A stretch of 59,680 nt of DNA from a virus: the IMG/VR virus record IMGVR_UViG_3300047548_000588, positions 1 to 59,680 of that record. One strand, 5' to 3'. The notes beneath the pieces were generated by a model. The model searched no databases, was not told where the DNA came from, and saw only the letters and a program-made list of their open reading frames with translations. Positions 1 through 59,680 of the stretch are shown piece by piece; the first letter of the stretch is position 1, and every line of letters starts with the position of its first letter. The position numbers were made by a program, and so were the translations under genes.

Positions 1-4
1 CATG

Positions 5-550
5 TTATAATCCGGCCATAGCCTTGAAATTTTTAATTTCAACATCTGCGTCATCGTATATAGGTTTGGCACCTATTCCTGCAATCTCACGCATTTCATT
101 TAAGTCACCTTCGGACTCTTCTTCTATTCTATATTCATGTGGTGAAATTGTTATGACTTGTTTTAATATATTGCTGTCAGCCTCAAATTCTTCTTCGTTG
201 ACCATAACAACCCACTCAGTAGGCTCTATACCTGTTAGTGTTTTTAAATCTGAAATAAGTTCAACTATATGTGCAGGTACTGTACTTCTGCGATTCATTT
301 CAACGAATACAACCCATTTACCTGGAGATAGTTCACCTTCGCTTATGCTTGCATCAAGTACCCAATCATAGCCCCGCTCGAACCATTCAGCTAAATCTCT
401 ACCTGCCATTTCACTATAAACAACAAATGCTAATGTAACGATGTCGCTATCTTTACCCATTTTAGCAGAGTATTCATCGACTGATACGGTTGAATCCATC
501 ATGCCTTCTAAGTCGTGATAGTCTAATCCCTCTTTAAGAATTCTTTTCAT
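5..550 (-). CDS. Conserved hypothetical protein, 181 aa
   Basis: I do not recognise a family. The protein is acidic and soluble-looking, with no signal peptide or membrane segment. It is rich in Glu and Asp in the C-terminal third and has alternating hydrophobic strands around residues 75-120 (PGKWVVFVEMN, TEWVVMVNEEEF). The ATG at 550 lies 8 bases after the stop of the upstream 204-aa gene, so the two are probably co-transcribed. The stop (TAA) is followed at once by an ATG at positions 3-1, so another gene probably begins at the window edge. Reality of the gene is well supported by length and tight packing; function is unknown. Confidence 0.7.
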   Translation of the reverse strand: MKRILKEGLDYHDLEGMMDSTVSVDEYSAKMGKDSDIVTLAFVVYSEMAGRDLAEWFERGYDWVLDASISEGELSPGKWVVFVEMNRRSTVPAHIVELISDLKTLTGIEPTEWVVMVNEEEFEADSNILKQVITISPHEYRIEEESEGDLNEMREIAGIGAKPIYDDADVEIKNFKAMAGL

Positions 551-558
551 GTCTATCC

Positions 559-1173
559 TTATGCTACTGGTGGAGGTGCCATTCCAGGTGCCATAGCAGC
601 TTGATCTCCTGCACCCATCTCAGCGCCTTCTGCGCCTTCATCTTGAGTCAATCCTTCTTCATCCAAATCGTTGCCATAAGCATCATTCAATTCTTGTAAA
701 TCGATTTCTTGATCTGCTAAGTCAATAGAACCTTCTTTAATGTCGTTCATTAGTTCTTTTGGTATTTCTATTTCAACGAACCAAACTTTTCTTTTCTTCA
801 TTCTAGGATATCTTGTACCAGGAACAAAGTCTTCATAGTCTTTTACTTCAACAGGTACTTTTAAAGATGATTTACCGTATGTTATTTTGCACCCTAAATT
901 CAATAGTCTTTTTGCACCTTTAGGATCTGGCATCAATTTATAAGGCCACATGAATGCACATTTAACAGTATAACGCTTGACTATAGGTCCTTGAACCAAT
1001 TCACCTAATAGCCAATTCTTGAATGCGTAAATGTCTGCTTCATCTAAAACTCGTTCAAAGTCTAAAAGAATAGACATAGAACCATCACTGGTCATGATAC
1101 CCTTGATAGTGTCTACTATACTAACGAAATCTATATCGTTGAAAAATTCATTTGCAGGTTTGTTTTTCATCAT
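559..1173 (-). CDS. Conserved hypothetical, probable virion-associated protein, 204 aa
   Basis: No family recognised. The body (residues 10-160) is mixed alpha/beta with a basic stretch (RYPRMKKRKVWFVEIEIP). The last 45 residues are a low-complexity acidic then Ala/Gly/Met/Pro tail ending MAPPPVA, a composition seen in phage scaffold or structural proteins. A GATAAATA box lies about 60 bases upstream (1232-1239) and a second sits directly against the start codon. Late transcription is therefore likely, which fits a virion or assembly role; this is inference. The start could be either of two adjacent ATGs (1173 or 1170). Confidence 0.65.
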   Translation of the reverse strand: MMKNKPANEFFNDIDFVSIVDTIKGIMTSDGSMSILLDFERVLDEADIYAFKNWLLGELVQGPIVKRYTVKCAFMWPYKLMPDPKGAKRLLNLGCKITYGKSSLKVPVEVKDYEDFVPGTRYPRMKKRKVWFVEIEIPKELMNDIKEGSIDLADQEIDLQELNDAYGNDLDEEGLTQDEGAEGAEMGAGDQAAMAPGMAPPPVA

Positions 1174-1231
1174 GTATTTATCATAATGAAAAACTTTTTT
1201 TAATTAAGGAATTTTACTGACTATAGCCCAA

Positions 1232-1239
1232 TATTTATC
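1232..1239 (-). promoter_or_regulatory. T4-type late promoter box GATAAATA
   Basis: GATAAATA on the minus strand, about 60 bases before the 204-aa gene. It matches the NATAAATA late box used by T4-like phages. A second copy (1179-1186 region) abuts the ATG and would be too close to serve that start. Confidence 0.55.
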
Positions 1240-1326
1240 ATGTATTTTTCGTAAAAAACGCTGCTATTAATGTGTAATAGGATCACCTTAAATATTTTTG
1301 CGTTCAATCTTATTAAGGAGATAACT

Positions 1327-2112
1327 TTGAGTAAAAGAAAAACTAGTGCGCTAACCCGTGGTCATGACCAAACAAAAGCTCATTCAAGAAAGCTCGATGC
1401 TAGCAATACTTTTTATATGCATGAGTCTAAAACGATTGATTTTTCTCAGGCGTATCCTAAGCAGCGAAATAAAAAAGTAGCTGAATTGATACCCCGAAGT
1501 TTAAATCAAGAGAAGTATATCATTGCTCTACTTGACGAGAATACTGATATCGTAATCGTTTCGGGCCCTGCTGGTACAGGCAAAACTTACTTAGCTATGG
1601 TCGCTGCTATAAAAGCGTTACGCGCAGGTGAATGCGAAAGAATAATACTTACAAGACCCGCTGTAGGTGTTGACGATGAAAAACATGGTTTCTTACCAGG
1701 CGACCTAAATGCAAAAATGGAGCCTTGGACTAGACCATTACTTGATGTGCTTAGAGAATTTTACAACGCAAAGGAAATTGCCCACATGCTAGAAGAACAA
1801 ATAGTGGAGATAGCACCCCTAGCATTTTGTCGAGGTAGAAATTTCAAAAATAGCTGGATAATTTTAGATGAAGCACAAAACGCTACTCCTAGTCAAATGA
1901 AAATGATTATGACTAGGATAGGAGTGGGTAGTAAGATTGTTATCTGTGGTGACGTTGAACAAACCGATCGTAGAACACATGATAATGGCTTGATGGACTT
2001 GTTAGCAAAAATGGACAAAAATGCAGTTCCAGGAATGCAACTATGTAAGTTTGAGATTAAGGATGTACAAAGACACAAAATAATTGAACATGTACTAAAA
2101 CTATACTCATAA
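1327..2112 (+). CDS. phoH: PhoH-like P-loop ATPase
   Basis: PhoH-family ATPase, common in T4-like marine phages; its biological role is unsettled (phosphate-stress regulon member in bacteria, RNA-associated ATPase or helicase-like fold). Walker A (SGPAGTGKT) lies near residue 79 and Walker B (LDEAQ) near 180, followed by the family's typical QMKM and CGD segments. The start is chosen as TTG at 1327 because AAGGAG sits 6 bases upstream. An in-frame ATG at 1270 would add 19 residues with no ribosome site. The product is 261 aa, normal for phage PhoH. It is the only + strand gene in the first 26 kb and ends inside a strong bidirectional terminator. Confidence 0.93.
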   Translation: MSKRKTSALTRGHDQTKAHSRKLDASNTFYMHESKTIDFSQAYPKQRNKKVAELIPRSLNQEKYIIALLDENTDIVIVSGPAGTGKTYLAMVAAIKALRAGECERIILTRPAVGVDDEKHGFLPGDLNAKMEPWTRPLLDVLREFYNAKEIAHMLEEQIVEIAPLAFCRGRNFKNSWIILDEAQNATPSQMKMIMTRIGVGSKIVICGDVEQTDRRTHDNGLMDLLAKMDKNAVPGMQLCKFEIKDVQRHKIIEHVLKLYS

Positions 2113-2141
2113 AGAAACGGGGACATATGTCCCCGTTTCTT
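2112..2141. terminator. Perfect 15-bp palindromic bidirectional terminator
   Basis: A perfect inverted repeat (arms AAGAAACGGGGACAT and complement). It overlaps the stop codon of phoH on the + strand and the stop of the 90-aa gene on the minus strand. The ends are A/T-rich on both sides, so it can terminate both convergent transcripts. Confidence 0.85.
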
Positions 2142-2412
2142 ACTTTGATTTCTCTTTAGCAGTTATTGTTGCTTCTTTTTCAAGTTGCGCAATAAGTGCA
2201 GGATAGATTTTCTTGTAATACTGATTGGCTTTATCCCAATCCATATCAACTATTTTACCCTCAATTACGCACTTTTCTATTTTCTTTGTGGCGTAATCTA
2301 AAATCACATTACAGGTTTGTTTATCGGTAGCTTTCAACTTTTTGCTAGTTGAAACTTGTTCATCGATCTGGCCGCCAGGCTTTCTCCAAAATGTAATAAG
2401 TAAGTAACGGAT
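2140..2412 (-). CDS. Small conserved T4-like protein with probable non-AUG (ATC) start, 90 aa
   Basis: The reading frame is open from a TGA at 2433. The N-terminal residues RYLLITFWRKPGGQID resemble the start of a small protein that, from memory, is found beside clamp-loader genes in T4-like cyanophages. The only AUG-like codon in frame is a TTG at 2337, which would discard this N-terminus. A clean AAGGAG (2424-2419), just after the gene 44 stop, lies 6 bases before ATC at 2412. ATT at 2418 and ATC at 2415 are alternatives. I therefore propose an ATC or ATT start. Function is unknown; no domain is visible beyond the conserved CNVILDYA and YYKKIYPALI segments. Confidence 0.7.
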   Translation of the reverse strand: MRYLLITFWRKPGGQIDEQVSTSKKLKATDKQTCNVILDYATKKIEKCVIEGKIVDMDWDKANQYYKKIYPALIAQLEKEATITAKEKSK

Positions 2413-2422
2413 GATAATCTCC

Positions 2423-3346
2423 TTACATAGTCAATTCTGCTAACGAAGCTGCTAATGATATTTCGGGGACACCCACTAAAGGTAAATTAGCAAGACCATT
2501 TCTAATGATAATAATGCTTGCGTCACGTTTTTCTTGTGTCTTACCCCACAAGTCAAGGTTTTGATACATCCAAACATAAATCTCTTCTACTCTTGTAGGA
2601 TATAAAGAAATGTATTGCATCAACTGTTGACGACCTTCAAGCACTTTACCTGCTTTGAATAGTTGGCTTGCTTCTACAAGTAGTTCGTTTTCGCTACTTC
2701 CTGCTTTCTGTGGGGGCAACAGTTTACCTGTATTGCTATTTACTTGAAGTTGATTCAAGCATTTACGCAAGTCAGGATAAGTTGCGCGAACATAATCATC
2801 TAGTGTATCTAAATCAAATACTACATTCTCTGTTACTAGAACTGTAGCGGCGCGCGCTGTGAATTCCGTCTTATCTGTTTTAGCTATATGGAATTCGTGA
2901 CAGCGTGATTTTAGTGCAGGGATGATCTTGTGCTGATAATTACAAGTTAGAATGAATCTAACAGTTTGATGATATGCTTCCATATCATTACGCAATGCTG
3001 CTTGAAACTCTGCGGATGTATAGTCAGCCTCGTCAAGTAGAATCACTTTGAAGTTACCAAAAGGCATTGTTTGTGCAAACCCATTGATTTTTTCTCGCAC
3101 AATAGCAACGCCATTCTCTCTTGACGCATTGATTTCTAGCACATCGTAATCTTCTACGCCTAGCTCATTAATCAATACTTTTGCTAGTGTAGTTTTACCT
3201 GTGCCAGGATCACCTGAAAGCAATAGATGAGGTATACTACCGTCTTTGATCCATTGTTCAACTTGCTGCTTTTGTCGTTCATCTACGAACACATAATCAG
3301 CAACAGATTTAGGACGATACACCTCAACCCATAATTTATTTTTCAT
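2423..3346 (-). CDS. 44: Sliding-clamp loader large subunit gp44
   Basis: AAA+ ATPase of the T4 replisome. It assembles with gp62 to load the gp45 clamp on primer-template junctions. Walker A GDPGTGKTT is at residues 45-53, Walker B LLDEAD at 103-108 and the SRC arginine-finger motif at 147-149. Sensor and C-terminal collar regions follow. At 307 aa it is close to T4 gp44 (319 aa). Its ATG overlaps the end of the upstream nuclease gene by 11 bases, so the two are probably translationally coupled. Its usual partner gp62 is not next to it but at about 54 kb. Confidence 0.95.
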   Translation of the reverse strand: MKNKLWVEVYRPKSVADYVFVDERQKQQVEQWIKDGSIPHLLLSGDPGTGKTTLAKVLINELGVEDYDVLEINASRENGVAIVREKINGFAQTMPFGNFKVILLDEADYTSAEFQAALRNDMEAYHQTVRFILTCNYQHKIIPALKSRCHEFHIAKTDKTEFTARAATVLVTENVVFDLDTLDDYVRATYPDLRKCLNQLQVNSNTGKLLPPQKAGSSENELLVEASQLFKAGKVLEGRQQLMQYISLYPTRVEEIYVWMYQNLDLWGKTQEKRDASIIIIRNGLANLPLVGVPEISLAASLAELTM

Positions 3347-4019
3347 ATTTGATTTCTTTTCTCTCTAAAACTAGAACCACTTCAAACCCTTCTAAAAGAC
3401 ATTGATTGAGTTTTGCCTTATTCCTATTTTCTAAAATAGGATCTTTTCCTTTTTTATTCCAAGTCCAGTTAGACTTAATCTCGTAAATCGTATTATCTAT
3501 GATATAATCACTTATGTAAAGTTTTTTGGTATTATCTTCTGGATCTAGGTACCATACGCAAGGACCCCGCTTTACATTTTTGGATATCCAGTCAGACCCA
3601 TAAACCTTTTCTAAAGTTTCTAAAAAATCAAATTCATATGTACCTTGATAAGGTATTCCTAAATTTTTATACTCTAAAATAGGACAGTTTTTATTATTGT
3701 CCCAAGGATTGTTTTCCCAATGCTTTCGCATTGTATTTGCTAATTTTTTATAATGCCCTTGTTGTTTTCTTGTTGCTGTTGCTTTAATTTGAGATGTTTT
3801 AGTTATACCTAATTTAGTCCTAGTCTCTAAAGATTTTTTGGCTCTTTCTAAATGGTCTGTTCTGTCAGAAAATTGTTTCCGCTTCCCCATACATGAGTTA
3901 TGATGGGCAGAGCAACAATATTTGCCATTTGAAAAAATAAAGTTTGCTTGCCCATCACATCCATAGTTACATTTAGTTTCTATATTAATTTCTTTAGCAA
4001 TAGGTTTTTGAAATTTCAT
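3336..4019 (-). CDS. Putative free-standing homing endonuclease, PD-(D/E)XK/Vsr-like
   Basis: 227 aa. The N-terminus has a Cys/His cluster (C18, C22, C34-C35, H38-H39) that could bind zinc, followed by a basic helical linker. The C-terminal half carries GTYEFDFLE, then RGPCVWYLDP, then SDYIIDNTIYEIKSNW and a late N..K pattern. This order matches phage-encoded PD-(D/E)XK or Vsr-fold homing nucleases, with D and E-x-K as likely metal ligands. It sits directly in front of gene 44, and its stop overlaps the gene 44 start. Such genes commonly spread into conserved replication genes. A CATAAATA box and an AGGAG site precede it. The fold call is by motif only. Confidence 0.7.
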   Translation of the reverse strand: MKFQKPIAKEINIETKCNYGCDGQANFIFSNGKYCCSAHHNSCMGKRKQFSDRTDHLERAKKSLETRTKLGITKTSQIKATATRKQQGHYKKLANTMRKHWENNPWDNNKNCPILEYKNLGIPYQGTYEFDFLETLEKVYGSDWISKNVKRGPCVWYLDPEDNTKKLYISDYIIDNTIYEIKSNWTWNKKGKDPILENRNKAKLNQCLLEGFEVVLVLERKEIKYEK

Positions 4020-4037
4020 AAAAATCTTCTCCTACAC

Positions 4038-4045
4038 TATTTATG
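4038..4045 (-). promoter_or_regulatory. Late promoter box CATAAATA
   Basis: Minus-strand CATAAATA 19 bases before the nuclease ATG at 4019, with AGGAG between them. T4-type late box. Confidence 0.55.
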
Positions 4046-4084
4046 CATAGAAAAGACTTTTCAACCCAAAGTGTATTTTTCATA

Positions 4085-4381
4085 TTACCCACGTAATGAT
4101 TCAAAACTAATGATTTTACCCAATTCTTCACCTAAATCTTTATCTTCAGTAATGATATGCAGCCTTTGATCGTGACGATCAGTTCTTCTATCATATACAC
4201 TATATGATACCACATACCCACCATTGGCTTTATTGATAGTGAAATTTATAGAAGATGCTGATTCTATGCTTCGGACCCCAACCCCAATTACTGATGATTT
4301 AGTTTGATTAGCATAGGGAACGTCAACTAACAATTCTGTTTGCTGAATTCTTCTACGCAGCCATGTGAAAAACCAATTCAT
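4085..4381 (-). CDS. Conserved hypothetical protein, 98 aa
   Basis: Unrecognised small protein. The N-terminal MNWFFTWLRRRI is an amphipathic, positively charged aromatic segment that could sit at a membrane surface. The rest looks like a small alpha/beta domain (NGGYVVSYSVYDRR, LGEELGKIISFE). Its ATG overlaps the stop of the upstream 72-aa gene by 4 bases, so they are coupled in one operon with gp31-like and others. Function unknown. Confidence 0.65.
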   Translation of the reverse strand: MNWFFTWLRRRIQQTELLVDVPYANQTKSSVIGVGVRSIESASSINFTINKANGGYVVSYSVYDRRTDRHDQRLHIITEDKDLGEELGKIISFESLRG

Positions 4382-4596
4382 TTTGTTTCCAGTAGTTTTT
4401 TAAGATTAAAGATAGCTTCTGGTCCAAGCAAAAATTCGCATTTACGCTGCTCTGATTTTGGGTTCTTTGCACCAGTCCAAACACTATAGAAGCTTAGTTG
4501 CTTAGTGTTTTCAGGATTGGCACAATCAACCAATTCAGCATAAAGTTGATAAGTTTCACCGCTTGTGTCTTTTACTTCATGTAATAGTTGTTTCAT
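4378..4596 (-). CDS. Conserved hypothetical protein, 72 aa
   Basis: Small soluble protein of unknown function with no recognised motif. It shares the last base of its start region with the GroES-like gene stop (4596) and overlaps the next gene by 4 bases, so its expression must be coupled to the co-chaperonin gene. The tight packing is the main support that it is real. Confidence 0.65.
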   Translation of the reverse strand: MKQLLHEVKDTSGETYQLYAELVDCANPENTKQLSFYSVWTGAKNPKSEQRKCEFLLGPEAIFNLKKLLETK

Positions 4597-4958
4597 TATA
4601 GTACCTTATCACTCATAGTTTGATCGTTGACGGGTTCGTCACTTACTAGTAGTATATCATTATTATCTACTTTGCGTATGACTTTTTCGCCCTCATTATC
4701 TTCTATTTTAACACCTCGCGTCCAACGACCGTGAGCGATTAGGACATATTGCCCAACTTTTACATCTTTCTGCTCACTACCCACAGCGTAAACTTTTGCC
4801 CAACGTGGACGAATTCCAGAGTTTTTCATATCATCATTTGGAATGATGATGCCACCTTGACTGATACGCTCTTCAAACTTCATGTCGCATACGATTACTG
4901 CATCATTTAATGGGATTATTTTGTTGACTTTGTGTGCTGCAAATGCTAGTTTACTCAT
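4596..4958 (-). CDS. 31: GroES-like co-chaperonin (gp31 analogue)
   Basis: 120 aa with the Cpn10 beta-barrel layout: IIPLNDAVIVCD at the N-terminus (the GroES 'rPL.DRV' strand), EERISQGGIIIP as the mobile-loop region around residues 30-42, then VYAVGSEQKDVKVGQYVLI (the 'G.VvavG....vkvGd.Vl' strand) and a C-terminal NDILLVSD. T4 gp31 replaces host GroES to fold the major capsid protein with GroEL. That role is inferred here from similarity and context. The ATG overlaps the upstream gene by 4 bases. Confidence 0.85.
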   Translation of the reverse strand: MSKLAFAAHKVNKIIPLNDAVIVCDMKFEERISQGGIIIPNDDMKNSGIRPRWAKVYAVGSEQKDVKVGQYVLIAHGRWTRGVKIEDNEGEKVIRKVDNNDILLVSDEPVNDQTMSDKVL

Positions 4959-5335
4959 TTTTTACCTCGTTTTTGCTGTGCCTTTAGTTCTTCTTGTTTG
5001 ATTCTTTCTACTTCTGCGTCATCTGCCATATCTTCTTCCAACTCTTTTTCAAATTGGCTCAACTCAATTAGCTCTTCAGCTTGGGGCTGAGGTGCTTGTG
5101 GTTTTTTAGATTCAGGCATGGGTTTTCTAACTGGATTGGCACTGCGATTGCCTACAGTTTTACTATAGTTTTGATTTACCTTTTCAGTAACAGGTGTAAT
5201 TACCTTACCTTGAGCGTCGATAGTGTCTCCCCGTGCATTTACCGACATGTTTCCTACTGCGCGAACCTTTTCGTTTTTAGTAGCTAGTACGCTCATATCA
5301 ACTGTTTTACCTAATGCTGTCCTATATTTGGCCAT
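4955..5335 (-). CDS. Conserved hypothetical, charged low-complexity protein, 126 aa
   Basis: No recognised family. The N-terminal half is polar (GKTVDMSVLATKNEKVRAVG); the C-terminal half is Pro/Gln-rich, then strongly acidic and basic in blocks, ending QQKRGKK, and is likely disordered or coiled coil. It lies between the DnaE-like fragment and the co-chaperonin gene, in the same operon. Function unknown. Confidence 0.6.
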   Translation of the reverse strand: MAKYRTALGKTVDMSVLATKNEKVRAVGNMSVNARGDTIDAQGKVITPVTEKVNQNYSKTVGNRSANPVRKPMPESKKPQAPQPQAEELIELSQFEKELEEDMADDAEVERIKQEELKAQQKRGKK

Positions 5336-5344
5336 TATGTTCTC

Positions 5345-5851
5345 CTATTTCAAAAATTCTTCTATATCTAAGTCATAGAATAAACTATTTACCCTATGAA
5401 CACCTATCAAAAATAATACAAAACTTGCTACTGAGCTACCTCTGCCCACTCCCCATACGATGTTATTTGCTCGCATAGTATCTACTAAGTATTTCAAATA
5501 TTTTAGTAAGGGAAATAGGTCTCTTTCCTGATATAACATTAGCTCATTTGCTGCTCGTTGTAGTTCTGCTTCGCCCCTGCATTGATCTAAAATCCATTTA
5601 GCGATATCTATGTTTTTGTAATCTTCGGGCATCAACCAAATGTTTTGACAGATTTGGTCGAACTCAGATTTATTTATTTTAGGATCAATATAAGTGATTA
5701 ACTCAGGTTTATTAGATATATTTAACTCTGGGTCAAAAGTGATTTCTTTATCAACTAAGCATTTTTTGAGTGATAGCTCAGGGTTAGACATGATGGCGTC
5801 TAACAAGTCTTTTTCAGAGAAAATAGGGTTACCACAGCTATCAATTTTCAT
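5345..5851 (-). CDS. DnaE-like fragment A: N-terminal part of a Pol III alpha palm
   Basis: 168 aa. The C-terminal 60 residues follow the DnaE (bacterial DNA polymerase III alpha) consensus: helix FPLLKYLKYLVDTM, then NNIVWGVGRGSS (residues 129-140, matching 'gi.vGPGRGSa.GS'), then FLIGVHRVNSLFYDLDIEEFL (matching 'aLgItdvDPL.y.LlFERFL'). It stops exactly where DnaE continues into the catalytic PDFDIDF motif. No PHP domain is present. The complementary second half is encoded at 49608-50177. The two may form a split polymerase-like protein, or a derived non-catalytic factor. The family match is by motif reading; function is inference. Confidence 0.75.
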   Translation of the reverse strand: MKIDSCGNPIFSEKDLLDAIMSNPELSLKKCLVDKEITFDPELNISNKPELITYIDPKINKSEFDQICQNIWLMPEDYKNIDIAKWILDQCRGEAELQRAANELMLYQERDLFPLLKYLKYLVDTMRANNIVWGVGRGSSVASFVLFLIGVHRVNSLFYDLDIEEFLK

Positions 5852-5887
5852 AACTTACATTATTACATCTATCGATGATTTAGTCAA

Positions 5888-6496
5888 TCAAACTGGTGTT
5901 TTTTCCTGAGGATTGGTAAAAAGTATTTCTGCTACAGTTGTCTTGTCTGTTTTGATTTCCCAAAGCAAATCCTGATCCCAATCGTTAGATATAGCGTGTA
6001 GCTTTACTATTTTTTCTTTCTTGTTTATTTTGTTGAAGTTTGATATGCATGTATTTGGGTTAAACCACCAGCCATCGTTTTTTGCGAATTCTTCGTCTAT
6101 GACTTCGATGTCACCAAAAAACTTCACACCATCACTCATTTTTGAACTTAGAATTATTTCTGTTACGACAAATCTACCTTCTGTAATCGAATTAAGTTTT
6201 AGCAATAATGCTTGCATCACTACTTGGTCATATGGTTCATTGGGCAATGTGCAAACTTTTATATTAGCATCTATGTATTTGTCTATAGCACGCTTTTCTT
6301 TTTCATTAACAAATACTGAATTCTCTAAGCAATCTAATAGAAAGTGTTTTATTCTTTCCATAGCTATGTTTTGTTCTTTGGGACAATTTATTTCCACATA
6401 AATTATAAGTGAAAGAGAATACAGATTCATCAAGAACTTATTATCATAATGAACACCAGCTTGAAATGCAAAGTCACGCTGTATTTTTGTACTCAT
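5888..6496 (-). CDS. Conserved hypothetical protein, 202 aa
   Basis: Soluble protein with no recognised domain. Visible features are an N-terminal helical stretch (residues 20-60), a strand-rich centre (RFVVTEIILSSK) and an aromatic GWWFNPNTC segment near 140. It lies upstream of the DnaE-like fragment with 36 bases between them, in the same direction, and is followed upstream by a small coiled-coil gene. It is probably part of the same middle-type operon. Function unknown. Confidence 0.65.
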   Translation of the reverse strand: MSTKIQRDFAFQAGVHYDNKFLMNLYSLSLIIYVEINCPKEQNIAMERIKHFLLDCLENSVFVNEKEKRAIDKYIDANIKVCTLPNEPYDQVVMQALLLKLNSITEGRFVVTEIILSSKMSDGVKFFGDIEVIDEEFAKNDGWWFNPNTCISNFNKINKKEKIVKLHAISNDWDQDLLWEIKTDKTTVAEILFTNPQEKTPV

Positions 6497-6503
6497 TTTA
6501 TTC

Positions 6504-6728
6504 TCATTTTACGTTGATTTGTTTTTTGATGTTTTGCTTTTCAAGCATTGCATCCATTTTACGTCTGTATTCGTTCTTATAACTTTCAATAACCATTTGA
6601 AGCTGATGTATTAGTGGAGCATTGCCAGTTCTGTATGCAAAGGTTAGTTTATTTGTGAGGTCTGAAATTGTGTTTTGTAACTCTTCAAGAGTTTTCTTTT
6701 CTAAGCTTTGTACAAAGGGATGTTCCAT
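6504..6728 (-). CDS. Small coiled-coil protein, 74 aa
   Basis: Predicted almost entirely helical (LEKKTLEELQNTISDLTNKL followed by a long charged helix). The ATG at 6728 is preferred because it lies just after the upstream stop; a GTG three codons earlier (6737) would overlap the upstream gene. It sits between a virion-type protein and the 202-aa gene. Function unknown; a small structural or regulatory role is possible. Confidence 0.6.
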   Translation of the reverse strand: MEHPFVQSLEKKTLEELQNTISDLTNKLTFAYRTGNAPLIHQLQMVIESYKNEYRRKMDAMLEKQNIKKQINVK

Positions 6729-6730
6729 GA

Positions 6731-7495
6731 TTACCACGCACTTAAGCTAACGCGCTTCCAAATAGCTGTCGATCCATCATAAGTACCTACACAAACATAA
6801 AGATAATCACTGTCAACTGCTACTGTACCTGCCCTATCACCCAGCGAACCCACATTGCTTGCGGGAACTGTAGTTTGTATCTGTGTAACTTTTCTAGGAC
6901 GATTATATGGCTCTATGAGGATCGTATTGCCGCAATCTAAACTACTTAATCTATAATCTAGTTGACTGACACCTGCAGGTGCGGTGACAGTAGCCACATT
7001 TGCTACAACTGCATAATTTTCTAATGTAGTTACACCAAAATTATTATTACTGTTTACTACTTCACTGGGAAAACTGATGATTGCGTTAGCATTACTCACG
7101 GCTAGTTGCAATTGAACATTGCTTTGTGTACCTGTAGGGGCCCAACCACTAAATTGCAGCGTAACATCTCCTACTACAGTACCATACTGGACATCTCCGG
7201 ATTGTACATTTACAACTACAATGCCTGATAATGAACTTCCTAAATTATAAGTAGTTGCTCTAAATCCCCGCGTGGAAGCATTACTAATAAGTGTTCCCTC
7301 CATGTCATTATTTACAGTAGAGTTGGCTAATGCTTGTTTTACGACTACTTTTGTTTGTAGATCAGTAATTTCATTTGCTGCTGTATTTAAATTAGTTTTT
7401 ATAGAGGCGAAATTATCCCTAAAACCTTGAGAACTATTGTTCTGTCCAGGTATAGGATAATTTACATTTATTCCACTTGTATTAATTGTACTCAT
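6731..7495 (-). CDS. Putative virion structural / fibre-associated protein, 254 aa
   Basis: The N-terminus (INTSGINVNYPIPGQNNSSQ, then GFRDNFASIKTNLNTAANEI) is a pattern seen at the start of fibre-like proteins in T4-like marine phages and resembles that of the 740-aa fibre gene here (PIRSAFQKTQENFNQLFQ). The middle is beta-rich with many Ser/Asn/Val/Thr. The end (DSDYLYVCVGTYDGSTAIWKR) is a common short C-terminal module of phage fibres. A late box AATAAATA lies upstream, and it leads into the Ig-domain gene cluster. Structural assignment is from composition and context. Confidence 0.6.
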   Translation of the reverse strand: MSTINTSGINVNYPIPGQNNSSQGFRDNFASIKTNLNTAANEITDLQTKVVVKQALANSTVNNDMEGTLISNASTRGFRATTYNLGSSLSGIVVVNVQSGDVQYGTVVGDVTLQFSGWAPTGTQSNVQLQLAVSNANAIISFPSEVVNSNNNFGVTTLENYAVVANVATVTAPAGVSQLDYRLSSLDCGNTILIEPYNRPRKVTQIQTTVPASNVGSLGDRAGTVAVDSDYLYVCVGTYDGSTAIWKRVSLSAW

Positions 7496-7511
7496 AGTTT
7501 ATTCCCTATAG

Positions 7512-7519
7512 TATTTATT
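7512..7519 (-). promoter_or_regulatory. Late promoter box AATAAATA
   Basis: Minus-strand AATAAATA 16 bases before the ATG at 7495. T4-type late box in the short gap after the Ig-domain gene. Confidence 0.5.
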
Positions 7520-7523
7520 ACCT

Positions 7524-10043
7524 TTAATCTTTAGGTAAAATTGTTTCTCTAGGAAACAATACATAAAAATCTTCGCTGTCGATAGGATTAGGAGTAGGAG
7601 TAGCACTTGGTAAGTCAGTATACTCCCAAATTGGTGGATCTATTTCTGTCCTATCAATATCATAGGTAATACTTTTATCAACTGTAAATCTATCAATTTG
7701 GAAATTAATTTCATTTAACCTATAGTTTCTGCCTATTGGATCTTTCCAATTATTGTTTATATTATTTGCTATAGTTTTTGCAAATCCGGGCTTAGTGTAA
7801 CAAATAACCCAAGCTTGTGTGTACCCTAAAGTACTACCATTTTCTTGCTGTGAAGTCATCCATAATGGTAATAATGAGCTATCAGGTTCTTCTCCTAAAA
7901 CATCACCTACTTGAACCCTCATATTGTAAAGTGAGTTTGGATGCAATATCTGTGCGAAGCCTGGACTTAGGCTTGTATAGTATTCTTTACCTAATATCTC
8001 TATCCAACTGACATAAATGTTCACAACGCTAGTCCAATAAGGACCTAAAAATAAGGGTATCAATCTAGGCCAAACTATAGTTTTTGGTATACTCGCGCCT
8101 TCAGGATTTACTAGGTTATCAACTACCTCGCTATATACAACTTCGTATACTACTTCTCCTAAATTGTTTTTTGCTATGGCCGTTTTTATTTCACCTAAAG
8201 TAATGTTTCTCCAATAATGATTTTCATTAATGGCGGATAAGTACTGATTAATATCACTGGCGTAAATATTATAGGAGTGTGCATAAATTACGCTTGTTGC
8301 TTTCCCAAAATATATGTCATCAGGTCTATATAAAAATTCTTGGGGTATCAGTTCATTATTTTGTAATAAGCTATTTAAAATTTCTCTATCTTCTATACTT
8401 GGTGATGCTTTAATGTATAGTTTATCTGTAGGTTGTGCATATCTTTGTAGAACATTAATAGTAAATTCCTTCGATAATGTAACTACTGAAAATTCTGGAG
8501 AAAATGCTCTTATTTCAAATGAAAACTCTGTGTTAGTTCCTAAAGGTAATTCTACGCTTGTGGGTTGGTTTGCAACAACCCCTGTTATTTCGCCATTATT
8601 TAATAAAGATAAATTAGGTGGCAAGCTTCCATTAATAATTTCATATTGTAAATCAACATCCGATATTGCTGCTACTCTTAGGGTACTTATAGTGCCATTA
8701 AATATCGTTCCTAAATCTTTTGGAGTTATCCAAGTAATTACGCCTTTTACAGTCTTATATACTAGTAAGGAAAAATTAAATATTGGACTAACTACTGCTA
8801 GATTATTACTTTTTATAACTCTAACTGAAAAATTAAATTCCTGTATGCCTTCTTCATCTAGAATAGGTGTTCCTACTATCCATCCGGTCTGAGAATCTCC
8901 TGATAAGAATGTAGGAGTATTAAGGAATTGATATATTAGTGTAGAACCATCAAAATCATATCCTAGAATTCTAAAAGCAAAATAATTATTACTTTCTTTT
9001 TTACCTATGTCTGCAAATGATGTTAACGGTACAGTAAATTGCTGACTAGGTTCAGCTGGTACTATATAATATCCAAAATTCTCAGGGTCACTCTTGCTTA
9101 TGTTAAATGTAAGTGGTCTAGTGTTTAATATAGTAGGTATTCTGGTATTAGGCAAATATCCTGGCCCACCTGAAAAAACGGAAGTATTTTGATTAATTAT
9201 TGTAATCGAATATTCAGAAGTATCATTACCTAATGGGCTATTCAATCTTAAGACAAAGGTATAGGTTTGGATAGTAGGAGATCCAGACGAAACGCTGGGT
9301 AATGTTGTAGTCATAAATCCTGTTCCAGAATTTAGAATTACAATAGGCCCATTTTGTGTAGAACTAATAGTAAAAGTCGTACTATTCAGTATTTCTTTTA
9401 CATAATACGTAGTTCCTTCAGAAATTCCACCAAAAACACTGCCTGAAAATATTATAGGCCTACCGACAACAAACCCTGTAGTACTTATACAAGTAAAAGT
9501 ATTATTAGAATTATCAGTAATAGTCGTGGCTGTCTCAACTAAGGGAGAACTAATGTTTATTAAAGGAGCTTGTGGATATCCCCTTAGTATTCCTAATTCA
9601 TTAATTTCTAATCCTGGGGGTAGGATACCTTCTTTTACTTCGATGTAAACAGGATTGTCTGGGTTAGGATTTGAATACTCAATGGCTAATTCGACCCAGG
9701 TACTATCTAATACACTTAATAAATCACCTTCAGGTGTCGTAAACTGAGGAATAGCCGCACCTGAAATAGTGATAGAAAATGTTCTATCTCTTAAACCACC
9801 TAAATTATCAATAGCGCGTAAACTAAATGTATATATAGTATCTTTGTCAACTGTAGCAGGAGTACCACTTAGTACACCTGTATTTTGAAATGTTACTCCT
9901 TCAGGTAAATCTCCACTCAAAAAAATGTAGGAAACACTTACTGCGGGACTTACAGGAGTTGCGATAAAAGTATATTCAAGAAAGATTTGTGCAGGGAAAC
10001 TGCCTAAACTTCCTGATTTTGTTTGCCAAATAGGTTGTGCCAT
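7524..10043 (-). CDS. Ig-like (He_PIG) domain virion protein, 839 aa
   Basis: Contains repeated putative-Ig motifs of the He_PIG type: LPEGVTFQNTGVLSGTP near residue 50, LPPGLEINELGILRGYP near 140 and LPPNLSLLNNGEITGV near 475. Each has the L-P-x-G/N-hydrophobic ... G-x-h-x-G signature followed by strands. Such domains decorate tails, baseplates and fibres and are thought to aid attachment to cell surfaces. The C-terminal 250 residues lose the repeats and look like a separate virion module. It lies directly downstream of the endolysin gene (1-base gap). Exact virion position is unknown. Confidence 0.75.
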   Translation of the reverse strand: MAQPIWQTKSGSLGSFPAQIFLEYTFIATPVSPAVSVSYIFLSGDLPEGVTFQNTGVLSGTPATVDKDTIYTFSLRAIDNLGGLRDRTFSITISGAAIPQFTTPEGDLLSVLDSTWVELAIEYSNPNPDNPVYIEVKEGILPPGLEINELGILRGYPQAPLINISSPLVETATTITDNSNNTFTCISTTGFVVGRPIIFSGSVFGGISEGTTYYVKEILNSTTFTISSTQNGPIVILNSGTGFMTTTLPSVSSGSPTIQTYTFVLRLNSPLGNDTSEYSITIINQNTSVFSGGPGYLPNTRIPTILNTRPLTFNISKSDPENFGYYIVPAEPSQQFTVPLTSFADIGKKESNNYFAFRILGYDFDGSTLIYQFLNTPTFLSGDSQTGWIVGTPILDEEGIQEFNFSVRVIKSNNLAVVSPIFNFSLLVYKTVKGVITWITPKDLGTIFNGTISTLRVAAISDVDLQYEIINGSLPPNLSLLNNGEITGVVANQPTSVELPLGTNTEFSFEIRAFSPEFSVVTLSKEFTINVLQRYAQPTDKLYIKASPSIEDREILNSLLQNNELIPQEFLYRPDDIYFGKATSVIYAHSYNIYASDINQYLSAINENHYWRNITLGEIKTAIAKNNLGEVVYEVVYSEVVDNLVNPEGASIPKTIVWPRLIPLFLGPYWTSVVNIYVSWIEILGKEYYTSLSPGFAQILHPNSLYNMRVQVGDVLGEEPDSSLLPLWMTSQQENGSTLGYTQAWVICYTKPGFAKTIANNINNNWKDPIGRNYRLNEINFQIDRFTVDKSITYDIDRTEIDPPIWEYTDLPSATPTPNPIDSEDFYVLFPRETILPKD

Positions 10044-10044
10044 A

Positions 10045-10665
10045 TTATCCTTTTAGGTATTTTAACGCAATATCATAATGATGCTGTCTATCTGCCAATC
10101 CATTAGTTCCACCATTGATTCTTTTTGTTAAGCCAATAAAATCATTTCTATCACAAAACGCATTTAGTTTGTTAGTATCCCAAAACCATCCTGCACTTAC
10201 ACATGCTCCTGAGGGTGTTTCTAAGTATTCTACTGCTGCATCCAAGTCCATTTCTAACGATTTTGCGAATCTTGTATAATTATCTCTGCCTGTTATTTGT
10301 ATCAACCCTCTGCCTCTAAACTTCCATCCGTCACCTGATTTTTCATCACCATTTTTCATACGATTTGCATATACGCGATTAGCTATTTTCTCTGGATTTC
10401 TTGCGTATTGATTTGCTAATTCTCTTGTAGGAAAATATCTAGGGAATATGCGCAATAACCCATCAGCAGAATAGTTCAAATTTTCTATTACAAGGTTAAA
10501 TCCACCTGATTCGTGTGCAAGTTGTGCTAAAAACGCCGCAGTTCTTTCCTCAGTATCCAATATATTATAATACATTGCTATAGTATATAAAGGCCCCACG
10601 TATCGTTCTAACACAATTCTACGTGTTCCTGGACAAACTTTTTGTAATAATTCTATAGTAATCAT
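10045..10665 (-). CDS. GH19 chitinase-like endolysin
   Basis: 206-aa lysozyme-type glycoside hydrolase family 19 enzyme, expected to cut peptidoglycan glycan strands at lysis. Signatures in order are FLAQLAHESGGF (residues 45-56, catalytic Glu52), ENLNYSADGL (61-70, second acidic residue), YANRMKNGDEKSGDGWKFRG and RGLIQITGRDNYTRF, then the C-terminal RINGGTNGL. No signal peptide, so a holin is expected; the 107-aa protein at 35.4 kb is a weak candidate. It is single-domain and full length. A short hairpin with TTAGGA overlaps the upstream stop and may couple translation. Confidence 0.92.
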   Translation of the reverse strand: MITIELLQKVCPGTRRIVLERYVGPLYTIAMYYNILDTEERTAAFLAQLAHESGGFNLVIENLNYSADGLLRIFPRYFPTRELANQYARNPEKIANRVYANRMKNGDEKSGDGWKFRGRGLIQITGRDNYTRFAKSLEMDLDAAVEYLETPSGACVSAGWFWDTNKLNAFCDRNDFIGLTKRINGGTNGLADRQHHYDIALKYLKG

Positions 10666-10680
10666 AATTTTTCCTAATTA

Positions 10681-11895
10681 TTAGGATATAGCTCCTATAA
10701 TATACCATTGAGTTGTTGAGGCTGCGATATAATTTATAGTGGAGTTAGCTGCTTGAACATATGCTGCATTAGCAGATCCAAACCCTATAGATGCGTTACT
10801 AGCTGGAAACACATTCAAGGTGTCTGATGTAGTATTTGTTATGTAAATAACTAATCCAGATACAGCTACAGGTAATATAACACTGTTTGCACCTGAAGTT
10901 ACCGTACTAACTATATTTATTGTATTTCCCAATGCTGTGGCAGTACCTTGTGTAGTACCTGCAGCACTTATGCCTGTTTGTACTGAATTTATTAAATATT
11001 GATTGGTTCTTAAGTTACCGCCTTGAATATTTCCTGTTGCTGTTATTAGACCTGTAGTGCTTATATTACCTATGTTAGCATTACCTACAATATTTGCAGT
11101 GCCATTAGTCCTAATTACCAAATTACCAACATTAGCAGTTCCTGTAACAAATACATTACTAAGATTACCCACCGAAGTAATATTAGGTTGTGCACCAACA
11201 CTAACGGTATTCGCTACATTTGAAAATGCTGATCTTAGGTTAGGAACCTGAGTAGTTGAAGTAACTATTAAAGGTGCGTTGCCTGTAGCTATTGTAGAAA
11301 TTAAACGAGAACCCGTAATATTACCTGAGGCCGTTACTAAAGTGACACCTATATTACCTATGTTAGCATTACCTGATACACTTAGGCTTGCTAATGCACC
11401 AAGTGATGTAATATTGGGCTGAGACGCTGTAATTATTGTGCCACCTAAAAAATTTGCGCTTATTAAATTAGCGCCTAATAAAGATCCTCCATTACCGCTA
11501 CCCAATAAAATATCATCGCTAAATATGGCTGTATTTGCTGAAATATTGTTGACACCTAAAATATTTCCGCCCGTACCATTGGCAATTACTATGGAACTTT
11601 CAATATTTACATTCCCTATATTAGCATTACCTGTTATACTTAAATTTGCTAGTATTCCTAATGAAGTAATATTAGGTTGTGCATTGGTTGTAACCGTACC
11701 TGCATTAATTGCACTATTGGACCAATCTAAATTACCTTGACTGTCAATAATTAAAACTTGTGATGTTGAACCTGTATTAGCCGGTAAATTTAAAGAATAA
11801 GGCGCGGTTGCCCTATTAGAAGATAAAGTTATACCTTGTAACCCTATTTGAAAACTATTACTAGTAGTTCCTGCTAATTTTATTTTATTCGCCAT
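10681..11895 (-). CDS. Repeat-built tail fibre-like protein, 404 aa
   Basis: Built from degenerate repeats of the type QPNITSLG-x-L-x-x-L-x-hydrophobic-x-GNANIGN, each followed by a Gly/Asn strand region such as NGTGGNILGVNNISANT. This beta-helical pattern is typical of fibre shafts in T4-like environmental phages and recurs in the genes at 11968, 13480 and 37028. The N-terminus (KIKLAGTTSNSFQIGLQG) resembles that of the 499-aa neighbour. The C-terminal 80 residues differ and could be a tip domain. A TATAAATA late box and a leader hairpin precede it. Confidence 0.75.
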   Translation of the reverse strand: MANKIKLAGTTSNSFQIGLQGITLSSNRATAPYSLNLPANTGSTSQVLIIDSQGNLDWSNSAINAGTVTTNAQPNITSLGILANLSITGNANIGNVNIESSIVIANGTGGNILGVNNISANTAIFSDDILLGSGNGGSLLGANLISANFLGGTIITASQPNITSLGALASLSVSGNANIGNIGVTLVTASGNITGSRLISTIATGNAPLIVTSTTQVPNLRSAFSNVANTVSVGAQPNITSVGNLSNVFVTGTANVGNLVIRTNGTANIVGNANIGNISTTGLITATGNIQGGNLRTNQYLINSVQTGISAAGTTQGTATALGNTINIVSTVTSGANSVILPVAVSGLVIYITNTTSDTLNVFPASNASIGFGSANAAYVQAANSTINYIAASTTQWYIIGAIS

Positions 11896-11919
11896 TTTCG
11901 CATTCCTTTAAGAAGAACA

Positions 11920-11944
11920 GGAGAGTTGCGGCTAACAACTCTCC
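11920..11944 (-). other. 9-bp leader hairpin before the 404-aa fibre gene
   Basis: Arms GGAGAGTTG and CAACTCTCC with a 7-nt loop, placed just downstream of the late box. It would therefore sit at the 5' end of the transcript. The tail after the stem is only weakly T-rich, so it is more likely an mRNA-stability or leader element than a terminator. Confidence 0.6.
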
Positions 11945-11958
11945 CACGATTACAACTT

Positions 11959-11966
11959 TATTTATA
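11959..11966 (-). promoter_or_regulatory. Consensus T4 late promoter TATAAATA
   Basis: Exact TATAAATA on the minus strand, in the gap between two fibre genes and upstream of a leader hairpin. It is the best match in the window to the classical T4 late box. Confidence 0.75.
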
Positions 11967-11967
11967 A

Positions 11968-13467
11968 TTAAATTGGTAAGGCATAAGTTATTAGAACTCT
12001 ACCCGAACCTCCTGATGCCCCTGCAGCAGTGTAATATAATTCTACATTAATGGGGGTTCCCACTGGACCCACTGATGAAGGAACGTCGTATCTACCTACT
12101 GTTGTCAAGTCGCTATCACCGGCACCAGCAAATTGAGTAGGAATACCTTGTGGACCCACAGTGATAGTTGCTCCAGTGCCACCGCTGAATGCTGAATCAA
12201 CGATAATGCTTACTGTGTCAACAATAGCATTTGCAGGTAAAGTAAATGCACTTATTGTAGCATTTGAACTGACAACGAAAGGTGTGCTTACAACCGTCAT
12301 CATACCTACAGGCTGTGGTGCACTCCAACTTAAGTTTCCATTTCCGTCAGTTGATAAGAATTCACCTGCATTTCCGCCTGAAATCTTGACATTAGAAACA
12401 GGACCTAGGTTAGCAACACCATCTACTGTTAGACCTGTTAGAGTTCCAACAGAAGTAATGTTTGTCTGTGCATTTGTTAATATAGTACCACTTAAATTAC
12501 CAATGAATGTGTCAGCGCGTACATTACCTAACGTTGTCCAGTTAACAACTTCATTGTTGATACTTACTTGACTACCAAATGCAAATTCACTATTACTTGT
12601 GTCCCAGCCCATAAATGCTGTTGCACCTGCATTACCAGCAGTGTTCCAATAGTTTAATGCAGTACCAACGTCATAATTAGTGTTAGAAGTTAGTGGACCA
12701 CCATTAGAACTTTGTAATTGTATGATTGGATCTTTTACTGACAATGTATCAACATTAATGTATGTTAAATTACCATTGACAGTTAAATTACCACCAACTA
12801 AAACGTTACCTTGAACATCTAAATTTGTTAATGTACCAACGCTTGTAATATTAGGTTGTGCATTTGACGTAACAGTCTCAGCTATTAAAGCGTTTGCTAC
12901 CTGTCCTGTTATATTAGCAGCCGTAATACTTGTTAGTAACGCACCATTTCCGCTTAAGTTTGTAGCGAATAATGTATTAGTATCAGTGTTAAATGTGAAG
13001 TTAGCACTAGCACCAAATGAACCGCTACTGTTGAACTGAACTTGTGTATTATCACCACCTGCCTGTTGGAAATCAACAGGAGCGCCATTTGCGTAATAAT
13101 AGTTATCAGTTAGAATACCACCTGTACTTATATTACCTGTAACGTTAGCATTTCCTGATACACTTAGATTTGCCAGTGTACCAAGTGATGTGATATTGGG
13201 TTGTGAGCTTGAAGTAACTGTATCAGCAACTAATGCATTTGCTACTTGACCAACAATGTTAGCTGCTACAATGTTAGTTAAGCCTGCTGCATTACCTACG
13301 AAAATACCTTCAGATGCAGTAATATTACCTGCAGTTAGGCTTACAAAAGAGGTATTTGCACCATTTTTTACTTCAAGATTACCTGAAGCATTTTGTAGCA
13401 AAGGACCCGTAAATCCTAATTGGAAATTACCTCCTTGGGTACCTTTAATTTTAATCCATGTACTCAT
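11968..13467 (-). CDS. Repeat-built tail fibre-like protein, 499 aa
   Basis: Paralogue of its two neighbours. Starts STWIKIKGTQGGNFQLGFTG, similar to the 404-aa gene, then repeats of SQPNITSLGTLANLSVSGNA type around residues 80-110, 200-230 and 330-360. An internal segment (LTYINVDTLSVKDPIIQLQS, then FMGWDTSNSEFAFGS) is a known module of phage fibre proteins. The C-terminus is a compact beta domain ending in GRVLITYALPI, also similar to the end of the 740-aa gene (GEGLLIINFK). Probably a fibre or fibre subunit for host recognition. Confidence 0.75.
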   Translation of the reverse strand: MSTWIKIKGTQGGNFQLGFTGPLLQNASGNLEVKNGANTSFVSLTAGNITASEGIFVGNAAGLTNIVAANIVGQVANALVADTVTSSSQPNITSLGTLANLSVSGNANVTGNISTGGILTDNYYYANGAPVDFQQAGGDNTQVQFNSSGSFGASANFTFNTDTNTLFATNLSGNGALLTSITAANITGQVANALIAETVTSNAQPNITSVGTLTNLDVQGNVLVGGNLTVNGNLTYINVDTLSVKDPIIQLQSSNGGPLTSNTNYDVGTALNYWNTAGNAGATAFMGWDTSNSEFAFGSQVSINNEVVNWTTLGNVRADTFIGNLSGTILTNAQTNITSVGTLTGLTVDGVANLGPVSNVKISGGNAGEFLSTDGNGNLSWSAPQPVGMMTVVSTPFVVSSNATISAFTLPANAIVDTVSIIVDSAFSGGTGATITVGPQGIPTQFAGAGDSDLTTVGRYDVPSSVGPVGTPINVELYYTAAGASGGSGRVLITYALPI

Positions 13468-13479
13468 TTTTATATTCCT

Positions 13480-15693
13480 TTATTTAAAATTGATTATTAA
13501 GAGTCCCTCACCTGTGGAGCTTAAACCCGAATCAATGGTTAAAATTAATTGGGTAGCTAAGGCATATTTATACGCAGGTGAAACCGTATATGTGCCCACT
13601 GAATTTGCTAAACAGTCTGTAGTTGTAAACAATCTATTAGCATTTAAAGAATCTCCCACACTTAGTGTAGGGTTAGTACCATTAAATGGTGTATTTATTA
13701 TTATTGAAATTTCTGTTATTATAGTATTAGCTGCAACTAGAACTAAATTTAATAAAGATGCCGATGTATAACTAAACGGTGTTTTAATAGTTCCCGCAAC
13801 ATTGTTTGCTACATTAGCAGTTTCAGCATATGAAACTATAGCATTTAATGTGCCTGAAACACTTAGATTACCTGTAACATCTAAGCCTGATTGGCTGAAT
13901 ACTGCAATATTAGATGTTCCTCCTATACTAGCAGTAATATTTCCGCCGGCTGCTGGTATAGATAGATTTGAATCACCGTTTATTATATTAGATACTGCCA
14001 CATTACCAAGCGAAATATTACTTAAAAGACCCCCATCACCAATAAAGTAGTTAGCTGTAATGGTGTCAACACCTAAAATATTTCCGCCTGTCCCATTCCC
14101 AATAATTATTGCATCTTGGGCATTTAAGTTACCTATATTAGCATTGCTAGTAACACTTAAACTGTTAAGAGTACCTATTGAAGTAATATTAGGTTGTGAT
14201 GGCGTTGTGATTGTACCTGCTAAATAGTTAGCACTAATTAAATTTGCACCTATTAAAGAACCACCGGTGCCATTACCTAAATTTAATTCTCCCTCTAAAT
14301 TAGCACCATTGCTATGTACCTGTAATATATTTGATACGCCATTAATACTAGTATTAACATTGCCATTAAAGTCCACTAATACATTACTAGTGCCGTTGAC
14401 AATAGCAGTTCCATTTCCCCCATTACCAGATGCAGTACTCCAAGATAGATTACCTAATCCATCAGTAGTTAATACTTGTCCATTGGCACCGCCTCCGATA
14501 ATTACATCACTCACATTACCTAAATTAGCTGTGCCTGCTACTCTTAAATTTGCTAATATTCCAACTGAAGTAATATTAGGTTGTGATGGCGTTGTGATTG
14601 TACCTGCTAAATAGTTAGCACTAATTAAATTTGCACCTATTAAAGAACCACCGGTGCCATTACCTAAATTTAATTCTCCCTCTAAATTAGCACCATTGCT
14701 ATGTACCTGTAATATATTTGATACGCCATTAATACTAGTATTAACATTGCCATTTAATTCTACAATTACACTACTATTTCCGTTAACGATTGCAGTTCCA
14801 TTTCCTATGTTACTAGATGTAGTGCTCCAAGATAGGTTACCTGATCCATCAGTAGTTAGTACTTGTCCACTTGATCCTCCGGTAATTATTATATTACTTA
14901 CATTACCTAAATTAGCTGTGCCTGCTACTCTTAAATTTGCTAATATTCCAACTGAAGTAATATTAGGTTGTGCAGAGGTTCGTAAAGTACCATAAAAGGA
15001 ATTGGATGTGATATTATTTGCACCTAAAATATCTCCACCCGAACCTGAAGCTATAACTACGGAATCTTCAGCGACTTGTAATACATTAGCTACACCATTA
15101 ACACTCGTATTGACATTTCCATTTAATTCTACAACTACATTACTATTTCCGTTTATTATAGCGGTGCCATTAGCTTGATTTGTTGCCCAAGATAAATTTC
15201 CAGAACCATCGGTGGTTAGAAATTGCCCAATTGTTCCGCCTCTGATAATTACATTACTTACATTACCTAAATTAGCAATTCCTGATACATTTAGTGATGA
15301 AAGTGTACCCGTTGTTGCTGATATGTTACCTGATAAATTAATATTATTAACAGTATCTATGTCTGTTGGTAATTCAATATATAAAGTTTGGTTTGAATCT
15401 ATTAAAGTTGCCGTGGTAGGTAATGTACTAGGTATAGTTTGTGTGAATAAATATAAAGTACTTGAATATGTCCTAACGCAGGCAATTTTAGCAGAAATAA
15501 CAACATCACCTGTAGGTTTAGGTGTTACCGTTATACCTGCGCCCGGAGTTTTATTAACAGATGACACGCCCGTGGTTACTTGATTTTGGAATAATTGATT
15601 AAAATTTTCTTGAGTTTTTTGAAAAGCGGATCTTATAGGATCCGCACTAGGGTCGTCTGGAAAATCCCCAAAATCTATATTTTTTTGACTCAC
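13480..15693 (-). CDS. Repeat-built tail fibre-like protein, about 737 aa
   Basis: Largest of three adjacent fibre paralogues. The N-terminus (SQKNIDFGDFPDDPSADPIR, then a helical QKTQENFNQLFQ) is an attachment-type module. The shaft has at least five repeats of NITSVGILANLRVAGTANLG plus GNANTSING modules. I place the start at GTG 15693, because AAAGGA is 9 bases upstream of it; the ATG at 15702 would touch the ribosome site. Two 129-residue units are near-identical at DNA level (see the repeat entry). The C-terminal domain (residues about 640-737) is non-repetitive. Confidence 0.78.
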   Translation of the reverse strand: MSQKNIDFGDFPDDPSADPIRSAFQKTQENFNQLFQNQVTTGVSSVNKTPGAGITVTPKPTGDVVISAKIACVRTYSSTLYLFTQTIPSTLPTTATLIDSNQTLYIELPTDIDTVNNINLSGNISATTGTLSSLNVSGIANLGNVSNVIIRGGTIGQFLTTDGSGNLSWATNQANGTAIINGNSNVVVELNGNVNTSVNGVANVLQVAEDSVVIASGSGGDILGANNITSNSFYGTLRTSAQPNITSVGILANLRVAGTANLGNVSNIIITGGSSGQVLTTDGSGNLSWSTTSSNIGNGTAIVNGNSSVIVELNGNVNTSINGVSNILQVHSNGANLEGELNLGNGTGGSLIGANLISANYLAGTITTPSQPNITSVGILANLRVAGTANLGNVSDVIIGGGANGQVLTTDGLGNLSWSTASGNGGNGTAIVNGTSNVLVDFNGNVNTSINGVSNILQVHSNGANLEGELNLGNGTGGSLIGANLISANYLAGTITTPSQPNITSIGTLNSLSVTSNANIGNLNAQDAIIIGNGTGGNILGVDTITANYFIGDGGLLSNISLGNVAVSNIINGDSNLSIPAAGGNITASIGGTSNIAVFSQSGLDVTGNLSVSGTLNAIVSYAETANVANNVAGTIKTPFSYTSASLLNLVLVAANTIITEISIIINTPFNGTNPTLSVGDSLNANRLFTTTDCLANSVGTYTVSPAYKYALATQLILTIDSGLSSTGEGLLIINFK
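14179..14972. repeat. Tandem 387-bp repeat inside fibre gene
   Basis: Period 387 bp (129 codons, in frame). Blocks 14179-14367 and 14566-14754 (189 bp) read as identical; blocks 14513-14585 and 14900-14972 (73 bp) are also identical. Between them about 145 bp (14368-14512 against 14755-14899) differ at roughly a quarter of positions. The mosaic of identical and diverged blocks suggests recombination or gene conversion between shaft repeats. Confidence 0.9.
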
Positions 15694-15717
15694 CGTTATC
15701 ATTCCTTTACGATAATG

Positions 15718-15725
15718 TATTTATC
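15718..15725 (-). promoter_or_regulatory. Late promoter box GATAAATA
   Basis: Minus-strand GATAAATA about 25 bases before the GTG start of the 737-aa fibre gene, between that gene and the terminator of the preceding unit. Confidence 0.6.
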
Positions 15726-15741
15726 AAAAGTTTGTCCAAAA

Positions 15742-15768
15742 AAATACCCGGGAATTCCCCGGGTATTT
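15742..15768 (-). terminator. Rho-independent terminator after the 703-aa gene
   Basis: 11-bp stem (AAATACCCGGG / CCCGGGTATTT) with a 5-nt loop. On the minus strand the stem runs into a tract of seven T. It separates the 703-aa gene from the fibre unit, which has its own late box. Confidence 0.9.
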
Positions 15769-15783
15769 AAAATGCAGTTTATT

Positions 15784-17895
15784 TTACTTTAATCCTGCTA
15801 GCTTTTTCCAGTCAGTTAAAGAATCACCTTCTGTTACTTTAACTGATGTGTGGGGTAGCGTTGTTTGATCACGCTTTTGTTTATTCAACCCACCTGATAT
15901 TACCTTAGTCATAAAATCCATATCCGCTTCAAATGTATCATCAGCACTGTTTGCAAATGATTCTTCTAATCCATCATCCTGTTCTTCATCTGATTCTTCT
16001 TCAAGTTTAGAATCATCTGCACCTGCTGAATTTGCTAATCCTATGTTATCAGCAGCGATTTCTTTATCTTCTGCGTCGACTTCTTCTGCACCTGAATCGG
16101 GAGGATTATCTTCAGAAACTTCAAATTCCATCTGATCCTCTGTTTCGACTTCATCAACCATTTCTTTATCGCCGCAAGAATGTCCTGCTTCCAGCATGCC
16201 ACCGCATTCTTGGCATGTTTCTTTATGACCGTCACATTGGCAATCTTGCATACCGCAATCAGGGCATACTTCACCGTGTTCGTGATCGTGACTACCCATC
16301 TCATCAGCATAATCGTGAGAATCATCATGTGAGCCACCTGGCATACCTGTTCCAGCTACTTTCTTAATTAGTGCCATCATACCATCATGATCGTCAACTA
16401 CTGTAAGATCGCCATGTTGTTTAACCGTATCTTGGTCAGCATGTGAAACTCCATAGTCGCTAGGTTGTTCTTCACCGCCTAGAATTCCCATTTGCTTTAC
16501 TAAAGCCATAAGCTTGTCTGCATCACTATCGCTAGCAGTTACACTTACTGAATCAGGAGCACCCATTTGACCTTTTGATACAGAAATGCTCATCCCTTCT
16601 TCGATGGCTTCACCTTCAGTTAGAAGTTCATTTAGTTGGTTGTCCCAACCTTCAAATGCCATCATCATTTCATCAACTTTAGCATCATAATCTGATGTAT
16701 CTTTGAAAGTTTTGCCACCAACACTAAACTTTTCACCTTTTTCTGCTTTTGCTAATGCTGCTGTGAAAGCATTTCCTTCTTCCATTTCATCTTCCATTGC
16801 TGGCATAGCTTGACTTGCCATTCCAGAAACTGTTGCTGCGGGCATTTCTTCACCAACTACTACACCACGCATTGGCATGATACCATAGCATTCGTCAAGA
16901 CCCATTTTGTATCCTTCGTGATACATACGAGCTTCTTCGCTGCCTTCATCATAACGGCAGTGATAACTTTCTTTAGCAAGAGCGTGTGATTTGCCTCTGT
17001 GGTGTGCTGCTTTTAGGCGTTGATCCATGCCTTCTTCTACTTTCTTTTTCTTTTTATCACCAGCAGCCTTCTTCATGGTTTCTTTCTTGTTTCCATCTTT
17101 ATCTAAGTCTAGAAAATCTGGTTTTGATCCTTTTGCTTCTAATGTTAAAGGAGATGCTAATGCGTCATTTGGTGGCATATCAGCTTCATTAGTTTTAGCA
17201 CGTAGTTTAGCTAATACTGCACCTGCTACTTTTTCACCACGCTCTTTTGAACCATAATGCTCGCCCGCACTCTTAGCAATCTTAGCAAACTGCTTACCAG
17301 GCTTACCAATGTCTTTACCTGCACGGGCTGCCTTAGCTGAGTAATCGGCTTCACCTAGCTCGCTACCTGCCAAACTCATTTCACCCTTGCCAATAGCTTG
17401 TTTGATTGTGTTAGCTAGTTGTGGATTAGCAACTTGTCCTAATACTTTAGTACCTTGTTTGATTACTTGTGTAGATGCTTTAGCTGGTTCTATAGTTAAT
17501 TGTTCTGCTTCGGCTAGCATATCCAACTCAGCAATCCAATCTTTTAGGCTTTCTTTGACTTTCTTTTTCTCTGATGGCTCCTTGTCAGATAGCTTGTGCT
17601 TTGTTTTTCCTAGCTTTTCTAGTTCTTTGCTTTTCTTAGGAACGCTACCTACAATATAACGCTGTAACTCTGATGCTCCACCATAACGCTTTGATGTATC
17701 AGCTTCACCACCTGCTTTACGAGGACGGCCGCGGCCACGCTTTTCAGCAGGAGCCGCAGTTTTTTTCTCACCATCTTCGTCATCTTCGTCATCATGTTGT
17801 GCGGCGCCACCATAAGCTTTACCTGCGACTTTTCTTGATGTCATTTCAGCTTCGTTAAGCTGGTCTAGTTTTCCTAAAAGACTTTTGAAATCCAT
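15784..17895 (-). CDS. Large acidic virion or scaffold-type protein with AT-hook-like and Cys-cluster segments, 703 aa
   Basis: Unrecognised as a named family. The N-terminus (MDFKSLLGKLDQLNEAEM) resembles that of phage head or scaffold proteins. A basic RGRGRPRK (residues 53-60) is an AT-hook-like DNA-binding motif. The centre is Ala/Lys-rich; from residue 340 on it is extremely acidic, Met/Gly-rich and likely disordered. Around 540-575 there is a Cys/His-rich stretch (CPDCGMQDCQC ... CQECGG) that could bind zinc. It has a strong terminator behind it and sits beside the packaging genes. A role with packaged DNA or capsid interior is a guess. Confidence 0.65.
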   Translation of the reverse strand: MDFKSLLGKLDQLNEAEMTSRKVAGKAYGGAAQHDDEDDEDGEKKTAAPAEKRGRGRPRKAGGEADTSKRYGGASELQRYIVGSVPKKSKELEKLGKTKHKLSDKEPSEKKKVKESLKDWIAELDMLAEAEQLTIEPAKASTQVIKQGTKVLGQVANPQLANTIKQAIGKGEMSLAGSELGEADYSAKAARAGKDIGKPGKQFAKIAKSAGEHYGSKERGEKVAGAVLAKLRAKTNEADMPPNDALASPLTLEAKGSKPDFLDLDKDGNKKETMKKAAGDKKKKKVEEGMDQRLKAAHHRGKSHALAKESYHCRYDEGSEEARMYHEGYKMGLDECYGIMPMRGVVVGEEMPAATVSGMASQAMPAMEDEMEEGNAFTAALAKAEKGEKFSVGGKTFKDTSDYDAKVDEMMMAFEGWDNQLNELLTEGEAIEEGMSISVSKGQMGAPDSVSVTASDSDADKLMALVKQMGILGGEEQPSDYGVSHADQDTVKQHGDLTVVDDHDGMMALIKKVAGTGMPGGSHDDSHDYADEMGSHDHEHGEVCPDCGMQDCQCDGHKETCQECGGMLEAGHSCGDKEMVDEVETEDQMEFEVSEDNPPDSGAEEVDAEDKEIAADNIGLANSAGADDSKLEEESDEEQDDGLEESFANSADDTFEADMDFMTKVISGGLNKQKRDQTTLPHTSVKVTEGDSLTDWKKLAGLK

Positions 17896-17907
17896 TTTAA
17901 GTTCCTT

Positions 17908-18531
17908 TTATTTCTTGGCGCCAGTTTTTGGTAATGCTGGTCGTTTAATTGTAGTCATTGGACTCTTTACACCTAAAGATGCGTCATCTTTTTGTGGCTT
18001 CCATGGGTCAAAACTATCTTTAGTTTTAGGAGCATCAAAATGCTCAGTGCCCTTGATATGTCCATCATCCGTTTGTTTCTTGATTTCATCTAGATACGAA
18101 TTGCCATAAGCTTTAGCAGCTTCTTTACCATTATCAGGCATTTCTTCATGAGTAAGAACAGGACTATTGTCCATCTGATTCTGATACTTTTCTGCTTCAC
18201 TGTTCTGACTATCATCAAATGATGTAGAAACTAATCTAACCATGTTGACATTGTAGCCTAACAGTTGGGCCATTTGCTGAACCATAGGCTCAGTTGCTGG
18301 ATATCTAAATTCACACTTGATTATTGTTACAGGTTGATTTTCTATTCCAGGAAAGCCATATGGTGTTTTCTGAATAGGAGTAGAAACAGGTTCACTGATT
18401 TTGATTGGGTCAAATTTTTTCAAGTTAAACTTGAACATATCTAACCAATTCTTATCAACTTCACCTGCAATCTTAATGGTGTAATTATATGTCTTTACAC
18501 TTTCAGAGATAAATTGTTTTAACTGTTTCAT
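17908..18531 (-). CDS. Conserved virion-associated hypothetical protein, 207 aa
   Basis: The start MKQLKQFISESVKTYNYTI is the short helix plus strand seen at the N-terminus of several small structural proteins in T4-like marine phages. It is followed by KISEPVSTPIQKTPYGFP and a YPATEPMVQQ segment that I recall from the same phage group. The last 80 residues are polar and likely disordered. A GATAAATA box is 18 bases upstream. It lies between the 703-aa gene and a homing-endonuclease gene. Precise function unknown. Confidence 0.65.
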   Translation of the reverse strand: MKQLKQFISESVKTYNYTIKIAGEVDKNWLDMFKFNLKKFDPIKISEPVSTPIQKTPYGFPGIENQPVTIIKCEFRYPATEPMVQQMAQLLGYNVNMVRLVSTSFDDSQNSEAEKYQNQMDNSPVLTHEEMPDNGKEAAKAYGNSYLDEIKKQTDDGHIKGTEHFDAPKTKDSFDPWKPQKDDASLGVKSPMTTIKRPALPKTGAKK

Positions 18532-18549
18532 TTATGATATTCCGTATTT

Positions 18550-18557
18550 TATTTATC
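18550..18557 (-). promoter_or_regulatory. Late promoter box GATAAATA
   Basis: Minus-strand GATAAATA 18 bases before the ATG at 18531, immediately after the GIY-YIG gene. Confidence 0.55.
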
Positions 18558-18560
18558 TAT

Positions 18561-19127
18561 TTATATTTTTTTTCTACAGTTATCAAAATGCCATCTTGAC
18601 ATAGCAGGGTGCTGCCCCATTTTTCCACATTTAGGGCAAGTGGAAATAGGCTTAGGTCCTTTATTTTTACCCAATAATGCTTTACTTATATTAGGCCTTT
18701 TTCTACCCTTAAGTGCTTTACTAACATGTGGTAGAGGCTTACCTAATTTACTAATACTTATAGATTTGCAATGTTGTTCAGACTTTTTCTTGCCCTCATG
18801 AGATTTACTCATTTTATTGCGTTGAGTTTTTGAGAATTTGAACCCCTCTATACCTTCACCCCCATCTGTAAGATTTCTTAGAATTCCTGTTCCTAAATCC
18901 TTTCTACCATACCACTTAATCATTCTTCTTTCTATAGCAAGGGCACCCAATTCAGTTAAATTATGCTCTAATATTATTATTTGAGAAAAATCTTTTGGTA
19001 TATTTATAGTATGTTTTTCAATGGCTCTGGTGTTCTTTCCTTTACCAATATAATAAGGTGTCCCATCTTTTCTAAGGTAAGCGTAAACGTAAAAACCAAC
19101 AGGAATAATTTTTTTGCTAAATACCAT
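18561..19127 (-). CDS. GIY-YIG homing endonuclease with NUMOD3-type repeats
   Basis: 188 aa when started at ATG 19127, chosen because AAGGAG lies 9 bases upstream and aligns with the leaders of two related genes in this window. The catalytic domain has VYAY (residues 14-17) and YYIGKGK (25-31) in place of GIY-YIG, then [11 protein letters not shown] with the conserved Glu region. The middle has NUMOD3-like repeats ([32 protein letters not shown]). The C-terminus is a CPKCGK...WHFDNC zinc-finger-like module shared with the gene at 32886. Free-standing mobile gene between gene 16 and a structural gene. A late box and hairpin leader precede it. Confidence 0.88.
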
Positions 19128-19154
19128 GGCTGACTGCTCCTTACAAGCGTTAGA

Positions 19155-19185
19155 GAGGATGGGTATTTCCAGTACCGCGATCCTC
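19155..19185 (-). promoter_or_regulatory. Conserved 5'-UTR hairpin of GIY-YIG gene (copy 1)
   Basis: Minus strand: 6-bp outer stem GAGGAT/ATCCTC, bulge CGC opposite C, 4-bp inner stem GGTA/TACC, 7-nt loop. It is followed by TCTAACGCTTGTAAGGAGC. Same architecture as the copies at 33536-33565 and 47960-47989, with compensatory changes in both stems. Confidence 0.85.
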
Positions 19186-19191
19186 AATATC

Positions 19192-19199
19192 TATTTATC
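19192..19199 (-). promoter_or_regulatory. Late promoter box GATAAATA of GIY-YIG gene (copy 1)
   Basis: GATAAATA 6 bases before the hairpin leader, so the predicted transcript starts at or next to the hairpin. It overlaps the stop of gene 16. Confidence 0.65.
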
Positions 19200-19686
19200 A
19201 CTTATCTTTGGTTTTCTGACCTAGCATTTTCAATAGCTCATTTCTATCAGCTATTAATTTACCTTCACCTAAAGGAGTATTTTCTAGTTCTTTATTTGCT
19301 GCTTCACTTTTTTGATCTAGTGCAGCTTTTTTCAACTGTAACTCAATCATTTTTAGCTTTTTATTAAGTTTAGCTGTTTTTGCTGTTATTGCATGACCTA
19401 AAAATGTCCCTGCCGCTGCAAATATTTCACTGCTATAGCGACTATCTACCTGCATACCTAGCTCTTTCAAGTCCTTAAAACTGTCTACCGCTAAGTTTGC
19501 TAGTTCATCCATTTCTATATCGCTAGCTTCTAAACCACGCACTTGAGGTAATGCGTTGTCTATCTTTTCTAAATTGTCTAATGCGTCTTGTGTAACTTCT
19601 TTTATTTCTTCTTTAGGTATAGGAAGATCGTCGTTAGATTCGTCATGCTGTGCTAGTTCAAAAAGTTCTGATAGTTTTTTAGTCAT
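19198..19686 (-). CDS. 16: Terminase small subunit gp16
   Basis: 162 aa, the usual size for gp16 of T4-like environmental phages. It recognises DNA and stimulates the large terminase gp17 during packaging. An acidic N-terminal region (ELAQHDESNDDLPIPKEEI) is followed by two long helices. The second (SSEIFAAAGTFLGHAITA, then KLNKKLKMIELQLKKA) fits the gp16 coiled-coil core. Context supports it: gene 4 lies directly upstream and virion genes around. Gene 17, its normal neighbour, is not here; a homing-endonuclease gene follows instead. Confidence 0.7.
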   Translation of the reverse strand: MTKKLSELFELAQHDESNDDLPIPKEEIKEVTQDALDNLEKIDNALPQVRGLEASDIEMDELANLAVDSFKDLKELGMQVDSRYSSEIFAAAGTFLGHAITAKTAKLNKKLKMIELQLKKAALDQKSEAANKELENTPLGEGKLIADRNELLKMLGQKTKDK

Positions 19687-19709
19687 AATAGGTATTTATG
19701 ACTATAGGT

Positions 19710-20144
19710 TTATCTTTTACTTTTATGAAAGATATCATCTTCAGTTACGATTCTAAATGTAAGACCTGCACTCTTGCAGAATGCCATAGCCGATTTCCAT
19801 TTAGCATGGTTAACAGCTACTATTGCTCTATCTTTAGCTGTAGCTGCTTTGCTTTCTATTAGACTTTGTTTTTTAGGTTTTATTTCCACTATTTCTGCCA
19901 TTCTTTGGCCATATTTGTTTTCATAAACTACTAAAAAATCAGGTATATAGTTAGCTTTCTTTCCTGTCAGTGGATTAATATAAGGTATGAATATTGGCTC
20001 ACTTGCCCATTGTAAGATGCTAGGGTTGTTGTCCAAAAACATCATCATGGTCATTTCCCATCCTGATCTGTATTTAGGTTTATGTTTTCCTATATATTTT
20101 TCAGGATTTTTAGGATTGAAAATGCCTTGAGCAAAGTTTGCCAT
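19710..20144 (-). CDS. 4: Head completion protein gp4 (gp50), PD-(D/E)XK fold
   Basis: 144 aa, close to T4 gp4 (150 aa). The family signature is complete: FNPKNPEKYIGKHKPKYRSG then WEMTMMMFLDNNPSILQWASE, then PYINPLTGK, YIPDFLVVYENKYG and EIVEIKPKKQ. The D of PDF and E-x-K of EIKP form the nuclease-type active site. In T4 it finishes packaged heads so tails can join. It is encoded 2 bases after the preceding structural gene. Confidence 0.92.
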   Translation of the reverse strand: MANFAQGIFNPKNPEKYIGKHKPKYRSGWEMTMMMFLDNNPSILQWASEPIFIPYINPLTGKKANYIPDFLVVYENKYGQRMAEIVEIKPKKQSLIESKAATAKDRAIVAVNHAKWKSAMAFCKSAGLTFRIVTEDDIFHKSKR

Positions 20145-20146
20145 CT

Positions 20147-20506
20147 TTATTGAACAATGTTTCTTGCTATAAATTGATTAGGAGGAGGTGTTACAGATAC
20201 ACCATATAGTGATGTTTTAGATTTAAAGCTATTCAAGTAATAACTAATAACTTTATTCATTTGTAATGCTGTAGTACCTTGGATAGAACTTAATAGTTCT
20301 AGCACTGGTATTCCAGTTTCTTGTGCTATTCTAAAAAATACAGCCGTAAAATTACCTGCTATATTTTGTGTAGCACATACTGTTCTAAAATATCCATAAA
20401 CAATATCAAAATCACTGGCATTAACTTGTAGATCAAAGGCATAAAAAGAATCAAAAATTCTTACTGTTTGGTCTAATGAAGTTCTAGTATCAAGAATTTG
20501 TGGCAT
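20147..20506 (-). CDS. Conserved virion structural protein, 119 aa
   Basis: Small protein without a recognised domain. It carries a helix-rich centre (FDIVYGYFRTVCATQNIAGN; FFRIAQETGIPVLELLSSIQ) and a C-terminal segment with YYLNSFKSKTSLYG. It lies between the tube-fold protein and gp4, overlapping the former by one base. The position is fixed among T4-like marine phages as far as I recall. Structural role is inferred from context. Confidence 0.65.
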   Translation of the reverse strand: MPQILDTRTSLDQTVRIFDSFYAFDLQVNASDFDIVYGYFRTVCATQNIAGNFTAVFFRIAQETGIPVLELLSSIQGTTALQMNKVISYYLNSFKSKTSLYGVSVTPPPNQFIARNIVQ

Positions 20507-21699
20507 TATCTTCCTCTTGTAGCTTGCCCTGCTGTTGGATTAGGTCCTGCATTAGGAGGCTGTTGATTTGCTTGTGGTGCTCCTGCTGTCCCTTGTGAGG
20601 AGGGAGTTGCACCAAAAATGGGTGTATTAAACAACTGATTCCTATTAGGTGTACCTTGAATACTATTTATAATGCCTGTAGTTACTTCGGACCTTGCTAT
20701 TTTTGCTAAATTTTGTCCTTTAAATGCGTTGTATGTTGTGCCTGCATTTCTAACAGCACCCAATACATCTCCTTCTAAAATCAAGCTCTTTAATGTCCCA
20801 CCTACACCATCCACTAATCCCCCTTGACCCATTATAGTTCTGTTAGATCCTGGTTTAGCTATTGGACTAAGCAATCTATCGTATGTAGCTTCATCACCAA
20901 ATCCAGGTATATAATTTTCTGGTTTTCCCCCATCTAGTTTACCTTCGTTGTATACTACGGTTTCATAATCTAATGTCATACTATTTTCCATAGTACCTGC
21001 ATTTTCACCATAACTATATGTATCGTGTGCAAATCTTGTTATTATAGGGTTTATCAAAGTATATGCAGTAAAATTGTGTTGATTGAATCCAAAAATAGTA
21101 ATATCTTTAAAGAAAGGAACCTTTTGGGGTGCATTAGGATTTGTAGCTTCACCCGTAAAGCCCCAATCATTATTTACTATTTGTTCTGAATATATATCTC
21201 TGTAATTATAATTAGCTAATGTGGGGCTTCCTTGACCATTAGCAGGACCTTGAGTGCCTTGTGCTGGTCCACCCCTTGCACCACCAAATACTACATTAGG
21301 ATTTCTAGCATCTCTGAAATAGTATGTGAAATAACTTACCCACATTCCATTAATCAAATTATTATTGTCATCATGAAAAGTGATATCAATAGGATCATAC
21401 TTAACTTTTGTATAAGTTAATCTTTTTCTATTATATTGATTGTGTTCTGATGATTGTAAAGTAAAACTGGGGAGCTTTGCTGTCTTAACAGCTAATCCAA
21501 AATTCTCATTTCTAAGGGTATTTCTTGTATAAGCGTCTTGATTTATATTAAAATATACATGAAAAAGAAATTTGAATTTAGGTGCGTACTGATAACCATT
21601 ACTTCTAAATGTTTTAGAAGCATGTGTATAATCTCTTAAATAATCGCTGCCGAAGAACGCTCCAGCAGCGTTATTAAATTGGTTATTAAACCATCCCAT
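20506..21699 (-). CDS. Tail tube-fold protein (gp19 paralogue; possible tube cap or initiator), 397 aa
   Basis: The first 230 residues have the tail-tube layout: KFKFLFHVYFNIN, then VKTAKLPSFTLQSSEHN, then YDPIDITFHDDNNN and MWVSYFTYYFRD, then PFFKDITIFGFNQHNFTAYT and the late MTLDYETVVY strand. This is the fold of gp19 with longer insertions. The last 120 residues are Pro/Gln/Ala/Gly-rich. T4 gp48/gp54 tube-initiation proteins also carry tube-like domains, so a baseplate-side or neck-side tube component is plausible. It directly follows gp19 (1-base gap). Confidence 0.7.
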   Translation of the reverse strand: MGWFNNQFNNAAGAFFGSDYLRDYTHASKTFRSNGYQYAPKFKFLFHVYFNINQDAYTRNTLRNENFGLAVKTAKLPSFTLQSSEHNQYNRKRLTYTKVKYDPIDITFHDDNNNLINGMWVSYFTYYFRDARNPNVVFGGARGGPAQGTQGPANGQGSPTLANYNYRDIYSEQIVNNDWGFTGEATNPNAPQKVPFFKDITIFGFNQHNFTAYTLINPIITRFAHDTYSYGENAGTMENSMTLDYETVVYNEGKLDGGKPENYIPGFGDEATYDRLLSPIAKPGSNRTIMGQGGLVDGVGGTLKSLILEGDVLGAVRNAGTTYNAFKGQNLAKIARSEVTTGIINSIQGTPNRNQLFNTPIFGATPSSQGTAGAPQANQQPPNAGPNPTAGQATRGR

Positions 21700-21700
21700 A

Positions 21701-22342
21701 TTACTGGCTTATTGAACTACCTATACCTGTAACTGAAGTTCCGCCAAATGCACGACCAACGCTTGCACCAACGCCAGAAGCCAATGGTGCTTGAATTGCG
21801 TTATCAAATCTTATTGATAGTGATATAGTTACAACATCGCTTGTTCCATAATTTAGAGTATTATAGTTAGCTGATGCTAAGAAGCAACCATATAATTCCC
21901 ATGTCTCTAGAACTTGAGGTACTGCTGCACCATTTCCACCGTCTAGAATTTCGACGTTTGTTTGGAACTTATAGTCTTGACCTGTTGCTGCACTAGCTTG
22001 CTCAACAAAGTCCATTTGCTTCTGAATTTGTTGACCTACTAGTTTAGCTACACTACCTGATGCGTCGTCACGAATATTGATAGACATTGGTGCCCAAGTA
22101 TGTTTACCTGATAGATAAATCGTAGAGTTGTACACTGGTAATGTAATTTCCGAAAAGGTTACATTAGGTCTAGAACAATCTATAACTTGTTTAGTCAATT
22201 CTATTGAATTTGCTTCTACACCAAAGTTTAAGAAATTTACTCTAAAACGGAATTGTAGTTTAGGCATTAATAAGCCTTGGCTTCCCCCAGCGTTATCTGA
22301 CGCTACGGTCATGTTGAACAATGATTGTGAGGCTGTTGCCAT
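21701..22342 (-). CDS. 19: Tail tube protein gp19
   Basis: 213 aa (T4 gp19: 163). Six-fold rings of this protein form the inner tube of the contractile tail. Visible elements are FRFRVNFLNFG (first strand), IDCSRPNVTFSEITLPVYNS, ISGKHTW-type turn (LSGKHTWAPMSINIRDD), the long helix (AKLVGQQIQKQMDFVEQ) and the closing WELYGCFLASANYNTLNYGT plus VTISLSIRFDNA. The gene lies between sheath and the tube-fold paralogue, with its own late box and an AGGAG ribosome site. Confidence 0.93.
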   Translation of the reverse strand: MATASQSLFNMTVASDNAGGSQGLLMPKLQFRFRVNFLNFGVEANSIELTKQVIDCSRPNVTFSEITLPVYNSTIYLSGKHTWAPMSINIRDDASGSVAKLVGQQIQKQMDFVEQASAATGQDYKFQTNVEILDGGNGAAVPQVLETWELYGCFLASANYNTLNYGTSDVVTISLSIRFDNAIQAPLASGVGASVGRAFGGTSVTGIGSSISQ

Positions 22343-22363
22343 TTTTTTATCTCCTATTATTTG

Positions 22364-22371
22364 TATTTATC
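22364..22371 (-). promoter_or_regulatory. Late promoter box GATAAATA of tube gene
   Basis: Minus-strand GATAAATA 21 bases before the gp19 ATG, with TAGGAG in between. It allows the tube to be expressed separately from the sheath. Confidence 0.7.
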
Positions 22372-22378
22372 ATTACTA

Positions 22379-22400
22379 GATAAGGGGTTTCCCCCTTATC
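22379..22400 (-). terminator. Hairpin between sheath and tube genes
   Basis: 9-bp stem (GATAAGGGG / CCCCTTATC) with a 4-nt loop starting right after the gp18 stop. There is no T tract after it, so it may be a partial terminator or a 3'-end stabiliser. Confidence 0.6.
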
Positions 22401-25400
22401 TTAGGCTGATAATTCTCCTGTGTTTAGAACACGAACTGGAATGTAGATGAATTCAGCAGCTTTCACTGGCTCAATCGCAACGTCAACCCATAGTTCATTT
22501 CTATCTATTCTAGCAGGTGTGTTATTACTTTCATCACAAACTACTAGATAGTCGTAAATACCACGTTTTGCAACTAAATCAATCATAAGTGTTTCGATAA
22601 CACCTGCGATTTCATTACGTGTCAATGCATCATTAGGTTCAAACACAAATGGTCTAGAAGCTAGTGTTAGCTGACGACGGATATATGCTACCAATCTTGC
22701 TACATTAGTTCTGTCTAGTGCGCTTTGTGAATTGAAACTTGTCTTATTGCCATAGTTCAATAATCCTACACCCGTAAAGAATACTAATGGGTTGATGAAA
22801 TTGGTATACAATACATCACGAATACCTATACGTGTCTTAATTGTTACAAACTCACCTGTTGTTCTATTCAAGTAACCTATGTTAGTTGCGTTATCAATGA
22901 TACCACGGCGTGTACCTGCTGCTGCTAACCATGGATAAGAAATAGTATCATTACGCAAGAATGTACGTAGCATCATATGTGATGCTGGTACAGCAACTAA
23001 ATTACCATTCAAGTCTGAAGTGATACCACTGGGATAAAATAGACCCATGTAAGTATTACGTGATACTAGACCTTCTTCGCCTGTTGAAGTTGCACCTACA
23101 GCATTATTTGCCCATGCTTGAATTGCGGTAGCGTCATCAGCTAAACCCATTGGTGTGTCACCAATAATATAGGCTGTTTCACCTCTATCAGCATTTAATA
23201 CTATCATGTTAGGTTGTAACTCAGGATAGTTGGGAGTAGCAATTAGATTGAAAAAGTTATCTTCATCACGTATATCTGTGTTAGTATCAATTGCTTGACG
23301 CATTGATTGAACAACCATATTACGCTGTGCTTTACGGCCCATAAATGGCGCACCATTACTTTGTAAACCACTTACTGATACCCAAGCATCTTTTTGTGCA
23401 GGTAACGATTGATTTGGAAAGTTGCTTCCACTGAAATAGTTTGCTCTAAACTGTTTTACGTTATATCCCGAGCGTCTTGTGTTGAATAAAAGCATACCTG
23501 TTGGATACAATGAAGCATCAGGAGCATCTAAGTCAAGATAATTGCTTGTTAATAGTGAAGCAATTGTGGGAACTGGATCATCGACTGCACTTGTTGTACT
23601 ATTAGTTGCCCAACGAGCATCAGCAAATAAAACACCATTTGAACTTACTTGATCTGTATTATTGATTAGCGTCCACTGATCTTCGCCATCCACACTTTCA
23701 TAACGGCGTATTATGGGATAATTTTCTAAATCACTCGTATCTATCCATAAATCACCATAAACTAGTGACGTTCCATCGCTCTGTGCTGTAGGTGCTGTTG
23801 CACTAATGATAGGACCATTTGGATCAGTAGCGTTTGTTCCACTGGGTGTTGGAAAACCTGAAGAATCATAATTTTGATTCTTATATCCCCTCCAGTTACC
23901 ATTGTAGTTTACCATGATATCTACTTGGTCGACTACTGAATAGAACCAATTTGTACCGTTCGCTGGTGCTTGTGCAGGCTCGCCTTCATTAGCAGTATAT
24001 GTAAATTCAACCCAGTTACTGATCTGCGTAGTATAATTGCTTGCTGCTGTTCCTGAAATATATGTGACGCGGCTAACTGCTCCACCTGTTACAGCAGCCA
24101 CTTCAATGACAAGATTATTTGCTGGCGCAGTGCCTCCTAAACTATTACCCGCGATAGTAATTTGATCGCCTACAGCGTAACCTGAACCGCTTGCTGAAGG
24201 TATTGGAGCAACAGTATAAGATTCATATGATTTTGTGATATTAAATATTGCACCTGTACCTGCTCCAGTTGTTGATGTTTGCGAAACTGAAAACATTTTC
24301 ACATCTGAAGGACCTATTTTACAACCTGACGTTGTTCCCACAACGAATCCTGCTGTTACTAATAATCCATTAGAAACGCCAGTTAGGGTATTGTAGTCAT
24401 TAAGAACAATTTCACCACCTTGTGTATGAACTAGCTGTATTGAACCGCTAGTGGTAACTGAGGCTACTGTGTTAGGTATATTTGCAGCAGACCAACGAGT
24501 TACAAAATCTGTAGCAGTATCATTATTATTTATAGTAACAGTGTAATAAGATGAAAGTGATGAACTACCTGGTGTACTTACTGCCACACGTAATGTATAT
24601 GGTCCTGATGAGAATACTGGATTATCGACAGAACCTGTTACAACTGTTGGACCAGTAGCTATACGCTCCCATAAATAAACTGGTGTCAAACTTGAGTCAT
24701 TAAAGTTGTATTGCGCGTAAATAGAACCTGCAGGAATCGCTTTTCCACCAGTCGCGTCTAAGCTTTCTGTTGCTGCCCAGTCACTTGTAGCTAATGTTAC
24801 AGCTTTTGTTGACCATGATGCTATGCCCGCGTCATAGCGAGCAATTACAGGAGCTAAACCTCCTCCTGCTGCACCTACTTTAACCCATACTGAACCTGTA
24901 GGTCTTGGATTAGTTTGACTGCTTGTCCATAATGGCATTTGCGCCGCCGTACCATAATAAAAGCCTGGTTGTAAATAATTACCCGTATTTATTCCTAAAT
25001 CTGTTAGTACTGTGCTACCTAATACTTGAGTTATTTCAATATAATTAGCATTACTTTGGCCTTTTTGCCTTGAATAGATAGCTAGTTTTCCATCTACCAC
25101 TTCAGCAAATAAGTCATACCAACCTAGTTCATTAATAACATTTTGTACACCGTGAACTGTATTATCAGGTGCTAGAGGTACTATAATATTTGCACTTATT
25201 GTGCCACCTAGACTTAATACAAAAGAATCACCAGCTGTTAGTGTAGGTTCACTTTGCGTTCCCTGGATTGTTGGCCAATCTGCTTTCCACGCATCTGAAC
25301 CTAATGGTACCCATACATTGTTGGTTGATTTATAAAAATATTGTGCTGCATCGCTTGGTGCTGCTGTAATTTGTATAGCATTTACAGCGTATTCACCTAT

Positions 25401-25943
25401 GTTACCAATGCTTGCTAATGGTACTCCACCTGACAATTGATCTGAATCTGTAATAACGATAGGGAATTGTTGTGTGAATTTACCAGTTGTAGCGTTGAAT
25501 TCGAAAATTCCCCATGTACTATCTGTGGTATCTAACCAGTAAGCACCATTATCTGGTGCACCTGTTGGACGACCTGTTTGACCTACTAGGGCTGCTAAGT
25601 CAATGTCTGAACGAAGTACGTAACAACGATTTGTTGCGCCTAATACTGAGTAGGCTGCTAATAAACCATATTCGTTTAGTTCATAACCTTGAATAGGTGT
25701 ACCATTTGTTGTTGTATAAAAGAATGGTGTACCATAAAGATTTACTAAATCACGCTGACTTGTTACTAAGAATAATTTATTAGAGTTAGCTAATGTCGTA
25801 GCTTGTGCGACACCTGTACCCGAGGCGTCTGCCTTGTTCTGTGCTGTAGCTACAACTACAAGAGGTACTGAATTTGTTGGGGCAGGAAGATATTGACTTT
25901 GGTCAATAATCGTTACTTCTACGCCGGGTGATGTTAAAGCCAT
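22401..25943 (-). CDS. 18: Tail sheath protein gp18, enlarged
   Basis: 1180 aa against 659 in T4. The N-terminus SPGVEVTIIDQSQY and TNSVPLVVVATAQN is the standard sheath start. The C-terminal 330 residues hold the conserved core: MGRKAQRNMVVQSMRQ, NMIVLNADRGETAYIIGDTP, YPWLAAAGTRRGII and NLVVCDE-type strand, then VDVAIEPVKAAEFIYIPVRV at the end. The middle (about residues 130-800) is greatly expanded with Gly/Ser/Thr-rich strands and several YWLDTTDST / GDLWIDTSD-type short modules, probably surface insertions on the sheath. Contracts to drive the tube through the envelope. Confidence 0.93.
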   Translation of the reverse strand: MALTSPGVEVTIIDQSQYLPAPTNSVPLVVVATAQNKADASGTGVAQATTLANSNKLFLVTSQRDLVNLYGTPFFYTTTNGTPIQGYELNEYGLLAAYSVLGATNRCYVLRSDIDLAALVGQTGRPTGAPDNGAYWLDTTDSTWGIFEFNATTGKFTQQFPIVITDSDQLSGGVPLASIGNIGEYAVNAIQITAAPSDAAQYFYKSTNNVWVPLGSDAWKADWPTIQGTQSEPTLTAGDSFVLSLGGTISANIIVPLAPDNTVHGVQNVINELGWYDLFAEVVDGKLAIYSRQKGQSNANYIEITQVLGSTVLTDLGINTGNYLQPGFYYGTAAQMPLWTSSQTNPRPTGSVWVKVGAAGGGLAPVIARYDAGIASWSTKAVTLATSDWAATESLDATGGKAIPAGSIYAQYNFNDSSLTPVYLWERIATGPTVVTGSVDNPVFSSGPYTLRVAVSTPGSSSLSSYYTVTINNNDTATDFVTRWSAANIPNTVASVTTSGSIQLVHTQGGEIVLNDYNTLTGVSNGLLVTAGFVVGTTSGCKIGPSDVKMFSVSQTSTTGAGTGAIFNITKSYESYTVAPIPSASGSGYAVGDQITIAGNSLGGTAPANNLVIEVAAVTGGAVSRVTYISGTAASNYTTQISNWVEFTYTANEGEPAQAPANGTNWFYSVVDQVDIMVNYNGNWRGYKNQNYDSSGFPTPSGTNATDPNGPIISATAPTAQSDGTSLVYGDLWIDTSDLENYPIIRRYESVDGEDQWTLINNTDQVSSNGVLFADARWATNSTTSAVDDPVPTIASLLTSNYLDLDAPDASLYPTGMLLFNTRRSGYNVKQFRANYFSGSNFPNQSLPAQKDAWVSVSGLQSNGAPFMGRKAQRNMVVQSMRQAIDTNTDIRDEDNFFNLIATPNYPELQPNMIVLNADRGETAYIIGDTPMGLADDATAIQAWANNAVGATSTGEEGLVSRNTYMGLFYPSGITSDLNGNLVAVPASHMMLRTFLRNDTISYPWLAAAGTRRGIIDNATNIGYLNRTTGEFVTIKTRIGIRDVLYTNFINPLVFFTGVGLLNYGNKTSFNSQSALDRTNVARLVAYIRRQLTLASRPFVFEPNDALTRNEIAGVIETLMIDLVAKRGIYDYLVVCDESNNTPARIDRNELWVDVAIEPVKAAEFIYIPVRVLNTGELSA

Positions 25944-26030
25944 TTTATATTTCCTTTATTGTAAAATTTTGAGGTTTACCGCCTGAGTTATAAGATTATT
26001 TAGCAAAAATTTCAAAAAAGTGCTCAAACC

Positions 26031-26408
26031 GTGCCTTCGAAGGTTCCAAAACATAAATACTTTATGAGACCTATTTGCGAAACCTGTAACAAAAATGTCA
26101 GGTCAATAAATTACATTAAAAATGGACAATACCATTACCGTAGCCAATGCGATGAGTGTAGAAGAAAGAAAATAAATCTACCACCTAGAAAACCTAATTG
26201 GCTCAGGAGTGGTTATAAGAAAAAACCCGCATGTGATTTATGCGGGTTTAAGTGCATCTATCAATCTCAGATAGTAGTCTATCACATTGATGGTGACTTA
26301 GAGAACATTGAATTTAATAATTTACGCAGCGTGTGTTTGAATTGTATTGAAGTAGTAAAACGTACAAAGGTTACTTGGCGCAGGGGTGATTTAAAAGTTG
26401 ACTACTAA
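26031..26408 (+). CDS. HNH-type putative endonuclease, 125 aa
   Basis: Starts at GTG; the N-terminus PSKVPKHKYFMRPICETC matches, from memory, a small HNH-like protein frequent in T4-like cyanophages. Four CxxC pairs (residues 16-19, 39-42, 68-71, 104-107 region) form zinc knuckles. The segment VVYHIDGDLENIEFNNLRSV, then CLNC, is the HNH core with H-x-D and the N-x-L-x-x-V-C-x-x-C ending. It lies alone on the + strand between sheath and dNMP kinase genes and overlaps the latter's end by 18 bases. Probable mobile or packaging-linked nuclease. No clear ribosome site. Confidence 0.8.
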   Translation: MPSKVPKHKYFMRPICETCNKNVRSINYIKNGQYHYRSQCDECRRKKINLPPRKPNWLRSGYKKKPACDLCGFKCIYQSQIVVYHIDGDLENIEFNNLRSVCLNCIEVVKRTKVTWRRGDLKVDY

Positions 26409-27023
26409 TTTAACTTTTTTGTGTAACTCATCTATAGTGCCGTCGTTTTGAATTACAAAATCATATTTCAATCCCACGCTACTATACTCGCTAGCATGAA
26501 TACCAGCTTTTTCTAATCTACTTCTTGCCATTGCCCAACCATAATGGCGATCACCTTTTTGAAATTCTTCAGCATCAGCATACCATTCTGGATTCTTACC
26601 ACGTTCGACTCTGATAGTCATCCCACCCGCGTTTTTAATAGCTTTTAGCTCATTAGGGAATCTACAATCAGTAATTACTACGTTGTGTTTAGTTTGCCTA
26701 AGTTTATTTTCTACGCTTGCCACCCAGATGTCGTTGTGAAAGTTTTGACGACAAACTTCTGTGCCCCAATACTGTAGGATCCATCTTGGGGTAAGATGTG
26801 GCATTCTTAAACGCTCAGACCACCATGGGTCTACTTGCTCACGCCATTCTCTGCTTGCTTTAGTTGTACCTTCAAGCATTTCACGATTCCAACCAAAAAC
26901 ATTAGCGACAGCATCCTTTAAAGATCCTGCGAAGCTCATACGCTTAAATCCGTGAAATGTACAAAGATAATCTGCTATTGTATCTTTACCTGAACCAATT
27001 AGGCCTGTTATTCCTACAATCAT
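26391..27023 (-). CDS. 1: Deoxynucleoside monophosphate kinase gp1
   Basis: 210 aa. Phosphorylates dNMPs in the phage nucleotide-supply pathway. The P-loop GLIGSGKD is at residues 6-13. TPRWILQYWGTEVCRQ, then DIWVASV and VVITDCRFPNELKAIKNAGG, are the hallmark segments of the T4 gp1 family (LID and base-binding regions). The C-terminus has HASEYSS and DFVIQNDGTIDEL. Length is normal for the family (T4: 241). Convergent with the + strand HNH gene. Confidence 0.9.
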   Translation of the reverse strand: MIVGITGLIGSGKDTIADYLCTFHGFKRMSFAGSLKDAVANVFGWNREMLEGTTKASREWREQVDPWWSERLRMPHLTPRWILQYWGTEVCRQNFHNDIWVASVENKLRQTKHNVVITDCRFPNELKAIKNAGGMTIRVERGKNPEWYADAEEFQKGDRHYGWAMARSRLEKAGIHASEYSSVGLKYDFVIQNDGTIDELHKKVKLVVNF

Positions 27024-27095
27024 TGAAACCCCCGTGATTTCTTATGACATAGTATTACAACATAGATAAAATGTAAAGAGATAAGGTTACCTATT

Positions 27096-27881
27096 TTATC
27101 CCTGTACCCAAGTCAACGGCTGTGAATAGTCAACATAACGCTTGAGTTCATCAATCAAACGTTCTTGGTCAGCTTTGCTTTCAGCTTTCATAGCTGAACC
27201 ATTCAATGTTGTGCCACCACCTGGACCCACAATACTACCATATTTTTCACGGGCCTCACCTATGATACCTTTTAGAACTGCTAGTGTATAGTCACCTATC
27301 CAAACACCAGCACCTGGATCTTGTAGTAGCACTTCTTCAGGTCTTTGGACATCTGCCCAAATAAGGACTCTCTCGCCTGTTCCTTTAGGGTCACGGACAA
27401 TACGTAATACTTTGGTAACAGGGTCAAATGTATAGATAACGTAACCACCAAACATACGTGCAGCCAGTTCTACATAACCTGCGTAAAAGTCATAAGTTGC
27501 CATACCACCAGCATAGTTATAATTTAGCAGGTAAGTATTAAGGATAGCACTACTAAAAGGATCAAATGAAGATGATGCTGGTCCTGTTTCCATACCCACG
27601 GTTCTGCGGAAGATTGATCTTACGTTTATGAATTCCTGTGGCAATGTATAAGTGTCAACATTCTTGACCACAGTCATTAATGTATATGATTCCGCTGTGG
27701 CATTTTGTGCCCGTTGACGGTAAATTTTAATGGCGTAATTATAAGCAGCTTCAAAATGCTGGGGATCTAACTCCAGGTCTACAATATCACCACCTAATCT
27801 TAGGCGCAGATTTTCAAACATTGCGTTTTTTAATTCGTCTAACGTGTATCCATTAGGTGTATTAAGTATATTAGCTGCCAT
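27096..27881 (-). CDS. Virion neck/connector-type structural protein, 261 aa
   Basis: The helix-rich start (YTLDELKNAMFENLRLRLGG, then DLELDPQHFEAAYNYAIKIY) followed by YTLPQEFINVRSIFRR and a Tyr/Gly-rich middle is typical of a connector protein of T4-like marine phages. The C-terminus has WIGDYTLAVLKGIIGEAREKYG and a helical DQERLIDELKRYVDYSQP. I cannot decide whether it equals gp13 or another neck protein. GATAAATA lies 22 bases upstream. gp14 and gp15 are encoded 3 kb away on the other strand. Confidence 0.65.
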   Translation of the reverse strand: MAANILNTPNGYTLDELKNAMFENLRLRLGGDIVDLELDPQHFEAAYNYAIKIYRQRAQNATAESYTLMTVVKNVDTYTLPQEFINVRSIFRRTVGMETGPASSSFDPFSSAILNTYLLNYNYAGGMATYDFYAGYVELAARMFGGYVIYTFDPVTKVLRIVRDPKGTGERVLIWADVQRPEEVLLQDPGAGVWIGDYTLAVLKGIIGEAREKYGSIVGPGGGTTLNGSAMKAESKADQERLIDELKRYVDYSQPLTWVQG

Positions 27882-27903
27882 AATTTTAATCCATTTATAA
27901 ATT

Positions 27904-27911
27904 TATTTATC
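27904..27911 (-). promoter_or_regulatory. Late promoter box GATAAATA
   Basis: Minus-strand GATAAATA 22 bases before the ATG at 27881. It lies just downstream of the structured RNA candidate, so the neck gene need not depend on read-through. Confidence 0.65.
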
Positions 27912-27944
27912 TGGATTTTCTGGTTCTCTAATCATTCCTAGGCA

Positions 27945-28312
27945 AAAGGCGAGTAGATATGCTCTACTCGCAAAAATAAAAACCATTCCTTAGGCTCTAT
28001 TACAGAGGCGACGATGAATTTAAAGATTAAGGTGGAGGATTGTCTATGTCTCACCTACCCCTCAAGGGGACTTTACCATATTCGCTGCAAAGTCAAAACA
28101 TTATTCATCGGGTAGTTTTGACCAGCCTGGGCCCTCTATCGCTATTACCATGACCCAGCAACATCAACCATTAAGATACAGGAAACGTTTCCGTCAAGGG
28201 ACGGACGTTTAGGCATCATAGGGTAGTCCTGTAAATTCGGCGTTGGTCTCACCTGCCACCGTCACCCGTGAATAGGGAACGGATTATAGACACACTCCAG
28301 GGCGTGTGTTTG
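27945..28312 (-). ncRNA. Candidate structured non-coding RNA, about 370 nt
   Basis: Gene-free block, visibly more GC-rich than its flanks and dense in stable stems. Stems (window coordinates): 28290-28295/28304-28309; 28259-28262/28279-28282 with inner 28265-28267/28275-28277; 28183-28188/28205-28210 with inner 28191-28195/28200-28204 (an 11-bp arm closed by a tetraloop); 28092-28099/28115-28122 (8 bp); 28058-28061/28066-28069; 27949-27957/27963-27971 (perfect 9 bp, followed on the minus strand by CTTTTG). The 9-mer AGGTGAGAC occurs twice, 198 nt apart. I could not match it to tmRNA, RNase P or a group I or II intron. Strand is chosen because the last stem plus T-run looks like a minus-strand end. 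Confidence 0.65.
27949..27971 (-). terminator. Possible terminator at the end of the RNA candidate
   Basis: Perfect 9-bp stem GCGAGTAGA / TCTACTCGC with a 5-nt loop. On the minus strand it is followed by CTTTTG, a short T-run. It could equally be the last helix of the RNA. Confidence 0.5.
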
Positions 28313-28334
28313 CCCATTAACCAATAATTATTAC

Positions 28335-29204
28335 TTACTTGCTATTTTCGTAAGACCATTTCCAAGTATAACCTTCTTCTAGACCTAAACTGTCACACAA
28401 TTCATCAGTAAAGGTACCATCAATTCGTAATGTATATCTAAATCCTGGTTCAGGATCTACACCATGATAGTCGCGGTTATTGAAAAAATAACTTCTAGCT
28501 CCTGAAGGGAGATAATGTTTTTCTTTATTTTTTTCATCCCATATAAAGCTAGGTCTCCACCCACCATCAAAGAACAAGTTTATATTGTGATCTTTATGTT
28601 CTGCTACGATACTATCTCTGTGTATAGTTACCCCTGCGTTGGGATAAGTAGTGAAGAACATTATTCTTCCTATTTCTTTGAAAGGTAGTGTTTTTATATA
28701 TTCTAGTAGTTTAGGGAAATGCGATGCTGCAGGAGTCCAATTATCATTATTTTGAGTTTTATTCCTGAAGTCACCGTGCTTTAGATAAAGAGCAAAGAAC
28801 CAAGGTATAGCTGACCCTAAAGCAAAGTACGCATACTTATAAAATGCCTGTATTTCTTGGCCTTTAGGGGCTTTACTTATCAGATCCAGTAAAGCGTGAT
28901 GATGAATCCCTGAGGGATCTAAAGTAGATAGAATTTTAGTCCATGACCCGTGATTATCATATCGCAATTCTTCTTCAGGGGGTATATCACCATATATCAT
29001 TCCCATCTTGTATTCAGTAGCTAATGCTAATCCTTGGCAACATTCTATATGTAATTCAGTATCCATACTATGGTCGATAAATTGATCCATAGATATTATC
29101 AGTTGTTTTTTGATACCTACACCTTTAGCTCCATATTCTTGGTATTCAAAATGGGGTATTGAAATGTTTCCTATACTGAATATTTTATGTGCTTGGTTGT
29201 TCAT
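28335..29204 (-). CDS. 2OG-Fe(II) oxygenase / aspartyl hydroxylase-like protein, 289 aa
   Basis: The C-terminal half shows the double-stranded beta-helix iron site: H195-x-D197 in VTIHRDS, then H247 in RDYHGVD, and R256/R260 in PGFRYTLRIDG as 2-oxoglutarate ligands. The order and spacing fit the aspartyl/asparaginyl beta-hydroxylase-like branch. The N-terminal 170 residues are phage-specific. Such oxygenases are frequent in T4-like marine phages; substrate unknown. The ATG overlaps the stop of the mazG-like gene by 4 bases, so they form one operon. Confidence 0.78.
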   Translation of the reverse strand: MNNQAHKIFSIGNISIPHFEYQEYGAKGVGIKKQLIISMDQFIDHSMDTELHIECCQGLALATEYKMGMIYGDIPPEEELRYDNHGSWTKILSTLDPSGIHHHALLDLISKAPKGQEIQAFYKYAYFALGSAIPWFFALYLKHGDFRNKTQNNDNWTPAASHFPKLLEYIKTLPFKEIGRIMFFTTYPNAGVTIHRDSIVAEHKDHNINLFFDGGWRPSFIWDEKNKEKHYLPSGARSYFFNNRDYHGVDPEPGFRYTLRIDGTFTDELCDSLGLEEGYTWKWSYENSK

Positions 29205-29629
29205 AAATCTCTTTCTTTTCTATTTTCGCTATAGAAGGGATCAAACTCTCCACCAGGATATCGTGCTTTTAGTTTTTCTACATTCTCAGCAACAACATCA
29301 TTGGGATCGTAACCTAGTGCGCGGCAAGCATTTATCCAATACCAAATGATATCGCCTAATTCACGTTTCATGTGATAGCGATTTTCTTCAGTATAGGGCT
29401 TACCTTGAAACGCCATCTTTTTGACGATTTCACTAAACTCCCCGCCTTCACTTGCCAACCCAATACTTGCGGTAAGTAGTAAGGGCATGTTTAGTTGTAA
29501 ACTATGAACAGCAGCCTGCCTTTCCAACTTATGAATAGAATCTATAAAAGACTCTACATAATTTGATTGGTTGCTAGTTACGCCAGCTACAAACTCTTTG
29601 TATTTGTTTAAGTCGATTTTTTTATCCAT
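29201..29629 (-). CDS. mazG: MazG-like nucleotide pyrophosphohydrolase
   Basis: 142 aa, single MazG domain. Metal-binding Glu cluster EGGEFSEIVKK (about residues 76-86), then MKRELGDIIWYW (E and D ligands, about 108-119), and the C-terminal VEKLKARYPGG characteristic of phage MazG. It hydrolyses dNTPs or alarmone-like nucleotides; in cyanophages it prefers dGTP/dCTP, and a role here in nucleotide balance is inferred. It lies 8 bases after the GC-rich early gene and is probably read from its sigma70 promoter. Confidence 0.88.
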   Translation of the reverse strand: MDKKIDLNKYKEFVAGVTSNQSNYVESFIDSIHKLERQAAVHSLQLNMPLLLTASIGLASEGGEFSEIVKKMAFQGKPYTEENRYHMKRELGDIIWYWINACRALGYDPNDVVAENVEKLKARYPGGEFDPFYSENRKERDL

Positions 29630-29637
29630 ATTTTTCC

Positions 29638-30870
29638 TTAGAATGCTTTCAGCAGAATCATATCAGCGTTAAACCTGCCGCTAGGGTTACCAGCTACCGC
29701 ACGAATGTCTTTGAAATATTTCCGTGCCGCAGGCTTGCTACCCATGATCTCCTTGATTTGTTCAGCAGGACGACGCAGCGTTTTCATTTCGCTTTTCAGC
29801 GTATCAAACCCCAGAAGCGTATTGCCCTTGACCGAGAAAGTCTTGGCAAGATCATCCGCAACATAGTGGTGCAGCTTGCGTTTCGCCGTATCATAGACCC
29901 ACGCCTCACTCGCCCCCAGCAACATCTTGGGATGAATGCTGACAAGATTCAGCTTAGTCTCAGCGTCCTTGAATTCCTTCAGGAACTTGAGTTTAGCTAC
30001 AATCTTCTCGGGCGGCACAGCCTTACGCTTGCGCGGCGCTTTCGTAGCCTTTTTGTTGCTGACATAGCTACCCACACTAGCCAGCATAGCTTCGATAAAC
30101 TTGATCGTGTTTTTGACCTGAGTTTTCGTAAGATGCGAGTACGCTTGAACCAGTTGCGGGTCCCTACCCTCAAGCACCTCATTGTACTCTGCTAGCTTGC
30201 GCTTCCAAGCATCAGTAACAATTGAAGTATGCTGAGGCATAACATTGTATTTTGTCAGGAACCCAACAGCATCAGCAGGCGTATTAGCCTTCGATCCACC
30301 AAGATTGAAGTCATCCATCACACCTTCAAGCTCACCCGCAGCTTGACGCGCCTTTTCACGCATCACTTCCTGAATATTAGGACGTGCTGCGGCGTCTTCC
30401 TTGACCTTCTTCTTGCCACCAATCAGTGACTCGACCCTGACAATGGGAGCAAGGAGACGGGCAACTTCAGCATCCAGTTGCTTTTGTTCCACCTCAGTAA
30501 GGATCAGACCACGTAGAGTGAGGCGAGCCAGCCAGGCATACGTGGGAATAGCGAATTCGCTGTCATCTACCTTAGCCATGATTTTGGCTTCAGTAGTCTT
30601 TCCGTTATGGAGAAGGAACTGAATCATCAGGTCTTTGGCATCTTTACGACCATAGAACCTGTTGTACCAGTGTAGCGACGTAGCAAGGACGCTTTTGCGA
30701 ACATCCTCATTGGGCTGAACCGTAAACTCAGGTTCATACCCAATACGAGCCACTTCAGGATCTTTAGGATTGAGAGCCTTGACGGTAGCAGAGTTGTCGA
30801 TCAGCATCGACTTTTTAGTCACCCTACGTGCGACAGGCTTAGCAGGCTTTACAGCGGCTTTACGAGGCAT
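29638..30870 (-). CDS. GC-rich early protein of unknown function, 410 aa
   Basis: No family recognised. The N-terminal 20 residues are basic (PRKAAVKPAKPVARRVTKK), suggesting nucleic-acid binding. The rest is mainly helical with several Lys/Arg-rich patches (KKATKAPRKRKAVPPEKIVA near residue 275). Base and codon use differ strikingly from the surroundings: G/C-ending codons dominate, while neighbours use A/T. It is driven by a perfect sigma70 promoter, the mark of an immediate-early gene. A similar GC-rich pair lies at 58-59.5 kb. Host-takeover function is a guess. Confidence 0.75.
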   Translation of the reverse strand: MPRKAAVKPAKPVARRVTKKSMLIDNSATVKALNPKDPEVARIGYEPEFTVQPNEDVRKSVLATSLHWYNRFYGRKDAKDLMIQFLLHNGKTTEAKIMAKVDDSEFAIPTYAWLARLTLRGLILTEVEQKQLDAEVARLLAPIVRVESLIGGKKKVKEDAAARPNIQEVMREKARQAAGELEGVMDDFNLGGSKANTPADAVGFLTKYNVMPQHTSIVTDAWKRKLAEYNEVLEGRDPQLVQAYSHLTKTQVKNTIKFIEAMLASVGSYVSNKKATKAPRKRKAVPPEKIVAKLKFLKEFKDAETKLNLVSIHPKMLLGASEAWVYDTAKRKLHHYVADDLAKTFSVKGNTLLGFDTLKSEMKTLRRPAEQIKEIMGSKPAARKYFKDIRAVAGNPSGRFNADMILLKAF

Positions 30871-30900
30871 AGTGTTTCCATGTGAGTAGACATTTCAAGC

Positions 30901-30929
30901 ATTATAACAGAGTGCCTATTTATTGTCAA
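30901..30929 (-). promoter_or_regulatory. Perfect sigma70 early promoter
   Basis: Minus strand: TTGACA (30929-30924), 17-bp spacer, TATAAT (30906-30901). About 30 bases before the ATG of the 410-aa gene. Confidence 0.92.
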
Positions 30930-31110
30930 GTTTTGGTGCCCGATTTAACTTAAGGCGCCAAAACATCCGCCAGCGAATGCTTTGTGGGGTTTTGTGTAGA
31001 CTTTGCGTCCCAGTCAGCCATTTACCGTCAATAAGTTTGCCAAAAGGCTTTGGTTTAGGTTGACCCTTTAGCAATCGGCGTGCTACTTGTTCGTAGGGAG
31101 AAAGTTTCAT
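30916..31110 (-). CDS. Small basic early protein, 64 aa
   Basis: Starts at MKLSPYEQVARRLLKG and is rich in Lys, Arg, Pro and Trp (RWRMFWRLKLNR near the end). No domain recognised. It has its own sigma70 promoter 8-36 bases upstream, but no ribosome site: the -10 box lies only 7 bases before the ATG, so the mRNA would be leaderless. The end of the gene overlaps the promoter of the 410-aa gene. Composition is GC-richer than the phage average. Confidence 0.6.
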   Translation of the reverse strand: MKLSPYEQVARRLLKGQPKPKPFGKLIDGKWLTGTQSLHKTPQSIRWRMFWRLKLNRAPKLDNK

Positions 31111-31117
31111 AGCAACT

Positions 31118-31146
31118 ATTATGACACGACCCTCATTTATTGTCAA
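31118..31146 (-). promoter_or_regulatory. Sigma70 early promoter, divergent from gp14 gene
   Basis: Minus strand: TTGACA (31146-31141), 17-bp spacer, CATAAT (31123-31118). The first 12 bases after the -35 start (TTGACAATAAAT) are the same as in the promoters at 30901 and 59568. Confidence 0.88.
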
Positions 31147-31169
31147 CTTATTGAACCAAATAACTTTGC

Positions 31170-31177
31170 GATAAATA
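31170..31177 (+). promoter_or_regulatory. Late box GATAAATA before gp14 gene
   Basis: Plus-strand GATAAATA ending 5 bases before the gp14 ATG. If used as a late promoter, the transcript would begin at or just inside the start codon, so an upstream start for transcription is also possible. Confidence 0.45.
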
Positions 31178-31182
31178 AGAGT

Positions 31183-32889
31183 ATGCCCAAACTATCTTTA
31201 TACAAACCAAATAAGCAAAATGACTATAGGTTCTTTGATCGTACCATTTCAGAAATGTTTACGGCTGGAGCCACTGATTTGTATGTACACAAGTATGCGG
31301 GCGTAGCCAATACAGGCCCAAGCAATGACTTTACACAGCCTGAATACGATAAACCAGATCCAACACAAATACAAGATTTACTATTCTTAGAGAATAGGGA
31401 TCGTGTGTACGACCAAAACATTTATAGATTACGTGGTCACTACAATGTACAGAACCTGGACTTCGACTTGAGTCAGTTTGGTTTGTTTCTAAACAATGAT
31501 GTGATCTTTATAACTGTACATTACAATGACATGATCGACATCATGGGTCGCAAGTTGATGGTAGGCGATGTAATAGAACTACCCCATCTTATTGATTACA
31601 ATCCTCTTGACGAATCATTACAGTATGCTTTAAAAAGATTTTATCAAATCACTGACGCAAACTATGCCAGCGAAGGTTTCAGTCAAACTTGGTTCCCACA
31701 TCTTTGGCGTATAAAGTGTGAACCCTTAATCAATAGTCAAGAGTTCCAAAACATACTCAACAAACCCAACAATGAAGATAACTATTTGGGCAATTATGAT
31801 CCCGATAAAACTTATCCACCTGGGTATACGGTTCAGTATGGCGACAAAGTTTATGAGTCATTGAAAGAAGTTCCTATAGGTAAAAATCCACCCGATCCAG
31901 AATTTTGGAAAGAAATACCTGAGGGTGGCACATTATCTGACATTATTTCAACTTATAATAAGAATATCGCAGTTAACGATGCGATGCTTGAAGAAGCAAA
32001 ACGATTGCTACCTAAGTCAGGATACGATACAGGTAATCTTTATGTCGTGCCAACTTACGGAGTAAAATCAGGTAAATTTGACCAACCTGCACCACCTATA
32101 AACATTTTGGGTAGTCCATTAGGATTAAGTGCTGTTATAGGTACAGTTGTATTGATGAAAGATCCCAACTATAAGAATAGTAGCCCTGTCATCAAAGTGT
32201 CAAAGCAGGCAGTGCAGAGCTTTTGGGACATGACTGCTGACATGGATCACATAAGCGATCCATTAGACGCATTCGTTGCTTTAAGTTTAGAAACAGATGA
32301 AATAGCTCCTGAAAGAACATCCACAGGATCGGGTGCAGTAAGCGGTGAGAAAGTTGTTGTAGCACAAAGTAATGGTATCATTTTAGGACCCTATGGTACC
32401 GCCGATAATACTTACGCAACTGCTGACCAAGATCCAGTAGCTCCTGGATTTACAGGTACAGAGCCATATGGTCCCAATACAATGAACTATCGCGCAGACT
32501 GCGATCCAAGATTTCAGTTCATAGCGCGTAGCAGTCCAAGATCATTTGGTTATACTACAGGATACCTAACAGGTGACGGTACTGCACCAAATGGTTTCCC
32601 AACAGGCGTGGGTATTTCCTTCCCACAAGATCCTAAAGTAGGCGATTATTTCTTGCGTATAGATTATTTTCCTCAACTACTTTATAGATGGGATGGTAAT
32701 CTTTGGATTAGAATAAGCGAAAATGTAAGAACAGATACAGGCTTCACCGCAGAAGATCAATCACAACTATCCGGATTCATCAACAATGAAAACACAACTA
32801 CATTGACTGATGGCGAAGTTGTACCTCAAGCACAAGCACTATCTACAATCTTGACTGTAGCTCCTGACGACATTCCTCCAGAAGCTTAA
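31183..32889 (+). CDS. 14: Neck protein gp14-like, 568 aa
   Basis: The opening PKLSLYKPNKQNDYRFFDR is typical of the gp14 neck protein of T4-like marine phages as I recall it. Then QDLLFLENRDRVYDQNIY, RLRGHYNVQNLDFDLSQFGL and GRKLMVGDVIELPHL follow the T4 neck-protein core. The C-terminal half is an added, loop-rich region (FPQLLYRWDGNLWIRISE and others). T4 gp14 is 256 aa, so this version is about twice as long. gp14 with gp13 and gp15 seals packaged heads and joins tails. Start at ATG 31183; a longer frame upstream overlaps a divergent promoter. Confidence 0.75.
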   Translation: MPKLSLYKPNKQNDYRFFDRTISEMFTAGATDLYVHKYAGVANTGPSNDFTQPEYDKPDPTQIQDLLFLENRDRVYDQNIYRLRGHYNVQNLDFDLSQFGLFLNNDVIFITVHYNDMIDIMGRKLMVGDVIELPHLIDYNPLDESLQYALKRFYQITDANYASEGFSQTWFPHLWRIKCEPLINSQEFQNILNKPNNEDNYLGNYDPDKTYPPGYTVQYGDKVYESLKEVPIGKNPPDPEFWKEIPEGGTLSDIISTYNKNIAVNDAMLEEAKRLLPKSGYDTGNLYVVPTYGVKSGKFDQPAPPINILGSPLGLSAVIGTVVLMKDPNYKNSSPVIKVSKQAVQSFWDMTADMDHISDPLDAFVALSLETDEIAPERTSTGSGAVSGEKVVVAQSNGIILGPYGTADNTYATADQDPVAPGFTGTEPYGPNTMNYRADCDPRFQFIARSSPRSFGYTTGYLTGDGTAPNGFPTGVGISFPQDPKVGDYFLRIDYFPQLLYRWDGNLWIRISENVRTDTGFTAEDQSQLSGFINNENTTTLTDGEVVPQAQALSTILTVAPDDIPPEA

Positions 32890-33509
32890 CTAGGTTTAAA
32901 CTTACAGTTATCAAAGTGCCATCTAGGCATGGTACACGATCCCCCTTGCTTATTGCAATGGGGACATGTTACTATTGGGTATTTCATACCAGTCCTTGAC
33001 TTTGCGCTTTTTTCTATCCATTCTTTTGATAAAGGTCTTCCTTTATTTTTATTAGGTCGTGTTCTTTCTTTAGATTTATTAGATTTTTTATATTTTAATC
33101 CTATCTTTTTTGCAAGATATTCAGGAGAGCGTTTTATACCTCTTTGTCTTTTACTTTTATTTTCGTTTTCTTCAGTAGAATGTTTTTTGCCTTTAAGCGC
33201 CTCAATGATTTTTTTTCTACCCTCAAGTCCAGGATCGCCTCCATCCTTGCCATTCTCGTACTTTAAATTGGCCCAATGTACAGACTCAACTATATTATTA
33301 TCCATGGAAAATTGCAATGCAAAATTAGTGCAATCTTCTTGATTGTTGAATTCCCATACAGAAACGGTTTCTATGTCTTTTCCGTGTTTTTTTAAATGTC
33401 TATTCCAATATTTTCCAGATCCTGTATAATTATAAGGATCTATGGTTGTCTTTCCAAAATAATTCAATCCGGTTTTACGATGACGTTTATGATATAGATA
33501 AATAATCAT
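32886..33509 (-). CDS. GIY-YIG homing endonuclease with NUMOD3-type repeats (gp14/gp15 junction)
   Basis: 207 aa. GIY-YIG-type N-terminus: IYLYHKRHRKTGLNYFGKTT (residues 3-22), then YNYTGSGKYWNRHLKKHG. Central GLEGRKKIIEALKGKKHS and PEYLAKKIGLKYKKS are NUMOD3-like DNA-binding repeats. The C-terminus CPHCNKQGG...MPRWHFDNCK matches the end of the GIY-YIG protein at 18561, so the two share a DNA-binding cassette although their catalytic domains differ. It is inserted antisense between genes 14 and 15, overlapping gene 14 by 4 bases. Late box and conserved hairpin leader upstream. Confidence 0.85.
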   Translation of the reverse strand: MIIYLYHKRHRKTGLNYFGKTTIDPYNYTGSGKYWNRHLKKHGKDIETVSVWEFNNQEDCTNFALQFSMDNNIVESVHWANLKYENGKDGGDPGLEGRKKIIEALKGKKHSTEENENKSKRQRGIKRSPEYLAKKIGLKYKKSNKSKERTRPNKNKGRPLSKEWIEKSAKSRTGMKYPIVTCPHCNKQGGSCTMPRWHFDNCKFKPS

Positions 33510-33535
33510 GCTGATAGCTCCTTCATAGCATTAGA

Positions 33536-33565
33536 GTAGTTGGGGACTGCAATCCCGCGAACTAC
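33536..33565 (-). promoter_or_regulatory. Conserved 5'-UTR hairpin of GIY-YIG gene (copy 2)
   Basis: Minus strand: GTAGTT/AACTAC outer stem, CGC bulge opposite C, GGGA/TCCC inner stem, 6-nt loop, followed by TCTAATGCTATGAAGGAGC and the start codon 8 bases after AAGGAG. Confidence 0.87.
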
Positions 33566-33568
33566 ACA

Positions 33569-33576
33569 TATTTATT
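33569..33576 (-). promoter_or_regulatory. Late promoter box AATAAATA of GIY-YIG gene (copy 2)
   Basis: Minus-strand AATAAATA 3 bases before the hairpin leader. The transcript would start within or next to the hairpin. Confidence 0.6.
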
Positions 33577-33589
33577 CAAGGAATTAATT

Positions 33590-34960
33590 TTGGCTACCTA
33601 TTTTTATGACGCGCAGATAAGACGATTTTTAATTCAATTCGCAAAAATCTTCAGTTCGTGGTATGTCACTAAAGGCAAGGATCCTAACGGAAATCCTATA
33701 CTTGTTCGTGTTCCTATCATGTATGGAGATAGTAGCCGCCAAGCAGCTACTATTATTGCTAATAATAGTGCCAGCAATTTACCTACTGCACCTTTACTTA
33801 CATACCACATTACAGGATTAGAATACGATCAACGTAGAACTCAAGTACCTACTTTAGTAGACAAGATGCAGGTAAGACAAAGAACTTACAATCCTGAATC
33901 ACAAAGTTATGAGACTACTCAGGGGCAGGCATTTACTGTTGAAAGATTGATGCCCGTACCTTATACACTAAGATTACAGGTAGATTTTTGGTCTACAAAC
34001 TATCAGCAAAAATTAGAGTTAGTAGAACAGTTAGGAACATTATTCAATCCTGGCTTAGACATTCAAAGCACAGATAACTTTATAGATTGGACATCGCTAA
34101 CGGTAGTATTTCAAGATGGTATAACTTGGAGTTCTCGTAGCATACCGCAGGGCACAAACAATCCTATCGACGTACTGTCTTGGAAGTTTTACATTCCTAT
34201 TTGGATCAGTACTAGTGCTAAACTTAAAAAGATGGGTGTTATTCATAAAGTTATTGCTTCGATACATAAAGGCACAGCTTTACAAGACATACAAGACGAA
34301 GATTTATTGTTGGGAACAAGACAAAAGATTTCACCTTATGGTTATAAAGTACTATTGATAAATGGTATGCTACAGCTATTACCAAATGATGTAGCTTTTT
34401 ATCCACCTAATGAGTCTATTGAAGAACCTACAAATCCCAATACATCGATTTATTGGTCATCGTTGTTAAATGTTTATGGTACTATAAAACCAGGAATTTC
34501 ACAAATTTGGTTACAAAATCCCTATATGGAAACTGAAATTGTAGGTACAATAACACCTGATCCATTAGACGATAGATTCTTGATCTATAATATTGATCCT
34601 GATACATTACCTCAAAATACATTGGGACCTGTCGATAGTATCATCAATCCACAATTAGTAGGTCCTAACGCGGGGTTACCAGGACCTGTAAATGGTCGAA
34701 GATACCTAATAGTTGAAAACATTGGATTCCCAGGTAGCCCAACAGTAGCTTGGGGTGATTTGGTAGCTAATGCTAACGACATAATAGAATACAACTCCAG
34801 TACTGGTGAATGGCATGTTTCATTTGACAGTCAAGTATCAGATAGTGTAGAATACGTTACTAATCTTACTACCAACATTCAATACCGTTTTACAGAAGGT
34901 GTTTGGATGAAATCATTTGAAGGGTGGTATGGAGAAGGCGATTATTCTATAGTTATCTAA
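33590..34960 (+). CDS. 15: Tail completion / sheath stabiliser gp15-like, 456 aa
   Basis: The N-terminus ATYFYDAQIRRFLIQFAKIF and LVRVPIMYGDSSRQ match T4 gp15 (YFYNSSFRRYATLMGDLFS ... FIRVPITYAS). PYTLRLQVDFWSTNYQQKLE, then LFNPGLDIQ and WKFYIPIWIS, continue the family core. The C-terminal 170 residues are an extension absent from T4 gp15 (272 aa). gp15 caps the tail tube and contacts gp14 on the head side, in line with gene order. The start is TTG at 33590 with AAGGA 7 bases upstream. Confidence 0.87.
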   Translation: MATYFYDAQIRRFLIQFAKIFSSWYVTKGKDPNGNPILVRVPIMYGDSSRQAATIIANNSASNLPTAPLLTYHITGLEYDQRRTQVPTLVDKMQVRQRTYNPESQSYETTQGQAFTVERLMPVPYTLRLQVDFWSTNYQQKLELVEQLGTLFNPGLDIQSTDNFIDWTSLTVVFQDGITWSSRSIPQGTNNPIDVLSWKFYIPIWISTSAKLKKMGVIHKVIASIHKGTALQDIQDEDLLLGTRQKISPYGYKVLLINGMLQLLPNDVAFYPPNESIEEPTNPNTSIYWSSLLNVYGTIKPGISQIWLQNPYMETEIVGTITPDPLDDRFLIYNIDPDTLPQNTLGPVDSIINPQLVGPNAGLPGPVNGRRYLIVENIGFPGSPTVAWGDLVANANDIIEYNSSTGEWHVSFDSQVSDSVEYVTNLTTNIQYRFTEGVWMKSFEGWYGEGDYSIVI

Positions 34961-34961
34961 A

Positions 34962-35375
34962 ATGAACAATACAAGCGCAGGAATTTTTTTCTATTCACAA
35001 TCTACTAACAGATACCTTTATCTACTAAGAAATGATTCTAAGAATAATTCTTGGGGTCTTCCAGGTGGTAAGATTGAAGAGTCAGAAACTCTCTTAGAGG
35101 GATTAGTTAGAGAATGCGAAGAAGAGATTGGATTCTTCCCAAATAATACAAAATTAGTACCTATACAAAAATTTATAAACAATAATTTTGTTTATCATAC
35201 ATTTTTTTGTATTGTAGAAAATGAATTCATACCTATTTTGAACGATGAGCATTCAGGTTATGCTTGGGTAGTTTTGGGACAATATCCTAAACCTTTACAT
35301 CCTGGGGTATTCAATATGATAAACTTTGAAGTAGTTCAAGAAAAACTTAGCTTACTTACTAAAAAAGCCCCTTGA
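34962..35375 (+). CDS. Nudix hydrolase
   Basis: 137 aa with a complete Nudix box: G36-x5-E42-x7-R50-E51-x-x-E54-E55-x-G57. The protein has no extra domain. Nudix enzymes cleave nucleoside diphosphates linked to other groups (oxidised dNTPs, ADP-ribose, NAD and mRNA caps); the substrate cannot be read from sequence. It begins one base after gp15 and ends inside the loop of a strong terminator, so it is expressed with the + strand neck genes. Confidence 0.9.
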   Translation: MNNTSAGIFFYSQSTNRYLYLLRNDSKNNSWGLPGGKIEESETLLEGLVRECEEEIGFFPNNTKLVPIQKFINNNFVYHTFFCIVENEFIPILNDEHSGYAWVVLGQYPKPLHPGVFNMINFEVVQEKLSLLTKKAP

Positions 35376-35387
35376 AGGGGCTTTTTT
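35361..35387. terminator. Bidirectional terminator between Nudix and coiled-coil genes
   Basis: 11-bp stem AAAAAAGCCCC / GGGGCTTTTTT with loop TTGAA. T-run on both strands, so it ends both convergent units; it contains the Nudix stop codon. Confidence 0.93.
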
Positions 35388-35709
35388 ATTGAAACAATTT
35401 TGCAATAGAATCTATACCTAAATAGCCTATTACTATACCTGCACCCATAATCATCCAACGCCATTTTTCTAAACCGTTTATTTTTCTTTCTAGTTTAGTG
35501 TGGGCATCTAGATTACCCTGATGAACTTCTTTGAGTAATCGTTGAGTTTCTTCAGAGTTTTTATCCAATTTAGCTGTGACTTCCTTCAAGTCCTCTTTGA
35601 TGTCGTTGAATTTTTCTTCAACATTACCAACTCTGACTTGAAGGACAGCTACTTCAGTATCCAACTTAGATGATCGCGCTCGCTGCGCTTTCGCTACATT
35701 GAGTGCCAT
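35386..35709 (-). CDS. Coiled-coil protein with C-terminal membrane segment, 107 aa
   Basis: Residues 10-80 are a long charged coiled coil. Residues 83-103 (WRWMIMGAGIVIGYLGIDSI) form one likely membrane helix. The layout recalls XhlA-type haemolysin or holin-accessory proteins, which would suit an endolysin lacking a signal peptide, but this is weak inference. It is the last gene of a virion-protein unit, 6 bases after the 316-aa gene. Confidence 0.65.
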   Translation of the reverse strand: MALNVAKAQRARSSKLDTEVAVLQVRVGNVEEKFNDIKEDLKEVTAKLDKNSEETQRLLKEVHQGNLDAHTKLERKINGLEKWRWMIMGAGIVIGYLGIDSIAKLFQ

Positions 35710-35715
35710 GATTCA

Positions 35716-36666
35716 TTATTCCTTGTTGATACTTACGATAGGATAAGTTACACCAGCGGCTGCATTAGCATCTTCTGCACTATTGAATGTTGCATAAGCA
35801 GGATTTGCATTTTGTAGTAAGGGCGCACTGTTACCAAAAATTTCAAGATTCACATCGCTCAAGCTTTGTACAAATGCTGTAGCAGCATTAGCATAAGTTG
35901 CGATAATGTTCATTGTATTTGGTGTTAGTGAAGCATTAGCTACGTTAGCTGTTTGACACTGAGCTACTAGGCCACTTGTTGCACCTTGAACTAGATACTT
36001 TTGTTTGCCTTTTTGACGAACAATAAATCCTGGCTCGTTTGTGGCAAAAACGAATGCGGCATCAGTAGCATCAACTTCTGCGTTTGCAGCTAGTTCTAGT
36101 TCAGTATCACTTGTAATTGAATCTACGTAGCCCACTAATGTACCGTCAGCTAATGTTAGAACTGAACCCACAGCTAGTTCTGTATCAAATGCTGTATCTA
36201 CACCAGTAACTGTTGTGCTTGTAGCGTCTGTAGTAATTGTTCCGGTACCTGTTTGACCAATAGCTACACGGCACAATACTTGATTACCATAAATTGCTGT
36301 ATTACCACCGACTACACCATAAGTGTTTGAAATACCAGCTGGATTGTTGAAACCTGAATCAACTACACCAACTGATGCTGCTACACTTTGACCTGTTGTT
36401 GCTGAAAGATTTACAGGTGTATAAGTAGGATTTGCATTTAGAGGTGTCGCTGATACTGTGAAAGTAGAAGCACCGGTAACTTTTAGAATCCAGTATGTTG
36501 TACCAGCAACCAAGCCACCTACGTTACTTGCTGCAACGAATGGCATACCTGCAATAATACCTAGGCTAGCTAATGTCTGTGATACTGTAACTTCTTCTGT
36601 ACTTGCGTTTGTTGCTGTGATTGTAAGCACGGCTTGTGCTTTTGCGATTTTTAGAGGACGTCCCAT
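35716..36666 (-). CDS. Abundant-type virion structural protein, 316 aa
   Basis: Ala/Thr/Val/Gly-rich, beta-dominated protein with almost no Cys, as in phage structural proteins. The N-terminal GRPLKIAKAQAVLTITATNA is followed by an inserted beta domain with TYWILKVTGASTFTVS and then TGTITTDATSTTVTGVDTAF, a short module known from virion proteins. The C-terminus is helical (YANAATAFVQSLSDVNLEIF). A late promoter and a heavily structured leader with a strong AAAGGAG site suggest high late expression. Exact virion role unknown. Confidence 0.65.
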   Translation of the reverse strand: MGRPLKIAKAQAVLTITATNASTEEVTVSQTLASLGIIAGMPFVAASNVGGLVAGTTYWILKVTGASTFTVSATPLNANPTYTPVNLSATTGQSVAASVGVVDSGFNNPAGISNTYGVVGGNTAIYGNQVLCRVAIGQTGTGTITTDATSTTVTGVDTAFDTELAVGSVLTLADGTLVGYVDSITSDTELELAANAEVDATDAAFVFATNEPGFIVRQKGKQKYLVQGATSGLVAQCQTANVANASLTPNTMNIIATYANAATAFVQSLSDVNLEIFGNSAPLLQNANPAYATFNSAEDANAAAGVTYPIVSINKE

Positions 36667-36685
36667 TTGTTTCTCCTTTTGTGAC

Positions 36686-36738
36686 GGGCGTTCTAGGCCC
36701 TACGCGGTGGGGACCGCATAAACTCTCCCCATGAGAGT
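36686..36738 (-). promoter_or_regulatory. Three-hairpin leader with complementary loops
   Basis: Three consecutive hairpins in the leader of the 316-aa gene: 36734-36738/36722-36726 with loop containing GGGG (minus strand); 36713-36717/36704-36708 with loop CCCC; 36697-36700/36686-36689. The first two loops are perfectly complementary over 4 bases and could kiss. Confidence 0.7.
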
Positions 36739-36747
36739 ATAGTCAAG

Positions 36748-36755
36748 TATTTATC
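36748..36755 (-). promoter_or_regulatory. Late promoter box GATAAATA
   Basis: Minus-strand GATAAATA about 10 bases upstream of the three-hairpin leader of the 316-aa structural gene. Confidence 0.7.
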
Positions 36756-36769
36756 TAAAACGGATAATT

Positions 36770-37015
36770 TTAGAGGCGCCAGGGACGGCCTAGTGCAGGC
36801 AATACCGCCCTATCAGCCCAAGTAGTAAACACATTATATTCTCTGTAATAAGGTTCACCTACAGCAGACCTTATAGGTTCAGACACCATCAATAGTTTTA
36901 TACTTGCTTTAGCTTGTTGGAAGGTTAGGCCTTGACTGGTCATAAGGGCAGGTGCGTTTTCAGTTATGTATTGATTCCAATTACTATATCCTGGGGGTAC
37001 TAAAGGCAAAGCCAT
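36770..37015 (-). CDS. Small conserved hypothetical protein, 81 aa
   Basis: The start ALPLVPPGYSNWNQYITENA followed by a helical QGLTFQQAKASIKLLMV and an aromatic end (YREYNVFTTWADRAVLPALG) suggests a compact helical domain. No family recognised. It follows the collar-fibre gene by 12 bases and is probably co-expressed with it; a fibre chaperone or minor virion protein is possible but unsupported. Confidence 0.6.
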   Translation of the reverse strand: MALPLVPPGYSNWNQYITENAPALMTSQGLTFQQAKASIKLLMVSEPIRSAVGEPYYREYNVFTTWADRAVLPALGRPWRL

Positions 37016-37027
37016 ATTACAATTTCC

Positions 37028-39664
37028 TTATGTAAGTAGTGCAATTTTTTGAATAAATGCAAGCGCGAAGAAACCGGGAACTGTCGCTGACGCACTTAAT
37101 CCATGGCTGTGGGCACCATCTGAAATTATCCCATGAAAGTGTGGATTAGCACCCGCGTTCTCGTTTCCTTGGGCAGGACCTGAATTCTGACCACCAGTCC
37201 ATCTCGTGCCTGAATCTATGAAAAAAACACCATTATCATAATCCATTCCTCTACTTGAACCTGGACCCTGCAGGAATTGATAACCATAAACGGGGTCTAT
37301 CCATTCATATATAGCTCCAGTAAATGCTTCACTATATCTAATATTTCTGAATGTATGCGCGTGGCCGGGTATTTGATCTATAGACAGCCATGCTCCCTGT
37401 GTACTAAATCCGTGAGCATGAGTACCTGCAGTAAATGTTGACCCTGATACCGGAGTGCTTCCCTGGCCGGCCCACCATCCGCCAGTACCATTTTGACCAT
37501 ATATGCCCCCACCAAATGCTGCAATAAATCTGTCAGTCAAATTAAGAGTACCGTTTTGACCATTACATAAAGCCCAACCTGAAGGTATGTTACCCATTGT
37601 CCCGGCCCATGCTTTAATTGTACCTAGAGGTTCTATGGTGTTAATCAAATTTTTAACCCATGCTTCAGTAGCACTAGCCCCCCAATTTACATTAGTTCCA
37701 TTAGATACTAAAACGGCGCCCGCGTTGCCTGATTGACTAGGTAACAAAGCATTAATTGCAGCAGCCCTTGTTGACTGGCCTGTTCCTCCTGATGATATAG
37801 GTAATATTCCTGAGACTTGGCTAGTTAAACTTACTGGATTATTTAAGTTTGCTGTGGGGATTGATGTTAGTCCTATACCATTGCCCACGATGGCTGCGTT
37901 CGCTCCACCAATGGTACTGGCGTTAACTGTTGTAAATGTACCCTGCGAGGCTTGAATATTTCCACTACTGATATTTCCTGTTACACTTGCTGATCCACCT
38001 ATGGAAATATTACCTGTAGCTGATAGCGCAGCGGCAGTTATAGTTAATTGTCCAGATCCTACAACTCCTAAATTACCACTTGCCATTAATCTTACATCAT
38101 AGTCAACTGCATTTCTACTAGTATTAAAATCTATATAAGGAGATGATGACGCTGTACCATTGACTAACCCTAGACTTATTGATCCTCCTGAATCAGTCTG
38201 TGTTATAACTCTGCCTGCAACACCATTTGCAGTAAATATGCCAGAAGTAACAATACCTGAAACATTTAACCCTGTTAGTGTGCCTAATGATGTAATATTA
38301 GGTTGTGCGTTAGTGTATACTGTGCCTGCTATTAATGCGCTTGCTACCTGACCATTGATATTTCCTGCAGGTAAATTTGTTAGTAAAGCGCCGTTACCTG
38401 ACACATTTACAAATACACCATTTGTTGCACCTAAATTACCAACATTAGCATTCCCACTTACACTTAATAGACCTGTTGTTCTTAAATTACCCCCTTGAAT
38501 ATTACCCGTTGCTGTTATTATACCTGCAGTGCCTATGTTACCAATATTAGCATTTGCAGTTATATTAATACCTGTAGAAGTAAATGTCGCAACACTTGCT
38601 GTTCCTGTTATGCCTACTATTATATTGCCGCTAGTATTAACAATTATGTTGCTATTGCCATTAATTAAATTTCCTGCAGTTTGAACATTAGCATTAGGTA
38701 TTCTAATAGAACTTGATACTACCAAAGGAGCTTGACTTATTGTAGTTGAAACTATTTGTGAGCCAGTGACTGTTGCCGCAGTACTTAAAGCACCAGCATT
38801 AATTGTACCACTGACATTTGCATTTCCTGAAACGTTTAATAAGCTGTTGATCCAAGTTAATTGAGCACTACCATTAGAGAAACCGCTTTGGTTGAATTGT
38901 ATGGATCCTTCAATACCCTGTGCTATACTGCTTACGTCCGAGGCCGAGGATAATAAAGATACCGCTATGCCTGAGTTAGGAATATAAGTTCCTAATGTAT
39001 TACCGTTTACTGCTACTTGGCGACTGGGATCATAGAATAATGAAACATTACCTGACACAGGGAAATCGTTGGCCACATCAACATAAAAATCCTGGCCATT
39101 AAGTATAGTATTTGCATTGGTAGCATTTGCACCTGATATAGTAATTTTTAAACCATTTACATATGGTGCATTGGGATCTATTTTTATTATTAGAGGTACT
39201 TCATCAGAATACAAATTTAAAATTTGATTTCTTAATGTACCTTTAGTACTCCAAGATAAATTCCCTTGGCCATCCGTTTCCAAAACATATCCCAATGACC
39301 CACCGCCTAGTTTTACATTACCTACATCACCTAAATGTACTTTATTATTTCTGTATTCCGAGGTATTGCCAGGATTAAGTGCATTGCCGCCTGTATTAAC
39401 CCATGTATTTGATATTTTGTTATAAGTTATGAGTTGACCTTCTACAGGAGTAGAAAAATCTAAATTACCATAACTACCCTCTATTTGCCCAAAACTAATG
39501 TCTGAATAAGAAGTCAAAACCTCAACATTTTCATCAGGAGTGGTACTACCAATAAACAATCTTCTAGCATCATTGGCCCATCCCAACTCTGCTTCAGCTA
39601 ATTGAGGCAAATCTACAAGGTCACCTGATCTTTGAATTATTCTTGATATCTGAATTATAGCCAT
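37028..39664 (-). CDS. Tail fibre with collar domain, 878 aa
   Basis: The N-terminus (IQISRIIQRSGDLVDLPQLA, then EAELGWANDARRLFIGST) is the attachment module common to large fibres of T4-like marine phages. The shaft is built of the same QPNITSLGTL / GNANIGN repeats as the 10-16 kb fibres. The C-terminal 210 residues form a tail-collar domain: GTIKAWAGTMGNIPSGWALC, NGQNGTLNLTDRFIAAFGGG and His-rich THAHGF, GHAHTF, HFHGI and HSHGLS pairs that may bind metal, as in T4 gp12. Late box and a hairpin directly against the start codon precede it. Confidence 0.85.
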   Translation of the reverse strand: MAIIQISRIIQRSGDLVDLPQLAEAELGWANDARRLFIGSTTPDENVEVLTSYSDISFGQIEGSYGNLDFSTPVEGQLITYNKISNTWVNTGGNALNPGNTSEYRNNKVHLGDVGNVKLGGGSLGYVLETDGQGNLSWSTKGTLRNQILNLYSDEVPLIIKIDPNAPYVNGLKITISGANATNANTILNGQDFYVDVANDFPVSGNVSLFYDPSRQVAVNGNTLGTYIPNSGIAVSLLSSASDVSSIAQGIEGSIQFNQSGFSNGSAQLTWINSLLNVSGNANVSGTINAGALSTAATVTGSQIVSTTISQAPLVVSSSIRIPNANVQTAGNLINGNSNIIVNTSGNIIVGITGTASVATFTSTGINITANANIGNIGTAGIITATGNIQGGNLRTTGLLSVSGNANVGNLGATNGVFVNVSGNGALLTNLPAGNINGQVASALIAGTVYTNAQPNITSLGTLTGLNVSGIVTSGIFTANGVAGRVITQTDSGGSISLGLVNGTASSSPYIDFNTSRNAVDYDVRLMASGNLGVVGSGQLTITAAALSATGNISIGGSASVTGNISSGNIQASQGTFTTVNASTIGGANAAIVGNGIGLTSIPTANLNNPVSLTSQVSGILPISSGGTGQSTRAAAINALLPSQSGNAGAVLVSNGTNVNWGASATEAWVKNLINTIEPLGTIKAWAGTMGNIPSGWALCNGQNGTLNLTDRFIAAFGGGIYGQNGTGGWWAGQGSTPVSGSTFTAGTHAHGFSTQGAWLSIDQIPGHAHTFRNIRYSEAFTGAIYEWIDPVYGYQFLQGPGSSRGMDYDNGVFFIDSGTRWTGGQNSGPAQGNENAGANPHFHGIISDGAHSHGLSASATVPGFFALAFIQKIALLT

Positions 39665-39688
39665 AAGTGATAATTACCATTATCACTT
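39665..39688 (-). promoter_or_regulatory. 10-bp hairpin abutting the fibre start codon
   Basis: Perfect inverted repeat AAGTGATAAT / ATTATCACTT with a 4-nt loop. Its last base touches the ATG at 39664, and no purine-rich ribosome site lies outside the stem. Confidence 0.75.
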
Positions 39689-39695
39689 ATTTATC
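39688..39695 (-). promoter_or_regulatory. Late promoter box GATAAATA
   Basis: Minus-strand GATAAATA that overlaps the outer end of the hairpin in front of the 878-aa fibre gene. Confidence 0.6.
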
Positions 39696-39702
39696 ATTTA
39701 TA

Positions 39703-40389
39703 TCATACTAATTGGAGATAGTACTGTTCTATACGGCGCCACATCAGGTCTACATATTTTTCCCATTCAGCGCCTTCCACTATGAATTCTTGGTATATGT
39801 TATCAGCGGTACACATAAAAATAACACCTTTTTGTATATTTGTGCCATATACTTCATTGTGTGCTGTGGCATAAAATGCTAACTGAATGAAATAATCATC
39901 AATCCATTCGCGTTTTTTTAATTTATTAGATTGTTTATGATCCATTATAGCTTCGGAACCATCATGTACGCCTACTAAGTCAGTAGTTCCTGCATAAACT
40001 TTGGGAAAATAAAGTGATACCTCTGTACCCCAAAATTCATTACATTTAGATAGCCCTTGATAGATGATAGATTGTGCCATTTTATGGCTTTGTATGGAAT
40101 AGGGATTATTTCCTGGAGTACCTAAAACTCCTGTTTTTACATAATCTTCTATCCACTTGTGCATTCTAGTACCACGACCAGCAGCCTCAGTAGTAATGGC
40201 CTGTGCTTGTTTATGTCCTACACGATTACGCCATTCTTGTAGTGCTTTTTTCTTTTCTTCGGGCTTTGTGGTTTCAAGTATAGTAGTAACACTGGGTAAT
40301 TTTAAACCATCAGGTGTAGCGTATTTGCGAGATCCATCTATATTTTCTCGGGATAAAGGAGTGTAATTAAATTTATTCGGAATATACAT
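39703..40389 (-). CDS. PD-(D/E)XK exonuclease (mitochondrial genome maintenance/RecB-like type)
   Basis: 228 aa from ATG 40389 (a GTG one codon earlier is possible). LPSVTTILETTKPEEKK, then WRNRVGHKQAQAI and RGTRMHKWIEDYV, then VYAGTTDLVGVHDGSEAIMD and HKQSNKLK, then YFIQLAFYATAHNEVYG. These are the RecB/Cas4-type nuclease motifs with H, D, D-x-K and Q-x-x-x-Y in order. Such proteins are widespread in T4-like marine phages; a role in DNA recombination or degradation is likely. Confidence 0.85.
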   Translation of the reverse strand: MYIPNKFNYTPLSRENIDGSRKYATPDGLKLPSVTTILETTKPEEKKKALQEWRNRVGHKQAQAITTEAAGRGTRMHKWIEDYVKTGVLGTPGNNPYSIQSHKMAQSIIYQGLSKCNEFWGTEVSLYFPKVYAGTTDLVGVHDGSEAIMDHKQSNKLKKREWIDDYFIQLAFYATAHNEVYGTNIQKGVIFMCTADNIYQEFIVEGAEWEKYVDLMWRRIEQYYLQLV

Positions 40390-40429
40390 CACTATATTAT
40401 ATCATACCTTAATGGTAGATACAAATCGT

Positions 40430-40750
40430 TTATACCCTAAAACTCTCTCCGCAACCGCAGCGGCTTTTTTCTTTAGGATTGTTAAACTCAAACCCTTCAT
40501 TTAGGCCTTGTTTAACGTAGTCAACGGTTATTCCCTCTAGATAAACTATAGATTTAGCATCAATTAGAACCCTACACCCCTCGAATCCAAAGATGCTGTC
40601 ACCCAGTTCAAATTTGTCAGCGAATTCTATTGTATATGCTAAACCTGAACAACCCGTAGTTTTTACTCCTAAACGGATTCCTAATCCTTTTCCTCTTTTT
40701 TCTATTTGAGATTTTACTTTTTCTATTGCAGCAGGAGTTAATGTAATCAT
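40430..40750 (-). CDS. hesB: A-type iron-sulfur carrier (IscA/HesB-like)
   Basis: 106 aa, full-length A-type carrier. The three conserved cysteines are present: C34 in TTGCSGLAY and C98/C100 in the CGCGESF C-terminus. Fe-S scaffold and carrier function is known for the family. In T4-like marine phages it is a common auxiliary gene, thought to maintain or remodel host Fe-S proteins during infection. It overlaps the upstream gene by 4 bases. Confidence 0.93.
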   Translation of the reverse strand: MITLTPAAIEKVKSQIEKRGKGLGIRLGVKTTGCSGLAYTIEFADKFELGDSIFGFEGCRVLIDAKSIVYLEGITVDYVKQGLNEGFEFNNPKEKSRCGCGESFRV

Positions 40751-41082
40751 GTTAAATCATTAGCACTTTTTGCCATTTGAGCAACTATTTTTTTACTATC
40801 TTGATTAGTGTCGCTAGATTGCGGAGTAGCACTATCTTGTCCTTTAAATACTACAACATCACCTTGAATATTACTTATAACATTATTTAACGGTGGTTTT
40901 TGTATCATATCATACAAATCGGTAACGTCAAGTGAAATTCCGTATTTTTGGAAATACTGAAGAAGATTATCAGTAGACCATTGTAGGTTTGGATTTTTAT
41001 CCAAACCTACGCGAAGCTGATCTGTAATTGCTATTAGGGTAGCAATTTGAGGATCTATTTCAGTCAACTCTAATAAACGCAT
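40747..41082 (-). CDS. Conserved hypothetical protein, 111 aa
   Basis: An N-terminal helical domain (PQIATLIAITDQLRVGLDKN, then STDNLLQYFQKYGISLDVTD and LYDMIQKPPL) resembles a small winged or helical fold. The tail is polar and disordered (DSATPQSSDTNQDSKKIVAQ). No family name known to me. It lies between the scaffold-like 235-aa gene and hesB, with 1-base and 4-base junctions, so all three are one operon. Confidence 0.65.
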   Translation of the reverse strand: MRLLELTEIDPQIATLIAITDQLRVGLDKNPNLQWSTDNLLQYFQKYGISLDVTDLYDMIQKPPLNNVISNIQGDVVVFKGQDSATPQSSDTNQDSKKIVAQMAKSANDLT

Positions 41083-41083
41083 G

Positions 41084-41791
41084 TTACCGTTTAGTTCTAC
41101 CTACACTTGTAGCAGCCATTGGTTCAGGTTCAGCAATTTCTTCCTCACCTGAAACATCAATATCCATCTCAGCCTCTTCCTCGCCAGGAACTGATTCAGG
41201 TTCACCCATTGCGGCAGCGTCACCACCCATATCAGGTTCAAATTCTTCCATTCCACCCTGACCTGTAATAGTACCTAGTGCAGATTTTAGTGTAGCTTGG
41301 CTTGACGTTAGTGCTGATTGAATTGCAGTAAGAGCTTCACTAGCTTGTGAACTAAATTGTGTTCCCTCGTTTGCGCCTATCTCTGACTGAATTGAATCAG
41401 TTAGTGCTGGCAATTCTTTTACAAGCATATCGCTGACTTCTTCAATCATTTTCTGCACACTGTCTACCATGTCTTGAGCAGCTAGAACTACCTGTGACTT
41501 TTCAACTTCTTCATTTTCTAAAACGATGCGTGAAGGACGAGACATCAATTCAGAAACGCGATAAGACAAGGCTTGCTCCATAAAAACTAATTTCATGTAA
41601 GCAGGAGTCGTTTTCTTGCTATAGAAATCTTGTGACTGCTTTGCTTCGCTGATTAGCCCTCTTACCTTTTTCAACATTGTTTGTGATGCAGGTAAAGACA
41701 TTTTATTAAAGTTCATAGAAACATTATAGTTTTCTTTTAGAGCTTTTTCAGTTGTTGCTATTTTATTTTTATCAAAATCTGTTAGTTTCAT
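41084..41791 (-). CDS. Scaffold-like acidic helical protein, 235 aa
   Basis: Mostly long helices (residues 5-160, with a Gln/Ser/Ala-rich coiled-coil stretch SSQASEALTAIQSALTSSQA). A strongly acidic Met/Glu/Pro tail and a short basic end (SVGRTKR) follow. The composition fits a capsid-assembly or prohead-core protein; no direct homologue recognised. A GATAAATA box and a small AGTTTGGGAAACT stem lie upstream. Confidence 0.6.
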   Translation of the reverse strand: MKLTDFDKNKIATTEKALKENYNVSMNFNKMSLPASQTMLKKVRGLISEAKQSQDFYSKKTTPAYMKLVFMEQALSYRVSELMSRPSRIVLENEEVEKSQVVLAAQDMVDSVQKMIEEVSDMLVKELPALTDSIQSEIGANEGTQFSSQASEALTAIQSALTSSQATLKSALGTITGQGGMEEFEPDMGGDAAAMGEPESVPGEEEAEMDIDVSGEEEIAEPEPMAATSVGRTKR

Positions 41792-41816
41792 GATTAGTTT
41801 CCCAAACTATGTTATG

Positions 41817-41824
41817 TATTTATC
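41817..41824 (-). promoter_or_regulatory. Late promoter box GATAAATA
   Basis: Minus-strand GATAAATA 25 bases before the ATG at 41791, overlapping the end of the next gene. Confidence 0.6.
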
Positions 41825-42308
41825 ATTTATTCAAAGATTTTACAGAAGCAGCAAATCGTTTTAGTTGCCAGTACTTAGCATCTAATACATACTGCTTTAT
41901 TTCGTGTAATATATACTGCTTTTTTAGCTTATCTTCGTTGAGTTTAGCCAAGTAAATTAGCTTGTTGTCTATGTCGGTTGTTGATACCGCCAATCTTTTA
42001 TGCTGTTCGATCATCGCATCTATGCCAGTTAGCATTTGATCTAATTCTTCAATTCTAAGCATTTCGTAAAACTTGTCTCTGTGGTTAAATGTACACCACA
42101 TAACAGCATTTTTTAAGAAAGAAAATGTTCGTTGTTCATGATCTGTGCTTACTAAGAACTTGTAATCTGAGATTTTGCGAATAAAAAACTTATTGAATAG
42201 TTCATATGTTCCATCATCATGCTTGAAAATAGCAGCATCAGATAAATTAACGTGCAACTCTTTCAGTATGAATGTTTCGACTTTTTTAAAGCTGCCTAAG
42301 TCAAGCAT
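41823..42308 (-). CDS. Conserved hypothetical protein, 161 aa
   Basis: Soluble alpha/beta protein. YELFNKFFIRKISDYKFLVS, then EQRTFSFLKNAVMWCTFNHR and a long C-terminal helix bundle (LDQMLTGIDAMIEQHKRLAV, then KLNEDKLKKQYILHEIKQYV) are visible. I recall such a protein among conserved T4-like marine phage genes but know no function. It overlaps the end of the 150-aa gene by 8 bases. Confidence 0.65.
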   Translation of the reverse strand: MLDLGSFKKVETFILKELHVNLSDAAIFKHDDGTYELFNKFFIRKISDYKFLVSTDHEQRTFSFLKNAVMWCTFNHRDKFYEMLRIEELDQMLTGIDAMIEQHKRLAVSTTDIDNKLIYLAKLNEDKLKKQYILHEIKQYVLDAKYWQLKRFAASVKSLNK

Positions 42309-42753
42309 TTTTTATTACCTCAAAATAAATGTTTCGTGTGTTAATGTGCGTATCCAAATAGTTTGACAACTTGTGCCATTCTGTGCCACATAGCATCATA
42401 GGTATTTTATCGCAATCATTATATAAATGACCTAATTCGTTTATACCATCATTAAATACGCTAGCATAACTGATGTCAAAATCAAAGAACCAAAAAGGTA
42501 TTTCTTCTTTGAATGACTTGTCAAACAGTAAACCAAAATTATGCTTGTTTTTGAATAGCAAGCTGTTTTTTGTGGGTGTAGTGATGTTTTCAGGCTGTGA
42601 GCGTAGCGATATAGCTTGAACTACTGTATCAAAATTGCATTGTTGATTTCTTCGCTGCACCCATACAGGATCTTCGTTATTAGCATTTCTCCGACTAATA
42701 ACTCCTGTTTGTGTGATATCAAATAATGTATTGCAGCGCACAGTAAAAGCCAT
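42301..42753 (-). CDS. Conserved hypothetical protein, 150 aa
   Basis: Begins AFTVRCNTLFDITQTGV, then RRNANNEDPVWVQRRNQQCN and FDTVVQAISLRSQPENITTP; this N-terminus is, as I recall, conserved in T4-like marine phages. I chose ATG 42753 over 42771 because the longer form would begin inside the terminator's T-run and span the promoter box. Function unknown. The late box CTATAAATA ends only about 4 bases upstream, so this mRNA may be leaderless or be reached by read-through. Confidence 0.65.
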   Translation of the reverse strand: MAFTVRCNTLFDITQTGVISRRNANNEDPVWVQRRNQQCNFDTVVQAISLRSQPENITTPTKNSLLFKNKHNFGLLFDKSFKEEIPFWFFDFDISYASVFNDGINELGHLYNDCDKIPMMLCGTEWHKLSNYLDTHINTRNIYFEVIKNA

Positions 42754-42756
42754 GCA

Positions 42757-42764
42757 ACTATTTA
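42757..42764 (-). promoter_or_regulatory. Late promoter box TATAAATA
   Basis: TATAAATA on the minus strand, squeezed between the terminator of the 127-aa gene and the ATG at 42753. Confidence 0.55.
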
Positions 42765-42775
42765 TAGACATAAAA

Positions 42776-42800
42776 AAGCCCGAGAATAAATCTCGGGCTT
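42776..42800 (-). terminator. Terminator after the 127-aa structural gene
   Basis: 10-bp stem AAGCCCGAGA / TCTCGGGCTT with a 5-nt loop, running into TTTTTTA on the minus strand. Classical rho-independent form. Confidence 0.93.
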
Positions 42801-42818
42801 AGTAATCTAAGTTTTAGA

Positions 42819-43202
42819 TTAGTTTGTGAATGTTGCTGATGCTGTAACTGTTACGTTATTTGCTGTACCAGCTGCGGTTAGAGCAGCTTCAACAGCAGCT
42901 TCTAGTGATGCAGCGTCCCAAGCTTCGTTAGGATATACAGCCATTGCTAGTGTGTCATTAGTTGTATCTGTGTACTCATAGATGTAAACAGTAGCTAGTT
43001 GCTGTGTTGCCTGAATGATTGTGTTTACTTGTGCGCCTGTTAGAGCACCTGCGGCTGTTACAGTGAAGAACTGTAGCTTTGGACCTTGTGGCTGAACTGT
43101 TGCGCCTGACTCAACTGCGTATAGACCGCTGTTTGTATATGAACCTTTGTCATAGTTGATTACTGGTAGAAAGTCACCATTTACTTTTGTGAATTGTGCC
43201 AT
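42819..43202 (-). CDS. Small virion-type protein with own promoter and terminator, 127 aa
   Basis: Composition (Ala, Thr, Val, Asn; no Cys) and size suit a decoration or small tail protein. LQFFTVTAAGALTGAQVNTI, then QATQQLATVYIYEYTDTTND and LAMAVYPNEAWDAASLEAAV are visible alternating strands and helices. It forms a single-gene unit: GATAAATA upstream, a GAGC/GCTC leader stem, AAGGAA ribosome site and a strong terminator. That isolation implies high independent late expression. Function not identified. Confidence 0.7.
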   Translation of the reverse strand: MAQFTKVNGDFLPVINYDKGSYTNSGLYAVESGATVQPQGPKLQFFTVTAAGALTGAQVNTIIQATQQLATVYIYEYTDTTNDTLAMAVYPNEAWDAASLEAAVEAALTAAGTANNVTVTASATFTN

Positions 43203-43242
43203 GATATTTTTCCTTAAATGTTATGAGCATTCGCTCTACATT

Positions 43243-43250
43243 TATTTATC
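43243..43250 (-). promoter_or_regulatory. Late promoter box GATAAATA
   Basis: Minus-strand GATAAATA 40 bases before the ATG at 43202. The leader contains an AAATGT...ACATTT stem enclosing GAGC-GAAT-GCTC. Confidence 0.7.
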
Positions 43251-43277
43251 ACCAATTCAAAAAAACTTGGGTTTTGG

Positions 43278-44447
43278 TTATCTACCTGCGAGATTTTGAC
43301 GACTAAATCCCATGCGGTCAACGAATTTCAAGCCCTGAGCTACGAAGCCCTCTTGTGTTTGAGTGCCATCTTGTAGATAACCCTTTACAGGACTCTCTTC
43401 TGCTGCCTTATTCAACTGTGCTACTATATCCATTTTAAGATTATAGATAGCTATCCAAATTGAAAATATACCAATAATACCCTCAGTGTTCTCAGATAAA
43501 TGCTTCATTATCTTTTGGCGCATACTTTCAGTCATATTACGGGTCTGCACAAACTCCATAAAATCATCAACCAAGTTGTTTAGATCACCTGATACAATTT
43601 TTCTGTTTATGTATGTAGTGAATAACTGATTGAATGTATTTCTTGCTTGAGGTGCAGTAGACATTAGTTGTTCGGCTGCGGCTCCATATTGAGAAATAGC
43701 TTTTTTAGCATTATTGACCAATGAATTATTGATCTTCAATGCAGGAGTATTTGGCATCTTACTTGGTACTATAGCAACATTGCTGTTATTCTTTAGTTGT
43801 CCTAAAGTTCCATCTAAAGGAGTTGCATCATCTGTAGATGAAGCGTTTGGTGGTATGAATTGATGAACTGCAATAGCAGCAGTTTTGTTAGCGATTAGCT
43901 TACCTAAATCGCTAGTAGCATCAATTTGATATGCTATACCATTGGGGTTAGCTCTAAAACTATACACATTATTTTTTGGTTCTAGTTGCTGACCAAACAA
44001 TAAATCTCCCCAGTAATAACCCTTTGCCCCAGTACTGGCTTTTTCTAACCCAGCCCAAAGATTATTAATTAGTTGATGTAGATTTGATCTATCCACACCC
44101 CGTTCCATGTCGTATTGTACAAACTGTTCAGGACTATAAACTGCCCTACCTGACATGTCTTTTTTATTGAACATGTGTTTGTCCATGATAGCAAACTTGC
44201 CATTAGTGCCTCTACCAAATATCAGAGCAGGATATCCATCCCATTTGATAGTTACAGTTTTAGGATTCTTAACTGTATTAACTGTAGCATCTATTGCCCG
44301 TTGGGCACCCTGTACACCATCTAAAAATACTAAATCTTCAGGGTGATCTAAATGACCCTTAGCTTCAGCTAGTATCTCAAAAGTTTCTACATCTTTTATA
44401 TCATCTAGCTTTTTTAAAGTTTCAGCTAATAGTTGCGTTAGATTCAT
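43278..44447 (-). CDS. KxDG-motif nucleotidyltransferase-like protein (resembles DUF6267), 389 aa
   Basis: Residues 65-80 (VTIKWDGYPALIFGR) contain K68-W-D70-G71, the lysine motif of covalent nucleotidyltransferases (ATP-dependent DNA/RNA ligases, capping enzymes). It is followed by FAIMDKHMF as a motif-III-like strand. YYWGDLLF (144-151) and VAIVPSKM (about 225) could play the parts of later motifs. I recall such a gene in many T4-like marine phages as an uncharacterised family. Whether it still adenylates is unknown. The C-terminal third is helical. It overlaps the upstream 80-aa gene by 4 bases. Confidence 0.7.
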   Translation of the reverse strand: MNLTQLLAETLKKLDDIKDVETFEILAEAKGHLDHPEDLVFLDGVQGAQRAIDATVNTVKNPKTVTIKWDGYPALIFGRGTNGKFAIMDKHMFNKKDMSGRAVYSPEQFVQYDMERGVDRSNLHQLINNLWAGLEKASTGAKGYYWGDLLFGQQLEPKNNVYSFRANPNGIAYQIDATSDLGKLIANKTAAIAVHQFIPPNASSTDDATPLDGTLGQLKNNSNVAIVPSKMPNTPALKINNSLVNNAKKAISQYGAAAEQLMSTAPQARNTFNQLFTTYINRKIVSGDLNNLVDDFMEFVQTRNMTESMRQKIMKHLSENTEGIIGIFSIWIAIYNLKMDIVAQLNKAAEESPVKGYLQDGTQTQEGFVAQGLKFVDRMGFSRQNLAGR

Positions 44448-44686
44448 TTCCCAGCCTTTTTTAGTGATTTTACAAATCTATCGCTGTCTCTGCCTTTGAT
44501 AGCACTCAATAACTTTCTTTCAAGTATTTCAGCTTTTTCAGGATCGTAATGTTTATTAATCATTTCTAATAGATTAATGGCGCTGGCGATAATATTAGAT
44601 GCTCTGCTTTCGATAAGATGTGAGGTATCTCTCTTATTGCCTAGAGCTTCAAGTTCTTCTAAGAGGCTACGAGTTTGTTTTTGCAT
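44444..44686 (-). CDS. Conserved small helical protein, 80 aa
   Basis: All-helical protein (TRSLLEELEALGNKRDTSHL, then IESRASNIIASAINLLEMIN) that I recall as conserved next to structural genes in T4-like marine phages. Its gene has a GATAAATA box 18 bases upstream and is coupled to the KxDG protein by a 4-base overlap. A capsid or assembly cofactor role is possible; function unknown. Confidence 0.65.
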   Translation of the reverse strand: MQKQTRSLLEELEALGNKRDTSHLIESRASNIIASAINLLEMINKHYDPEKAEILERKLLSAIKGRDSDRFVKSLKKAGK

Positions 44687-44704
44687 AAAAGTTATCCCAA
44701 ATAC

Positions 44705-44712
44705 TATTTATC
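44705..44712 (-). promoter_or_regulatory. Late promoter box GATAAATA
   Basis: Minus-strand GATAAATA 18 bases before the ATG at 44686, in the short gap after the helicase gene. Confidence 0.6.
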
Positions 44713-44723
44713 TTGGGTATATG

Positions 44724-46139
44724 TTATTTTGCTTTTATAGAACTCAACAATGATTTCAATTTCGACCCTTGAATATCTACTGCAATACTTTTTTCTTCGG
44801 GCTGTAATACTTCACCTGTTTCTTGGTCTACAATTGTAGATGTTGATTTCAATTTAGACATAATACTATTTGGGCTAGGCTGACTCTTATTATTTTCATA
44901 GTTGTCAGGATTCTCATCAGTAATACGCATAGTTTCAATATTGTATTCTAAGTCAATTTTTTGACCTACACCAGTAGAACTACGTGATTTCATACATTGA
45001 ATCTGATACTTACCACGCTCACGCATACTGCGACTTGTAAAGATACCAAATACATTATCTGCGGTATTAATCTTACTGATACCACCTGCGATATGACTAT
45101 GATCGAATTCAATTTCTTCTACTGCACTACGATTTAACTGCGATGCAGTAACCATTAGAACACCCAATTCTTTAGCTAAGTTACGCAATTCTTCAGACAC
45201 ATATTTGTCTTTGATAAATTGATCATTGGGACTTACTTTGACGCTTACAGGCATTACAAGATCCAAATAGTCAACCATTACAAAGTCTACTTTTATTCCT
45301 GTTTGAATTTGTACTTCTTTCAAATAGGACCTGATATCATTGACATTACTTTGTGCAGGCATACCTTTAATTCTATACTTGCCTGCCTTTTTACCTACCA
45401 TTTTGACTTTGATTTCTGTGCTATCAACATCTTTACGAATCTCGCGAGTACTCATGTTAGTCAACATCGCATCTGTACGCAATGCTGTTAATTCCTCGCT
45501 CAATTCTAAGGTAATGTATACACCATTTAATCCTTGCTGTAACCAATTCAATGCGATGTTCATCATTACAAGTGATTTACCTGAACCTGATCCACCTGCA
45601 AAGATGTTTAGCTCGCCACGATTGAAACCACCATATAATAGTTTATCCATTTGTGGCCATCCTGTACTAACTTGACCTCCACTATTGAAATATTTGTTGA
45701 TACGGTCTTTAGGATTACCAAAATAATCAGTGCCCATATCTTTTTGTAGGCTGATTTGTACTGCGTCTTTGATTAGTTTTTCTACAGGACCATATTCACC
45801 TTTTTCTAATAAGTCAGCACTTTTTAGAATAGCACGCTCTAATTCTTGTCGCTTAGTAAATTGTTCAAACGCATCTAAGAACCATTCTTTATGCCCATCG
45901 TTCATTTCATCAATGGGCTCTAACTCTATTCCTGTAATAGCTTTGATTTGATTTATATCAGGAAGTATTCTATATTTGTCGCTGTGATCTTTGAACAAGT
46001 TAGCAACAGGCCTTAAACTTTTATCAAAGTTTTCAGCATTCATAATATTCATGACGCGAGTATATAACTCTGCGTCACAAATCATCATTCGCAAAAATAG
46101 TTTTTGAACATCAGTATTATAATTATAATCCTTTAGCAA
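44724..46139 (-). CDS. 41: Replicative DNA helicase gp41
   Basis: 471 aa, DnaB/RecA-fold hexameric 5'-3' helicase of the T4 replisome. N-terminal helical domain to about residue 135; Walker A AGGSGSGKS at 181-189; Walker B VDFVMVDYLDLVM near 285; then LGVLMVTASQLNR and the H-x-G-G-ISKINTADNVFGI segment with sensor and arginine-finger residues. The C-terminal 70 residues are a polar extension. Its start overlaps the primase gene by 17 bases, consistent with the helicase-primase complex. Confidence 0.95.
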   Translation of the reverse strand: MLKDYNYNTDVQKLFLRMMICDAELYTRVMNIMNAENFDKSLRPVANLFKDHSDKYRILPDINQIKAITGIELEPIDEMNDGHKEWFLDAFEQFTKRQELERAILKSADLLEKGEYGPVEKLIKDAVQISLQKDMGTDYFGNPKDRINKYFNSGGQVSTGWPQMDKLLYGGFNRGELNIFAGGSGSGKSLVMMNIALNWLQQGLNGVYITLELSEELTALRTDAMLTNMSTREIRKDVDSTEIKVKMVGKKAGKYRIKGMPAQSNVNDIRSYLKEVQIQTGIKVDFVMVDYLDLVMPVSVKVSPNDQFIKDKYVSEELRNLAKELGVLMVTASQLNRSAVEEIEFDHSHIAGGISKINTADNVFGIFTSRSMRERGKYQIQCMKSRSSTGVGQKIDLEYNIETMRITDENPDNYENNKSQPSPNSIMSKLKSTSTIVDQETGEVLQPEEKSIAVDIQGSKLKSLLSSIKAK

Positions 46140-47094
46140 TCTGCCTTCTCCTCATTTCAATTTTGATTTTGCTATTTGTCGCTGCGTTTGTTATGCTCAA
46201 TAATGTTGCTAATTTACCATACTTTACTACTGCGTCATTTATATCTTTAACACTACTATGCCACTCAGGCAAACTTACTTGATACCCTAATTCAATAGCT
46301 CTATCACACATTTCTAAGCCAGTAGCATCTTGATCTGGGACTACTATTATTCGTCTATTTAAGGTACTCAATAATGCTGCTTGATCGTCGCTGATAGTAT
46401 TGTGCATTGTAGCACATGCCCTAATGCTTAGTGCGTCAAATATACCCTCTGCTACTATACATATTTGCCAATGTGGATTTTGAAAGTCGATACCAAAAAC
46501 ATATCCAGGTTGTTGTTCATTGATGTATTTAGGTATGCGATTATCTGTAAATCTGCTTGTGTGACCTACCAACTTGTCTTTGTAAAAATATGGAATGATT
46601 ATCCTTTGAGCATAACGTCCCTGAGCGTGGGGAGTTACATAAAACGGATAGTCATTAATATCTATCTTTCTGCGGTGCAGATAATCTACATATAGTTTGT
46701 GTTTTGGGTTATTAGGATTTATAGCTTCGCATTCATGTAATTTATGCTCTTCAAATTTTATCTTGACTTTCTTTTTAGATTGTGTGAAATATAATAAATC
46801 TTTATTTTGTAAGCTTTCTAAATTCCATCTTTGTATTTCACTTTCGTCTATCCCACACCAACTAAGTAGTTTTCTTGTCTTTTGGGTAATTGGCTTACCT
46901 AAAATAAAATTACATTTATATTGGCAGTTGAAACAATGATAACTCCAGTTGTTAGTTCCATCAAACTTTATTCCGCCCCTTGACCTCCGATCAGCCTTAT
47001 GACCAAAGTGTTGGCAACATATAGCATTAAAGCTATGCCAACCACTTGAGGTTAATTTCTTTTTACCCGGAATGATAGATAGAATGTCGAACAT
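46123..47094 (-). CDS. 61: DNA primase gp61
   Basis: 323 aa (T4: 342). N-terminal zinc-binding domain with C26/C27-x-H and HCFNCQYKC (residues 53-61). TOPRIM domain with VAEGIFDALSI (E216-G217) and VVPDQDATG (D254-x-D256) as metal ligands. It synthesises RNA primers on the lagging strand together with gp41, whose gene follows with an overlap. All family landmarks are present. Confidence 0.95.
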   Translation of the reverse strand: MFDILSIIPGKKKLTSSGWHSFNAICCQHFGHKADRRSRGGIKFDGTNNWSYHCFNCQYKCNFILGKPITQKTRKLLSWCGIDESEIQRWNLESLQNKDLLYFTQSKKKVKIKFEEHKLHECEAINPNNPKHKLYVDYLHRRKIDINDYPFYVTPHAQGRYAQRIIIPYFYKDKLVGHTSRFTDNRIPKYINEQQPGYVFGIDFQNPHWQICIVAEGIFDALSIRACATMHNTISDDQAALLSTLNRRIIVVPDQDATGLEMCDRAIELGYQVSLPEWHSSVKDINDAVVKYGKLATLLSITNAATNSKIKIEMRRRQIAKGL

Positions 47095-47132
47095 TCTGTT
47101 ATTGTAGCATAGAACAGGGATGTATTACAATA

Positions 47133-47906
47133 TTATCTGGCTAAAATGTTAGTGACTGCGCCCGTATTGCTTACAAATTGCATTCTAATGTATGGATGAA
47201 ATCCACGAATAGTGTATCCTTGTGTCTCACTAACATCATTATAAGAATGTGCTGAAATAGGATACCAATCACCATCTACTATTGTGCTACCCTCGATGAT
47301 TACATTTCCCACGTAGTCAATGTATTGTGCTTGAATAGTGATTATTGGATTATCTTCGGTTGAGATTACACTACTGAAATAAGTTTGTGCATTACTATTA
47401 GCATTAGAAATATTACTCAAATTGGGGAAAGGTTGTCCTGTAGGTATAGATACGGGTTGTGAGGGTACAAAGCTGGGTAATATGCTGTCTACGATATTCA
47501 TATCACCTCTTGCACCAGCATTTTGGTCAACAAACACAGGGAAGTCAAATTCATTTACAGGTATTTCTAAAGTATAGTATGCCTTTTGGGGAGTAATGTT
47601 TTCTATGTCTGCTGCATTCAAAATAAGTGAGCATATACCGGTTGCAGGTAATTGTAGAGTTAATGCTTTTTGTATCAGTAACTCATTACCTTCATAATTC
47701 AATATTCTACAAGTTATAACTTTTCCTGTTATATCCACAGGCTTCTGCTGTTGATCCAAAAATTGAAATTGTATCTGGTTGTCAACGCCACGATGAAGTG
47801 TTAGGGGTTTTGCGTATTGGGGCATATATGCTCTCGGTGAAAAGCCAGATAAAAGGACAACAATTTGTCGTTGTGTATATACAAAAACTTGTGTGCTGTA
47901 AGCCAT
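47133..47906 (-). CDS. Virion structural protein, 257 aa
   Basis: Beta-rich protein with few charged residues. [20 protein letters not shown] and [20 protein letters not shown] form an Ig-like domain of the type that starts many T4-like marine phage structural proteins. [20 protein letters not shown] continues it, and the end ([20 protein letters not shown], then [18 protein letters not shown]) is a second beta domain. GATAAATA lies 26 bases upstream, with AAGGA before the start. Probably a baseplate, fibre or decoration component. Confidence 0.7.
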
Positions 47907-47931
47907 TTGGTCCTTTTTCTGTTATTATCAG

Positions 47932-47939
47932 TATTTATC
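47932..47939 (-). promoter_or_regulatory. Late promoter box GATAAATA
   Basis: Minus-strand GATAAATA 26 bases before the ATG at 47906. It lies back to back with the plus-strand box at 47947. Confidence 0.65.
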
Positions 47940-47946
47940 GTCAGGT

Positions 47947-47954
47947 AATAAATA
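47947..47954 (+). promoter_or_regulatory. Late promoter box AATAAATA of GIY-YIG gene (copy 3)
   Basis: Plus-strand AATAAATA 5 bases before the conserved hairpin, the same arrangement as the other two GIY-YIG genes. Confidence 0.65.
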
Positions 47955-47959
47955 AAAAG

Positions 47960-47989
47960 GTAGTTCGCGGAATTGGCCTTCCCAACTAC
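47960..47989 (+). promoter_or_regulatory. Conserved 5'-UTR hairpin of GIY-YIG gene (copy 3)
   Basis: GTAGTT/AACTAC outer stem, CGC bulge opposite C, GGAA/TTCC inner stem, 6-nt loop, followed by TCTAATGCTATAAGGAGC. Compared with copy 2 the inner stem changes G-C to A-T on both sides. Confidence 0.87.
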
Positions 47990-48013
47990 TCTAATGCTAT
48001 AAGGAGCACCAGC

Positions 48014-48688
48014 TTGTATATTTATTATGTTTACGCATATTTGCGGCAATTTAATTCAAACACGGGTAAGGCAGGAACTCCCTATTATATTGGAAAGGGG
48101 AAACATAAAAGGGCTTGGTCAAAGAACCACTCTGTAAATCTTCCAAAACTAAGTTCAAATATAGTAATTTTAGAAAGTGGTCTAAGTGAATGTGGAGCTA
48201 TAGCATTAGAACGACGCCTTATTAAATGGTGGGGGAGGGTAGATATTTCTACGGGAATTTTACGAAATAGAACTGACGGAGGCGAAGGTACTGAAGGTAG
48301 AAAAAATAAGTTCAATCAATCGGGAAGCCTTAATCCATCTTTCGATGATACTATCTATACATTTTACCATAAAACAGGATTGATTGAAAAATGTACACAA
48401 TTTGAATTACGGAAAAAATATAATCTTAGGGCAGGAAATCTTAGTGCCGTAATTAAAGGATATGAAAAATCAGTAAAGGGTTGGCGTATTACGGAAGAAT
48501 TTATTGACTTAACAGGTAAAAGGCAGCGTGGATGTGATGATGTTTATACTTTTATTCATACTTCAGGTATAATAGTCGAAATGACCCAAAGACAATTATT
48601 TTTAAATTTTAATTTAAAAACAAGGTCAGGTATAAGCCTCTTATGCCATAATAAAATAAAATCATACAAAGGATGGAGATTGGGGTAG
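48014..48688 (+). CDS. GIY-YIG homing endonuclease with IENR/NUMOD1-like repeats, 224 aa
   Basis: The start is TTG at 48014, 7 bases after AAGGAG and aligned with the leaders of the two related genes; the frame is open far upstream, but that part spans the promoter and hairpin. Catalytic domain: YVYAYL (residues 5-10), [14 protein letters not shown] (22-35), [15 protein letters not shown]. After a short linker come two similar DNA-binding repeats, [20 protein letters not shown]...VKGWRI and [20 protein letters not shown]...YKGWRL, of the nuclease-associated modular type. It lacks the CxxC...HFDNC end of the other two. Confidence 0.88.
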
Positions 48689-48741
48689 CCTATTTATTAC
48701 AATTAATTTTCTAAATGGTTTTGTGTAAATAAATAACCAGT

Positions 48742-49122
48742 ATGTCTAATTCTGATTTCTTTCAAAAGCTTAGTCAAAATCATCCGTTTATTACGGTTTG
48801 CCATTATGCCAGTCAGGATTATGTAGGTATAGTTCAAAATCGTGATGATATAGTCACCACAATTTATGATTATGGTGCTATAGTTGATCCTATAGTAAAA
48901 GAAAAATTCTTAGAATTAGGCGAAATATGGTGGTGGGAAAGTAATAGGCTTATACCAATAAACTTGTTTTTGAAAGAAGAGTGGATTATATTCAAGCCAT
49001 TCTTAAGAACTTTTAATAACAAAAGCTTAGTAATACTACATGGGCCTGCTACTTCAATGAATGAACTAAGCAAACGTAAAAGCAAGCGCCGTAGTATTAC
49101 TCTTGTAAAACGTTTACCTTAG
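48742..49122 (+). CDS. Conserved hypothetical protein, 126 aa
   Basis: Small alpha/beta protein with PFITVCHYASQDYVGIVQNR, then DIVTTIYDYGAIVDP, then LGEIWWWESNRLIPINLFLK. The C-terminus is basic (SKRKSKRRSITLVKRLP). I recall similar proteins in T4-like marine phages, function unknown. It lies downstream of the GIY-YIG gene on the + strand and overlaps the deformylase gene end by 9 bases in convergent orientation. An AAATAAATA stretch just upstream may serve as late promoter. Confidence 0.65.
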   Translation: MSNSDFFQKLSQNHPFITVCHYASQDYVGIVQNRDDIVTTIYDYGAIVDPIVKEKFLELGEIWWWESNRLIPINLFLKEEWIIFKPFLRTFNNKSLVILHGPATSMNELSKRKSKRRSITLVKRLP

Positions 49123-49608
49123 ATTTTTCTTTCTACGCTTTTGCGCCATCTGTAAACTAAGTTTGCCTACTTTTTCAACAAAGCAATGCCCATTCAAGTG
49201 GTCCAATTCGTGCTGAAATACCCTTGCCATCAAATCTTCAAACTCTTCTTCTTTAGTTTCGCCATTAATAGTTTGATAGCGAGCTATGATTTTCTTGTAT
49301 CGCTTGACATGTAGCCATAATCCTGGAAAGCTTAGACATCCTTCAATATCTTGTACTTCTCCCTCACCTGAAACTAATTCAGGGTTGACACAAACAATAA
49401 GCTTTTCTTCGTTACCCATAATAAGTATGCGCTTGCTGATACCTACTTGTGGAGCAGCTAAACCTATACCACCTTTTAGAAACATTGTTTTAGTCATAGC
49501 TTTGACTAATTCTTCTAAGTTAGGTTCTACAATCCAGTTATCAAAATCATATGGCTCTGCTGCCTGCTTTAATACTGGATCATTCTCATCTACTAATTGT
49601 AATTCCAT
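49114..49608 (-). CDS. def: Peptide deformylase
   Basis: 164 aa. Removes the formyl group from nascent proteins. All three motifs are present: GIGLAAPQ (residues 47-54), EGCLS (89-93) and QHELDHLNG (132-140), giving Cys91, His133 and His137 as metal ligands and Glu134 as catalyst. It lacks the long C-terminal helix of bacterial enzymes, as do cyanophage deformylases. In phages it is thought to favour processing of short-lived host or phage proteins. It follows the DnaE-like fragment B with a 1-base overlap. Confidence 0.95.
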   Translation of the reverse strand: MELQLVDENDPVLKQAAEPYDFDNWIVEPNLEELVKAMTKTMFLKGGIGLAAPQVGISKRILIMGNEEKLIVCVNPELVSGEGEVQDIEGCLSFPGLWLHVKRYKKIIARYQTINGETKEEEFEDLMARVFQHELDHLNGHCFVEKVGKLSLQMAQKRRKKNLR

Positions 49609-50177
49609 TATTTTCCCTCTAATATATTCATATGTACTACTACAAGATGACTATAGGCAACAGCATGTGCCTTTTTAAATGAATAACCATTCTCATCTTT
49701 GTCCCAAACTGTTTTACTAACTACATTCCAAGGTTCACCAATAAGATGCTTTTTTGATGGTCTGATTATAGCCAAGAACATCGCTAAACGGGGTATACTA
49801 TTCACAGGCTCAGGCATCTTTCGCAAACTATCATAATGATTGCTAAGATGAATAAGTTTCTCTACAAAATGCCTATCTTTTAGTTTGTCCCAATTAGGCT
49901 CATCCATCAATTGAATTAAATGTAGTTCATCCCTAACTTGCTCATATACATGAACATTCAACAAGTCTAATTTGAAATATCCACGCTTATCCATTTCCCT
50001 ATAATCTACAGCACACATATCAGTAATAGGATTATAGGGCACTGGCTGTACATAAACTCCAGTAGCATGTTTTCTGATAGGGTTAGCTTGTAACATAGCA
50101 GCGGGAGTATGCTCAATTATCTCCAATAACTTATTTCTATCAGGAAGATCAATGTCAATATCTGACTGAAATTTCAT
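49608..50177 (-). CDS. DnaE-like fragment B: catalytic part of a Pol III alpha palm
   Basis: 189 aa, reading as a condensed DnaE continuation of fragment A. SDIDIDLPDR (residues 5-14) matches PDFDIDF, with D8 and D10 as the catalytic pair. RKHATGVYVQP (35-45) matches 'HAaGVVIap'. YFKLDLLNV (67-75, D71) matches 'lKfDfLGL' with the third catalytic Asp. SIPRLAMFLAIIRPSKKHL (127-145) matches the 'lvAlfRPGPl' region. SFKKAHAVAYSHL (166-178) matches 'FNKSHAaAYa'. Fingers, PHP, OB and tau-binding regions are missing or shortened. It overlaps the DEDD exonuclease gene by 4 bases. Confidence 0.8.
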   Translation of the reverse strand: MKFQSDIDIDLPDRNKLLEIIEHTPAAMLQANPIRKHATGVYVQPVPYNPITDMCAVDYREMDKRGYFKLDLLNVHVYEQVRDELHLIQLMDEPNWDKLKDRHFVEKLIHLSNHYDSLRKMPEPVNSIPRLAMFLAIIRPSKKHLIGEPWNVVSKTVWDKDENGYSFKKAHAVAYSHLVVVHMNILEGK

Positions 50178-50722
50178 AACAATCCATGTTTGATAAGCTT
50201 ACGATAGGCATCTTGAACCACAATAGCCTGATGTTCAGCATCTTCTACAGCCTTGTGTGTAGTTCTAGTGCCATATTTTTTATCTTTCAAACTTACTCCA
50301 GTGATATCAAATAATGTACGTGTGTCTCTAGCGTTATAATACGGCCAAGGAATAGCTAAGTCAACATTACGGAAACCAGTTTCTAAAGCCACGATGTCGA
50401 AGCCAGCACCATTGCTCCAAATAGCTCTACGATTCCAGCAAAACTTGTAAAGTAATTCCAAGCATTCTTTGAATGGCAGTCTACCAACTTCGCTAAATGC
50501 TTCGTTCATAGCATCAGGACTTTGTGTAGCCCACCATTTTATAGTCTCATCGTCAATAGTGCGATTGTATAATTCTGTTTGTTCTTCTATTGTGGGTTTT
50601 AGCTCTAACTTTTCAACTATACCCATGCCTTTAGGATCAAATCGTACAGCACCAATTGAGAGTATTACACAGTTTGGTTTTGTATCTAATGTCTCTAAGT
50701 CTACCATTATATCATTTGCCAT
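50174..50722 (-). CDS. dexA: DEDDh 3'-5' exonuclease (DexA-like)
   Basis: 182 aa. Motif Exo I D8-x-E10 in MVDLET, Exo II D109 in GAGFDIVALE, Exo III H156-x4-D161 in HKAVEDAEHQ. The segment NAFSEV...W(N) and WPYYNARDTRTL fits the T4 DexA/RNase T-like branch. In T4, DexA degrades DNA 3'-5'. Here it is translationally coupled to the DnaE-like fragment B, a layout that recalls the alpha-epsilon (polymerase-proofreader) pairing of bacterial Pol III. A proofreading link is inference. Confidence 0.87.
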   Translation of the reverse strand: MANDIMVDLETLDTKPNCVILSIGAVRFDPKGMGIVEKLELKPTIEEQTELYNRTIDDETIKWWATQSPDAMNEAFSEVGRLPFKECLELLYKFCWNRRAIWSNGAGFDIVALETGFRNVDLAIPWPYYNARDTRTLFDITGVSLKDKKYGTRTTHKAVEDAEHQAIVVQDAYRKLIKHGLL

Positions 50723-50723
50723 A

Positions 50724-51071
50724 TCATTCCCATCTCAATTTAAATAATACTAATTCTTGGTCACTTGCCAAGTAAATTCTGTTTTTAGCATCCCTATCAT
50801 GTTTCCAACACCAATGTTTATTTTGACTTTTAGGCGTGGTATTAGCCGTATTGAGGACTATATTTTGTATATTAAAATTCTTATCGGTAATCCACTCATC
50901 AACTTCTTTACTCGCACCCCAAGTTTGCCAACACCATTCACGCCATTCAAAAAACAAATTGTCTGGTGCACGATTTTTGAATAAATTATAAGGTGCGTTA
51001 ACAGAAATTAGATACTTGAAGTCGGGATATCCAGTGTATCTACGATCAACTTTCTTTATATCTAAACTCAT
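50724..51071 (-). CDS. Tandem small-protein array member 1, 115 aa
   Basis: First-listed of nine short genes at 50.7-53.3 kb. Shared traits: a W/F-C/I helix start (WREWCWQTWG), a central aromatic strand and the end YLASDQELVLFKLRWE, matching the array's 'x-D-x-x-L-L-F-x-L-R-W' pattern. The ATG at 51071 overlaps the previous stop by 4 bases (ATGA). The adjacent exonuclease gene follows after one base. A compact RRM-like alpha/beta fold is plausible from the strand-helix pattern. Function unknown. Confidence 0.65.
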   Translation of the reverse strand: MSLDIKKVDRRYTGYPDFKYLISVNAPYNLFKNRAPDNLFFEWREWCWQTWGASKEVDEWITDKNFNIQNIVLNTANTTPKSQNKHWCWKHDRDAKNRIYLASDQELVLFKLRWE

Positions 51072-51409
51072 TGTTTCAATTTTTGCCACACTATTGCCTT
51101 TTCTAATCTGTCTTTGAATTCTTCTGCTTGCTGTATATTATTAAATCCTACACCTGATATCTTGAATGTGCGCTCTACCCAATTACTATAGTTCCTACTT
51201 TTATCCTGTAGCCAAATACTATCATTTACCCATGTGATCCAATGTTTTTTAAGATCCAAATCTGTTTCAACTAATCCTATAACATAACATTTCATTTCAC
51301 CAAATACGGTATCTAATATCCTCATAGTGGGATCTATATCCCGTAGAGTTTTACCATGACTCCAAACTACAAGATAATTACCATCGAAAGGTTCTATAAT
51401 TATGTTCAT
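51068..51409 (-). CDS. Tandem small-protein array member 2, 113 aa
   Basis: The most divergent member; it lacks the RW ending (it ends AIVWQKLKQ) but has the aromatic character (HWITWVNDSIWLQ; NYSNWVERTFKIS) and a C-terminal helix with EEFKDRLE. ATGA overlaps at both ends fix it in the same operon. It may be a paralogue at the limit of recognition or an unrelated insert. Function unknown. Confidence 0.6.
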   Translation of the reverse strand: MNIIIEPFDGNYLVVWSHGKTLRDIDPTMRILDTVFGEMKCYVIGLVETDLDLKKHWITWVNDSIWLQDKSRNYSNWVERTFKISGVGFNNIQQAEEFKDRLEKAIVWQKLKQ

Positions 51410-51711
51410 TGAAATTTAAGAACATAAAGTATGTACTTTTGTTCATCTACTATTTGGTAGTCCCCACCGATATTACCTTCTACAAAGTTTAATTTGATGC
51501 CATATTTGTCAGTGATCCATTCTTCAAATTCATACGCATCAAAATTCGTATGCTCATTTTGAAATTCATCACGAAGTTTTTTTAATGTTGCCCAAAAATC
51601 ATTTCTACGCTTTCTATCTGAATGAAGAGCCTCAATGGCTTCTTGGTCGCCCTGCATAACAGCATTAACCAAACTTTGTACCCTTTTTAAATAATCTTCG
51701 TCATCTTCCAT
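51406..51711 (-). CDS. Tandem small-protein array member 3, 101 aa
   Basis: The N-terminal half is a charged helical region not seen in the others (DDEDYLKRVQSLVNAVMQGD). The C-terminal half has EFEEWITDKYGIKLNFVE and the ending IVDEQKYILYVLKFQ, a degenerate form of the array's C-terminal motif. Overlaps the upstream gene by 25 bases. Function unknown. Confidence 0.6.
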   Translation of the reverse strand: MEDDEDYLKRVQSLVNAVMQGDQEAIEALHSDRKRRNDFWATLKKLRDEFQNEHTNFDAYEFEEWITDKYGIKLNFVEGNIGGDYQIVDEQKYILYVLKFQ

Positions 51712-51911
51712 TCGTGGTCACGGCCCCATGTTAGCATGAATAGAGTATAATCTTTTTCTTCGGAAAATTCAATAAGTAATTTATCATCCTGCACTTTTCC
51801 GGTAAAATTCACCTTATGTTTATCTGCCCAAATATACAATCTAATCTCTATTGTGCTTTTAACAAGATCCCTCAGTGCTTTATCTTCGGAGGGTAAATAA
51901 AATTCAATCAT
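51687..51911 (-). CDS. Tandem small-protein array member 4, 74 aa
   Basis: Helix LRDLVKSTIEIRLYIWADKH, strands NFTGKVQDDKLLIEF and the motif EEKDYTLFMLTWG, then a short extra tail. Started at ATG 51911, which overlaps the upstream stop (ATGA); a GTG two codons earlier is less likely. It looks like a minimal version of the shared domain. Function unknown. Confidence 0.6.
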   Translation of the reverse strand: MIEFYLPSEDKALRDLVKSTIEIRLYIWADKHKVNFTGKVQDDKLLIEFSEEKDYTLFMLTWGRDHEWKMTKII

Positions 51912-52141
51912 TCCCACCTCAATTTGGCTAATAATGCCATATCTTTATTCCATATTCTTATGATGTATAGTGTAGGTTCAGCAAAGATACTATTATTGTA
52001 ATCTGTTCCTAAAGGTAATAATTCCCAGCCATCACCGTAGGCTGACCAAAAATGGTTATTTATTTTGAACTTACCCACATTATTTTCAAGCCAAGAAATT
52101 ATTTCCTGCCTACCACCCCTAGCCTTTACTTCATATGGCAT
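51908..52141 (-). CDS. Tandem small-protein array member 5, 77 aa
   Basis: RQEIISWLENNVGKFKINNH is the W-x-x-x-x-G helix, FWSAYGDGWELL the aromatic centre, and YIIRIWNKDMALLAKLRWE the motif ending. It starts 1 base after the next member's stop. Typical of the array. Function unknown. Confidence 0.65.
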   Translation of the reverse strand: MPYEVKARGGRQEIISWLENNVGKFKINNHFWSAYGDGWELLPLGTDYNNSIFAEPTLYIIRIWNKDMALLAKLRWE

Positions 52142-52142
52142 A

Positions 52143-52397
52143 TTACCACCTTAAGGCACACAATAAATAATCTCGTTCGTATCTGAATTTTATACAGAAT
52201 GAGTTGTCGTCAAATGCCCACCTACAATGACGTTCGCAATTTGGAATGCTATCATAGATCCAATCTAAAATATCACCGTACCAATTTACAAATTTACTAT
52301 GTGTGTTTATTTCAGGTAGAGGTATAGTATGTTGATACCATCCAGGTTTGACATCACACCAATCTTTTTGTGTTTCGTACCACTCTAACTTTTTCAT
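52143..52397 (-). CDS. Tandem small-protein array member 6, 84 aa
   Basis: WYGDILDWIYDSIPNCERHC is the helix region, then WAFDDNSFCIKFRYERDYLL and the CALRW ending. ATG 52397 overlaps the upstream stop (ATGA). Rich in Trp and Cys for its size. Function unknown. Confidence 0.65.
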   Translation of the reverse strand: MKKLEWYETQKDWCDVKPGWYQHTIPLPEINTHSKFVNWYGDILDWIYDSIPNCERHCRWAFDDNSFCIKFRYERDYLLCALRW

Positions 52398-52666
52398 AAC
52401 CAACGCATAGTGAACAATAAAGCATCCTGTTCGTTTTTAAAATACATCATTGTATAATTAAAATCTTTTTCTAATATCCATAAAATATCGTTATCTGTAC
52501 AACTTTCTTCAACAGAACATATATCGCCGGGACCGTAATAAGTATAAGATACTATGTTACCCTTACCTAAATAAGTTTCACAAAAAGAAATAATATCTTC
52601 CAGTTGATTATAAAAATTTTTATATAAACTGATTTTCTCCCAACCTTGAGGTATATCTATTATCAT
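52394..52666 (-). CDS. Tandem small-protein array member 7, 90 aa
   Basis: LEDIISFCETYLGKGNIVSY is the F-C-x-x-x-x-G-x-G helix and turn, closely like member 8 (VIQWCRDNFGEGGRN). The ending FKNEQDALLFTMRWL is nearly the same as member 8 (FEKDALFFCMRWL), so these two are the clearest paralogues. ATG 52666 by ATGA overlap. Function unknown. Confidence 0.68.
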   Translation of the reverse strand: MIIDIPQGWEKISLYKNFYNQLEDIISFCETYLGKGNIVSYTYYGPGDICSVEESCTDNDILWILEKDFNYTMMYFKNEQDALLFTMRWL

Positions 52667-52887
52667 AACCAACGCATACAAAAGAAAAGGGCGTCTTTTT
52701 CAAATTTAAAATAGAATGTATCAGAGTATCTATGGACCCAACCATATCTCCAAATACATTTTTTATTTCTACCACCTTCACCAAAGTTGTCTCTACACCA
52801 CTGAATGACTTCGTGTAAATCATCGTGAGTATATGGTTTTATTGATAGCTGAACTCTAAATTCATGCTTGCTCTTACGTTTAATCAT
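52663..52887 (-). CDS. Tandem small-protein array member 8, 74 aa
   Basis: A minimal, clear member: N-terminal strand EFRVQLSIKPY, helix HDDLHEVIQWCRDNFGEGGR, strand CIWRYGWVHRYS, then TFYFKFEKDALFFCMRWL. The beta-alpha-beta-beta layout suggests a ferredoxin-like fold. ATG 52887 by ATGA overlap. Function unknown. Confidence 0.68.
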   Translation of the reverse strand: MIKRKSKHEFRVQLSIKPYTHDDLHEVIQWCRDNFGEGGRNKKCIWRYGWVHRYSDTFYFKFEKDALFFCMRWL

Positions 52888-53324
52888 GACCACCTCGTCA
52901 CGAACCAAATATAATCAGCATCATCCATGAAAGCAAAGAAAATAAAATCATACCCGCCGATATCATTCATAGAATAATCAGTGGGATTATCAGCATTATT
53001 AGGATCAGTAAAGAAGTTGTTAGGTAACACCCTATGAATATCAGTGCGCCATTTACCTACACAATTACTTTTACACCATTCTTTTAGTTTCTCATAGCCA
53101 TCAGTCCAATCGGGGTATCCTATAAAGGCTTCACTGGTGGCATCTTTTATAACGTAGACATAAGGATAATTCATGTAGAAAGATTTAGTTGTTCCTGCCC
53201 AGTTATTTATGTCGGGGTCAAACCTGTGATTATACTCTGCCCAATTTTTACAACCGTGCCTTTTCAAAAATCTTTTATCTTTCCACCTTAAATAGTTACT
53301 ATATAACCTACCAATCAAGTACAT
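52884..53324 (-). CDS. Tandem small-protein array member 9, 146 aa
   Basis: Largest member, with an N-terminal 45-residue extension containing LRWKDKRFLKRHGCKNWAEY, a basic aromatic segment. The shared domain follows: YEKLKEWCKSNCVGKWRTDI, then YDFIFFAFMDDADYIWFVTR and WS. It starts 1 base after the stop of the zinc-finger gene. It heads the array in transcription order. Function unknown. Confidence 0.66.
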   Translation of the reverse strand: MYLIGRLYSNYLRWKDKRFLKRHGCKNWAEYNHRFDPDINNWAGTTKSFYMNYPYVYVIKDATSEAFIGYPDWTDGYEKLKEWCKSNCVGKWRTDIHRVLPNNFFTDPNNADNPTDYSMNDIGGYDFIFFAFMDDADYIWFVTRWS

Positions 53325-53325
53325 T

Positions 53326-54036
53326 TCAGTACCCAGCCAACCTTAATATTTCTGTGACCTGCGCCACATGCTCGGGATTTTTCTTGAATTTGATAGCCCA
53401 CAATTCAGGATTGATATAATCCATAATCAATCTTTCTTGATCTGGTGTAATCTTGTTCAAAAAATCCACACCACTATTACTATGGTACATAATCCAGGGG
53501 CTGATTTTTCCTGTGGTGATTAGATAGCAAATCTTATTACTATTGCCATACCTCAATACGTCATTGTTTTTTATGTGTAGGTCTTCTGCCAAACTAATGG
53601 TAGTTTCAATACTGCGAGCAATAGCATCAAGTGGATCTTCTACGCGCAAATATTCGCACAGAAATTTTGTGTATATTACATCACTACACCAATCATCAAT
53701 CTTGATTTTGTTTTTGATAAGCCAATCAATGAACCTACTGGGGTTCAAACAATTTATATCGATACAATATATGCCAAATTTTATAAAGGCAATATAGTAA
53801 GGCGACTTGATGAATTCTTCGTAGGGTTTTACTTTTTTAGACGCTGTGTTTTTCTTCATGAACTGAAGAAATAGTTGATATGCTATACGATTACCTGGCT
53901 TATCTTTTTCTTGCCAGCGATGTTTGTATTCACATATATGACGGATAACCGTAGTTTCGCGGACAAATGTTCGCCCACAAAACTCACATCCAAATTTAGA
54001 TGTTTCCTTGGTCTCGTTCGTATTGCTTGATTTCAT
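53326..54036 (-). CDS. C2H2 zinc-finger protein, 236 aa
   Basis: One C2H2 finger at residues 17-39 (C17, C20, H33, H39) near the N-terminus. A helical body with FLQFMKKNTASKKVKPYEEF and a C-terminal segment (DYINPELWAIKFKKNPEHVA) follow. Probably binds DNA or RNA; I recall a similar protein beside gp62 in T4-like marine phages. The frame overlaps gp62 by 41 bases, and no other start codon lies before the finger. Function unknown. Confidence 0.7.
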   Translation of the reverse strand: MKSSNTNETKETSKFGCEFCGRTFVRETTVIRHICEYKHRWQEKDKPGNRIAYQLFLQFMKKNTASKKVKPYEEFIKSPYYIAFIKFGIYCIDINCLNPSRFIDWLIKNKIKIDDWCSDVIYTKFLCEYLRVEDPLDAIARSIETTISLAEDLHIKNNDVLRYGNSNKICYLITTGKISPWIMYHSNSGVDFLNKITPDQERLIMDYINPELWAIKFKKNPEHVAQVTEILRLAGY

Positions 54037-54586
54037 CGTCTGTTACCAATTCAGCAAGAATTTCTATATCCTGATATTTTAGATTAGGATATATTGTGGC
54101 AATATACATCTTTTTCTTTTGCGTGTCAACAAATGATTTGGCTAATTCATCCAAAGAACCGCTATCTGTTTTAGGATAAATTTTTTGGAAATACTCTTTA
54201 ACTTCTTTTATCTTAGCGGGTTCCTTCAGCTTTGTCATTTTATCTTTAAGATGTGGTATCCACTGATGATATTGTTTGCCGATACCAGGACTGGCAGCAC
54301 ATAACATCAACCATTGTAATTCAGGATGCTTTTGGATAGTTTCATTGAAGTAATATTTGTTGGCATGATAATCTACACTTTGTAGATAATATTGCTGGAC
54401 TTCACCTGAACCCTTAACTGCGCTGACCCAATGTAGCATCATGTAGGGTACAAACTTCTTTTTCTGTTCTTCGCTGAGTTTACTGAACCAAGCATAATCT
54501 TTCTTATCTATAGCCAAGAGGGCTTCAAACAAATCAAAATCTTGCTTCTCAAACTTCTCGTCTTGGGATACTTTTTCTTTAGCCAT
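53996..54586 (-). CDS. 62: Clamp-loader small subunit gp62
   Basis: 196 aa (T4: 187). DLFEALLAIDKKDYAWFSKL at the N-terminus and LMLCAASPGIGKQYHQWIPH match the T4 gp62 pattern (YLMAAVPRGKRYGKW). The mainly helical layout and a C-terminal helical domain ending QYERDQGNI also fit. gp62 joins the gp44 ATPase in a 4:1 loader. In T4 it is adjacent to gene 44; here it is some 50 kb away on this linear window. Recognition is by remote similarity. Confidence 0.8.
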   Translation of the reverse strand: MAKEKVSQDEKFEKQDFDLFEALLAIDKKDYAWFSKLSEEQKKKFVPYMMLHWVSAVKGSGEVQQYYLQSVDYHANKYYFNETIQKHPELQWLMLCAASPGIGKQYHQWIPHLKDKMTKLKEPAKIKEVKEYFQKIYPKTDSGSLDELAKSFVDTQKKKMYIATIYPNLKYQDIEILAELVTDDEIKQYERDQGNI

Positions 54587-54872
54587 TTTGTTTGTTAGGC
54601 CCTAACGTCCAAATCAATTTGATAATTTCAAAACTCACAGCATCAGGATGATTGGGACTTATATCTACACCTTCACTATCTAAATCGGGAGTCCATTTTT
54701 GTTCCCAAAGATTGTATTTGTTTCGTATATACGTGCCCAATGCGAAATGATATTGTGTAAGATTTGATTGGTCTAAATATGGGCCCATAAAGAACAATTT
54801 TTGTTCTTTTTTACTCCACTCTTTCAACAACTTTGAATGGACTTCTTTAGCAATTTCTTCTTTAGTCATCAT
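54579..54872 (-). CDS. Conserved hypothetical protein, 97 aa
   Basis: Small helical protein (TKEEIAKEVHSKLLKEWSKK, then YHFALGTYIRNKYNLWEQKW). The last third has HPDAVSFEIIKLIWTLGP. I recall it as part of the conserved gp62-uvsW neighbourhood. ATG 54872 is chosen next to the upstream stop; 54869 is an alternative. Overlaps gp62 by 8 bases. Function unknown. Confidence 0.65.
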   Translation of the reverse strand: MMTKEEIAKEVHSKLLKEWSKKEQKLFFMGPYLDQSNLTQYHFALGTYIRNKYNLWEQKWTPDLDSEGVDISPNHPDAVSFEIIKLIWTLGPNKQNG

Positions 54873-54873
54873 A

Positions 54874-55377
54874 TCAAAAGCATTGGCTGAAGTCAACTAT
54901 CTCGCAATTACGGCTAATTTCTTTTACAAAATAAACACAGCGGGGTTTCTCACCATCATCAATAGGTACTGATAAAAATTGCCCATTCTTTAGTCTGGGA
55001 GCATACCAGGTTACGTCGTGATAAATGTCTATGATTTCGATTGGTTGAAATGTGGGAGAAAACGATGATAATGGATTGAATTCAAATGCGCTAAAGCCAC
55101 GATCATTGATGCTGGTCAATGGCAATGTTTCTAAATCACCATGATCCTTTTCACCAATCAGTATTTGCCAATCTACTGGCATCTTTATAACTGAACCGCC
55201 GATGTTTAATACCAATGCTGGAGCGTTGAAGCTTTCCAAAAAGATCAAAGGTATATAATGATAATCCACATTGTTAGGATTACTATTATCTAAAATAGCA
55301 AATCTCAGATCGTCTATTTCTTCAGGTAGTGTTTCCAAGTTGTAATAACTATTAGTTTCTAAATTTAGTATTCTCAT
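54874..55377 (-). CDS. Conserved hypothetical protein, 167 aa
   Basis: Beta-rich soluble protein: LVLNIGGSVIKMPVDWQILI, then GDLETLPLTSINDRGFSAFE and QPIEIIDIYHDVTWYAPRLK, then GEKPRCVYFVKEI. I remember such a protein next to uvsW in T4-like marine phages without an assigned function. It lies 12 bases after uvsW and 2 bases before the next gene. Confidence 0.68.
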   Translation of the reverse strand: MRILNLETNSYYNLETLPEEIDDLRFAILDNSNPNNVDYHYIPLIFLESFNAPALVLNIGGSVIKMPVDWQILIGEKDHGDLETLPLTSINDRGFSAFEFNPLSSFSPTFQPIEIIDIYHDVTWYAPRLKNGQFLSVPIDDGEKPRCVYFVKEISRNCEIVDFSQCF

Positions 55378-55389
55378 AATTTTATTATA

Positions 55390-56847
55390 TCATTTATATT
55401 TTAGTTTTTCAAGCTCAAAAGGATAATTGGCTTCGTTATAGAAAGTTTTTCTTTGGGTAAGATGTCGTTTAGCAAACTTACAATTGCTTGTTATGTCCCA
55501 AATTTGAACAAAGTCCTTGTCCTCAGCTTTGCGAATACCCCTACCAATCGACTGAATAACCCTGACAAAGCTTTTACCCGGTTCAACAAGTACAAGATTA
55601 AAAATTCTAGGTATATTAATACCAACAGCGGCCACGCCATAGGTTGCAACCAATATTTTGTTGGTGCTTGTTGCGATTTCATCATATTCTTCCTTTCTTT
55701 CAGTTAGTTTTGTTTCACCCGATACAAATACTGAGCCAGGAAGCCTACTTACAATTTCGTTTCCTGCTGCTACTCGGTCAACCAATATCAGAGTATTACC
55801 CGTTTCCTTTATTTTGTCAATAAGATCACTGATTGTATCCAATCGCTTCTTATCTTCTAACAAATGTTTTAATTCAGATTGATAGTTGCTAAACTCTACA
55901 CCATCTTGTAACTGAATGATGTTTACATGACAACGTGCCAATACACCTTGATCTTGTAATTCGCTGGCGGTAAGCTTGTTGATAACATTACCCAAACTTA
56001 CAAACAATGCCTGCGCCTCAAACTTAGCTTTAGGAATAGTTCCAGTCAAGCCCCAACGAATAGGTATGTGGCTCATCACACCTGTTAATAATGTTTTGAG
56101 TGCATCCGCTTTAGCCTGATGCACTTCGTCCACAATCACACATACAACATCTTCTAAAAACTCGCCAATAGGTATTTCAGCCTCATGTGCTTTAGTTTTC
56201 TTCAGCATGTTGTTCAAGCTTTGCCATGTACATATGGTATGCTTTTTACCAATTTCTTTGCGATCACCAAAGTATACGCCAACATCTAATCCCAAATTCT
56301 TATAGTCAACCTCAGTCTGAACTACTAGCGATTTGTTAGGAACGATTACGATACTACGACCATAACTTTCTACACTATATGATAGCGCGGCAGTCATAAT
56401 AGTTTTACCTGCGCCTGTAGCTACCTCTTGCAAAGCTTGAGGATTAGCCAAAAAGTTATTGATGATATCTATTTGATAGTCACGCAAGATTATAGGCTTG
56501 CCTTCTTGGGGATGACCTTTGGGCCACATCTTATGCTGAAACGTAGCCTCTGACACTTTGTTGAAATTGAAGGTTGTTGTATAGTTGCGTAAGTCCTCTA
56601 ACTCAATGTCATAACCAGCCCTATCTAAGATAGGTAAGATTTCTGGTAGTAAATTGATATAAGTAGATCCAGCTAAACTAAAATAGCTTACTTTGCCATT
56701 CCACCTGCCCAATCTAACACTGGGTAAGTATCTAGCACCAGGCACCTCATACTCAAACATCTTTAAGAGGGTGCGCCGCTCAGATAGCTCTAAGTTTTCT
56801 ATCTTACAATTTACTTCATCTTTTACTATGATCTTACAAGTTTTCAT
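55390..56847 (-). CDS. uvsW: SF2 DNA helicase UvsW
   Basis: 485 aa (T4: 503). The N-terminal DNA-binding domain is followed by RDYQIDIINNF (Q-motif area), Walker A ATGAGKT (residues 143-149), DEVH box at 240-243, LTGT near 269, then the second RecA domain with GETKLTERKEEYDEI, ATYGVAAVGINIPRI and QSIGRGIRK (motif VI). In T4 it unwinds R-loops and branched DNA, controlling the switch from origin to recombination-dependent replication. Overlaps the upstream gene by 4 bases. Confidence 0.94.
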   Translation of the reverse strand: MKTCKIIVKDEVNCKIENLELSERRTLLKMFEYEVPGARYLPSVRLGRWNGKVSYFSLAGSTYINLLPEILPILDRAGYDIELEDLRNYTTTFNFNKVSEATFQHKMWPKGHPQEGKPIILRDYQIDIINNFLANPQALQEVATGAGKTIMTAALSYSVESYGRSIVIVPNKSLVVQTEVDYKNLGLDVGVYFGDRKEIGKKHTICTWQSLNNMLKKTKAHEAEIPIGEFLEDVVCVIVDEVHQAKADALKTLLTGVMSHIPIRWGLTGTIPKAKFEAQALFVSLGNVINKLTASELQDQGVLARCHVNIIQLQDGVEFSNYQSELKHLLEDKKRLDTISDLIDKIKETGNTLILVDRVAAGNEIVSRLPGSVFVSGETKLTERKEEYDEIATSTNKILVATYGVAAVGINIPRIFNLVLVEPGKSFVRVIQSIGRGIRKAEDKDFVQIWDITSNCKFAKRHLTQRKTFYNEANYPFELEKLKYK

Positions 56848-57908
56848 TTTAATTGTACGGGTTTGTTATTTACCATTGATATTTCTTTTGAAATATGTCT
56901 GATATCGATGTTAGAGCTATCTGCTAATCTCTTTATGATTACAGGATTCCTGAAACCCTTTTCATGTGGTTGAGGAGTTTTACGCCATATTGATATTTCA
57001 TGTATTGGTATACCACTTGTATGAAGCGCACCTCTCAAAATGTTCCAATTATGATCTTCTTTGTGTTTGTGTTCTAAATATACCCCATCACATCTTATTT
57101 GTTGTAACCATGTTACCATTTCATCACAATTGGCATAATCTACTATAGGATTATACAAGGAAGCAAATAATTTTTCTGGTGTGTCCGCTATAACCTCATC
57201 AATATTTATAGCATGTCTGCATAGATAATTCAATGTATATGGATGATCGTTAAGTTCTATTTCGCTTATAATGTCGTCTATATTTTCATTAGAGGCTGCA
57301 ATCAAATAACGATTGTTTACTTTGACTAACGTGGGTGTCCAATATTTTGTATTATCATATTGAGCCAATTTATCTAATAGGTCAATTGTTATGGGGCAAC
57401 AATGAACAGTATCATAATGCTTGAATGCCACATCTACAATCATTTTTAGGGACATAGTATTGTATATGGCTTCAAAATGTTTTTTGTTTTTTACCCAAAC
57501 AAATAAATCACCATTAGGTTGTTCTCTAAAATGTTTTAGAAATTTAGTGTTATAAGGAGCGCGAAAAATTATCTTACCATCATCAAGTGATAGATATGCG
57601 TCTGTGTATTGTGCTGTACTTTCTACGATAGTTGTATTCCAAGGCAATGTCATCAATTTGTTTACATCCAAATTGAGTTTACTAAATTGCCTATCATACT
57701 TACGAAGTAAATGGTTGAATAATCCAACTTGATTGGATGTAACTTGACTTTTGGAAGATATAAGAGTTGCCAAGCGGCCGATAAAGTCGGCGTCTTGTCT
57801 GCTTAACCTGATTTTGCCACTACTCATGTAGTAGCAAAGGTGTTTTATGCTTGTAAATAATTCTGCCATCCTGTGATGATACGCACAAGCAGGCAGAATG
57901 TCAAACAT
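56844..57908 (-). CDS. Conserved hypothetical protein upstream of uvsW, 354 aa
   Basis: I recall a protein of this size beside uvsW in T4-like marine phages but no function. The N-terminal half is helical with basic patches (RLSRQDADFIGRLATLISSK); the C-terminal half has beta strands and ends DIRHISKEISMVNNKPVQLK. The segment WLQQIRCDGVYLEHKHKEDH, then NWNILRGALHTSGIPIHEIS resembles a nuclease or helicase accessory fold only faintly. Operon with uvsW by 4-base overlap. Preceded by the terminator of the GC-rich early block. Confidence 0.7.
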   Translation of the reverse strand: MFDILPACAYHHRMAELFTSIKHLCYYMSSGKIRLSRQDADFIGRLATLISSKSQVTSNQVGLFNHLLRKYDRQFSKLNLDVNKLMTLPWNTTIVESTAQYTDAYLSLDDGKIIFRAPYNTKFLKHFREQPNGDLFVWVKNKKHFEAIYNTMSLKMIVDVAFKHYDTVHCCPITIDLLDKLAQYDNTKYWTPTLVKVNNRYLIAASNENIDDIISEIELNDHPYTLNYLCRHAINIDEVIADTPEKLFASLYNPIVDYANCDEMVTWLQQIRCDGVYLEHKHKEDHNWNILRGALHTSGIPIHEISIWRKTPQPHEKGFRNPVIIKRLADSSNIDIRHISKEISMVNNKPVQLK

Positions 57909-57925
57909 TTAGGTGAAATAGGGAA

Positions 57926-57941
57926 GGGGGCCTAAGCCCCC
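57926..57941 (-). terminator. GC-rich hairpin after the AAA+ early gene
   Basis: 6-bp all-GC stem GGGGGC / GCCCCC with a CTAA loop. No strong T-run, so terminator strength is uncertain. It separates the GC-rich early genes from the uvsW unit. Confidence 0.6.
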
Positions 57942-57961
57942 AACCTTTGACACTTTGCAGA

Positions 57962-58993
57962 TTACCGCTTCATACAAGTCGCCGCGGCGAGGTCCTTCCA
58001 GGACTCGGAATCAACCTTGACCAGATCGGCGATCTTGAGTGCCATACGCATAGAGATTTCGCGCATTTTGTCCTTGTTGTCCCACATGAAGTCGAGGATG
58101 CTGTCCTCTTGCTCCTTGCTGAACCCATAATCACCGAACAGACCTGCGTCAGCATCACGGTGAACCTGACGCACCCGTAGCATGGCGTCGCGAGCCGTAT
58201 CAATCGTGAGGTCGATGAAGTGCGAACGCGATTGCAGAGCATCCAGGTGAGCCTGAATCTTCTTGCTACGCCGACCATCGAAGTCCACGTTGGTGATGAA
58301 GATGATCGACCCTTTGAAGTCGAACGCATTCGGCACACCCTCTTCGCGGAGAAGCCGGGAGTCCTTGTTGTAGGAGATACGCCGATTCTTACCCGAATCA
58401 AGCGCACCTTTGAGGATGTTCAGGGCATCCTGATCTTCCCAAACGTCGCAGTCGTCAAACACCAGAATGTTCTTGGGGTCCGAAAACTTGTAGAGTTTAG
58501 CGAACAGACCGATACCCGAGATAGTACCCTTGACAATCTCATAACGAGCCTGCTTGCCATCCCGCTTGACCCGCTCAAACAGCGTAGCCTTTTCCAGTTG
58601 CTGCATGATGCCATGCGACTTGCCCACACCAGGAGGACCAGTCACGATCATGGCGCGAATGTCGCCGTTGATCGCAGCCGCAGACATTTTGTCCAGGACG
58701 CGGAAACGGTTAGCGATGCGATCCATCGCCTGCTCATCGGTCTCCGTGACCTTGGGTTGAGCCTTGAACGCGAGAGTATTATCGGCCACATTTTCTCCAG
58801 AAAGAAATTCAATCATCCCGATATTATCTACTTTCACCTTCACGGTGTCAATAGCAACCGGGAACTGACCTTCGTTTTTCACCGTGACGTAGTTGCCCTT
58901 TTTGAGGGTCTGAAAGCCCCGGACCAGCGTAAAGGTCTTGTTGACGACGGGCTTGTTGCGAAACTCACCACGGATAATGCGAACGACAGACAT
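57962..58993 (-). CDS. AAA+ / P-loop ATPase, GC-rich early gene, 343 aa
   Basis: Walker A TGPPGVGKS at residues 118-126, Walker B ILVFDDCDVWED at 176-187, and a sensor-like SIIFITNVDF with the following basic RRSKKIQAHLDAL. The N-terminal 85 residues form a separate beta domain. The AAA+ core recalls single-gene phage and plasmid ATPases without a settled role. It has a perfect sigma70 promoter and an AGGAG site, and G/C-ending codons unlike the uvsW unit beside it. It is probably expressed immediately after entry. Confidence 0.85.
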   Translation of the reverse strand: MSVVRIIRGEFRNKPVVNKTFTLVRGFQTLKKGNYVTVKNEGQFPVAIDTVKVKVDNIGMIEFLSGENVADNTLAFKAQPKVTETDEQAMDRIANRFRVLDKMSAAAINGDIRAMIVTGPPGVGKSHGIMQQLEKATLFERVKRDGKQARYEIVKGTISGIGLFAKLYKFSDPKNILVFDDCDVWEDQDALNILKGALDSGKNRRISYNKDSRLLREEGVPNAFDFKGSIIFITNVDFDGRRSKKIQAHLDALQSRSHFIDLTIDTARDAMLRVRQVHRDADAGLFGDYGFSKEQEDSILDFMWDNKDKMREISMRMALKIADLVKVDSESWKDLAAATCMKR

Positions 58994-59025
58994 TCAAAAC
59001 TCCTAAAATTTCAGCGTATAATCGT

Positions 59026-59054
59026 ATTATACACCCAAACCGATTATTTGTCAA
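59026..59054 (-). promoter_or_regulatory. Perfect sigma70 early promoter
   Basis: Minus strand: TTGACA (59054-59049), 17-bp spacer, TATAAT (59031-59026). The spacer shares CGGTTTGGG with the promoter at 59568. Confidence 0.92.
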
Positions 59055-59056
59055 AT

Positions 59057-59536
59057 TCAGACCAGAACGGCTTCCAGACCCTTGTGATCCACGACACGAC
59101 CATCGCGCATCGTGTACTCCACACGGAAGTCACCCCGCTCGCCATTCGGCAGCATCGTCCAAGTAGCCGTCTTGCTGGCAATCTCACGGCGCATATAGCC
59201 GTACTCACCATTGTCCGTAAACTCACGGGCAACCCACTTACCACCCACGTAAGTGAGTTTGGTCACCGTATCCCAAGGCTCGCAAACCTCGACATCATTC
59301 GCGACCACGTAGATGCTTACCACATACTCCTTGGCAACCTGATCACCACGATCAATCAGCCCACGGAGAGTGGGGCAACCCGACGCACGGGCCCGCTCGG
59401 CTTGCTCAGCCGTCAGGTTCTCGACCACGAAGGTCGAGCCACCTTTCATCTTCCAATACTGAGGGCACTCGCCCTTGCCGTCCCAATCGTGGGCACCGTA
59501 GTTTTCTTCGTATTGAGTAGCGATGACCAGCTTCAT
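59057..59536 (-). CDS. GC-rich early protein of unknown function, 159 aa
   Basis: Start MKLVIATQYEENYGAHDWDG chosen because AGGAA lies 6 bases upstream; an earlier in-frame ATG would run through the promoter. Features are a helix with TAEQAERARASGCPTLRGLI and a strand-rich end (TATWTMLPNGERGDFRVEYT). No family recognised. Codon use is GC-biased like the AAA+ gene downstream. It has its own sigma70 promoter, so it belongs to the early set. Function unknown. Confidence 0.7.
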   Translation of the reverse strand: MKLVIATQYEENYGAHDWDGKGECPQYWKMKGGSTFVVENLTAEQAERARASGCPTLRGLIDRGDQVAKEYVVSIYVVANDVEVCEPWDTVTKLTYVGGKWVAREFTDNGEYGYMRREIASKTATWTMLPNGERGDFRVEYTMRDGRVVDHKGLEAVLV

Positions 59537-59567
59537 TTCAGTTCCTGTTCGTTCAGTGTATGTAGAT

Positions 59568-59596
59568 ATTATATGCCCAAACCGATTTATTGTCAA
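59568..59596 (-). promoter_or_regulatory. Perfect sigma70 early promoter
   Basis: Minus strand: TTGACA (59596-59591), 17-bp spacer, TATAAT (59573-59568), about 30 bases before the ATG at 59536. Confidence 0.92.
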
Positions 59597-59604
59597 ATTT
59601 CGGG

Positions 59605-59680
59605 TTATTCTACGCCATCTTCCCACTTGCCCACGGCAAAATCAATTTTATCATGGACGATTTCCCTATCTTTATCGTAT
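59605..59680 (-). CDS. Partial gene at window edge (C-terminal 24 residues)
   Basis: A frame open to the right edge encodes DREIVHDKIDFAVGKWEDGV and ends with TAA at 59607-59605, just upstream of the next gene's promoter. Position and charged, protein-like composition suggest the tail of another gene of the early block. The 5' part lies outside the window. Confidence 0.5.
   Translation of the reverse strand, partial: YDKDREIVHDKIDFAVGKWEDGVE

Follow-up and report, generated by a model that had tools for sequence, protein, structure and literature searches.

How a bacterial-type replicative polymerase comes to be present in a T4-like phage, and in what form it could work there, is the question raised by two small genes of the window, i.e. 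the whole stretch of 59,680 nucleotides of viral DNA analyzed here (IMG/VR record IMGVR_UViG_3300047548_000588, positions 1 to 59,680). The α subunit of DNA polymerase III (Pol III alpha, DnaE) is normally a single polypeptide that is at least some 1,000 residues long. A first-pass annotation, based on the sequence alone, regarded the 189-residue ORF at 49608-50177 as the catalytic half of a miniaturized DnaE and pointed to the 168-residue ORF at 5345-5851 as its partner. Both ORFs are present as claimed, on the minus strand and 44 kb apart, and they are termed here the C-half and the N-half, with the following features.

49608..50177, minus strand: C-half of a split minimal Pol III alpha (ATG start, 189 residues; phrog_11778, hhalign, AF2 and VIA-align)
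50148..50162, minus strand: DIDID block, C-half residues 6-10, with D6, D8 and D10 aligned to E. coli D401, D403 and D405 (hhalign)
49965..49967, minus strand: D71 of the C-half, the third catalytic Asp, aligned to E. coli D555 (hhalign)
49758..49766, minus strand: IRP (C-half residues 138-140), corresponding to the RPGP finger motif of DnaE (conservation and PF17657)
49653..49679, minus strand: FKKAHAVAY, C-half residues 167-175, counterpart of DnaE FNKSHSAAY (hhalign and conservation)
5345..5851, minus strand: N-half of the split minimal Pol III alpha (168 residues; PF07733, phrog_11127, hhalign and VIA-align)
5432..5446, minus strand: GRGSS, N-half residues 136-140, the triphosphate-side palm motif (conservation count)

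The N-half starts with about 60 unmatched residues, continues with a pre-palm and palm region that contains GVGRGSS, and ends at the seam where the C-half starts; the C-half then shows, in order, the DxDxD strand, HATGV, KLD with the third catalytic Asp, shortened fingers with IIRP, and a final KKAHAVAY helix.

The C-half matched phrog_11778, annotated as 'DNA polymerase' in PHROGs (E 4.8e-55), and the protein of the window itself gave no direct sequence match in Pfam, NCBIfam or PDB, so that its link to DnaE has to be drawn via profiles and fold. The absence of such a direct match would favor a chance occurrence of the motifs in an unrelated protein. Nevertheless, when a C-half profile was compared with a profile of 10 DnaE sequences (from E. 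coli, a Thermus plasmid, an E. coli plasmid, six phages and, as DnaE2, B. glumae, with five of the 10 proteins being partial and ending where the fetched stretch ends), the score was 54.4, whereas 40 column-shuffled controls, which cover the C-half, reached a maximum of 26.8. All of the motifs claimed for the C-half (DIDID, HATGV, KLD, IIRP and KKAHAVAYS) are present, and they are above chance. The hhalign comparison recovered three collinear segments, i.e. residues 6-22 with E. coli 401-419, 33-83 with 507-567 and 152-185 with 739-774, with probabilities of 13, 90 and 42, respectively, the middle one alone being strong and the outer two weak singly; the third of them supports the proposed equivalence of KKAHAVAYS to the DnaE segment.

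In agreement with the profiles, the AlphaFold2 model of the C-half (45 sequences, pLDDT 90.6) aligned over residues 1-189 with residues 398-778 of E. coli DnaE (2hnh) by VIA-align (Z 8.9, rmsd 3.8, 180 aligned). The best twelve rows were DNA polymerases without exception, eleven being Pol III alpha and one (9qrn, Z 7.0) titled merely 'DNA polymerase', and the next row had a Z of 3.0; the seven top Foldseek matches, with a best E of 0.01, were all Pol III alpha as well. Replicative DNA polymerases are therefore the only good matches of the C-half in structure. An independent sequence link to DnaE is provided by the bacterial finger model PF17657, which was above its cut-off in the C-halves of phages CM1 and XacN1, two distant members of the family, over their IRP, and which matched weakly the C-half of contig G004. 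Given the profile score, the gap in fold Z from 8.9 to 3.0 and the finger matches, a chance resemblance is in our view already refuted, and its probability is practically nil. The proposal that IIRP corresponds to RPGP holds as far as PF17657 covers the IRP of CM1 and XacN1, but the stretch was not recovered by hhalign with the window's own profile.

The alignment also defined the register of the active site. The metal-binding Asp residues of E. coli DnaE, which we take to be D401, D403 and D555, correspond to D6, D8 and D71 of the C-half; the assignment of D71 as the KxD Asp was therefore right, whereas the metal pair had been placed at D8 and D10, and D10 turned out to be the third Asp of DxDxD.

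The N-half is related to DnaE by direct matches. The Pol III alpha NTPase domain PF07733 was above cut-off (6.2e-08), phrog_11127, also 'DNA polymerase' in PHROGs, matched with an E of 1.5e-41, several NCBIfam DnaE models matched weakly, and hhalign aligned residues 97-167 with E. coli DnaE 322-392 (E 1.4e-08). An N-half profile searched against PDB had Pol III alpha as its best match (E 0.017), among VHL proteins at about 0.1. The N-half model (20 sequences) had a pLDDT of 77.5, falling below 50 in the GRGSS loop and in the C-terminal tail, and it gave no significant match in Foldseek; in VIA-align all four rows with a Z of at least 2, 5lew among them, were Pol III alpha (Z 7.1 to 4.3, about residues 60-155), the best one with 82 residues aligned. 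The low-confidence loop and tail of the model would fit a protein part that folds only against the C-half. The 168-residue ORF is therefore the other half, the one that bears GRGSS, and the term 'catalytic half' suits the C-half in that it contains the metal-binding Asp residues but not as a description of a complete active site, since GRGSS sits in the other protein. For the same reason, the C-half by itself should not be catalytic.

The seam between both proteins falls in the loop that connects the 'FERFL' helix of DnaE (N-half residue 167, E. coli 392) to the DxD strand, and the C-half starts five residues ahead of D6, so that no conserved palm motif is lost by the split. The residues that are lost lie elsewhere. 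The stretch from D10 to H37 of the C-half has 26 intervening residues and its E. coli equivalent, from 405 to 511, about 105, which indicates that the thumb is gone, and the end of the C-half corresponds to about E. coli residue 778, so that it lacks the remainder of the fingers and every later domain. None of 15 records (10 reference phages and 5 contigs, including that of this phage) contained the PHP domain (PF02811), which was found in 14 of 14 controls; the models were matched as follows: the helix-hairpin-helix model HHH_6 (PF14579) in none of the same 15 and in 11 of 14 controls, and the finger model PF17657 in three of the 15, each time inside the C-half, and in 10 of 14 controls. The 10 reference genomes thus have no PHP or HHH_6, with finger matches confined to C-halves, and the 86-kb contig G001, a fragment, matched none of the three models. 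What the pair is missing is thus the thumb, PHP, helix-hairpin-helix and everything beyond about E. coli residue 778, and its fingers are shortened.

An ordinary polymerase would be crippled if its thumb and part of its fingers were lost, which makes another nucleotidyl-transfer substrate possible. The Pol beta fold includes many non-polymerase enzymes, and an active two-piece nucleotidyltransferase derived from the C family could carry out tailing, end processing, nucleotide signaling or protein modification rather than templated synthesis. Invariant active-site residues combined with the loss of elements that handle the template (thumb, helix-hairpin-helix and some of the fingers) would be expected of such an enzyme, and C-family palms share the Pol beta fold according to Iyer et al. 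(2021, PMC7824862). However, the retained finger elements IRP and KKAHAVAY are conserved as strongly as the Asp residues, and most of the relatives seen have these genes within the replication block; we therefore consider a non-templated activity unlikely, although worth keeping in mind.

The conservation of the active site was counted after removing duplicates, which reduced the C-halves from 92 to 79 and the N-halves from 114 to 95. D6, D8, D10, D71, H37, G40 and K69 were present in 79 of 79 distinct C-halves in the profile alignment, the most distant of which has about 30% identity to that of the window, and R139, P140, K142, H171 and Y175 in the 75 of 75 that extend that far (four truncated C-halves have no letters at R139-Y175). 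On the other side, G136, R137, G138 and S139 were found in 95 of 95 distinct N-halves and S140 in 94 of 95, in a set that includes four reference phages (RaK2, Hallingskeid, Atu_ph07 and SCTP-2) and leaves distant ones, e.g. Slicko01 and CM1, outside. The earlier statement that the catalytic Asp residues are kept is therefore correct in the new register, and the invariance of D6, D8, D10 and D71 together with that of GRGS argues that both parts of what appears to be one active site are under strict constraint. These counts bear on the possibility that the pair is a structural or regulatory remnant that has lost catalysis and binds gp43, the clamp or the primase. The small size of both proteins and the presence of a family B polymerase (PolB) in all 10 reference genomes that encode the split enzyme would suit a remnant. 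Nevertheless, such residues are usually lost in catalytic remnants, and no catalytic Asp was lost in 79 distinct C-halves and no GRGS in 95 N-halves, so a dead remnant is improbable.

The two halves mostly occur together, and no fused form was seen in the material analyzed. Of 50,697 phage records searched by tblastn, 63 matched the C-half and 71 the N-half (62 and 69 of them listed, respectively), and the 69 listed N-half records comprised 62 of the split type and seven that look like ordinary DnaE, as judged from annotation or from their match. Both halves were present in 61 records, among the 62 C-half and 62 split-type N-half records listed; PP728206, a 109-kb record, had only the C-half among the matches listed, and OP752703 had the N-half, with no C-half row among the matches listed. 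All 10 reference phages (RaK2, PA5oct, Phosso, Atu_ph07, SCTP-2, Vibrio 2.275, XacN1, Slicko01, CM1 and Hallingskeid) carry both, separated by at least about 11 kb. A frame fusing N- and C-half was not found at any of 92 C-half loci (79 of 80 from IMG/VR, L080 being too short, 10 reference phages and three contigs of metagenome-assembled genomes [MAGs]) and 114 N-half loci, with flanks of a few kb. In ten long IMG/VR contigs, all treated as fragments, the N-half was seen in nine, the C-half in seven, both in six and PolB in eight. A first scan of IMG/VR confirmed 82 C-half stretches, 80 of which were kept, and a profile scan confirmed at least 597 N-half stretches, which indicates that the split enzyme is widespread; a profile-derived scan of bacterial genome contigs gave the three MAG contigs. 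One of these, PBPT01000016.1 (335 kb), carries a C-half and is placed in a Neomarinimicrobiota MAG, and it is probably a mis-binned jumbo phage. Weak tblastn matches (E 1-2, 93% of the C-half) in cyanophages S-H35 and S-RIM4 suggested a wider spread, but these phages were rejected as relatives because profile scores were below 2 bits and neither half's family was matched in either genome.

The presence of a C-family palm in a T4-like phage had been considered unexpected. It is surprising beside T4 but not in this lineage, where a family B polymerase accompanies it. The contig IMGVR_UViG_3300043399_000446 (86,132 bases) belongs to the same phage, with 99.99-100% over stretches of 11.1 and 11.9 kb, and beyond the window it encodes an intact 900-residue family B polymerase with FDIE, DINSLYP and YGDTDS, so that the gp43 counterpart that had been asked about exists and the split enzyme is not the sole polymerase of this phage. 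PolB was found in 12 of 12 reference records, the 10 with the split enzyme and two cyanophages without it, and was not seen in two of the long contigs (168 and 135 kb, both fragments), each of which carries the N-half and the C-half. Two unrelated polymerase families are thus encoded within one phage genome. A megablast search of positions 37000-59680 against phage records revealed no near relative. In PA5oct, Atu_ph07 and Slicko01 the PolB matches fall in two separate open frames, and PolB looks split there too. A split PolB with an intein is described for phage MIJ3 in the text available of PMC6892783; it resembles the present case in that a polymerase is split in the same phage lineage, and differs in that it belongs to family B and is intein-related.

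The catalytic-Asp half of a miniaturized DnaE in a T4-like phage is thus borne out by profile, fold and comparative evidence, and we consider it probable that the two genes encode the parts of a minimal two-subunit nucleotidyltransferase of the C family, which would need both subunits joined in order to be active and would be accessory to a gp43-type replisome. The N-half would provide the GRGSS, triphosphate-side part of the palm, and the C-half the metal-binding Asp residues (D6, D8 and D71) together with the shortened fingers; the halves would assemble and rebuild one palm, and the joined pair would polymerize DNA. Having no thumb, PHP, or helix-hairpin-helix and clamp-binding parts, the pair would presumably be distributive, and its role may be primer extension or the filling of lagging-strand or repair gaps rather than that of the main replicase.

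Polymerases of this kind are already known: Iyer et al. (2021, Viruses 13:63, PMC7824862) reported a phage-specific minimal Pol III alpha split in two in group 2.2 jumbo phages, with the two genes far apart and PolB alongside; in the text available, its role was left unknown, perhaps one strand or repair, and the split form was proposed as a model of the ancestral bacterial enzyme. The pair of the window shares with it the two small proteins, the distant genes, the NTP-side N-half, the Mg- and template-side C-half and the presence of PolB; other Pol III domains were not seen in the 86-kb fragment of its genome, and no basic difference was found. The window is a new, uncultured member of this apparently uncharacterized kind, in which exonuclease and deformylase genes overlap the two ends of the C-half gene. 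What is added here is the absence of a fused form at the loci analyzed, the 61/62 pairing, the strict constraint on the active site and a co-distributed CCHC zinc-finger protein. Compared with bacterial DnaE and PolC, GRGSS, DxDxD, KxD, the RP motif and KSHAxAY are collinear and the C-half fold is alike, whereas PHP, thumb and helix-hairpin-helix are missing, the fingers are short and nothing follows about E. coli residue 778; E. coli DnaE is one chain of 1,160 residues, and the window has 168 plus 189 residues in two. To our knowledge, these 357 residues in two chains, with all catalytic residues kept, make up the smallest C-family enzyme. The 172-residue CBB_328 ('truncated') and Atu_ph07 gp316 have been noted as DNA polymerase III alpha subunit (PMC6102473, PMC5259590), and the accessible text of both genome papers mentions one alpha-subunit gene and no second half. 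Both proteins are most likely N-halves, and the CBB annotation under our N-half match reads 'DNA polymerase III alpha'. A report of an activity test of the split enzyme was not found in the literature searched, which included accessible text of PMC11242549 and barely covered preprints and subscription journals.

The genes around the C-half place it in the primase-helicase block, as indicated by the following features.

44724..46139, minus strand: DnaB-like replicative helicase (phrog_19; Pfam/PHROGs), near the C-half in 44 of 80 loci
46123..47094, minus strand: Toprim primase (phrog_47; Pfam/PHROGs), near the C-half in 47 of 80 loci
48742..49122, plus strand: phrog_11637 protein of unknown function (E 7.6e-29), convergent, conserved downstream of the C-half
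49114..49608, minus strand: peptide deformylase (PF01327, phrog_2890), starting on the last base of the C-half (1-nt overlap)
50174..50722, minus strand: DEDD-type 3'-5' exonuclease (Rv2179c-like / phrog_255; PF16473, 4.6e-36), with a 4-nt overlap with the C-half start
53326..54036, minus strand: phrog_11058 protein (E 4e-61), with an N-terminal CCHC zinc-finger-like motif
55390..56847, minus strand: UvsW-like helicase (phrog_16), with which the replication block ends upstream

The genes typically follow one another as UvsW, unknown genes, phrog_11058, the C-half, the convergent phrog_11637, a virion protein, primase and helicase, with insertions in some phages. XacN1 is off-pattern, its C-half not being beside primase and helicase (4 kb seen), and CM1 is unannotated. 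Neighbor counts refer to the 80 IMG/VR C-half loci, many of which are short; phrog_11637 was present in 74 of them and overlapped the 3' end of the C-half in 62.

The phrog_11058 gene was found at 65 of the 80 loci, directly upstream of the C-half in 36, and it lies about 3 kb upstream in the window. Its C17, C20, H33 and C35 are kept in 49 of 50 distinct sequences. Beyond these loci, it was present in nine of the 10 reference phages with the split polymerase. Of the 61 records that contain both halves, 58 have it, and each of the 60 phrog_11058 records listed (of 61) carries at least one of the halves. From its distribution, its position directly upstream and its conserved CCHC motif, phrog_11058 is a possible third component, i.e. 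a subunit that would supply the missing thumb or DNA-binding parts. However, it was not found in Slicko01, nor among the matches listed for Slickus01 and LC768485 (an 85-kb record), and its co-distribution may reflect mere inheritance within a single phage lineage; a three-part enzyme is therefore doubtful. In its most specific form, with the N- and C-halves as palm and mini-fingers, phrog_11058 as a thumb or DNA-binding substitute and the whole acting at the primase-helicase of a family B replisome, we regard it as slightly more doubtful still. If this three-component reading were true, polymerases of two unrelated families would be at work at a single replication fork. In XacN1 and CM1 the N-half, phrog_11058 and the C-half lie within about 16 kb, phrog_11058 being closer to the N-half.

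The overlapping exonuclease was considered as a fixed proofreading partner of the split polymerase and rejected as not general. By blastp, only 13 of 80 loci had a homologue of the window's exonuclease within 50 nt on the upstream side of the C-half; nine had one elsewhere, and none was recognized in 58, four of which have a short upstream stretch. RaK2 and XacN1 have DnaQ-type exonucleases a few kb from the C-half.

Near the N-half, a GroES-like gene adjoins it in 24 of 29 loci; in the window this putative co-chaperonin is at 4596-4958 (minus strand), with NCBIfam GroES models matching far below their cut-offs (best 1.8e-06). In RaK2 the N-half is about 1 kb from the clamp-loader gene gp44. 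At the C-half of the window, phrog_11058 is set apart by the DEDD exonuclease gene and by small genes that together span about 3 kb. At 50724-53324 (minus strand) there are about eight small ORFs of 76-146 residues, several of which have, by eye, similar C-termini of the 'LRWE/TRWS/LRWL' type, and they resemble a tandem array of paralogues that has been inserted downstream of phrog_11058, ahead of the C-half block. A 296-residue ORF at 47798-48688 (plus strand) contains, also by eye, a stretch like that of GIY-YIG endonucleases.
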